Below are positions 1 through 32,369 of a stretch of DNA of 32,369 bases, in pieces. A program made the position numbers and the translations under genes. This stretch comes from Candidatus Sungiibacteriota bacterium (GTDB lineage: Bacteria; Patescibacteriota; Minisyncoccia; Sungbacterales; HO2-52-23), in assembly GCA_016196115.1 (NCBI GenBank), contig JACPYI010000029.1:1-32369 (forward strand), given 5' to 3'. The notes beneath the pieces were generated by a model. The model ran no database searches. It had not been told where the DNA came from and saw only the letters and a program-made list of their open reading frames with translations. Numbering within the stretch: the stretch's first letter is position 1; every line of letters starts with the position of its first letter.

Positions 1-3000
1 CCGGGCGAAGTCGTCCCGATGCCGACGTTGCCGCTCGTCTGCTGCACCACGAATTGACTCGTGCCTACCGTAAGACCGCCTGTTGAGAAGGTGGAGGTTG
101 CGGTGGTTGAAGTGATGGAGAGACGACCCGTGCCCGTGATGTTGCCTGCTCCAGTTTCCACTACTCCAGCACCCAGCCCTCCAGTTAAATACGTGTTGTG
201 CGCCACAATGTCATTGCCGATGAAGTTGTGCGTGCCTTCCACTTCTATGTCGTAGACCTGTTCGGCCGGGGTGTGCTCAATGGAGACGACGCGGTCCCAG
301 ACCGCGGTTTTGCCGGCACCCTTAACGGCAACCATCTGGCCCTCGTGAATCTCTGCGGCCTTTATCCACAGGCCCCCGCTTGACAAGGAAGGAGGCCGGG
401 AGTACAGTAGACGCACTAACGCAACTCCAAGCTCCGGCTTGGAGTTTATTTTTTCTCCTCTCCCCAACGAAGCGCGGTATTCGTCCAGATACGTATACTT
501 GCCGAATTTGGTCAATTCCCAGGCCATATTGCGCCGAAACCCTGCGAACGCAATCTTTTTGCCGCGTTGTGCCGCATAGTATCGTAGGGGCAGAAGATCG
601 CTGTCGCCGCTTACCGCAAGCACCGCATCCAGTTCGCCGATGCGCTCGGTCACATCCAGCGCAATTTCCACATCCATATCTCCTTTTTTCTTTATGCCAT
701 CCGCGGTCTGGATATATTTCAACGGCTTGGTACGAAAAGTTATTTCTTCTCCGACGCTCTGCATAAAATCAAGTGTGGGCTGACGCGCAGGATCTCCTTC
801 GACTGGCACCGCATGGTAGTGATTGAAAAACGCCATATCAAACTGAGCTTCAAGGGCGCGCTTCAACCTGATAATATCAATCCTCCACCCCGCATCACGC
901 TGGGCGTAAAACATATTGGCATTATCGAAGAATACGCCAAGGCGCGGTTTTTTCTTCGGCAGCTCTGGATCAGAAGTTTTTACCAAATACGGATGTTCCG
1001 CCGTAGTCCTGATGGTCTTGCCCGATGCGGTGGTGAGTTTATAGATGGGTTTGACGCCCATATCCATGAGCGCCTTCACTTTTGACCAGACAATCTGTCC
1101 GGTTTGCTCATCAAGCGATGCAATCTCGTCTCCTTGTTTGATGTCCTTAATCTGCACTTCATCATAGTCGTATTCATCTTCTCCTTCGCCGTTTGCTTTT
1201 TTCCCTCGCCCGCCATAGCCTTGGCGACGGCGTGTTTTGCGCCGCCTCCTGCGCAGGCGCGTATCTCCGGTCACGCAATGTCCCGCGATAGAGAGCAGTT
1301 GTGCCGGACTCGTCGTCCCGATGCCGACGTTGCCATTACTATCAAATCTGACCCTTTCACTGCCTCCAGTAGAGAAGTTTAAGGTGTTGGCTCCGCTGCT
1401 CCACATGCCGGTGTCCAGATCTGTCCTGATGGCAAATGATGGAGCGCCGACTGCTCCAAGGCCGGCAGCCGATACGCCATTGACATCCAGAAGTGCCAAA
1501 GGCCCCGTCGTCCCGATGCCGACGTTGCCGTTATTTAATATTGAGACCCTTTCCACATTGCTACTGTCTGCGATCACGAATGCCCGCGTTGCTCCCGTGC
1601 CATCGCCCGTGAATGCGAACTTTGCCGATGGAGACGTCGTCCCGATGCCGACGTTGCCGGCATTATTTATTGACAGGCGGCTTGCCGCTGCCCCGTTGTC
1701 GTAGATGTCGAATGTGCCTGCGGTGATAGAGCCGTTTCTCAAGCGGTATTGCGCTCCCGATGACTGGGAATCGCCTAAGGTGAGGATGGGTGCAGAGCCG
1801 TGGATCGCTACCAATGTCCCGGGCGAAGTCGTCCCGATGCCGACGTTGCCGGCTGTCTGCTGCACCACAAATTGACTCGTGCCTACGGTGAGACCGCCTG
1901 TTGAGAAGGTGGAGGTTGCGGTGGTTGAAGTGATGGAGAGACGTCCCGTGCCCGTGATGTTGCCTGCTCCAGTTTCCACTACTCCAGCTCCCAGCCCTCC
2001 AGTCAGGTAGGTGTTGTGGGCTACAATGTCATTGCCGATGAAGTTGTGCGTGCCTTCCACTTCTATGTCGTAAACCTGCTCGTGGGCGACTGGCGTTATG
2101 GCTATGATATGCTCCCATCCGTCAACGGTGGCAACCTCGTAATCAGTGGAAAGTTGTGCAACTTTTTTCCACATCCCTCTTGACACATCCAACCGCTGGG
2201 AATATAATGAGGGCACGAACAGCTGAGGGGTATCCATTCCCCGACGTCGACGAGGAGATTTCTCCTCCGAGAGAGACAGCTGTTTTTTGTTTGCTGGAAT
2301 TCCCTCCAATTCTTTGGTGCCAAGCCACGCGCAGGAGAGGAAAAACTTCGGGCCGTTATTTATGGCGCATACTACGACCCTAACCAATACATACTCCACA
2401 ATCTCCTCTATAGTCCAATACTCCACGAGCATTCCTGGCTTCTCCCGCTTCTGATACGCAACACCGCGGCTGGCATGGGCAAGCGCGGTCTCAACCCGCG
2501 GCAGGGCGAAGAATCTGGTGATGAGTTCGTTGAGTGACCGCTTTTTCTCAAGGAAATGTTCCCACCCGCTTCGGGTAAAGACCACTTCGCTGTTTTCCAA
2601 AGCAGGTACCCGAACCGTCCGGCCATGAAGTTTCGCAAAGTAATGCGCCCGCGCAAGCTGTTCCGCGTACGCATAGGTGCTTTTTTGGATGGTCGCGCCG
2701 TCATGCGCGATCGGGCGGACAAAGTACGGATGACTGGCGGTGGTGCGAATCAATTTGCCGGTACCCGTAATAAGCGCGTATGTCTGCTTCACCCCCATAT
2801 CCATCAATCCCTTCACCTGCCGCCATACAAAAGTACCACTCGCATCATCCAAGGTGAGTATCTCATCTCCTTGCTGAATATCTTTGATTGCCACTTCATC
2901 AAACTCTTCAATCCATTCGCCGTTTTTGCCTTTTCGTCTTCGTCTCCTGCGCAACCGCGTGTCTCCAGTGACACAATGGCCCGCGATAGAGAGCAGTTGT

Positions 3001-5306
3001 GCCGGACTCGTCGTCCCGATGCCGACGTTGCCGGCTGTTTGTTGCACCACGAATTGACTCGTGCCTACGGTCAGTCCTCCGGTGGAAAGGGTACTGGTGG
3101 CTGTGGTTGAGGTTGCATTGAAGGTGGAGGCGGAGAGGAATCCTCCGAATACGCCATTGCCTGCGACATCAAGCATGTTGCTTGTGGTGGTTGCCCTGCC
3201 TACTCCCAATCCTCCGGTAAGGTAGGTGTTGTGCGCGACGATGCCATTGCCGATGAAGTTGTGCGTGCCTTCCACTTCTATGTCGTAGACCTGTTCGGCG
3301 GGGAGATGTTCTATCTTTTCAATACGATCCCAGATGGCGACTTTGCCGTCTGCGGAGGAAACCGCGATTTCCTGACCTTCGGCAAGCGCATGCACTTTTG
3401 TCCACAACCCCTGCTTGACAGAAACATTGCCTCTCGCTATACTTCCCATTGCAGTCGCAAGATTGTTTTTACTGCCCGTTGAAAAAGACGGGTTTTGGTT
3501 ATCCACAGGGGCGTGCTTGACAAGATTTTCTCGGGTGATATACTGTATGTACTGGTTTTCAATCGGCAGTACCACGCTCCAAAGCGAGCTGAAAACAGTC
3601 CTGAAAGCAATTTCGGGATTGTTTTCATTTTGATGCATGATATAATCAGCAGTGCGGTGGGCTTGGTGGGTAAAACCCGAAAGTCGGGTAACCGATTGAA
3701 AACCGGATTGCTCGCCTCGGCGAGTGTGGTGCGAGTCCACTGCCCACCGTGTCAAAGAGTCCCATGTGAGTCGTGGGGCTTTTTGATTTTCAACACGCAC
3801 CAAATACGGATGCTCACCCGTAGTCCTGATTGTCTTGCCTCCTGCGGTGGTGAGTTTGTAGATGGGTTTGACGCCCATGTCCATAAGCGCATTCACTTTT
3901 GACCAGATGATTTTGCCAGTTGCTTCATTGAGAGACGCGATCTCGTCTCCCGGTTGGATATCTTTGATTGGCACTTCGTCATAGTCATACTCGTCCGAGT
4001 CGGTGCCATCGGCATTTTTCCTCCTGCGGCGTCTGCGCAAGCGCGTATCTCCGGTCACGCAATGTCCCGCGATAGAGAGAAGTTGAGAGGGACTCGTGGT
4101 CCCGATACCAAGATTGCCGATGATGCCGCCCGACACACTGATTCCTCCGGATGCGACAGTAATACCGCTCTGCACCGTGGGGCTGTAGAGTACTACATCG
4201 TGAAGCTGGTCTATCTTTTGGGAAAGCACTACGGGGGCGATAGTGTTGGTGCTTGGCTGCACGCCAATATTGACAAATTGCACTCCGGTGCCGTTCATGC
4301 GATCGCGAAGCCCTTGAATTGTGTTTTCAAACTCGGTGCGGATGGAGTTGTTGATGGAGGCGACGTCTGCAAGAACATTACGTTTCAAGACCGCGAGGTC
4401 CACCGGAATCACATTTTGCACCGCGGTGCGCTCCACCACTTCGCGCACGCGCGTAATCTCGGTGATATGTTCGTTCACGGGTGTGCGAAAACCACCGGTA
4501 GTTGGAGTGGTGGAAGAAAGCGATACGCCTCGGGCACTTTCGGTCAGAGAGCCGACATCTTTCGGAGTTGGAGACGGCGACAATTTTCGGACAAGCGGAG
4601 CAACGGCTCCACACGAATGATAGAGCGTCTGACACAAGGCAATACCAAGCGGGTCAATTAATTTTTGAAACGGTTTGCCAATGGCATCCAATACATTTGC
4701 GCGTTGCAGGGAATCTGCCAAGTGTATGTCGGGAAAAAGTTCTACGGCCGACGCGAGTGTGCGCGGAACAACCGCGATGTCCTGACCAGTTTCTCGTAGA
4801 GCGGCGCCGAGCGCCGTATGCAGGCGATCATTCACGCGGATCAGCGCGGCCACACCCTGGCTTGGCGAGAACCATGCGTCTTCGGACGCGAAGGGCTCAA
4901 GCATGCGCAAGTCAATTTTCTTACTTGCATGAATTGCAAACGTTCCCAACGCAAGAGACGTTGCCGCGACTGCGATAAGGGCAGTGGCCTGACGCACTCG
5001 TGGAATAGCGTCATATACGGATTGCAAAAAAGTTTTCGCAAAACTTTTTCTCTTGTCATTGTTCTGGATTCCTGCTGACGCGGGGATGACAGAAAGAGGA
5101 TCGGCGGGTTTCGGCAATGAAGCATTTGATTTGAATTTCGCATGACCGTTGTGCTCCACATACGTATCCAGCCATGCATTGGTGGTAACCCAGTTTCTGC
5201 CGATCTTTAACCCTTGAAGTTTCTTCTTAAAAATCAAAAACCGCAGGTAGTCCTGGCTGACCCCCCGCTCTTTGGCTGCACGGGCAAGAGAGAGATAGTG
5301 TTCCAT
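1..5306 (-). CDS. Giant HTH-TM-repeat surface protein with three inteins (3' end beyond window)
   Basis: The frame is open from ATG at 5306 to the left edge, about 1768 codons without a stop. In order: a helix-turn-helix of the excisionase/MerR type (residues ~5-48); a linker containing SVIPASAGIQ, the translation of a palindromic repeat; one hydrophobic helix (~107-125, about ATALIAVAATSLALGTFAI); a helical stretch; then extracellular-type repeats with at least seven GN(V/L)GIGTT motifs and STGGLTVGTSQFVVQQ units. Three Hint/intein domains interrupt it at residues 416-693, 778-1098 and 1344-1704, each after SIAGH and before TYLTGGLG. Without them about 808 residues of extein lie in the window. 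Similar repeat proteins with an N-terminal HTH and one TM occur in CPR genomes and are taken to be cell-surface or pilus/tail-fibre-like. The HTH would lie inside the cell. The ligand and the C-terminus are unknown. Confidence 0.85.
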   Translation of the reverse strand, partial: MEHYLSLARAAKERGVSQDYLRFLIFKKKLQGLKIGRNWVTTNAWLDTYVEHNGHAKFKSNASLPKPADPLSVIPASAGIQNNDKRKSFAKTFLQSVYDAIPRVRQATALIAVAATSLALGTFAIHASKKIDLRMLEPFASEDAWFSPSQGVAALIRVNDRLHTALGAALRETGQDIAVVPRTLASAVELFPDIHLADSLQRANVLDAIGKPFQKLIDPLGIALCQTLYHSCGAVAPLVRKLSPSPTPKDVGSLTESARGVSLSSTTPTTGGFRTPVNEHITEITRVREVVERTAVQNVIPVDLAVLKRNVLADVASINNSIRTEFENTIQGLRDRMNGTGVQFVNIGVQPSTNTIAPVVLSQKIDQLHDVVLYSPTVQSGITVASGGISVSGGIIGNLGIGTTSPSQLLSIAGHCVTGDTRLRRRRRRKNADGTDSDEYDYDEVPIKDIQPGDEIASLNEATGKIIWSKVNALMDMGVKPIYKLTTAGGKTIRTTGEHPYLVRVENQKAPRLTWDSLTRWAVDSHHTRRGEQSGFQSVTRLSGFTHQAHRTADYIMHQNENNPEIAFRTVFSSLWSVVLPIENQYIQYITRENLVKHAPVDNQNPSFSTGSKNNLATAMGSIARGNVSVKQGLWTKVHALAEGQEIAVSSADGKVAIWDRIEKIEHLPAEQVYDIEVEGTHNFIGNGIVAHNTYLTGGLGVGRATTTSNMLDVAGNGVFGGFLSASTFNATSTTATSTLSTGGLTVGTSQFVVQQTAGNVGIGTTSPAQLLSIAGHCVTGDTRLRRRRRRKGKNGEWIEEFDEVAIKDIQQGDEILTLDDASGTFVWRQVKGLMDMGVKQTYALITGTGKLIRTTASHPYFVRPIAHDGATIQKSTYAYAEQLARAHYFAKLHGRTVRVPALENSEVVFTRSGWEHFLEKKRSLNELITRFFALPRVETALAHASRGVAYQKREKPGMLVEYWTIEEIVEYVLVRVVVCAINNGPKFFLSCAWLGTKELEGIPANKKQLSLSEEKSPRRRRGMDTPQLFVPSLYSQRLDVSRGMWKKVAQLSTDYEVATVDGWEHIIAITPVAHEQVYDIEVEGTHNFIGNDIVAHNTYLTGGLGAGVVETGAGNITGTGRLSITSTTATSTFSTGGLTVGTSQFVVQQTAGNVGIGTTSPGTLVAIHGSAPILTLGDSQSSGAQYRLRNGSITAGTFDIYDNGAAASRLSINNAGNVGIGTTSPSAKFAFTGDGTGATRAFVIADSSNVERVSILNNGNVGIGTTGPLALLDVNGVSAAGLGAVGAPSFAIRTDLDTGMWSSGANTLNFSTGGSERVRFDSNGNVGIGTTSPAQLLSIAGHCVTGDTRLRRRRRKTRRRQGYGGRGKKANGEGEDEYDYDEVQIKDIKQGDEIASLDEQTGQIVWSKVKALMDMGVKPIYKLTTASGKTIRTTAEHPYLVKTSDPELPKKKPRLGVFFDNANMFYAQRDAGWRIDIIRLKRALEAQFDMAFFNHYHAVPVEGDPARQPTLDFMQSVGEEITFRTKPLKYIQTADGIKKKGDMDVEIALDVTERIGELDAVLAVSGDSDLLPLRYYAAQRGKKIAFAGFRRNMAWELTKFGKYTYLDEYRASLGRGEKINSKPELGVALVRLLYSRPPSLSSGGLWIKAAEIHEGQMVAVKGAGKTAVWDRVVSIEHTPAEQVYDIEVEGTHNFIGNDIVAHNTYLTGGLGAGVVETGAGNITGTGRLSITSTTATSTFSTGGLTVGTSQFVVQQTSGNVGIGTTSP
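380..408 (+). promoter_or_regulatory. Antisense promoter in intein 3
   Basis: TTGACA at 380-385, 17-bp spacer, TACAGT at 403-408. The -35 is perfect, the -10 weaker. It sits at the same place relative to the Hint LWIK codons as the promoters of inteins 1 and 2. Confidence 0.45.
413..454 (+). ncRNA. Very short RNA/terminator unit antisense to intein 3
   Basis: After the promoter, only about 8 nt precede a 10-bp perfect hairpin (423-432 with 437-446, loop TCCG) followed by a T-rich tail. A transcript would be about 40 nt and consist mostly of the terminator. It may be a functional tiny RNA, a remnant, or just a terminator that limits antisense transcription. Confidence 0.35.
423..454 (+). terminator. 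Intrinsic terminator in intein 3, plus strand
   Basis: AACTCCAAGC-TCCG-GCTTGGAGTT hairpin followed by TATTTTTT. Confidence 0.6.
1819..2080. repeat. Near-identical duplicate of window positions 1-262
   Basis: These bases match 1-262 almost throughout. They cover the GNVGIGTTSP repeat, the extein up to TYLTGG and the C-terminal Hint block. The unit 'intein C-terminus plus downstream extein' was therefore copied recently or is kept identical by gene conversion. Confidence 0.85.
2180..2208 (+). promoter_or_regulatory. Perfect consensus promoter antisense to intein 2
   Basis: TTGACA (2180-2185), 17-bp spacer, TATAAT (2203-2208): a full sigma70 consensus. It lies inside the coding frame of intein 2 on the opposite strand. 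The start would be near 2215. Confidence 0.65.
2215..2289 (+). ncRNA. Structured small RNA antisense to intein 2 (~75 nt)
   Basis: An outer stem of AACAGCTG (from 2218) with CAGCTGTT (to 2284) closes a small fold. Inside are a GGGG/CCCC hairpin (2227-2242) and GAGGAG-ATTT-CTCCTC (2252-2267). The outer stem is directly followed by six T, so it also serves as terminator. Promoter, compact fold and terminator together make an independent RNA gene likely. No known RNA family is recognised. Confidence 0.5.
3415..3443 (+). promoter_or_regulatory. Promoter of RNA A, antisense to intein 1
   Basis: TTGACA (3415-3420), 17-bp spacer, TATACT (3438-3443). It is preceded by TCCACA and a short spacer, as in the cognate sites of the other inteins. 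Confidence 0.6.
3450..3497 (+). ncRNA. Small RNA A antisense to intein 1 (~48 nt)
   Basis: A short TTGC-AGTC-GCAA hairpin is followed by a CCCGT/ACGGG hairpin (3475-3492) and TTTT. It starts about 7 nt after a strong -10 box. Function is unknown; it could also be a short leader transcript ended by the terminator. Confidence 0.4.
3475..3497 (+). terminator. Terminator of RNA A
   Basis: CCCGT stem, 8-nt loop, ACGGG, then TTTT. Confidence 0.4.
3517..3544 (+). promoter_or_regulatory. Promoter of RNA B, antisense to intein 1
   Basis: TTGACA (3517-3522), 16-bp spacer, extended -10 TGA-TATACT (3536-3544). A TTATCCACA sequence (3499-3507) precedes it, as at 362-370 in intein 3. Confidence 0.6.
3549..3632 (+). 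ncRNA. Small RNA B with a loop complementary to the tRNA-like RNA
   Basis: A 5' hairpin GTACTG/CAGTAC (3549-3572) exposes a loop inside CTGGTTTTCAATCGG (3552-3566). This pairs over 15 nt (one G-U) with 3692-3706, the anticodon-like loop and stem of the RNA encoded next. A small CGCT-CCAA-AGCG hairpin follows. The 3' end is a 16-bp hairpin with a GCAA tetraloop (3591-3626) before a T-rich tail. A loop matching another RNA's loop is the design of antisense 'kissing' regulators such as CopA/CopT. The regulatory role is inferred. Confidence 0.5.
3591..3631 (+). terminator. Terminator of RNA B
   Basis: Sixteen paired positions around a GCAA loop (arms 3591-3606 and 3611-3626), then ATTTT. Confidence 0.55.
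3619..3646 (+). promoter_or_regulatory. Promoter of the tRNA-like gene
   Basis: TTGTTT (3619-3624), 16-bp spacer, perfect TATAAT (3641-3646) with extended TGA before it. The RNA starts 9 nt later, so the leader is only a few nucleotides. It overlaps the RNA B terminator stem. Confidence 0.6.
3656..3749 (+). tRNA. tRNA-like RNA with long variable arm, anticodon unclear
   Basis: A perfect 7-bp acceptor stem (GGTGGGC 3656-3662, GCCCACC 3742-3748) with G as discriminator base; no CCA is encoded. The T arm has four pairs and loop TGCGAGT. A long variable-arm hairpin CTCGC-CTCG-GCGAG (3711-3724) makes it class II-like (Ser/Leu/Tyr). The rest is odd. The anticodon region CCGATTGAAAACCGG has only three firm pairs around a loop centred on GAA, as in tRNA-Phe, while a Ser UGA reading is also possible by position. 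The D region is about 8-10 nt too long and contains extra short hairpins. At 94 nt it could be a divergent tRNA, a tRNA mimic or a decaying gene. Promoter and terminator fit tightly around it. Confidence 0.5.
3758..3785 (+). terminator. Terminator of the tRNA-like gene
   Basis: AGTCCCA (3758-3764) pairs with TGGGGCT (3774-3780), followed by TTTT. It starts 8 nt after the acceptor stem. Confidence 0.65.
5055..5090. repeat. REP-like GTCATT...GGATGAC element inside the coding frame
   Basis: It runs from GTCATT to GATGAC and contains CTGGATTCCTGC, the same type of element as at 31604-31663 and 23831-23921. In the giant protein it is translated as SVIPASAGIQ between the HTH and the membrane helix. 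Confidence 0.6.
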
Positions 5307-5661
5307 TTTAGATATCGTTTATGGATAGTAACAATGGGCGAAAAACGATAATGCGTATAACAAAAATTACCCTTTATAGTATACCATGCCTATGCTCAAA
5401 AATTCGTTTTCGTTCCTGTGCATAACTTGGCATTGACCTTATCCATTGGAACATAGATAATAAGAGGATAAGATTCTTGTATCACGATACATCAACATAA
5501 TCATATATAAACCTTATTAAAGTTTTCATTTATGCTATAAGGGTTTATCTGAGTCATCTCTTCTAACATTGTGAAGGAACACGACACAAAACTTTACTGA
5601 AAAAGTTGAAAAATAAAGCGATTTTGCTCTTGACAACTTTTTACAAAGATCAAAAAGATGC
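5307..5661. other. AT-rich divergent intergenic region
   Basis: No gene is seen in these 355 bp. They separate the surface-protein gene (leftward) from the MerR-type gene (rightward). They contain an imperfect inverted repeat (TAAACCTTAT near 5508 and ATAAGGGTTTA at 5538-5548). A second one of 9 bp (5600-5608 with 5634-5642) has its right arm overlapping a TTGACA box (5630-5635). These could be operator and promoter elements for one or both genes. No convincing -10 box follows the TTGACA. Confidence 0.4.
5600..5642. promoter_or_regulatory. 9-bp inverted repeat overlapping a TTGACA box
   Basis: AAAAAGTTG (5600-5608) and CAACTTTTT (5634-5642), 25 bp apart, just upstream of the HTH gene. It is a candidate operator for autoregulation; the function is inferred. 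Confidence 0.3.
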
Positions 5662-5883
5662 ATGGAGAGTAAATACGTCTCAATACAAAAAGCAGCTAAG
5701 ATGATTGGAGTAAGCCCCCTCACCCTTCGCAATTGGGATAAGAAAGGGACCCTTGTCGCCTATCGAAACCCTTTCAACAACTATCGGGTCTACCGGGCAG
5801 ACCAGCTCGAACTCTTTCTTCGCAGAATCGAGAACTCAAAGAATCGCCGCAACGGGAAGAAGATCGATATCTCAATGATATAG
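5662..5883 (+). CDS. Small MerR-type/excisionase-like HTH protein
   Basis: The 73-aa protein is one MerR-like winged helix-turn-helix: SIQKAAKMIGVSPLTLRNWDKKG is helix-turn-helix, NNYRVYRADQLELFL is wing and helix. A short basic tail (NSKNRRNGKK) follows, with no effector or dimerisation domain. Such short proteins act as DNA-binding regulators or excisionases. It is transcribed away from the giant surface gene, whose own N-terminus carries a similar HTH, so it may bind the shared intergenic region. The ATG at 5662 has no clear ribosome binding site. Its target is unknown. Confidence 0.75.
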   Translation: MESKYVSIQKAAKMIGVSPLTLRNWDKKGTLVAYRNPFNNYRVYRADQLELFLRRIENSKNRRNGKKIDISMI

Positions 5884-5936
5884 GCATACTATCCGATCGT
5901 TTTTCTCTTTTATTTACAGAAGATCAACGATAACGT

Positions 5937-5966
5937 AAACTACCCCGACTCAAGTCGGGGTAGTTT
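5937..5966 (-). terminator. Terminator after RNase P RNA
   Basis: A 13-bp perfect stem, AAACTACCCCGACT with AGTCGGGGTAGTTT, directly beyond the P1 helix of rnpB. Being symmetrical it could also stop transcription of the HTH gene from the other side. Confidence 0.6.
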
Positions 5967-6415
5967 GTTCTCTTTATCGATAAGCCGAGTTCTGTCCCCC
6001 GATTGAAGTCGGGGGGATGATCATCTCTCTGGTCCCAATGTTGCCATATGAGATCTAGCGGTATCTCCGATTTGAATCGGAGTCCCTTGCACCGGATAGG
6101 AGTTTTTCTGAGACGGGAGCTCCGCTTGCACGGAAGCTCTCGCGTCTTGACTGCGCACTGTTGCCAATGCGCACTGTGGGCTCTTACCCCACCTCTTTTC
6201 ACCCTTGCCTCCTTCAATGCAGACACCTTTAGAGTTTCTGCGATGACGATTGGCGGTATGGTCTCTGTGACACTTTCCCGTTCATCCCGACAAAGTCGGA
6301 ATTATGGCGGCCGTTAGCCGCTATCTCTATCCCCCAACACGAAGTCGGAGAATGGTGCTCGGACTTTCCTCCCCTCCGACTCGAGTCGGAGGAGCGATCA
6401 CCTGATAAAGAGAAC
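5967..6415 (-). ncRNA. rnpB: RNase P RNA (class A)
   Basis: The catalytic RNA of RNase P, which trims tRNA 5' ends. On the minus strand the hallmark P4 strand GAGGAAAGTCCGAGCACC lies near the 5' end and ACAGAACTCGGCTTA near the 3' end. The conserved ACAGAGACCATACCGCC and the GGTAAGAGCCCAC region lie between. The ends are set by a 12-bp P1 helix (6404-6415 with 5967-5978). About 449 nt is somewhat long. Several peripheral helices share the sequence CCGACT...AGTCGG, also used in the terminator. Confidence 0.92.
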
Positions 6416-6422
6416 TGTACAC

Positions 6423-6452
6423 ATCATAATATATCAACGGGTAAAAAACAAT
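6423..6452 (-). promoter_or_regulatory. rnpB promoter
   Basis: On the minus strand: TTGTTT, 17-bp spacer, TATGAT, with about 7 nt to the start of P1. Confidence 0.5.
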
Positions 6453-6889
6453 GCGTGCTGTTCGCTATCCAACGCCTGATTTACGAGTCGGTCTGCTTCT
6501 CTGTTTTGCTCGCGCGGCACATGCGCGAAGGCGAGGCGCCCGAAATCAACACGCAGATTCCATACTTTGATGAAGAGGGGGAAAAGATGCTCTTGCTCAA
6601 TCTTATATTTACCGTTGAGCTGGCGCATAACCAACTCACTATCCATACGCACCTCGCATTGCATTTCTTTGATCTTCTCCTTGCCGAACAACGCCCTGAC
6701 TTTTTCAAGCGCGAAAATAACCGCGCCATACTCGGCCTCGTTATTGGTGGCGATCCCAACGGCTTTTCCGTAACTCTTGAGCATATGCCCGGCTTTGTCA
6801 TAGATCGCAACACCGATGGCAGCCGGTCCGGGATTACCACGGGATCCGCCGTCGGTGTAGATGATGATTTTTTCTTTGGGCTTTGCCAT
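6434..6889 (-). CDS. rnhA: Ribonuclease H-like protein (RNase HI family)
   Basis: A 151-aa RNase H fold that cleaves RNA in RNA-DNA hybrids. The four acidic catalytic positions are visible: Asp in YTDGGSRGNPGP, Glu in NNEAEY, Asp in RMDSELV and Asp in NREADRLVNQALD. Length and the NPGPAAIGV signature fit the short bacterial/archaeal-type RNase HI. The ATG lies one base after the stop of the upstream nuclease gene, so the two are probably co-translated. Its stop lies within the rnpB promoter region. Confidence 0.9.
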   Translation of the reverse strand: MAKPKEKIIIYTDGGSRGNPGPAAIGVAIYDKAGHMLKSYGKAVGIATNNEAEYGAVIFALEKVRALFGKEKIKEMQCEVRMDSELVMRQLNGKYKIEQEHLFPLFIKVWNLRVDFGRLAFAHVPREQNREADRLVNQALDSEQHALFFTR

Positions 6890-6890
6890 A

Positions 6891-7706
6891 TTATTTCGTA
6901 TACCCTATTTTTCTCAACCAATAATCATACTCCCATTCCCAGAGGATTTTTGCCGCGACAAATGCCTTCATGTCTTTATAGACAAGGGGAAATTCTTTGA
7001 GTTCTACGTCCCCTTCCTGTTGTCCCCACTCGTGCCGTTCATCCGGACACATATTTGGCGCGGCGGCCCGACCGTTTGCGGATCTGATTTTTGCGCGTCC
7101 GCCTTTTTCCCGCAGCGTTGCGTTGCACCGGGCGCAGACCCGGTGCTGATCAATCCGAAGAATCCAGCGCGTCTCAATGTCCCGCGGCAAAGACAGCGCG
7201 CGCTTCACCTCGAACTCCTGCAGAGCCGTGACGTACGCCGCGGTTTGAAGATTGTATTCGGGATAAAATCCGGTGGATGTCTTGATATCAAGCACCCCGA
7301 ATTTTCCGTCCACCCATGCGAGCGCATCGAGTGTTCCCGCATACCGATGGCGAGGCGACCAAATACGCCGCTCGACAAATTCGGGATGGAATTCAATCTT
7401 TTTTTGCTCATTGAACTTTTGAAACGCGATCACGCCCGGCTCCACTTGGGCAGGGATGGGCTTGGATTCGCCCGTGAGCATACTTTGAATGGTTTCGTGC
7501 ATGAGCGACCCCTCTGCGGCTGATTTGTTTTTCACTTCATCGGCAGCCGCATAACTCTCCATTTCCTTGAAGAAGCGCTCAAGCGCCGGCTTGGATTTAA
7601 TCTCAAGGATTTTCGTCACCCGTGGATACCATGTCCCGTCTACGTCATACCCATTGAGAGATTTAAATTCGGTTTCGTCCTTGTACCACATAGGAATAGT
7701 TACCAT
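6891..7706 (-). CDS. PD-(D/E)XK superfamily nuclease (RecB/Cas4-like)
   Basis: The 271-aa protein has the PD-(D/E)XK core YAGTLDALAW (Asp), GKFGVLDIKTS (Asp, Lys) and the helix motif NLQTAAYVTAL with Gln and Tyr, typical of RecB-type exonucleases. An early His in SLMHETIQSML fits too. The C-terminal part has VCARC and CPDERH, perhaps a metal site. The start at 7706 overlaps the last codons of pgk (ATGGTAA). The frame is also open upstream to 7937, but that stretch only shadows pgk. It may process DNA ends in repair or DNA uptake. Confidence 0.8.
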   Translation of the reverse strand: MVTIPMWYKDETEFKSLNGYDVDGTWYPRVTKILEIKSKPALERFFKEMESYAAADEVKNKSAAEGSLMHETIQSMLTGESKPIPAQVEPGVIAFQKFNEQKKIEFHPEFVERRIWSPRHRYAGTLDALAWVDGKFGVLDIKTSTGFYPEYNLQTAAYVTALQEFEVKRALSLPRDIETRWILRIDQHRVCARCNATLREKGGRAKIRSANGRAAAPNMCPDERHEWGQQEGDVELKEFPLVYKDMKAFVAAKILWEWEYDYWLRKIGYTK

Positions 7707-8875
7707 TTCAGCGCTTCCAGCGCTGGGAGTTTTTTCCCTGAGAGAAATTCGAGCATCGCTCCCCCACCCGCCGACACATGGGTAAAGGCACGCCCGAGGG
7801 TATCTGCCCCAACAGCCGCAATCGTGTCTCCGCCGCCTACCACCGAGAGCGCTTTGGTACGGGCGATTGCCTGGGCAAGCATCTTTGTCCCTTTGGTAAA
7901 TTCGGGAACCTCGGTATATCCCAAAGGGCCATTCCACACGATCGTCGCCGCGTGTTTCAAAAGAGAGGAAAATGCGCCAATACTCTGATAGCCGATATCC
8001 ACAATGTAATCATCATGATCCACCTCACCAAGAGTTTTACTCGTGCGCCGCGCAGAGCCCTGGAGCATTTTTACGACGACAACATCATCTGGCACGTGTA
8101 ATTTTTTGTTTCGGAGAAACTCTAATGAAGCAACCCCAGAATCCCTATCCGATTTTGATTTTCCGATTTGGACACCACGCGCGACAAAGATAGTGTTGGC
8201 AAGTAACCCGCCAATCAAGACACTATCTGCGGTTGTAAGGAAGCGGCGCAGAAGCGGTAACTTAATCTCAAGCTTGGCTCCGCCAAGAATGACCACAAAA
8301 GGATGCTTTGGATGATCGCGCACAATGCCGAGATACGTTATCTCATCATGGAATGAGGGCCCCATATAGGCCGGAAGTTGGCGGGCAAGGGCTACCACTG
8401 ATGCGTGGGCACGGTGCGCGGCAAATGCCTCATTGACATAGAGGTCGCCCCACTGGGCAAGCAATGCCGCAAAATGACGATCATTATGCTCTTCCTCCGC
8501 CCAATAACGAATATTTTCAAAAAGTATGAGACGTTCCGAGCTATCAATGCGCTCACGGAGAGATTTCCGAAACGGATCAGAAACAAAAAAAACTTTTTTC
8601 TTAAGCACGCGTTCCAAATGCCGCGCAACGGGCTTCAGAGTAAGAGACGGATCGCGTTTTCCATTGGGACGCCCCAGATGCGCGATGATCCTCACCCGAG
8701 CGCCCCGCTTCAAGCATTGCCGTATGGTCGGCACAACCTTACGAATCCGAAAATCATCCACGATCCTCCCATTCTTCATCGCCACATCAAAATCTGCACG
8801 AATCAAAACCCGTTTTCCCTTGCACGAGACAGGAAGCGCATGCAGTTTTTTTTGAGATTTCTTTTGGCTGCCCAT
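7700..8875 (-). CDS. pgk: Phosphoglycerate kinase
   Basis: Glycolytic enzyme making ATP and 3-phosphoglycerate from 1,3-bisphosphoglycerate. It shows the N-domain substrate motifs RADFDV and HLGRPNG, LFENIRYW, and the nucleotide-domain motifs GGAKLE, WNGPLGYTE and VGGGDTIAAV, plus HVSAGGGAMLEFL near the end. Two small departures from the usual consensus are Asp for Asn in RADFDV and LEIKL after GGAK. The 391-aa start at 8875 (MGSQKK) has AGGA 8 nt upstream; a GTG at 8911 would add 12 residues. With tpiA nearby it forms part of a lower glycolysis set. Confidence 0.95.
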   Translation of the reverse strand: MGSQKKSQKKLHALPVSCKGKRVLIRADFDVAMKNGRIVDDFRIRKVVPTIRQCLKRGARVRIIAHLGRPNGKRDPSLTLKPVARHLERVLKKKVFFVSDPFRKSLRERIDSSERLILFENIRYWAEEEHNDRHFAALLAQWGDLYVNEAFAAHRAHASVVALARQLPAYMGPSFHDEITYLGIVRDHPKHPFVVILGGAKLEIKLPLLRRFLTTADSVLIGGLLANTIFVARGVQIGKSKSDRDSGVASLEFLRNKKLHVPDDVVVVKMLQGSARRTSKTLGEVDHDDYIVDIGYQSIGAFSSLLKHAATIVWNGPLGYTEVPEFTKGTKMLAQAIARTKALSVVGGGDTIAAVGADTLGRAFTHVSAGGGAMLEFLSGKKLPALEALKW

Positions 8876-8916
8876 ACTGTCTATCCTAGCGCAGTAATGA
8901 TATACTGTCACCTGTT

Positions 8917-10146
8917 ATGCGAGAAATAAAAAAGACAATTCTCATCGCGGGCGCGGGTTTCGGGGGCATGACCGCCGCGCTCAAATTGGAGCGTCGGCTT
9001 CGCAACAATCCGGCATGGCGTATTGTGCTGATTGACAAAAACCCCTATCAGCTCTATACTCCGGCGCTCTACGAGATCGCGGCAATCCCTAACGAAGATG
9101 CGCGCCAATCACGACTGCGATCGATTGTCGCGATACCGATCGCCGAAATTCTCAAAGGCAAAAAAATTACCTTTATCCAGGGAGTGCTGACCAACATTGA
9201 CCGGCTGCACCAGTGTGTGCACATAGGCGCGCATGAGCTTGCGTACGCATTTCTGATTCTGGCGCTCGGTTCCGAAACCAACTATTTTGACATTCCCGGA
9301 TTGCGCGAACATGCGCTGCCGCTGAAACGATTCGAGGATGCGGTGAGGGTACGAAACGGCATTGAGCGAATGCTTGCCGGACACCGTTTGTGCACCGTTG
9401 TTGCTGGGGGAGCGGGAGCATCGGGCGTTGAGCTCGTTGCCGAACTTGCAAATTTTATCTGCCATGTTACGGGCAAAACCGTATCTGAGACAACCTGTCC
9501 TGTCCGGCTGGTGCTCATAGAGATGTCCGATCACATATTGCCCGGGTTTGAGCCCTGGCTCGTGAGGCGCGCACGCGCCCGGCTTGAGAGAATCGGCATT
9601 GAGATACGCGCAAAAAACTGCATCACATCGGTGAGTAAAACAGAAATTATGCTCAAAGATGCCCCGCCTATTCGCTACGATATGCTGATCTGGACCGGGG
9701 GCGTGGTGGGCAATCCGCTCTATGAAAATCTCGGCCTGCCGCTCACAGATAAAAAGAGCTGCACGGTTAATGAATTTTTGCAGGTTGACGATCGCATCCT
9801 TGCGATCGGCGACGCTGCCGGATTTGTTGATGCGCGAAGCAATAAACCGCTTCCCTGGAATGTGCCCATTGCCGAAAGCGAAGCCCGCATGGTTGCGCGA
9901 AACATACTGCGCGAGATCAGCGGAAAGCCAAAATCGCCCTTTTGTCCTTCATCAAGATATCCGTACGTGCTCGCCGTCGGCAGGAAATACGCCATTGCCG
10001 ATCTCGTTTTTATCCGCTTCTGGGGTTTTGCGGGCTGGTGCGCAAAATTGCTTGTTGAACTGCGCTACCTGCTTTTTATCCTCCCATTTCCCAGGGCGAT
10101 CCGCATCTGGCTCAAGGGCATCCGTGTCTATACCTCGAACGATTAA
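8917..10146 (+). CDS. ndh: Type II NADH dehydrogenase (NDH-2 family)
   Basis: A 409-aa FAD/NAD-binding oxidoreductase passing electrons from NADH to quinone at the inner face of the membrane. It shows the FAD motif GAGFGGMTAA (residues ~11-20), PYQLYTPALYEIA, a second nucleotide motif GGAGASGVELVAEL, LIWTGGV and the FAD ribityl motif AIGDAAGF. The C-terminal tail KLLVELRYLLFILPF with WLKGIRVY is the usual amphipathic membrane anchor. It is the only plus-strand gene here. A TATACT box (8901-8906) leaves a leader of about 4 nt. Its end overlaps convergent tpiA by 35 bp. Confidence 0.88.
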   Translation: MREIKKTILIAGAGFGGMTAALKLERRLRNNPAWRIVLIDKNPYQLYTPALYEIAAIPNEDARQSRLRSIVAIPIAEILKGKKITFIQGVLTNIDRLHQCVHIGAHELAYAFLILALGSETNYFDIPGLREHALPLKRFEDAVRVRNGIERMLAGHRLCTVVAGGAGASGVELVAELANFICHVTGKTVSETTCPVRLVLIEMSDHILPGFEPWLVRRARARLERIGIEIRAKNCITSVSKTEIMLKDAPPIRYDMLIWTGGVVGNPLYENLGLPLTDKKSCTVNEFLQVDDRILAIGDAAGFVDARSNKPLPWNVPIAESEARMVARNILREISGKPKSPFCPSSRYPYVLAVGRKYAIADLVFIRFWGFAGWCAKLLVELRYLLFILPFPRAIRIWLKGIRVYTSND

Positions 10147-10918
10147 TCAATGGAAGGGATTGGCTCGAAGCGATTTTGATCATACCGGCAAATTCTTCCG
10201 CGTTCAAGCTCGCACCTCCCACAAGCGCGCCATGCATGTGGCCGTCAATGAGGAACGAAAGAATATTGTGGGCGTTGACGGATCCGCCATAGATGATTTT
10301 CACACGCTCTGCCACGGGCCGCCCGAAAAGACCGGCTATGACTTTTTTGATATAGACGTGTGCGCGAAAAACACTTTCCGGCGTGTCCGGACTACTTCCT
10401 GGTGCGGTGCTGATGGCCCAGACCGGTTCGTAGGCGATGATAAGATTCTTCACCAGAACTTTTTTTACGCCCGCGAGCGCGCTTTTCAGTTGTTGGGCCG
10501 CATCCTCCGGCATCTCGCCGCCGGATCGCTCTCGCTCCCCCACGCAGAGGATGGGTATCAGACCATGCTCAAGCAATGCCTGAACTTTTTTATTGACCAT
10601 CTCATCGGTCTCACCCAGGAGCATACGTCGTTCCGAATGTCCCACGATCACATGCGTCACGTTCAAACTTTTTAACTGCCGCCACGAAACCTCGCCGGTG
10701 TAGGGGCCAACGTCTCCCCAAAATGTATTTTGACTGGCACGTTTCGCGCGTTTGAGCACCGAGGCAACCTCTGCGAGAAAGGGAAACGGAGGTGCGACAA
10801 TAACTTCAACGCGCCGATGCGCGGATGCGGCACGTTCGATGTTGCGCGCAAGCTCAAGGGCATCGTGCAGTGTGGGAGGGTTTGCTTTCCAGTTGGCGAT
10901 GATAAGCTTTTTGGACAC
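10112..10918 (-). CDS. tpiA: Triosephosphate isomerase
   Basis: Interconverts dihydroxyacetone phosphate and glyceraldehyde 3-phosphate. Catalytic residues are in place: Asn and Lys in IIANWKAN, His in VGHSERR, Glu in AYEPVWAI, and the phosphate-binding IIYGGSVN and LVGGASL. At 268 aa it is slightly longer than usual because of a tail (SQSLPLINRSRYRHGCP) that lies in the overlap with the convergent ndh gene. The start is 11 bp after the stop of galT. Confidence 0.95.
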   Translation of the reverse strand: MSKKLIIANWKANPPTLHDALELARNIERAASAHRRVEVIVAPPFPFLAEVASVLKRAKRASQNTFWGDVGPYTGEVSWRQLKSLNVTHVIVGHSERRMLLGETDEMVNKKVQALLEHGLIPILCVGERERSGGEMPEDAAQQLKSALAGVKKVLVKNLIIAYEPVWAISTAPGSSPDTPESVFRAHVYIKKVIAGLFGRPVAERVKIIYGGSVNAHNILSFLIDGHMHGALVGGASLNAEEFAGMIKIASSQSLPLINRSRYRHGCP

Positions 10919-10929
10919 AATTTTGGTTT

Positions 10930-11934
10930 TTACGCTATTTTTATCTTCCTTAAAAACGCGGCCGCGCTTTCCGGCCTGATCGTTGAGATTTCGATGCCAG
11001 TGCCGATCTCAAATCCGGCCCAAATGGCGGTTTTGGGCAGAATCTCGAAATGCCAGTGATAGTGTTCAAACGAGCGGCCGTTTTTGACCGGAGCCGTATG
11101 CAGGAAAAAATTATAGTCCGGGTTTTTCAATCCGTGGTATAGTTTGGCAAGCGATATCCGAAGCACGCGGGCAAAATCGGCCCGCTCATCCGGCGCAATG
11201 TCCTCAAAGCGCGCGTGGTGGCTTTTGGGAAAAATACGGAGCTCAAATGCCGTACGCGAAGCAAAGGGCGCAACGGTTATAAAATACGTGCTCTCGCAAA
11301 TCAGGCGCTCCCTGCTTTTCACGTCATACTGGAGCATGACGCAATGCACGCATTTTTTCTCCTTGGCAAAGTAGCGCTCCGACCCCTCGATGCTGGACGC
11401 AACATCGGGCGGAATCACCGGAATGGCGATGATCTGGGAATGCGGATGGCTGATGGATGCTCCGGCGAGTTTTCCGTGGTTATGAAAAAGCGAAATGTAT
11501 TTTGCGCAACTGTCGTCTTGGAGCATGCGAAACCGGTCCTGGTACATCTGTACGACAAGTTCCGCTTCCTGATCGGTCATGGATGCGAACGAGCGCGTAT
11601 GATCTGCCGTGATCACCACTTCATGCGCTCCGGCTCCGTTGGTCACGGTGTATGGGCCCTTTTTACCGAATACCGCACACACGCCCGTATCAAGGGCCGG
11701 ATATCTATTGGGAACCGTCTGCACCCACCAGTCAGACCCTTCGGCCTTGCCGTCCTTTACGTATATGACGCGGGCGTTGGAAAAACGTTTTTCAAACGGA
11801 CAGGTTTTCTTGAGCTGCACGAAACGCGCCCGTTTTGGTGAGATAAAGTCGTTTGGCCGTTTTGAGCGTCCGGTCGCGATCACCACCCAGTCGCCGGATA
11901 CGAGATCCTGACGGAGTTCGGAGATGTTTTTCAT
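10930..11934 (-). CDS. galT: Galactose-1-phosphate uridylyltransferase
   Basis: A HIT-superfamily enzyme moving UMP between hexose 1-phosphates. The active-site HPHSQ is in HNHGKLAGASISHPHSQ; the N-terminal metal-site Cys is in TCPFEKR with KKCVHC further on, and FEHYHWHFEILP is the second His-rich motif. At 334 aa it matches the family. The ATG overlaps the stop of the glycosyltransferase gene (ATGA), which sets the start. An open frame runs upstream to 12324 but only shadows that gene. It probably supplies nucleotide sugars for surface glycans. Confidence 0.9.
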   Translation of the reverse strand: MKNISELRQDLVSGDWVVIATGRSKRPNDFISPKRARFVQLKKTCPFEKRFSNARVIYVKDGKAEGSDWWVQTVPNRYPALDTGVCAVFGKKGPYTVTNGAGAHEVVITADHTRSFASMTDQEAELVVQMYQDRFRMLQDDSCAKYISLFHNHGKLAGASISHPHSQIIAIPVIPPDVASSIEGSERYFAKEKKCVHCVMLQYDVKSRERLICESTYFITVAPFASRTAFELRIFPKSHHARFEDIAPDERADFARVLRISLAKLYHGLKNPDYNFFLHTAPVKNGRSFEHYHWHFEILPKTAIWAGFEIGTGIEISTIRPESAAAFLRKIKIA

Positions 11935-12662
11935 GAGTCGTATGTACGAGTAATCAGATTCCACCGGATGCGGAACACGTCGAGAAAAACCTGCAGATAT
12001 GCTTTGAGCGTGACCTTGCTGTCCGGATCGAACTTCCATTTGATTGGTATGACGCTGAGGCGGTAATGCAGCGTGCGCGCGAGCGCGAGCACCTCGATGT
12101 CGAACGAAAAACCCTGCATGCGCTCGCGGGAAAAAATATCCTGCGCCGCCCTTGCCGTAAACGCCTTGAATCCGTTTTGCGTGTCCCAGATGCCCCATAC
12201 ACCAAAAATCTGAATAATCAGATTGCCGACATTGCCCAGTAGTTCGCGGTACCAGGGCTCCTTCACGTCGCGGGAGGCGCCAGGCGCGTCTTTCGGATTG
12301 CGCGAGGAGATCACCACATCGCACCCATCGCGAAACAACGGCTCCATGTCGTCGAAATAGCGCGGCGCGGTCGAGTTGTCCGCGTCGGAAAAAATGCGGA
12401 TGTCGCCCTTCGCGTCAAGCATGCCGAACCGCACCGTCCACCCCTTTCCTTTGTTGGCTTCTCCGATGAGCCGCAGATTGGCTATCTTCGGCTTCATCCG
12501 CTCCACCGCCTCCCGCGTACCGTCGGTGGATGCCGAATCCACGGCAAGGATCTCGTACCCGCCGGTTATGTTTTTCGCGCGCAAATACGCATCCACTTCG
12601 CGAAGCGTTTTCTCGATGCGGCGCTCCTCATTGTGCATCGGTATGATCCAGGAAAGATACAC
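11931..12662 (-). CDS. Family 2 glycosyltransferase (dolichyl-phosphate glucosyl/mannosyltransferase-like)
   Basis: A GT-A fold enzyme, about 243 aa. It has SWIIPMHNEERRI at the N-terminus, ILAVDSASTDGT, GKGWTVRFGM and the metal-binding IFSDADNS, then GIWDTQNGFKAF, which is typical of DPM1/ALG5-like enzymes that charge a polyprenyl phosphate. There is no transmembrane helix. The start is uncertain: GTG at 12662 gives MVYLSWIIP, while TTG at 12683 lies in the adjacent repeat. It is coupled to galT by an ATGA overlap, suggesting joint sugar activation and transfer. Confidence 0.85.
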   Translation of the reverse strand: MYLSWIIPMHNEERRIEKTLREVDAYLRAKNITGGYEILAVDSASTDGTREAVERMKPKIANLRLIGEANKGKGWTVRFGMLDAKGDIRIFSDADNSTAPRYFDDMEPLFRDGCDVVISSRNPKDAPGASRDVKEPWYRELLGNVGNLIIQIFGVWGIWDTQNGFKAFTARAAQDIFSRERMQGFSFDIEVLALARTLHYRLSVIPIKWKFDPDSKVTLKAYLQVFLDVFRIRWNLITRTYDS

Positions 12663-12675
12663 GAGAGAACGTTCA

Positions 12676-12758
12676 AAATCCAAATATCAAATTTCAAAAG
12701 ATATTTTGAGCTTTCGATTTTGGATTTGATTTGTCATTTGGATTTTGACCTTTCAATT
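12676..12758. repeat. AT-rich inverted repeat, family CAAAATCCAAAT
   Basis: Words CAAAATCCAAAT and TTTGATTTGTCATTTG form facing arms. It also supplies the last codons and stop of ruvX. Related copies are at 16668-16790 and 21368-21450. Confidence 0.7.
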
Positions 12759-13135
12759 TTATCTAAATGCGATTGCAGCACCAGCGCCGCGGACGCCTGA
12801 TCAACGTGCTCTTTGGCGACCCCCGCATCCTCGGCTATCCTGCTCGAAAACATCTCGTTTTGAAATTCAACCGGAATGCTGGTCTTCTTGCCCAACTCCT
12901 GCGCGAACTCCCGCACGCGCCCCGACTCCTCGGTCTCCTGCCCGTCCATATCCAGCGGCAACCCGACTACGATCCCGTCAACCCTTTCCCGCCTGACCAC
13001 TGCCAAAATCTGGTCAAACACGAACACGTTCCCCCCATAATGCAAAGTACTATGCGGAAACGCAATCTTCCCCCCTACATCCGAAACCGCCACCCCGATC
13101 CGCCTCCTCCCATAATCAATCCCAAGATACCTCAT
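12734..13135 (-). CDS. ruvX: Putative Holliday junction resolvase RuvX (YqgF)
   Basis: An RNase H-like fold of 133 aa, the usual length. It shows GIDYGRRRIGVAVSD with the first catalytic Asp, IVVGLPLDMDGQE, and the C-terminal FSSRIAEDAG and VDQASAALVLQSHLD with the last acidic residue. In other bacteria the family acts in 16S rRNA 5'-end maturation and is proposed to resolve Holliday junctions. The final residues ERSKSK come from the repeat that follows. Confidence 0.9.
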   Translation of the reverse strand: MRYLGIDYGRRRIGVAVSDVGGKIAFPHSTLHYGGNVFVFDQILAVVRRERVDGIVVGLPLDMDGQETEESGRVREFAQELGKKTSIPVEFQNEMFSSRIAEDAGVAKEHVDQASAALVLQSHLDKIERSKSK

Positions 13136-13151
13136 ATGACTATTCTATCAG

Positions 13152-13925
13152 CTATACACTCTGTGTCAAAACTTCTGCTCCGTCCTTGGTCACCGCAAGC
13201 GTGTGTTCGAAGTGCGCGGCCAATGAGCCGTCGGCGGTTTTATAGGTCCAGCCGTCATCTTGCAGCACTACCCGCCAAGTACCAAGCGTGGACATGGGTT
13301 CGATGGCGATGACCATGCCCTCTTTGAGTTCCGGACCGGTGTGGGGGGAGCCGAAGTTGGGGATGAAGGGATCCTCGTGCAGTTCGTAGCCGACTCCGTG
13401 GCCGGCCAGGTCGCGGATAATGCCAAGCATGTCTTTTTTAAGGCGCTGTTCCACGGCGTGGCCGATGTCGCCGACGTGGGCGCCGGCACGGACGACCGCA
13501 ATGCCAAGATCAAGTGATTCTTTGGTGACGGCCATCATGCGCTCGATCTCCGGCGATACTTTTCCTACTCCGATCGTGATCGCCATATCAGTGCATAGTT
13601 TTTTATACCACATCCCAATATCCAGACCTACTATGTCTCCCTCGCGCAAAATTTTGTTTTTGGTTGGGATCGCGTGCACCACCTCGTCGTTCACCGAGAC
13701 GCATATGGTCGCCGGGTACGGCGTACGTATGCCCGCGACCCGGTATCCTTTGAACGAAGGAACGCCGCCGGACCCAATGATCAGGCGTTCGGCAAGCGTG
13801 TCAAGTTCAAACGCAGATACGCCGGGTGCGGCTGCGGCTGCGACCCGTTTTAAAACAAGCGCGAGGCGTCGTCCGCCCTCAGCCAAGGTATCGATTTCTT
13901 CTTTTGTCTTTATGGTGATGGCCAT
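13152..13925 (-). CDS. map: Methionine aminopeptidase, type I
   Basis: Removes the initiator Met from new proteins. The five metal ligands are present: two Asp in GLDIGMWYKKLCTDMA, His in GHGVGYELHEDP, Glu in VIAIEPM and Glu in HFEHTLAV. At 257 aa it is the standard type I size without a zinc-finger extension. Its start overlaps adk by 16 bp. In many bacteria adk and map lie together between secY and infA, and the same order is kept here, with a small insert between secY and adk. Confidence 0.95.
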   Translation of the reverse strand: MAITIKTKEEIDTLAEGGRRLALVLKRVAAAAAPGVSAFELDTLAERLIIGSGGVPSFKGYRVAGIRTPYPATICVSVNDEVVHAIPTKNKILREGDIVGLDIGMWYKKLCTDMAITIGVGKVSPEIERMMAVTKESLDLGIAVVRAGAHVGDIGHAVEQRLKKDMLGIIRDLAGHGVGYELHEDPFIPNFGSPHTGPELKEGMVIAIEPMSTLGTWRVVLQDDGWTYKTADGSLAAHFEHTLAVTKDGAEVLTQSV

Positions 13926-14530
13926 TTGTCTCCATATCGCTCCTTGAGCATGCGGTCAACCTGCTCCCAGACCACTTCGGGCGGTACATTGCCATCTATC
14001 TGGATGAGCCGCTCATGTTCCTCATAGTAATCAAGCATGGGCATGACGTCTTCCCCGAAATATTGCATGCGGTTGCGGATCGCCTCTTCTTTGTCATCGG
14101 CCCTGCCGCGCGCGAGCAGCCGACGCACGGCCTCATCCTCGGCCACGTCAAGGTAGATGCAGACCGGCAGCGGCCGCTCGTGCCACGACATCACATCGTC
14201 TAGAAATTTCGCCTCTGGCAGGCGCCTCGGCGTACCGTCTCCCACAATATGCTTGTCCGCATGGCCACGCTCGATCAGTTCCCGCAGCCAGAGAAACATC
14301 GGAAACCACCAGGGAAACAATCCTCCCTTTCCCATGATCACGCGTTGCGCGCGTTCCGTGGTCGGATTCTCCACAACCAAAAGCTCACGCAAAAACCGCC
14401 CGGTCTCCATATGAAAAACCCTCTGCGACTCAAGCCGCTCCAGCATAAATTTGGCCTGCGTGCCCTTGCCGCACCCGGACCGGCCCACAAAACAAAACGT
14501 AAATTTGTCGGATAAAGAATCGCTATCCAT
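13910..14530 (-). CDS. adk: Adenylate kinase
   Basis: Converts ATP and AMP to two ADP. It has the P-loop GRSGCGKGTQ (residues ~16-25), the AMP-binding HMETGRFLREL, GDGTPRR where the family usually has GFPR, and LLARGRADDKEEAIRNRM as a short LID with its Arg residues. At 206 aa it is the short-LID type without zinc. The unusual GGLFPWWFPMFLW segment has extra aromatics. An extended -10 box just upstream gives a leader of only a few bases. Confidence 0.88.
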   Translation of the reverse strand: MDSDSLSDKFTFCFVGRSGCGKGTQAKFMLERLESQRVFHMETGRFLRELLVVENPTTERAQRVIMGKGGLFPWWFPMFLWLRELIERGHADKHIVGDGTPRRLPEAKFLDDVMSWHERPLPVCIYLDVAEDEAVRRLLARGRADDKEEAIRNRMQYFGEDVMPMLDYYEEHERLIQIDGNVPPEVVWEQVDRMLKERYGDKWPSP

Positions 14531-14536
14531 ATTTTT

Positions 14537-14545
14537 ACTGTACCA
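14537..14545 (-). promoter_or_regulatory. Extended -10 promoter for adk
   Basis: On the minus strand TGG-TACAGT, about 7 nt before the adk ATG. No good -35 is seen. Confidence 0.3.
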
Positions 14546-14579
14546 CAGAAAAAGAAAAACGATATTTCTTTAAAAACTC

Positions 14580-14617
14580 TATAAAATACCCCCAACAACT
14601 ATTTTTTAGTGTTGGGG
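14580..14617 (-). terminator. Hairpin after the Nudix frame
   Basis: CCCCAACA (14590-14597) pairs with TGTTGGGG (14610-14617). On the minus strand TATTTT follows. It overlaps the stop of the Nudix frame and separates it from adk. Confidence 0.45.
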
Positions 14618-14952
14618 TTTAAGAACAATTCATTGAACGGCAACTCGGAATAATCTATTCCTTTTTGATAGCACTCAAGGGCATACCTGACATGATGCAT
14701 CATGTTTTCCGGAAGTTTATTGATAGAGAACCACCTCAAATCATCACACTTATGCGGTTCGGTATTTTCCACCTCTCCTGACCATTTCTCAACCACAAAG
14801 AAGAAATCTACTCGCTGGTCCGTTTCATCATGTTTTGCGCGATACATAGTATGCACCAATTTCGCGTCTTTCGGATCAATGATTACCCCTATTTCTTCTT
14901 TCGCGGGTGACCTATTATTGGAGAGATTTACTTTTTGGGCGGTAAAACGCCA
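14599..14952 (-). pseudogene. Truncated Nudix hydrolase
   Basis: The in-frame stretch contains the second half of a Nudix box, AKEEIGV, then DAKLVHTMYRAKHDETDQRVDFFFVVEKW and a normal C-terminal half (DDLRWFSINKLPENM). The N-terminal strands and the GX5E part of the box are missing. The frame opens only at 14952 after a stop, and no ATG lies before the box; the first usable start (TTG, 14859) falls after it. The 5' part overlaps a 40-aa membrane-protein gene in another frame. A deletion that fused an intergenic stretch to a Nudix remnant is the simplest reading. Confidence 0.65.
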
Positions 14953-15037
14953 CTACACCGAGAAAAATCGCCGCCACCACTGCTGCAATAATATAAAGTA
15001 GAATTGGTTCATCAATACTTGAGAAGGTATCGCTCAC
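14915..15037 (-). CDS. Tiny single-pass membrane protein (40 aa)
   Basis: A GTG start overlapping the stop of the preceding 26-aa frame (GTGA). It encodes an acidic N-terminus, the helix ILLYIIAAVVAAIFLGVVAF, and a basic end (YRPKSKSLQ). This layout suits an insertion with N-terminus out and C-terminus in. No family is recognised. Confidence 0.5.
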   Translation of the reverse strand: MSDTFSSIDEPILLYIIAAVVAAIFLGVVAFYRPKSKSLQ

Positions 15038-15114
15038 CGATGCTTCATGACATATATGAAGAATAGGGTGCCAAATATCCCCATCACAATATATACAATA
15101 ATAAGATTTTCCAT
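15034..15114 (-). CDS. Tiny hydrophobic peptide (26 aa)
   Basis: ATG at 15114; a single membrane helix (LIIVYIVMGIFGTLFFIYVM) followed by KHR. It is coupled by overlap to the next tiny membrane protein. It could be a small membrane peptide or a hydrophobic toxin-like peptide; there is no evidence for either role beyond hydrophobicity. Confidence 0.45.
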   Translation of the reverse strand: MENLIIVYIVMGIFGTLFFIYVMKHR

Positions 15115-15124
15115 TATCTGTTGA

Positions 15125-15334
15125 TTATGATTTTAATATTGCAATGCCGCCCCAAAAGAACAGCGCGGCGAACACGGTGCCCGTCAAAAAAATCCCCAAG
15201 GTTACTGCCCCGGATGCTCCGGGGATGAAAAACCAGATTACCGATGAAGCGAACAATAACTTTGCCACATCCGCAAGTGTTTTTGCGATCAACGCAACTT
15301 GTTCTCTATTGAATCGCGTGCGTCCATCTCTCAT
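15125..15334 (-). CDS. Small two-helix membrane protein (69 aa)
   Basis: The start at 15334 (MRDGRTRFNREQ) has AGGA just upstream and is preferred over an upstream TTG-type extension. A soluble charged N-terminus is followed by two helices (LLFASSVIWFFIPG and LGIFLTGTVFAALFFWGGIAI). It lies directly after secY on the same strand. The function is unknown; no domain is recognised. Confidence 0.6.
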   Translation of the reverse strand: MRDGRTRFNREQVALIAKTLADVAKLLFASSVIWFFIPGASGAVTLGIFLTGTVFAALFFWGGIAILKS

Positions 15335-15388
15335 ATTTCCTATTTTACCGGCGGCGCCAAAGCGTGTCAACCACAACTCTTCTGCATA

Positions 15389-16660
15389 TCAAATCCGCTC
15401 GTACTCGCGCGTGACCAGTTGTGCGTCGATCTGGTTTACGGTTTCGAGCACGACCGAGACCACGATGAGGAGGGCGGTGCCGCCGAGCGTGAGGGACTGG
15501 ATCTGGAAGACCCCGCGGACCACCAAGGGCAGCACGGCTACGATGCCGAGGAACAGGCCACCGGCAAGCGTGATGCGGTTGAGAATATAGGAGAGCATTT
15601 CCGCGGTGGGTCTGCCCGGGCGCACGCCCAGAATAAAGCCGCCCTGCTTTTGGATGTTTTCGGCAATTGATGCCGGATCAAAGGTAACGGCGGTGTAGAA
15701 ATAGGTGAAGGCGAATACGAGCAGGAAGTAGATTAGCCCGTAGAGCAGCTGGTTGTTCAGGATGCCGAGCAGTATGCCCGAAATCTTTTGCAGGATTGGG
15801 TTTGCCGCGCCTGCAAGAAAGCTGCCGATCAATCCGGGGAAGAGCAGCAACGAGATCGCGAAGATGATGGGGATGACGCCGGCCTGGTTCACGCGAAGCG
15901 GCAGATGGGTGGACACGCCTCCGTACATGCGCATGCCCCGGATCCGCTTGGCGTAGGAGACCGGAATGTTGCGCGTGCCTTCGGAGATGATCACCACGCC
16001 GGCAATCACGACCAAGCTTGCGACCAGAAACGCGAGGTAGGCGGGCAATTTGTCGGCGCTGAAACTGAACAGTTCCTGCTGCAGGTCGCGCGGGATGCGC
16101 GAGATAATGCCGGCGAAGATGATGAGCGAGACGCCGTTGCCGATCCCTTTTTCCGTGATCAGTTCGCCGAGCCACATGAGCAGCACGCTGCCCGCAGCCG
16201 CAACGATCATATTGGTAAGATACCCGAAGACACCGATATTGCCGATCACATGCTGGCGCGAGAGCAGCACGAGCAGGCCGTAGGACTGGAGCAGGGCCAG
16301 AGGAACGGCAAGCAGCCGCGAGTACTGGTTGAAGCGCGCCCGGCCGGCCTCGCCCTCTTCCTGATACATTTCCTTGAAGCGCGGCACCACCATGGTCAGC
16401 AGCTGCATGATGATGGATGCCGTGATAAACGGCCCCACGCCAAGCATCACGATCGAGAGGTTGTCGAGCGCGCCACCGGAGAAAATGTTGAAAAGCCCGA
16501 AAAATTGGTTGCCGGCGATAAAGTCCTTGAGCCGTGAGATATCCACTCCCGGAACCGGAATCGCGGCCGCGATACGGAACAATACCAGCATGGCCAATAT
16601 AAAGAGCACCTTCTTGCGAAGATCCGGAGCCCGGAACAACATGGTGAGTTTATCGAACAT
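15389..16660 (-). CDS. secY: Protein translocase subunit SecY
   Basis: Channel subunit of the Sec translocon, 423 aa with about ten hydrophobic helices. It has the plug and N-terminal signature AIPVPGVDISRL, the family motif GIGNGVSLIIFAGI, SEGTRNIPVSYAKR and MYGGVSTHLPLRVNQAGVIPIIFA. ATG at 16660 (MFDKLTMLF) is chosen; an upstream extension would be encoded by the AT-rich repeat. It closes the spc cluster, directly after rplO. Confidence 0.95.
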   Translation of the reverse strand: MFDKLTMLFRAPDLRKKVLFILAMLVLFRIAAAIPVPGVDISRLKDFIAGNQFFGLFNIFSGGALDNLSIVMLGVGPFITASIIMQLLTMVVPRFKEMYQEEGEAGRARFNQYSRLLAVPLALLQSYGLLVLLSRQHVIGNIGVFGYLTNMIVAAAGSVLLMWLGELITEKGIGNGVSLIIFAGIISRIPRDLQQELFSFSADKLPAYLAFLVASLVVIAGVVIISEGTRNIPVSYAKRIRGMRMYGGVSTHLPLRVNQAGVIPIIFAISLLLFPGLIGSFLAGAANPILQKISGILLGILNNQLLYGLIYFLLVFAFTYFYTAVTFDPASIAENIQKQGGFILGVRPGRPTAEMLSYILNRITLAGGLFLGIVAVLPLVVRGVFQIQSLTLGGTALLIVVSVVLETVNQIDAQLVTREYERI

Positions 16661-16667
16661 AGGTGGA

Positions 16668-16790
16668 AAGTTCAAATGCCAAAATCCAAATGACAAATCA
16701 AATCCAAAGCCTCAAACTAAGTTTTTTGGACATTTGGATTTGAATCATTGATTTGACATTTGAGCTTTGATATTTAGTTTTGCCGACGCA
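16668..16790. repeat. AT-rich inverted repeat between rplO and secY
   Basis: The left arm has CCAAATGACAAATCAAATCC, the right arm TTTGGATTTGAATCATTGAT. The right arm encodes the last residues of L15 (AQMSNQ) and its stop. Confidence 0.7.
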
Positions 16791-17179
16791 CTTTTAGAAA
16801 ACAACACATTTTTAAACGTGAATTTGCGGGTAATCTCTCCTCTGCCCAGAATTTTCACTTTGGGCATTCTGCCTTTTTTCTTGTGGATCACGCCGGCTTT
16901 GAGCAGCGTTTCGGGAGACACAAGATCGCCCGCTTTCATTTTTTGCTCAAGCATGTCGAAATTGATCACGACCGGGCGCTCCTGAAATGATTTGAAACGA
17001 TACCCGCGCAGCTTGGGAATGCGCTTGAGCGTATCGCGTTCTTCCGGACGGCGTTTGCCTCCGGCGCGCGCGAGCAACCCCTTGGTGCCGCGACCGGAAA
17101 ACGTTCCGCGCTTTCCGCCGCGGCCGATGCGCTTTTTCGAGCGCGATTTCGTTTTCGGTTGAAGCGTGTTGATTTGCAT
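16745..17179 (-). CDS. rplO: 50S ribosomal protein uL15
   Basis: A 144-aa protein with the basic glycine-rich N-terminus (RIGRGGKRGTFSGRGTKG) that threads into 23S rRNA, followed by RRPEERDTLKRIPKLRGYRF and the C-terminal globular part. ATG at 17179 (MQINTLQPK) is chosen; GTG at 17185 overlapping the rpsE stop is possible. It follows rpsE directly, without the rpmD (uL30) gene that lies there in most bacteria. Confidence 0.95.
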   Translation of the reverse strand: MQINTLQPKTKSRSKKRIGRGGKRGTFSGRGTKGLLARAGGKRRPEERDTLKRIPKLRGYRFKSFQERPVVINFDMLEQKMKAGDLVSPETLLKAGVIHKKKGRMPKVKILGRGEITRKFTFKNVLFSKSASAKLNIKAQMSNQ

Positions 17180-17181
17180 AA

Positions 17182-17724
17182 TCACTCGTTTACTGCTGCG
17201 ACCGGAACCGTCGCGGGAGCCGGCGCTTTGGGCGCGCTCATGGGCTTGAGTTTCTTCAGCGCCTCCATAGTCGCACGAGCATTGTTGAGTTTGTTGGGAG
17301 TGCGGCTCAAAATTTTTGCGGTGATGTGCCGGATACCGGCAAGATCAGCGATGATGCGAATGGGTCCGCCCGCTACAAGCCCGCGCCCTTCCTGCGCGGG
17401 CTTGAGGAGCACATGCGCGGCAGAGGATTTGCCCTCAACTTCGTGGGGTATCGTTTTGGTTTTGGTAACGGAGACCACAAACATATCCTTTTTTGCTTTT
17501 GATACGGCTTTTTCCACCGCGCTTGACACATCGGCGCCCTTGCCCATGCCCAGTGCCACTTTTCCATTGCGGTTGCCTATGACTACGGACGCGCGAAAAC
17601 TGAATCTGCGCCCGCCCGCCACCACGCGCGCGGTCCTGCGAATATCCAAAACTTTCTGATCGTATTCAGGTTTTTCCCTTCGGGGCCCGTTTCCTTGTCT
17701 TCGCTCGCCTGGTTGACGCATCAT
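17182..17724 (-). CDS. rpsE: 30S ribosomal protein uS5
   Basis: 180 aa. It has the N-terminal RNA-binding part RTARVVAGGRRFSFRASVVIG, then NGKVALGMGKGADV, and the C-terminal part VVAGGPIRIIADLAGI-type sequence for 16S rRNA contact and translational accuracy. The C-terminus carries an Ala/Pro-rich tail (SAPKAPAPATVPVAAV) beyond the usual end. Confidence 0.97.
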   Translation of the reverse strand: MMRQPGERRQGNGPRREKPEYDQKVLDIRRTARVVAGGRRFSFRASVVIGNRNGKVALGMGKGADVSSAVEKAVSKAKKDMFVVSVTKTKTIPHEVEGKSSAAHVLLKPAQEGRGLVAGGPIRIIADLAGIRHITAKILSRTPNKLNNARATMEALKKLKPMSAPKAPAPATVPVAAVNE

Positions 17725-17729
17725 AAATG

Positions 17730-18101
17730 CTAAAATGTTAATCCGCCCTTGCGCGCTCCTTCCGCGATCGCTTTGATAAGGCCGTGATACCGGTATCCTC
17801 CGCGGTCAAACACCGCCACGCTGATTTTTTTTTCAACGGCCATGCCTGCGATTTTTTCGCCTACTGCGGCTGCGGCTGCGGTTTTTTGCATCGATTTGCT
17901 TTTCGATTTCCCGCCTGCGCCAAGATCGCGCGGGCCCACTGCGGCGAGTGTGCGTCCGGTTTCGTCGTCAATCAGCTGCGCCCATACGTACCGGTTTGAA
18001 CGGAACACCGAGAGGCGCGGGCGAAGGGCCGTTCCCTTGACCCGGCTTCGGACGCGCCGATGCCGGCGTATTCTTTTTTCTTTGTTTGAACTCGTTCTCA
18101 T
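17730..18101 (-). CDS. rplR: 50S ribosomal protein uL18
   Basis: A 5S rRNA-binding protein of 123 aa, normal length. It has RLSVFRSNRYVWAQLIDDE, VGEKIAGMAVEKKI and the C-terminal FDRGGYRYHGLIKAIAEGARKGGL signature. It contains an alanine run (KTAAAAAVGE). It lies between rplF and rpsE as in other spc clusters. Confidence 0.97.
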   Translation of the reverse strand: MRTSSNKEKRIRRHRRVRSRVKGTALRPRLSVFRSNRYVWAQLIDDETGRTLAAVGPRDLGAGGKSKSKSMQKTAAAAAVGEKIAGMAVEKKISVAVFDRGGYRYHGLIKAIAEGARKGGLTF

Positions 18102-18110
18102 AAACAGAAA

Positions 18111-18647
18111 TTACGTGCCTGATTTCTTGCCCTGCTTGCGCCGGATCACCTCGCCGCGATAGTGGATGCCCTTGCCTTTGTACGGCTCCGGTTTTTTTAA
18201 GCTCCGGATCCGCGCCGCAACCTCACCCACCTTGGCCTTGTCCACGCCCGATACGGTAATAACATTGCGCTCCACCTGAAACTGAATTCCCTCGGGCGCG
18301 GCAACGCGCACCGGGTGAGAGAACCCCAGCTGCATGACCAGTCCCGCGCCTTCCATTGCCACGCGATATCCGATGCCATCAAGCTCGAGCTTTTTTTCAA
18401 ACCCGTTGGTTGAGCCCTCCACCATATTGGCGACAAGCGAGCGGTACAATCCCCATAGCGCGGCTGACTTTTTATTTTCGGCGCGGGGCGATATCTGCGC
18501 CTCGTTGTTTTCAAACGTGATGCTCATATCAGGATGCAGCAGCAGCGATAGCTCTCCTTTGGGGCCTTTGACCGTAATCGAACGATCCGCGATGGTCATG
18601 GTCGCGTTTGCGGGAACGGGAATGGGTTTTTTGCCGATTCGTGACAT
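18111..18647 (-). CDS. rplF: 50S ribosomal protein uL6
   Basis: 178 aa with the two tandem L6 domains. It starts SRIGKKPIPVPA, has VKGPKGEL, and ends with KPEPYKGKGIHYRGEVIRRKQGKK, the C-terminal signature near the factor-binding region of the large subunit. Confidence 0.97.
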   Translation of the reverse strand: MSRIGKKPIPVPANATMTIADRSITVKGPKGELSLLLHPDMSITFENNEAQISPRAENKKSAALWGLYRSLVANMVEGSTNGFEKKLELDGIGYRVAMEGAGLVMQLGFSHPVRVAAPEGIQFQVERNVITVSGVDKAKVGEVAARIRSLKKPEPYKGKGIHYRGEVIRRKQGKKSGT

Positions 18648-18656
18648 ATATTTTTT

Positions 18657-19043
18657 CTACCATACCTCTGCGATAAGCTGGCCGCCGACTTTCTCTTTGC
18701 GCGCTTCGATACTTGACCGTATGCCCTTGGGCGTCGTGAGCAGGATAATGCCTCCCCGCGGCGCGCGATGCAGGTTTTTGTATGAGGCATACAGGCGTCT
18801 GCTCGGCTTTGAGATCATTCTTACTTCGGTGACCGCAGGTTTGCCTCCCGGATACAGAAGCTGCAGATCAAGAACCTTTCGTATGCGTTTGCCTTTGCGT
18901 TCGCTTGCTCCGACCATGCCGGAGCGCTCAAGCGTCTGCGCGATCGCGTGCTTCATCTGCGAATACGGAATACGCACCATGTCTTGTTTGGCGTGCTGCG
19001 CATTCTTGATGCGTATAAGCATGTCTGATATCGGGTCGTTCAT
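18657..19043 (-). CDS. rpsH: 30S ribosomal protein uS8
   Basis: 128 aa. It starts NDPISDMLIRIKNAQ and ends with TTPKGIRSSIEARKEKVGGQLIAEVW, the 16S rRNA-binding domain (normally STSKGIM...GGEvl). In E. coli S8 represses its own operon through mRNA binding; whether that holds here cannot be seen. Confidence 0.97.
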   Translation of the reverse strand: MNDPISDMLIRIKNAQHAKQDMVRIPYSQMKHAIAQTLERSGMVGASERKGKRIRKVLDLQLLYPGGKPAVTEVRMISKPSRRLYASYKNLHRAPRGGIILLTTPKGIRSSIEARKEKVGGQLIAEVW

Positions 19044-19083
19044 GACGTTGTATCGTTTTACGTTCTACGTTTTATGTTTTTGC
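19044..19083. repeat. Short repeat spacer, AACGTA type
   Basis: On the minus strand the words AAACGTAGAACGTAAAACG fill the gap between rpsN and rpsH. No gene is seen. Confidence 0.5.
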
Positions 19084-19269
19084 CTACCACGAGGCCTTTT
19101 TGATTCCGGGAATTTCCCCGCGGTTGGCAAGCTCGCGAAAACAAATCCGGCACAAGCCAAAGTCCCCGAGGTAGCCGCGCTTGCGACCGCACCGAAAACA
19201 CCTGCGGACCACGCGTGATTTGAATTTCGGCTTTTTTAAAGCTCGCGCGATAACTGATTTTTTTGCCAT
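19084..19269 (-). CDS. rpsN: 30S ribosomal protein uS14, zinc type
   Basis: 61 aa, the short zinc-binding form: [25 protein letters not shown] shows two CxxC pairs. It lies between rplE and rpsH as usual. It ends with KKASW, the normal terminus. Confidence 0.97.
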
Positions 19270-19305
19270 AACTCTGGATTCTAGCTTCTGGACTCTGGAC
19301 TCTGG
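19269..19305. repeat. CCAGAGT-type short repeats at the end of rplE
   Basis: On the minus strand CCAGAGT occurs three times with variants (CCAGAAGC, CTAGAAT). They encode the end of L5 (QSPESRS) and its stop and fill the spacer before rpsN. Confidence 0.6.
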
Positions 19306-19832
19306 AGCGGAAATCCCAGCAGGCGCAGGAGCTCGACGCCCTCTTCGCGCGTGCGGCCCGTGGTCACCACGGTCGCCTCAAGCCCAAAAAGCAGATGGTA
19401 GTCCTCGCCCATCATTTCAGGGAATATGATATGCTCCTTGACGCCGATAGTCAAATTTCCTTTTTCATCGAATGATTTCTCATCAAGCCCCCTGAAATCG
19501 CGCGTACGCGGCAAACCCACGTCGATCAGGCGCGAGAGAAAATCATACATGCGCGCCCCCCGCAGCGTAACCTGGTGCCCGATGATCAGGCCTTTGCGGG
19601 TCTTGAACGAAGCGATTGCTTTTTTCGCGGCTCGGGGAGCCGACTTCTGTCCCGTAATGAGCATGAGATATTTCTGTACTTCTTCCTGCTGCTTGTCATC
19701 GCGCATACGGCCCGTGCCTACATGCACCACCACCTTGTCGATCTTGGGAATCGCCATGACATTGGCAATACCGAAACGCTTCTGCAGCCCCGGCATCACT
19801 TCCTTTTTATATTTTTCCTGGAGGCGTGACAT
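19281..19832 (-). CDS. rplE: 50S ribosomal protein uL5
   Basis: 183 aa. 5S rRNA-binding protein with [16 protein letters not shown], the [21 protein letters not shown] stretch, and the signature RDFRGL followed by [14 protein letters not shown]. The last seven residues are translated from the short repeats that follow. Confidence 0.97.
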
Positions 19833-19841
19833 GGTAAAAAA

Positions 19842-20150
19842 TTAAATTCCCGCTCCGCACTTCTTGCAGACGCGCTGTTTATTGCCCGATCCGTCCACCG
19901 TATATCCTATGCGCGTCGGCGTGGAACACTTTCCGCACACCAGCATGACACGGCTCACGCGAAGCGCCGCAGGCACCCGCACCAGTTCCCCTTTCTGTCC
20001 CTGGGTGCGCGGCCGCACATGCTTTTTTTTCATGTTCAGACCCTCGATCCTAACACTTTCCCGCAACGGAAAAACCGCAAGCACTTTTCCGCTCTTTCCT
20101 TTGTCATTGCCCGAAATGATTTTTACGTTGTCGCCCTTATGAATCTTCAT
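19842..20150 (-). CDS. rplX: 50S ribosomal protein uL24
   Basis: 102 aa. An N-terminal KOW domain ([21 protein letters not shown]) is followed by the NMKKKHVRP segment and a C-terminal CGKC...CKKC pair that can hold zinc. It is an assembly initiator of the large subunit. Its start overlaps rplN by 4 bp. Confidence 0.97.
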
Positions 20151-20512
20151 ACGACTTCCTGCGCCAATGAAATTATTTTCGCATAGCCGCGGTCGCGCAA
20201 CTCGCGCGCTACGGGTCCGAAAATGCGGCCTCCTTTCGGGTTTACCCCGTCCACGATCACCACGGCGTTGTCGTCAAATCTGACGTACGAGCCGTCAGCT
20301 CTCCGGAACGGCGCACGGGAACGCACCACCACCGCGCGCACCACGTCTTTTTTCTTCACGGCTTTGCGCGGCTCCGCGATCTTGACCGACGCGACCACCA
20401 CGTCGCCCAGACGCGCATATCTAGCGCGCGTGCCGCCCAACACCTTAATCACCTGGAGCAGTTTCGCTCCGGAGTTGTCGGCGACTTTTACCATGGACCG
20501 CGTCTGGATCAT
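20147..20512 (-). CDS. rplN: 50S ribosomal protein uL14
   Basis: 121 aa, the normal length. It starts [17 protein letters not shown], with [29 protein letters not shown] and ending [13 protein letters not shown]. It overlaps the rpsQ stop (ATGA), which fixes the start; an upstream in-frame extension only shadows rpsQ. Confidence 0.97.
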
Positions 20513-20775
20513 AATTCGTTTTCGTCTTCGGCAACCGCAGACAGCCGCTTCACCAGCGAGAAGACCTTCCACCGTTTTTCTTTGGACAGCGGCCTGGTTT
20601 CCTGAATAATCACGACATCCCCGATCTGGTACTCGTTGTTCTCGTCGTGCGCTTTGAACTTTTTTGAGACGCGGTAATATTTCAAGTACTTCGCGTGCTT
20701 GCGCAAACGATCCACCCGCACCACCACGGTTTTCTTCATTCGGTTTGCAGTTATGACTCCCTGTAGTTTTCTCAT
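20509..20775 (-). CDS. rpsQ: 30S ribosomal protein uS17
   Basis: 88 aa, an OB-fold 16S rRNA-binding protein: [38 protein letters not shown] and [18 protein letters not shown]. The ATG overlaps the rpmC stop (ATGA). Confidence 0.96.
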
Positions 20776-20957
20776 AGTGGTGATCTTTGAAGCGTCAAAA
20801 TGCGCGCGACGTCTTTTTTCAGCCACGCCTGCTCCTTCACGTTCTTGACCCTTTTTTGCCGGTACAAAAAAAGCAGCTCGTCAATGCGGGTCTGGCGCGC
20901 AGTCAAGAGTTCTGCCAGTTCCGCCGCTGATTTTTGTCGCAACTCCGTGATTTTCAT
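20772..20957 (-). CDS. rpmC: 50S ribosomal protein uL29
   Basis: 61 aa, a two-helix protein at the exit tunnel: [17 protein letters not shown] and a C-terminal [20 protein letters not shown]. It lies between rplP and rpsQ with one base before it and a 4-bp overlap after it. Confidence 0.95.
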
Positions 20958-20958
20958 A

Positions 20959-21366
20959 TTATTCTTTCACCATGAATTTCGTCTTGACCGGCAACTTGTG
21001 CGCCGCAAGGCGCATGGCCTCGCTTGCCTGTTCCAGGGTCACACCGTCCATTTCAAACAAAACGCGCCCGGGCCTGACGGGAACCACGTAGTGGTCTACC
21101 GCGCCTTTGCCTCCTCCCAAGGTCACTTCGGGAGGCTTTTTCGTGATTGGCTTGTCAGGAAACACCCTGATCCACACCTTGCCGCCGCGACGGATCGAAC
21201 GCGTCATGGCCCGCCGCGCGGCCTCGATCTGGCGCGCGGTCAGCCACACTGGTTCCAGCGCCTTTATTCCAAACATGCCGAACGCCAGGCGGCTTCCGCG
21301 GGTGTCGTCGCCCTTGCCCCTGCCTTTCTGCCATTTCCGGTGTTTTACTTTCTTGGGTTGAAACAT
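20959..21366 (-). CDS. rplP: 50S ribosomal protein uL16
   Basis: 135 aa. It starts [19 protein letters not shown], has [26 protein letters not shown] and RIFPD-type [39 protein letters not shown]. It helps form the A-site and subunit architecture. Confidence 0.97.
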
Positions 21367-21367
21367 A

Positions 21368-21450
21368 GTGGTAAAATTTCAAAATCCAAATTTCAAATAT
21401 CAAAAGTTAAGCGTTCATTTGATTTGATATTTGTCATTTGAGCTTTGAAA
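21368..21450. repeat. AT-rich inverted repeat between rpsC and rplP
   Basis: CAAAATCCAAATTTCAAAT and TTTGATTTGATATTTGTCAT arms; the latter runs into the last codons of S3 (SKLK) and its stop. Confidence 0.7.
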
Positions 21451-22126
21451 CTTCTTCTTTCGTGAATACGTCTCCTTTATAAATCCAGACCTTCACTCCG
21501 ATGGTGCCATACGTGGTGTGCGCCGTTTTTTCCGCGTAATCAATCGCGGCGCGGATGGTCTGCAAAGGGATGCGCCCCTTTCTTCCCCACTCGTAGCGCG
21601 CCATCTCGGCGCCGTCCAGACGACCCTTGAGCGCGATGCGGACTCCCTTGACCTCGCGCGAATTCGAAATTTTCTCAAGCGCCTGCTTCAGCACCCGGCG
21701 GAACGGGATGCGCTTCTCGATGTCGTCCACGATCATCTGCCCCGCGATGGCCGCATGCGTTTCCGGATTCCTGATCTCCTCGATGGTAAGTTTGATCTCG
21801 CGCACCGCGGACGCCTCGATGTGAAATTGCTTCTGGGTTTTCGCAATAAACTTCTGTATCTCGGTTTTCAGTTTTTCGGCGCCTTCCCCGCCCCTCCCGA
21901 TCATGATACCCGGCCGCGCGGTGCGGATAATCACCTGCAGCACGTTCGGAGACCGTTCAAGCTCGATCGTCTCAATATGGCTCGCGCGCAACTTCTTATC
22001 GAGCCATGCACGGAGCATAGTGTCTTCGAGCAGATAGTTCCTGAATTTCTTATGCTGAAACCAGCGCGACTTCCACGTCACGGTCTCTCCGATTCGGAAT
22101 ACGTATGGGTGCACTCGGTGGGTCAT
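21434..22126 (-). CDS. rpsC: 30S ribosomal protein uS3
   Basis: 230 aa. It has an N-terminal part THRVHPYVFRIG, the KH domain with IMIGRGGEGAEKL, and the C-terminal domain RLDGAEMARYEWGRKGRIPLQTIRA and TTYGTIGVKVWIYKG. It lines the mRNA entry. It overlaps the rplV end by 4 bp. Confidence 0.97.
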   Translation of the reverse strand: MTHRVHPYVFRIGETVTWKSRWFQHKKFRNYLLEDTMLRAWLDKKLRASHIETIELERSPNVLQVIIRTARPGIMIGRGGEGAEKLKTEIQKFIAKTQKQFHIEASAVREIKLTIEEIRNPETHAAIAGQMIVDDIEKRIPFRRVLKQALEKISNSREVKGVRIALKGRLDGAEMARYEWGRKGRIPLQTIRAAIDYAEKTAHTTYGTIGVKVWIYKGDVFTKEEVSKLK

Positions 22127-22638
22127 ATCGCTTTTCTTTGAAATATCCGAGGGGTAAATCTTCCGGTACGCCGTACTTTTTTCTTGGACAATGTTCTCCC
22201 TTCTCCTTTTTCCTGATCGGTCATATCTGATTTTAAGTCTTCGGCCAGCGCGTTGCGGACAACCGGCTGATTTTCTTTGCGTTTCTTTGCGGGAACAGCC
22301 GCGCCATCGCGCTGCTCGAGCACGAGCGCCACGTGGCTCATCCGCTTCCGGATAGTGGCGCCCCTGCCAAACGCGCGCGGCATCATGCGTTTGGTAACCG
22401 GCCCCGCATTGACCCTTATATCCTTAACATACAACCCGGATTCGTCAAGCTGAAAATTGTTGGAGGCATTCGCCTTTGCGGATTTCAAAAGTTTCAGCAC
22501 CGGCGCCGCGCCCCGTTTGATCAGATTGCCCAATACAAGCTCGGCCTCGGTAACGTCCCGTCCTTTGACCATATCAATCACAAGCCGCATCTTTCGCGGA
22601 GCAATGTGGGCATATTTGAGTTGTGCGTTGATTTCCAT
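22123..22638 (-). CDS. rplV: 50S ribosomal protein uL22 with C-terminal extension
   Basis: 171 aa against about 110 usual. Residues 1-112 are standard L22 (YAHIAPRKMRLVIDMVKG, ...KRMMPRAFGRGATIRKRMSHV, the hairpin reaching into the exit tunnel). About 55 further charged residues follow (PAKKRKENQP, DMTDQEKGEGR, KKKVRRTGRF), probably at the ribosome surface. Confidence 0.95.
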   Translation of the reverse strand: MEINAQLKYAHIAPRKMRLVIDMVKGRDVTEAELVLGNLIKRGAAPVLKLLKSAKANASNNFQLDESGLYVKDIRVNAGPVTKRMMPRAFGRGATIRKRMSHVALVLEQRDGAAVPAKKRKENQPVVRNALAEDLKSDMTDQEKGEGRTLSKKKVRRTGRFTPRIFQRKAI

Positions 22639-22645
22639 ACATGTA

Positions 22646-22966
22646 TTATTTTTTCGCGGGTGCCGTCACAGCCGGAGTTGCGGCGGTCTTCTGTTCCAAG
22701 TCGCGCTGCATTTTGCCGCCGTGCCTCACAAACTTCCGGGTGGGCGCGAACTCGCCGAAATGGTGTCCCACCATGTCCTCCATGACCTTGATCTCGATGA
22801 AATTCTTGCCGTTGTGCACGCCAAACGCATAGCCGATCATCTCCGGCGTGATTACTGATGCGCGCGACCAGATCTTGATCACAACTTTGGAGTTGGGCGA
22901 AGTGCGCCCCATGTGCTTGAGGATGCTCGGATGAACGTATGGACCTTTCTTTAGTCCTCGCGGCAT
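22646..22966 (-). CDS. rpsS: 30S ribosomal protein uS19
   Basis: 106 aa. PRGLKKGPYVHPSILKHM, then KIWSRASVITPEMIGYAFGVHNGKNF and GHHFGEFAPTRKFVRHGG. A short Ala/Thr/Pro tail (TAATPAVTAPAKK) extends the normal end. Confidence 0.97.
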   Translation of the reverse strand: MPRGLKKGPYVHPSILKHMGRTSPNSKVVIKIWSRASVITPEMIGYAFGVHNGKNFIEIKVMEDMVGHHFGEFAPTRKFVRHGGKMQRDLEQKTAATPAVTAPAKK

Positions 22967-22969
22967 AAA

Positions 22970-23818
22970 TTATTTCCTTCTTCTCGACAAAATAAACCTG
23001 CTCGACGTTTTCTTGCGTGTGCGCGTCTTCACTCCGCGCGCGAGCTTGCCCCACGGCGTTGCCGGGCCTCGCCTGCGTCCCACCTGCGTGCGTCCCTCGC
23101 CTCCGCCGTGCGGATGGTCAACCGGATTCATGGCGGTTCCGCGCACGCTCGGGCGAACCCCTTTGCGCCGATTGCGCCCGGCAGCGCCGATCGTCATAAA
23201 CCTGTGCATCGGATTTGACAGGGCGCCGATAGAGGCAAAATTTTGTCCATGCACCACGCGCACTTCTTTGGACGGCAGCTGGATATTCGCATGCCCTCCT
23301 TCCTGCGCCAGTACCAGCGCGCCCACGCCTGCGGAGCGGGCAATTTGCGCGCCGTGCCCGGCCTGCAATTCGATATTGTATACCATGGTACCGACCGGAA
23401 TTTTATGCAAGGGCATGCGATTGCCCGGCTCAATTGGCGCGTCCGGTCCGGTCATGACAATGCTTCCTTGCTCAATGCCCTGCGGGGCAAGCACATAGCG
23501 CCGCTCCCCGTCCAGATACTGGATGAGCGCAATAAACGACGAGCGATTCGGATCATATTCAAGAGACATGACGCGTGCCGGCATCCTGATCTTATCGTAC
23601 TTGAAATCAATCTCGCGCCACAGCCGCTTCACGCCGCTGCCTTTGTGCCGCGTGGTAATCCTGCCTTGCGAATTTCGTCCCACATCGCGTTTGCGCCCGG
23701 AAGTCAGCTTTTTTTCCGGACCATCCGTCTTGGTCAGGGTTTTTCTCCAGTTGACAAATTCAGCCTGGCGTCTAGCCGGTGATGTCGGGGGATATTTTTT
23801 CAGTTTCGCGGCAATCAT
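22970..23818 (-). CDS. rplB: 50S ribosomal protein uL2
   Basis: 282 aa. It is needed for subunit joining and peptidyl transfer. It has the SH3-like and OB domains, SKEVRVVHGQNFASIGALSN, and the signature VRGTAMNPVDHPHGGGEGRT with the conserved His. The basic tail KTRTRKKTSSRFILSRRRK is typical. Confidence 0.97.
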   Translation of the reverse strand: MIAAKLKKYPPTSPARRQAEFVNWRKTLTKTDGPEKKLTSGRKRDVGRNSQGRITTRHKGSGVKRLWREIDFKYDKIRMPARVMSLEYDPNRSSFIALIQYLDGERRYVLAPQGIEQGSIVMTGPDAPIEPGNRMPLHKIPVGTMVYNIELQAGHGAQIARSAGVGALVLAQEGGHANIQLPSKEVRVVHGQNFASIGALSNPMHRFMTIGAAGRNRRKGVRPSVRGTAMNPVDHPHGGGEGRTQVGRRRGPATPWGKLARGVKTRTRKKTSSRFILSRRRK

Positions 23819-23830
23819 GGATACGTTATT

Positions 23831-23921
23831 GTCATTCTGATCCGCCAGTTGGCGGAGAAGAATCTCATTGTCGGCCTTGGCGATCCTTCCCTGGCCGGGC
23901 AGGCACTTCGTTCAGGATGAC
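23831..23921. repeat. REP-like GTCATT...GGATGAC element before rplB
   Basis: It fills the 116-bp gap between rplW and rplB. It has a small palindrome TCCGCCAGTTGGCGGA (23841-23856) and GGCCGGGC-type pairs, bounded by GTCATT and GATGAC. Confidence 0.55.
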
Positions 23922-23934
23922 GAAGAAAATTTTA

Positions 23935-24210
23935 TCATTGTAATTCTATACTCTGTCCTTCCGCCAGCACCACCACTGCTTTTTTAAATCCGCTCTTCCG
24001 GCCGATCTGCCGGCCCCGCCGCCGCTCTTTCCCCGGCATGTTGAGCACGCGCACATTCTCGACGGTTACCTTGAAGCGCTGCGCCACCGCAGCCGCCACT
24101 TCGCGCTTGTTTGCCGTACCCGCCACCACGAATGCGTATTGGCCCGTTTTGGTCAGGGTCTTTTCCGTCAGATGCGGTCGTATTAAAATGCCGAATGTAT
24201 CGTTTTTCAT
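23935..24210 (-). CDS. rplW: 50S ribosomal protein uL23
   Basis: 91 aa. RPHLTEKTLTKTGQYAFVV, KREVAAAVAQRFKVTVENVRVLNMPGK, KSGFKKAVVVLAEGQSIE. It lies at the tunnel exit, where trigger factor and SRP dock. Confidence 0.96.
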   Translation of the reverse strand: MKNDTFGILIRPHLTEKTLTKTGQYAFVVAGTANKREVAAAVAQRFKVTVENVRVLNMPGKERRRGRQIGRKSGFKKAVVVLAEGQSIELQ

Positions 24211-24212
24211 GA

Positions 24213-24854
24213 TTATTTCGCCAAAATTTCTATCGCGGCTTTGGGAAGCATTAAAAATTTATGCTGCATCACCTCGTAGGTATTCAAATTGCGCGCCTCA
24301 TCCACGGTAACCCGGCTGATGTTTCGCATGGCGCGCCGTGTCGTATCGTCTTTGCCGAACAGCGCCACGAGAATACTCTTGTTCTTGGCAAGCTCGGCGA
24401 GTTCATTCTGCCCTGAAAGTTTGCGAAACATCTGGGCCGCATGCTTGGTCTTGGCTTCGGGAAAATTGAGATCGTCCATCACCACCAGTTCCCGATCCCG
24501 CGCCTTTGCCGAAAGCACGACACTAAGGGCTTTCTTTGCCATCTTCTTGTTGATCTTTTTCTCGTAATTTTTTTCAACCCGCGGCCCATGCGTGATGCCG
24601 CCGCCCTTCCAGATCGGCGAGCGCGTTGACCCGTGCCGCGCACGCCCGGTCCCTTTCTGCCGCCACGGCTTTCTCCCGCCGCCGCGCACCTCGGCCCTAC
24701 TCTTCGTATGCGCCGTACCCGAGCGCCGGTTTGCCGCCTGCGACGTCACCACCTGGTGCACCAGATCCGCGTTCCACTTCAACCCAAACACCCCGTCCGG
24801 CAATTCCACCGTCCCGGCCTCTTCCCCTGTTTGGTTGTACACCTTGACTTGCAT
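24213..24854 (-). CDS. rplD: 50S ribosomal protein uL4
   Basis: 213 aa. The long RNA-binding loop is RRSGTAHTKSRAEVRGGGRKPWRQKGTGRARHGS-type sequence followed by SPIWKGGGITHGP. In E. coli L4 represses the S10 operon by attenuation. A terminator-like hairpin upstream of rplC leaves room for a similar control here, by inference only. Confidence 0.97.
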   Translation of the reverse strand: MQVKVYNQTGEEAGTVELPDGVFGLKWNADLVHQVVTSQAANRRSGTAHTKSRAEVRGGGRKPWRQKGTGRARHGSTRSPIWKGGGITHGPRVEKNYEKKINKKMAKKALSVVLSAKARDRELVVMDDLNFPEAKTKHAAQMFRKLSGQNELAELAKNKSILVALFGKDDTTRRAMRNISRVTVDEARNLNTYEVMQHKFLMLPKAAIEILAK

Positions 24855-24874
24855 AAGAAAGAAAAGGGATGTTA

Positions 24875-25525
24875 TTACCCCCTGATCTCCACCAGTGTTC
24901 CCCGTCGTCCTGGTATTGCGCCTCGCAATGCCAGGATTTTATTTTCTGCGTCTACGCGCTCGACCTTGACTTTGCGTACCGTTACGCGGTCCGCTCCCAT
25001 GCGGCCGGCCATGCGCATGCCTTTGATGACGCGCTGGGGCCAGGTGGCGCCGATGGATCCGGGCTGGCGATGCGCATGCTTGGTGCCGTGCGATGCCGGC
25101 GCACCGTGAAAGCCATGGCGCTTGACCACGCCCTGAAATCCTTTTGCCTTTGAGATGCCGCTTACGCGTACCCGATCCCCTTCCTGGAATACCGATGCGT
25201 CAATGATTGTGCCGACTTTCATGTCCTGGGGCAGCACATCCGCTGGCGCATCAGTACCCTTTTTCCGTGTCTGCGTTTTTACGCGAAATTCCTTTACGTA
25301 GCGAAAGTTTCCAAGTCCCTTAAAGTGTCCGATCTGCGGTTTCGTGATGTTCTTGGCATTTTTCTCTCCTGCGCCGAGCTGTACTGCGCTATAGCCGTCT
25401 TTCTCCTTGGTGCGGACATGGATCACGGTGTTGGGAAGAACGGAAATGAAAGTCACCGGGATCACATTGCCGGCTGCGTCGAAGATCTGCGACATATTCA
25501 CTTTTTCCCCCAAAAGGCATTTCAT
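24875..25525 (-). CDS. rplC: 50S ribosomal protein uL3
   Basis: 216 aa from ATG at 25525 (MKCLLGEKVNMSQIF). It shows the typical N-terminus LLGEKVNMSQIFD and the central signature ISKAKGFQGVVKRHGFHGAPASHGTKHAHRQPGS-type loop reaching the peptidyl transferase centre. A terminator-like hairpin lies only 8 bases before the start. Confidence 0.96.
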   Translation of the reverse strand: MKCLLGEKVNMSQIFDAAGNVIPVTFISVLPNTVIHVRTKEKDGYSAVQLGAGEKNAKNITKPQIGHFKGLGNFRYVKEFRVKTQTRKKGTDAPADVLPQDMKVGTIIDASVFQEGDRVRVSGISKAKGFQGVVKRHGFHGAPASHGTKHAHRQPGSIGATWPQRVIKGMRMAGRMGADRVTVRKVKVERVDAENKILALRGAIPGRRGTLVEIRG

Positions 25526-25532
25526 ATGTTGT

Positions 25533-25557
25533 AATAAAAAAACCGGGTGCCCGGTTC
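25533..25557 (-). terminator. Intrinsic terminator/attenuator upstream of rplC
   Basis: On the minus strand AACCGGG-CA-CCCGGTT followed directly by a run of T. It stands between the 55-aa gene and rplC, within what is otherwise a continuous ribosomal operon. Confidence 0.65.
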
Positions 25558-25578
25558 TCTCATACCAGACCAAATTTT

Positions 25579-25746
25579 CTACTGTTTCATTCTTTTATGT
25601 TTTTCAATAAGACCAAGATAGAACAGGTTACGCGCTTCGCTTCGTTTCTCCATTTCATAAATACGCTGAAGCACACGATCAAATGCTGCTAACAATACGA
25701 CGGTCTGCTCGGCAAAAAGTTCGTCCAACCAACCCTCTTTTTTCAT
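25579..25746 (-). CDS. Small helical protein between rpsJ and rplC (55 aa)
   Basis: ATG at 25746 lies 5 bases after the rpsJ stop; the stop is at 25579. The product starts [14 protein letters not shown] and continues [21 protein letters not shown], then [16 protein letters not shown]: probably two amphipathic helices. No family is recognised. Position in the operon and a terminator right after it suggest it is made with S10 and may have a regulatory or ribosome-linked role (inference). Confidence 0.6.
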
Positions 25747-25751
25747 AAAGA

Positions 25752-26126
25752 TTACATCATCTTTACTTCAATATCCACTCCCGCAGGCAGGTTGAGATTG
25801 GTCAGCGAATTGATCGTGCTCGGGGTCGGGCTCAAAATGTCAATCAGCCGCTTGTGCACGCGCATCTCGTACTGCTCGCGAGCGTTCTTGTGAACAAAGC
25901 TGGAACGATTCACGGTGTAGCGGTGGATCTCGGTCGGCAACGGAATAGGCCCGACCACGTCGGCGCCGTTTCGCAAGGCGGTATCCACGATCTGCTTGAC
26001 CGAATTATCAATAATCTTCGAGTCGTACGCACGCACTTTGATCCGTACTCGCGTTTTCAATTCTTCAACCGGTTTTTTCGTTGCCAAGGAACTATTGACA
26101 TAATACGAATCTACGAATATATGCAA
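25752..26126 (-). CDS. rpsJ: 30S ribosomal protein uS10
   Basis: Core: [62 protein letters not shown], the standard S10 sequence of the 30S head, also a NusB partner in antitermination. The start is uncertain. ATG at 26126 gives 124 aa, 20 more than E. coli, with an unusual [13 protein letters not shown] prefix. A TTG at 26087 (LATKKPVEE) gives 111 aa and would lie just after a possible TTTGCA-16-TATTAT promoter. Confidence 0.93.
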
Positions 26127-26183
26127 ATGCTACAAATTATTTGCGGCATTTGCATGTAAATCCGCATCATTCGCATTACATGA

Positions 26184-27377
26184 TTATTTCACTATCTTCG
26201 TTACCACCCCCGCGCCGACCGTGCGACCCCCTTCGCGGATCGCGAAGCGCTGCCGCTCTTCAAGCGCAACCGGCACGATCAATTTCACCACAAATTTGAT
26301 CGTGTCCCCGGGCATGACCATCTCAACCCCCTCCGGCAGGGTCACCTCACCCGTCACGTCCGTGGTGCGGATATAGAACTGGGGCTTGTAACCTGCAAAA
26401 AACGGGGTGTGCCGGCCTCCTTCCTCTTTGGTAAGGATGTACACTTCGGATTCAAATTCGGTGTGCGGCGTGACGGATCCGATCTTGGCGATCACCTGGC
26501 CGCGCTCCACGTCTTCCTTTTTCAAACCGCGCAGGAGAATACCCGCATTGTCTCCGGCCATGCCCTCATCCAGCGATTTGTTGAACATCTCAATGCCGGT
26601 CACGGTCGTCTTTGCCGTGTCACGCATGCCCACGATCTCGATCTCCTCCCCGACCTTCACTTTGCCGCGCTCGATGCGTCCGGTCACCACGGTGCCGCGT
26701 CCCTCGATCGAGAACACGTCCTCGACCGGCATCAGGAACGGTTTGTCGAGGTCGCGAACCGGCTCCGGCACATAGCTGTCCAAGGCATCAGTAAGTTCGC
26801 GGATCTTTTTCACCCACGGATCATCAACCGAAGTCGCCTCAAGCGCCTTCAACGCTGACCCGCGGATGATCGGGGTCTCGTCTCCCGGAAATTCATATTT
26901 TTTCAAAAGCTCGCGCACCTCTTGCTCGACCAGATCAATCAGTTCAGGATCATCCACCATATCAACTTTATTGAGAAAAACCACGACGGCAGGTACGCCC
27001 ACCTGGCGCGCCAGAAGAATGTGCTCTCGGGTCTGGGGCATTGGGCCGTCGGTTGCGGACACGACCAAAATCGCGCCATCCATCTGGGCCGCCCCGGTAA
27101 TCATGTTTTTTATGTAATCCGCATGTCCGGGAGCGTCAATGTGCGCATAGTGGCGCTTTTCGGTCTCATACTCCGAGTGGTGCAACGCAATCGTAATCCC
27201 GCGCGCTTTCTCCTCCGGCGCATTGTCGATTTGCGAGACATCCTCGACGCGGGACGGCAACCCGGCCAGATGCAATGCTTTGGTAATGGCCGCCGTCAAG
27301 GTGGTTTTGCCGTGGTCAACATGTCCAATGGTCCCGACGTTGACGTGCGGCTTGGTGCGTTCGTATTTTCCTGCCAT
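26184..27377 (-). CDS. tuf: Translation elongation factor Tu
   Basis: 397 aa. Delivers aminoacyl-tRNA to the ribosome. G motifs: [14 protein letters not shown], the [13 protein letters not shown] switch, [10 protein letters not shown] (NKxD) and GSALKAL. Domains 2 and 3 are complete ([42 protein letters not shown]). It lies upstream of rpsJ, but separated from fusA by about 1.6 kb of unrelated genes. Confidence 0.98.
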
Positions 27378-27386
27378 TGTTATATA

Positions 27387-27414
27387 AATATATGAAATAA
27401 GAAACGGGTGACAA
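27387..27414 (-). promoter_or_regulatory. tuf promoter, near-leaderless
   Basis: On the minus strand TTGTCA (27409-27414), 16-bp spacer, TATATT (27387-27392). The expected start lies only 3-5 bases before the tuf ATG. Confidence 0.5.
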
Positions 27415-27666
27415 AATGTCCTTTTGTCGCGTCTTTCCTACTCCATAAATGGAGATTAGGGGTATCTTTTATGGATAGTGTCCACTCTATACGAAAACCA
27501 AAAAATAGTCAAGCGATGCACTGGCAATATTTCAATCCTCCTCCGCCAACATCCCATCTGCCGTGCTCGTCTCGGGCATTTTTGCTTCTCTCCTGGCAAA
27601 GATACTTTCCCTTGCCATCATGGCAGAAAAATACCACAGAAATTCCGGTGAAATCAGTGCCTTTTA
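27415..27666. other. Spacer between retropepsin gene and tuf
   Basis: About 250 bp with no supportable gene. It contains CCATAAATGG (27452-27461), a small palindrome, and TTTTATGGATAGT, which also occurs near 5318. Confidence 0.35.
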
Positions 27667-28119
27667 TCATGACGAAAAAAATGCTTCCATTCGCTTTCCT
27701 TCTTTATGCGCGTCGAGGAGGGCGGTGCGTTTGCGGGCTTCGTCGAAAATAACGGTGAATTTTGAAAATATGCCCTCACGGCCAAGCACGCGGGGCACAT
27801 TGCGGTTTCTTGCAAAAACAACAGGGACGCGATCAATCAGAAATCCTTGTATCTCCAAAGAAATCTCATGGCGATACCCAATGAGATGATGACCGGTAAC
27901 GCCGCCGACCGCAACTTTCACGCCGGACGTAATGATAAGTCCGATGGCTTGTGCGTCTGTCGAGGGCAAGAGTGTTGTGGTGGCACCGGAGTCTATCAGG
28001 AGAATCCCCAAGATTGTTTTGTTCTTGCCGCTATGTTTTATCCGAGCTTCCACAACCGGCATGACTTCAATCTTTCCATCCGCGCTCAAACGAATTCCGT
28101 AGGGCACGACAATCTTCAT
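27667..28119 (-). CDS. Retropepsin-like aspartic protease
   Basis: 150 aa. One aspartic-protease lobe: LLIDSGATTTLLPS with catalytic Asp in the DSG motif, VGGVTGHHLIGYR as flap region, and PRVLGREGIF as the conserved ILGRDGF-type segment. Such single-lobe clan AA enzymes work as dimers. There is no signal peptide. It is coupled to the upstream DUF5678-like gene by an ATGA overlap. The substrate is unknown. Confidence 0.8.
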   Translation of the reverse strand: MKIVVPYGIRLSADGKIEVMPVVEARIKHSGKNKTILGILLIDSGATTTLLPSTDAQAIGLIITSGVKVAVGGVTGHHLIGYRHEISLEIQGFLIDRVPVVFARNRNVPRVLGREGIFSKFTVIFDEARKRTALLDAHKEGKRMEAFFSS

Positions 28120-28319
28120 AGGAAATACACAACGGTAAGACTCTTGGGAACGACAAACAGGGCGATTTGGTTATGATCTTTTTTGGGAACAGATCTCTTC
28201 GCTTTCTCAAGCAAGGCGTGCGTAGAATACCCGGACGCAACGATTTTTCCCTTCACAAGAGCAACCTGTTTGCCACCGTATTTTTTGATATCTATAGTAG
28301 GTAACGTAAACTTTTTCAT
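28116..28319 (-). CDS. DUF5678-like small protein
   Basis: 67 aa: KKYGGKQVALVKGKIVASGYSTHALLEKAKRSV, then IALFVVPKSL. The 'VALVKGKIVASG...A...AK' pattern fits the DUF5678 family. It ends in the start of the retropepsin gene, a pairing that suggests linked function. Biochemical role unknown. Confidence 0.7.
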   Translation of the reverse strand: MKKFTLPTIDIKKYGGKQVALVKGKIVASGYSTHALLEKAKRSVPKKDHNQIALFVVPKSLTVVYFL

Positions 28320-28342
28320 GTTTTTATTATAGCAGAATGCAC

Positions 28343-28690
28343 CTATACCGGCAAATCCTCGAGCCGGATGTCCTCTAAATGCACGGGCAATCCCACGGTC
28401 TCGCTCCTGCCGAATCCGGCGAATTTCCGGTACGGCACCGGCTCCGCGGACGGACGGCGGAGTTCCGGAACCTCGCCATATATTGGAGTAGTCACATCCC
28501 GACGGATATCGGGCTCCAATTCCGGCGCTCCGGCCTGAAAAAGGTCTGAGTATCCAACCTCATCCTCGCGGCTCAACAGCCGTTCATACTCGGCAAAAGA
28601 CATCATTACCAAATCCGGCTCTCCGTTCTCGACAAAAATAAATTTGTCCCCGTTCTGCTTGATTAAATTTTTGATTTTTGCGAAATCCAT
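28343..28690 (-). CDS. PhD/YefM-like antitoxin-type protein
   Basis: 115 aa from ATG at 28690. The N-terminus DFAKIKNLIKQNGDKFIFVENGEPDLVMMSF with AEYERL has the pattern of Phd/YefM antitoxins (helix, 'v.ngkp.aVlmsleeYe'). The rest is Pro/Glu-rich and probably disordered (PELEPDIRR, RRPSAEPVPYRK). No toxin gene lies next to it. An upstream GTG (28717) would add nine residues. It may be a stand-alone transcription regulator. Confidence 0.65.
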   Translation of the reverse strand: MDFAKIKNLIKQNGDKFIFVENGEPDLVMMSFAEYERLLSREDEVGYSDLFQAGAPELEPDIRRDVTTPIYGEVPELRRPSAEPVPYRKFAGFGRSETVGLPVHLEDIRLEDLPV

Positions 28691-28698
28691 GGTATATT
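28671..28698 (+). promoter_or_regulatory. Promoter for the plus-strand small membrane protein
   Basis: TTGATT (28671-28676), 16-bp spacer, TATATT (28693-28698). It overlaps the 5' end of the divergent PhD-like gene. Confidence 0.45.
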
Positions 28699-28746
28699 CA
28701 TTAAGAGGTTCTTTCACACGCCACGGTTCAGAAAGGAATCCACTAT

Positions 28747-28947
28747 ATGGAAACTATCACAACCCTTAAGCCTATATTATTATGTCTTTTATGGGCAGCT
28801 GTCGGGCTTATACTGCTTATGAGAGACCTTTCATCATTAACACCAGCTGAAAAGTCATCCTTCAGTATTACGCTCGGAGAAGCCCTGAAAAAAATCGGTT
28901 TGTCAATGCTTTATGGACCTCTGAAAAACCGTAAATTATTTCCTTAA
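28747..28947 (+). CDS. Small single-pass membrane protein (66 aa)
   Basis: One membrane helix near the N-terminus (ILLCLLWAAVGLILLM), then a soluble part RDLSSLTPAEKSS...GEALKKIG. AAGGA lies about 10 nt before the ATG. Promoter and terminator flank it, so it is a free-standing gene, convergent with fusA. No family recognised. Confidence 0.6.
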   Translation: METITTLKPILLCLLWAAVGLILLMRDLSSLTPAEKSSFSITLGEALKKIGLSMLYGPLKNRKLFP

Positions 28948-28973
28948 GAATGCCTCATCAATTTCATCGATCG

Positions 28974-29002
28974 AAACGGCCACACGCCGTTTTTCATTTT
29001 TT
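28974..29002 (+). terminator. Terminator of the plus-strand small gene
   Basis: AAACGGC-CACAC-GCCGTTT then TTCATTTTTT. It overlaps the fusA stop codon. Confidence 0.6.
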
Positions 29003-31111
29003 CCCTTCCACGATCTGCTGCGCCACGTTATGGGGCACTTCTTCGTATCGGTCAAACTCCATGGTAGAACTCGCTCGCCCTTGAGTCAAGGACCTCAACG
29101 TCGTGACGTACCCGAACATTTCGGACAACGGCACTTTTGCGGAAATGACCTTGATACCCATGCCGCGGTCATCCATGGCCTCGATACGCGCGCGTTTCGA
29201 ATTGAGATCGCCGGTTACCTCGCCCAAGAATTGCTCCGGCACCACCACCTCGATATTCATGATGGGCTCGAGCAGCACCAGCCCGGCGCGCTTTGCCACC
29301 TCCTGCAGACACATGGAACCCGCGATCTTGAACGCGGCTTCGGACGAGTCAACCTCGTGGTACGATCCGTCATAGAGCGTGATCTGCACATCCACCACCG
29401 GATAGCCCGCGAGCACACCCCGCTCAAGCGCCTCTTTCACGCCTTTCTCAACCGCCGGAATGTACTCCTGCGGGATCACGCCTCCCTTGATCGCGTTCAC
29501 AAACTCAAAGCCCTTGCCGGCCTCAAGCGGCTCGGCGCGCAGGCGCACATGCCCATATTGGCCGCGTCCGCCCGATTGTTTGATATACTTGCCCTCGGCC
29601 TCTGCCTCTTTTTTAATTGTCTCCCGATACGCCACCTGGGGCCTGCCCACGTTTGCCTCCACGCTGAATTCGCGCTTCATGCGATCCACCAAAATTTCCA
29701 GATGCAGCTCGCCCATGCCCGAGATAATGGTATCACCGGTCTCAAGATCGCCTTTGATCCGAAACGTCGGATCTTCCTGGCTCAATCGGCGCAAGGCCAT
29801 GCCCATTTTTTCCTGATCAGCTTTGGTTTTTGGCTCGATCTTCAAGGACACCACTGGTTCCGGAAACTCGATCTTCTCGAGCACGATCGGATGCTCCGAG
29901 TCGCAGATCGTATCGCCGGTATATGTATTTTTAAGCCCCACGATTGCGCCGATATTTCCCGCGCCGATCTCTTTCAATTCCTCGCGTGTGTTGGCGTGCA
30001 TGCGCAAAATGCGTCCCACGCGCTCCTGCTCATCCTTGGTCGCGTTGAGCACATACGATCCGGCTTTTAAAGTTCCGGAATACACGCGAAAAAAGGTCAG
30101 CTGTCCCACATACGGGTCCGACTGGAGCTTAAAGGCCAATCCCGCAAACGGCGCGTCATCGGACACGACGCGCGTCTCTTCCGCTCCGGTTTTCTCATTT
30201 CTACCCTTGACCGGCGGCAGATCCGAAGGCGCAGGCAGATAATCAATCACGCCGTCAAGCACCAGCTGCACACCCTTGTTCTTCAAGGCCGAGCCCGCAA
30301 ACACCGGCACCAGTTTATTGCCTAATGTAGCGGCGCGAAGCGCTTTGCGAAGTTCCAATATTGAAATTTCTTTTCCTTCGAGATATTGCTCGGTCAGCGC
30401 ATCATCGCTTTCCGCGATTTTCTCCACCATATTGTGATGCCATTTCTCCGCCGTTTCTTTGAGTACCTCGGGAATGTCCGAAAGCGAGACCTCTTCGCCG
30501 TGTTCTCCGTTAAAAGACACTGCCTTCATGCGCATGAGATCAATCACGCCTTCGTGTTCTTGCTCGTGTCCGATGGGAAGCGTGACTGGTACCGCGTTCG
30601 GGGTAAGCCGTTCATAGATAGATTGCAACGACCGGTCAAACGACGCGCCGACACGGTCAAGCTTATTGATAAAGCAGATGCGCGGCACGTGGAATTTATC
30701 CGCCTGGCGCCATACGGTTTCTGACTGCGGCTCCACTCCGGCCACTCCGTCGAATACGACCACCGCGCCGTCGAGCACGCGAAGCGATCGCTGCACCTCT
30801 ACGGTAAAGTCAATGTGTCCCGGGGTGTCGATGATATTAAACCGATATTCGTTTTCCTTTTGATTGCGCTCCTCATCCGAGAGATAGGTCTTGCGCCAAA
30901 ATGCGGTCGTGGCCGCAGCCGTGATCGTAATGCCGCGCTCGCGTTCCTGCTCCATCCAGTCCATGACCGTATCGCCCGTATGCACCTCCCCGATCTTGTG
31001 CGACACGCCCGTATAAAAAAGCACCCGCTCGGTCGTGGTGGTTTTTCCCGCGTCGATGTGCGCGATAATCCCGATATTGCGTATGCGTTCTAAGGGGTAT
31101 TCAGCACTCAT
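28994..31111 (-). CDS. fusA: Translation elongation factor G
   Basis: 705 aa. Catalyses ribosomal translocation. G motifs: [20 protein letters not shown], the [23 protein letters not shown] switch [12 protein letters not shown]; domains II to V are complete ([27 protein letters not shown]-type motif, [21 protein letters not shown]). The start overlaps the upstream membrane-protein gene (ATGA). Confidence 0.98.
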
Positions 31112-31416
31112 GACATTTTTTTATTCTCTTTCGTGCGACTCATTCTTCTCTTCTCCCATGTCAAACCCAAGAGAAGAGCGATACTGGCAAAAAGTACAAC
31201 TGGTGCCCCTAAAAACATTACATTCACCGCACCAAAAAAAGAACCGGTAAATAGCTGGCTTGATTCGCAAGCAATAAACTCTAGTGACCCACCAAAATTT
31301 TTACAATTATATACCTGTCTTAGCAAGAGAGTACCTTGCAGGACAATAAATCCTACGCATATGGAATAAACTATCCACTTTATTACAGTCCCAATTTTCA
31401 ATTCTCCATTTTCCAT
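31108..31416 (-). CDS. Two-helix membrane protein between rpsG and fusA
   Basis: 102 aa. Helices [18 protein letters not shown] and [20 protein letters not shown], joined by a loop with two Cys ([15 protein letters not shown]) that could form a disulfide outside the cell. The charged end is [12 protein letters not shown]. Its stop overlaps the fusA start, so the two are probably co-translated. Function unknown. Confidence 0.6.
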
Positions 31417-31425
31417 ACAAACATT

Positions 31426-31584
31426 TTATTTACAAATCTCGTGCGTGTCTATATTCACCATTCGTTTCCCCACGCGACGACGCAGTTTATTGCTTTCCTG
31501 TTTTGCTTTCCACTTTAATCCCCAATAAGCGCCTGTTCCGTGCTTTGCTCCCGTATGTTCTGTTTTCTTTGCGCTATACGCCAT
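31426..31584 (-). CDS. Small basic conserved-type protein (52 aa)
   Basis: ATG at 31584. KKTEHTGAKHGTGAYWGLKWKAKQESNKLRRRVGKRM: Lys/Arg-rich with Gly and aromatic residues. I have seen small bacterial proteins with a similar 'K.H.GaK.G.G.wG....AK..SNK.RR' pattern, function unknown. The position between rpsG and fusA and the charge suggest nucleic-acid or ribosome contact (inference). Confidence 0.6.
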   Translation of the reverse strand: MAYSAKKTEHTGAKHGTGAYWGLKWKAKQESNKLRRRVGKRMVNIDTHEICK

Positions 31585-31603
31585 ACAAAATTGTCTAAAG
31601 ATT

Positions 31604-31663
31604 GTCATTCCCGCGAAAGCGGGAATCCAGAAAAACTGGATGCCCGATCAGGTCGGGCATGAC
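31604..31663. repeat. REP-like GTCATT...GCATGAC element after rpsG
   Basis: TTCCCGCGAAAGCGGGAA hairpin, then TGCCCGATCAGGTCGGGCA hairpin, bounded by GTCATT and ATGAC. Fills the gap downstream of rpsG. Confidence 0.7.
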
Positions 31664-31679
31664 AAAACAACAAAAGTAA

Positions 31680-32147
31680 TCACCAACTAAAATGCGCGAA
31701 CGCTTTGTTTGCTTCGGCCATGCGGTGGGTGTCCATGCGCTTTTTGATCGCGGTGCCTTCGTTTTTGGAGGCAAGCATCATTTCTTCGGCAAGTTTTTTG
31801 TGCATGGGTTTGCCTTTTTTGGCGCGGGTAGCGCCCAAAAGCCAGCGGCACGCGAGCGCAAATTTCCGCTCGCCCCGCACCTCGCGCGGCACCTGGTAGG
31901 TGGCGCCTCCGATGCGCCGCGACTTCACCTCCACGGTCGGTCCCACGTTTTCTATCACCTTGTCGAAGAGCGCGATCGGTTCCTGCTTATACTGCTGCTC
32001 AAGCGCATCGAATGTCCGGTACACCACTTTTTGCGCGACTGATTTCTTGCCCTTTTTCATCACGTAGTTGATGAATTTGGCAACCGTAACGCTCCCGTAC
32101 TTCTGGTCCGGCTGGATTTCTCTGATAAATTTATGTTTGCGTCGCAT
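31680..32147 (-). CDS. rpsG: 30S ribosomal protein uS7
   Basis: 155 aa. RREIQPD-type N-terminus ([14 protein letters not shown]), [18 protein letters not shown], the signature [24 protein letters not shown] and [17 protein letters not shown]. Primary binder of the 16S 3' major domain. rpsL, normally just upstream, is absent. Confidence 0.97.
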
Positions 32148-32154
32148 GAATTAG

Positions 32155-32226
32155 TGAATAGCCATTAGTCCTTAGCCAATAGGGAATCTCATTCCCTCAC
32201 TATTGGCTATTGGCTATCGGCTAACT
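32155..32226. repeat. AGCCAATAG-type inverted repeats upstream of rpsG
   Basis: TAGCCAATAG (from 32182) faces CTATTGGCTATTGGCTATCGGCTA with GGAATCTCATTCC between, giving a long imperfect hairpin. It is another word family than the other spacers. Confidence 0.6.
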
Positions 32227-32287
32227 ACTTACTTGAGGGGTCGGGGAGTTTTCCCTACAAAAAGTGAGGAAATATGCTGATTCTGGT

Positions 32288-32293
32288 ATCATG
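32288..32293 (+). promoter_or_regulatory. Possible extended -10 box for the right-edge gene
   Basis: TGG-TATCAT immediately before the partial gene; would give a leader of a few bases at most. Confidence 0.3.
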
Positions 32294-32298
32294 GATGC

Positions 32299-32369
32299 AT
32301 GAACAAGCATACCACGGCATCAAAACAACATACACAAACTCCCAAGCTCAACCCACAATGGATTAAAGA
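32299..32369 (+). CDS. Partial gene at right edge (5' end only)
   Basis: ATG at 32299 opens a frame of 23 codons to the edge: a polar start (NKHTTASKQHTQTPKLNPQWIK). Too short to identify. It is divergent from rpsG, replacing the expected rpsL. Confidence 0.45.
   Translation, partial: MNKHTTASKQHTQTPKLNPQWIK

Follow-up and report, generated by a model that had tools for sequence, protein, structure and literature searches.

Putative antisense RNA genes and toxin–antitoxin-like cargo in a clade of Patescibacteria inteins

Introduction

Inteins are thought to persist via homing or through usefulness to their host. Toxin–antitoxin (TA) systems with an RNA component take several forms. In type III systems (ToxIN, CptIN), tandem RNA repeats lie upstream on the same strand; in the type I system txpA/RatA, the antisense RNA is convergent, type I toxins being small and hydrophobic; and the RNA-only type VIII systems, such as CreTA and SdsR/RyeA, consist of two RNAs, a toxin and an antitoxin. 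DUF3800, an RNase H fold, is associated with putative ncRNAs (PMC10910872), and LPD3 domains are known from polyvalent proteins of phages (PMC5512222). The literature searched, with most subscription journals outside its scope, contained no description of inteins that house RNA genes or TA modules.

The window analysed here comprises 32,369 nt and corresponds to contig 11 in a Patescibacteria genome of 842 kb. One of its genes contains three inteins with putative small RNA genes on the opposite strand, which resemble the above systems in part. They share with type III systems the proposed combination of a protein with a neutralising structured RNA, but they are single and convergent on the other strand, and tandem-repeat RNA upstream on the same strand was not found in them. 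With txpA/RatA they have the antisense geometry in common: the RNA is convergent to a protein gene and overlaps it on the 3' side. Unlike the small hydrophobic toxins of type I, however, the cargo is a folded soluble domain of 120–170 aa, and the RNA has a conserved fold. Two complementary small RNAs of one intein (RNA1 and RNA2), for which toxin and antitoxin roles are proposed below, recall type VIII systems, from which they differ in that one RNA is tRNA-like (alanine-type and without a D-arm in relatives) and both lie within an intein. The DUF3800 RNAs (RF02961, RF02964 and RF02968) are likewise small structured RNA genes named after the accompanying protein family, but both the protein families and the RNA folds differ from those of the window. 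No Rfam family matched the window RNAs, the DUF3800 RNAs at gathering score included.

Results and Discussion

Host gene and inteins

The host gene (3..5306, reverse strand) encodes a VGIGTT-type repeat-rich protein, with 1768 codons in the window, and continues past the window edge. PF14890 matched the protein in three copies (3.2e-56), as did TIGR01443 and TIGR01445 (Pfam/NCBIfam profiles). Hint N and C blocks, C1 and HN|T were all found within one open frame, and HN|T or HN|S was present in 89 of 92 homologous inteins. Intein 1 (approximately 3228..4061) has a 387-nt cargo without a recognisable protein domain, and intein 2 (approximately 2013..2975) an LPD3-like cargo, both located by profile search; intein 3 (195..1277; PF14890, TIGR01443/01445), with approximate coordinates taken from the sequence, has an NYN cargo. 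All three are on the reverse strand and extend from C1 to HN|T. A gene for RNase P RNA class A (RF00010, 148 bits) was observed immediately upstream of the intein gene, at 5965-6413 on the reverse strand.

The window inteins are similar to homing-endonuclease inteins in their intact splicing blocks (C1 ... HN|T) and in the position of the cargo, which is the usual endonuclease site. The cargo itself differs, consisting of NYN, LPD3-like domains, RNA genes or TA operons, many of them antisense. No LAGLIDADG or HNH homing endonuclease was matched by Pfam or NCBIfam in the 1768-aa host protein. In our main reading, to which we assign a probability of roughly 60%, the window inteins would have exchanged the homing endonuclease for TA-like (addiction) modules, and the antisense cassettes would be the RNA genes of these modules.

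Antisense promoters and terminators

A preliminary description of the window had reported TTGACA and −10 boxes antisense to the coding frame in all three inteins, each followed by an intrinsic terminator. The same sites were recovered on the forward strand by a promoter scan based on matches to the sigma-70 consensus: TTGACA-17-TACAGT in intein 3 (380-408, 10/12 consensus), TTGACA-17-TATAAT in intein 2 (2180-2208, 12/12) and, in intein 1, P1a with TTGACA-17-TATACT (3415-3443, 11/12) and P1b, the promoter of RNA2, with TTGACA-16-TATACT (3517-3544, 11/12). The first 5.4 kb contained six promoter-like sites, of which these four matched best. RNA1 has an extended −10 promoter, TGATATAAT (3638-3646), recognised from the sequence. 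Behind each promoter a strong hairpin and a T run were found: a stem and T run in intein 3 (423-446), a long P1 stem followed by T6 in intein 2 (2217-2285), and in intein 1 the terminators of the P1a unit (3474-3493), of RNA2 (stem at 3590-3627) and of RNA1 (hairpin and TTTTT, 3754-3785), all on the forward strand. The putative antisense RNAs folded better than shuffled sequences (z-scores of −2.2 to −5.9). As previously stated, the sense frame of the host gene is uninterrupted through all antisense units (1768 aa).

The recurrence of these units had been judged too regular for chance, and the numbers agree: an antisense promoter in 3/3 window slots has p ~3e-5 at the extein-window rate. A search of CPR intein loci, suggested in the preliminary description, revealed a clear enrichment. 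Promoters with at least 10/12 consensus were counted within 200 nt before the W-x-K strand; Hint halves were located in the best 80 of 396 loci, and the frequencies apply to close relatives. A first count gave an antisense promoter in 57/92 related inteins, where shuffled sequences predict 2.25 and the sense strand had 2; a second gave 58/99, against 2/99 on the sense strand and control rates of at most 4% (3/74 viral inteins, 8/256 extein windows and 0/94 Hint N-halves; Fisher p ~1e-30). Among 12 newly found, mostly much more distant inteins, only two had an antisense promoter; generality to all CPR inteins was therefore dropped, and the feature marks one intein clade.

That the promoters arose by chance, or merely accompany a conserved peptide ahead of the W-x-K strand, is an explanation that we consider next to negligible. 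The −35 box does lie at a near-constant distance from the W (offset 14-15 in 23/57), and NYN inteins have the peptide LGVALL..PSLSSG in common. However, the feature is absent or rare on the sense strand and in exteins, Hint N-halves and viral inteins. Two codon phases of TTGACA are in use (33/57 and 23/57), inteins 3 and 2 of the window having a phase unlike that of intein 1, a pattern for which a conserved peptide does not account. The RNA is also conserved at intergenic loci (see below). Peptide conservation as the cause was rejected based on codon phase and these intergenic copies.

An LPD3-like domain and its three-way-junction RNA

Intein 2 contains, in frame, a 122-aa LPD3-like domain (2310..2675, reverse strand), identified by free-standing homologues and fold matches. 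The free-standing homologues, of approximately 140–170 aa, were present in about 30 of 380 genomes of the phylum, including one copy in the window genome. PF18798 (LPD3) matched 16 of 25 aligned homologues weakly (best 9e-6), the window copy itself being without a direct match. The AlphaFold model of the domain (pLDDT 91, pTM 0.83) had phage LPD3 proteins as its top fold matches (prob 1.00, TMq 0.56–0.61, E ~0.01), and a PDB fold search with the same model gave no match. No LPD3-like relatives were found in viral contigs. A PBECR/RelE-type nuclease identity of the cargo was considered and dropped after the Pfam, PDB fold and viral fold searches.

Opposite the 3' ends of the free-standing LPD3-like genes, a TTGACA-type promoter and a three-way-junction RNA were found in convergent orientation at nearly every locus examined, usually with a terminator behind the RNA. 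In the alignment of this RNA from the free-standing loci, 95.1% of cells were paired, and 54 double changes were counted versus 14.6 ± 3.2 in shuffles (0/500 shuffles reached this number; all slid versions failed). A covariance model (R1) matched the RNA at five loci outside its training set, all convergent, and also beside the free-standing LPD3-like copy in the window genome. R1 did not reach the RNA of intein 2, which forms a sister subfamily with the three closest free-standing loci (L234-L236). A second model (R2), built from L234-L236 and L142 with the window left out of training, matched the window at 2217-2285 on the forward strand (E=3.6e-12), in addition to L130 and L094. Across 380 genomes, R2 found only the window, the three free-standing training loci and one marginal match.

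The R2 matches and the convergent RNA at free-standing genes strongly support the conclusion that the cargo family has a partner RNA and that the putative antisense transcript of intein 2 is this RNA, moving together with its cargo. Its conservation at intergenic loci, where no coding overlap forces conservation, points the same way. Near free-standing LPD3-like genes with their RNAs, Rfam DUF3800 RNAs were also observed, namely DUF3800-II at L234 (1408-1477), DUF3800-V at L246 (546-641) and DUF3800-IX at L248 (2033-2101); LPD3-like and DUF3800 modules seem to cluster.

A tRNA-like RNA and a complementary RNA

In intein 1, the antisense strand contains, in order, P1a with a short RNA, P1b with RNA2 and the extended −10 promoter with RNA1, each with a terminator. 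The two extra units that had been noted behind the first were identified as a complementary RNA pair, RNA2 and RNA1. The putative short RNA with its terminator (3444..3498, forward strand; GCAGTCGCAAGATTG..ACTGC and GCCCGT..ACGGG) is common to L068 and L077; in L068, a P1a-type short RNA is followed by a ParE operon instead of RNA2 and RNA1. The putative RNA2 (3545..3632, forward strand; terminator stem at 3590-3627) contains CTGGTTTTCAATCGG (3552-3566), which by complementarity pairs with CCGATTGAAAACCGG (3692-3706) of RNA1. The latter (3654..3750, forward strand) is a putative divergent tRNA-Ser-like RNA with a 9-bp acceptor and a long variable arm. It was matched neither by ARAGORN nor by Rfam, including RF00005 and RF00023, and a canonical tRNA in intein 1 was rejected on this basis.

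Pairs of the RNA1/RNA2 type ranked top in an inverted-repeat scan of 81 cargos, and at least 12 distinct analogous pairs were recognised by pattern (L073, L088, L094 with two, L103, L106, L136, L139 and L142 with four). Downstream of every tRNA-like match listed in relatives, a complementary RNA lay within 200 nt. The complementarity score was at least 14.0 for cognate pairs and at most 13.6 for 72 non-cognate pairs. Since complementarity is kept although the sequences vary by locus, the two RNAs covary. RNA1 of the relatives is unlike the serine-type RNA1 of the window: it is alanine-type, without a D-arm, with a 12-bp acceptor, a T-arm and G3.U70 in 8/8, and 15 of its 26 pairs are doubly changed. 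For six of these RNAs, RF00023 (tmRNA) outscored RF00005, below the gathering score. RF00023 also matched a true tRNA-Ala of the window genome (34 bits); identity with tmRNA was therefore rejected, and only a resemblance to the tRNA-like domain of tmRNA is claimed. The relatives' RNA1 shares with that domain the missing D-arm, G3.U70, the T-arm and a long P2-like hairpin, but differs in the absence of an mRNA-like part, and the window RNA1 is unmatched by RF00023.

The pairing of RNA2 with RNA1, itself an antisense pair, bears on a possible but unlikely alternative, cis-antisense control: the RNAs would pair with the intein or host mRNA, or with the cargo mRNA at its 3' end, and reduce cargo or host-gene expression, in the manner of RatA and txpA. 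The antisense or convergent geometry, both in inteins and at free-standing genes, is as this alternative expects. Yet the conservation and covariation of the three-way junction, which plain pairing does not need, point to a folded RNA that is recognised, and the cargo proteins are unlike the small hydrophobic type I toxins.

An NYN domain and a short RNA

The in-frame cargo of intein 3 is an NYN (PIN-like nuclease) domain (462..956, reverse strand; PF01936, 6.8e-13, 49.8 bits with a cut-off at 24.2). Most NYN proteins are RNases with housekeeping functions. The putative antisense RNA (409..454, forward strand; leader CACTAACGCAACTCC, stem at 423-446) is about 40 nt long and consists of little more than an intrinsic terminator hairpin and a 15-nt leader. 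With sense and antisense cargo classes assigned in part by eye or by simple patterns, the leader motif TAAYGNNRCYCC occurred in 9/22 NYN inteins versus 1/41 'other' inteins. A free-standing NYN homologue is present in the window genome (G000:C33:10194-10679). A convergent promoter 3' of the gene was found at the six closest free-standing NYN genes (6/6, this one included) versus 1 of about 20 distant ones (p=3e-5), the leader motif being only partly common to them. The NYN-associated RNA is less conserved than the RNA of intein 2. These data support a role of the putative intein 3 RNA as partner of the NYN cargo. At L102, an NYN-type promoter/terminator peptide signature (NPDLSAGATLTRSIV) precedes the NYN domain, as if the RNA cassette had moved.

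Because the putative intein 3 transcript barely exceeds its terminator, we considered whether promoter and terminator merely block or balance transcription through the intein, the RNA being without a role. The covarying structured RNAs, the complementary pairs and the occurrence of the same RNA beside free-standing genes make such an insulator very improbable.

The preliminary description had offered an RNA partner of a nuclease cargo as a possible function, besides antisense control of the intein and a mobile RNA element. The partner option is the best supported, as the same kind of convergent RNA stands beside free-standing LPD3-like and NYN genes. A nuclease cargo is predicted for intein 3, with its NYN domain; the cargo of intein 2 is LPD3-like instead, and no protein domain could be recognised in that of intein 1.

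Toxin–antitoxin operons in the same slot

In several related inteins, the space between the Hint halves contains antisense TA operons of known families, DUF433 with DUF5615 and ParE-type pairs, that is, antitoxin–toxin pairs as in type II systems. The antisense operon of L069 encodes DUF433 (1.7e-25) and DUF5615 (3.3e-13), and ParE-type antisense pairs occur in L068/L077 and L132 (ParE of L068, 3e-6). Among 36 antisense ORFs scanned, DUF433 was found in 10, DUF5615 in 8 and ParE in 4. No type II gene pair of a known family was present in the window inteins. DUF3800 is another cargo of related inteins (PF12686, 5.4e-07).

These operons also bear on the idea that the RNA is a working cofactor of the cargo (a guide, scaffold or trigger), for example in phage defence, rather than an antitoxin. 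Cargo classes differ in the class of RNA that accompanies them, and LPD3 and NYN/DUF3800 families are present in conflict systems (PMC5512222; PMC10910872), as would be expected of such an effector. We nevertheless regard it as distinctly unlikely: plain TA operons occupy the same slot, a variable, guide-like segment is missing from the RNAs unless the RNA1/RNA2 complementarity is counted, and PADLOC gave no match for the window cargo.

Proposed addiction modules

The common thread is TA-like cargo, whether protein TA operons, protein with RNA or RNA with RNA, and from it we propose addiction modules. The proposal builds on features read directly from the sequences: promoters with terminators and their enrichment, covarying RNA structures, the pairing of cargo families with RNAs at free-standing loci, complementary pairs, and TA operons in the relatives' slot. 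Against it count the absence of a known toxin among the window cargo and of type III-like tandem repeats in the RNAs, as do the mainly housekeeping role of NYN RNases, the lack of an ARAGORN or Rfam match to the window RNA1 and its difference from the alanine-type form, and the minimal size of the intein 3 RNA. The antisense RNAs are best read as putative antitoxin or partner RNAs. Intein 2 would combine an LPD3-like protein, fused in frame, with a cognate three-way-junction RNA; in intein 3, the partners would be an NYN nuclease and a short RNA in convergent orientation. An RNA-only pair would be housed in intein 1, with the tRNA-like RNA1 as candidate toxin and the complementary RNA2 as candidate antitoxin, and one further short RNA.

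That the cassettes are transcribed, that the cargo is toxic and is neutralised, and that the intein maintains itself selfishly, is inferred. The intein would splice out and the cargo protein would be released, while the RNA, transcribed from its own strong promoter, would hold the protein in check. If the intein were lost, the toxin would be set free, and in this way the modules would keep the intein in place. For RNA1 and RNA2, our guess is that an aminoacylated tRNA-like RNA may disturb translation and be masked by the complementary RNA. Since splicing requires an uninterrupted sense frame, a gene that brings its own start, stop and terminator could be accommodated only antisense.

Extended to the whole clade, the proposal is evenly balanced between right and wrong in our judgement: these inteins may be carriers of antisense addiction modules, comprising TA operons, proteins with a convergent RNA (LPD3-like, NYN, DUF3800) and an RNA-only pair with a tRNA-like toxin. 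In this reading, the RNA-only antitoxin would cover the loop of the tRNA-like toxin, which in relatives would be an alanine-type mimic of the tRNA-like domain of tmRNA.

Addiction-like antisense modules in a Patescibacteria intein clade would constitute another route of persistence, without homing. If the proposal is true, two new RNA-based TA types would be added, as well as a systematic overlap of genes with a protein that must be spliced; the putative RNA genes overlap fully with protein-coding sequence that must remain open. Candidate families of RNA genes that Rfam lacks come to light (the partner RNA of LPD3 and the tRNA-like RNAs with their antisense partners), and new toxin-like proteins and regulatory RNAs are in prospect from a phylum that has been little studied.

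Further cargo of related inteins

Antisense ORFs for membrane-like proteins of about 65 aa with two helices were observed in L121, L125, L126, L133, L137, L143 and L151, one of them weakly similar to DUF6722. The intein-like locus L070 (G041:C18) contained three W.QV.ELRVGEEIAVA Hint-strand repeats with DUF433-like antisense ORFs in between, an apparent array of TA cassettes with Hint fragments as separators. In L071 (G051:C15, 1772-8782), the Hint N and C halves were several kb apart, with independent genes in between (nucleotidyltransferase/AbiEii-like, AAA ATPase and PD-(D/E)XK-like), as if the intein were split by gene islands. The cargo of L100, L101, L109, L112, L123, L135 and L152 was likewise large (2.4–3.3 kb).

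An in-frame cargo motif without a Pfam match, (E)VDQS..K.SPAH, was present in L079, L083, L094, L104, L113, L118, L126, L127, L141 and L145. Inteins with this cargo had antisense RNAs with the motifs GCGAATC..GTGTAAC or GACGCCTGTGG..GGGCGTTTTC, and cargo and RNAs are probably one more protein–RNA pair. In L127, an intein of this type, the antisense strand contained tandem repeats (repeated ..VRMCxSSEGVFC..), recalling the repeat RNA of type III systems.
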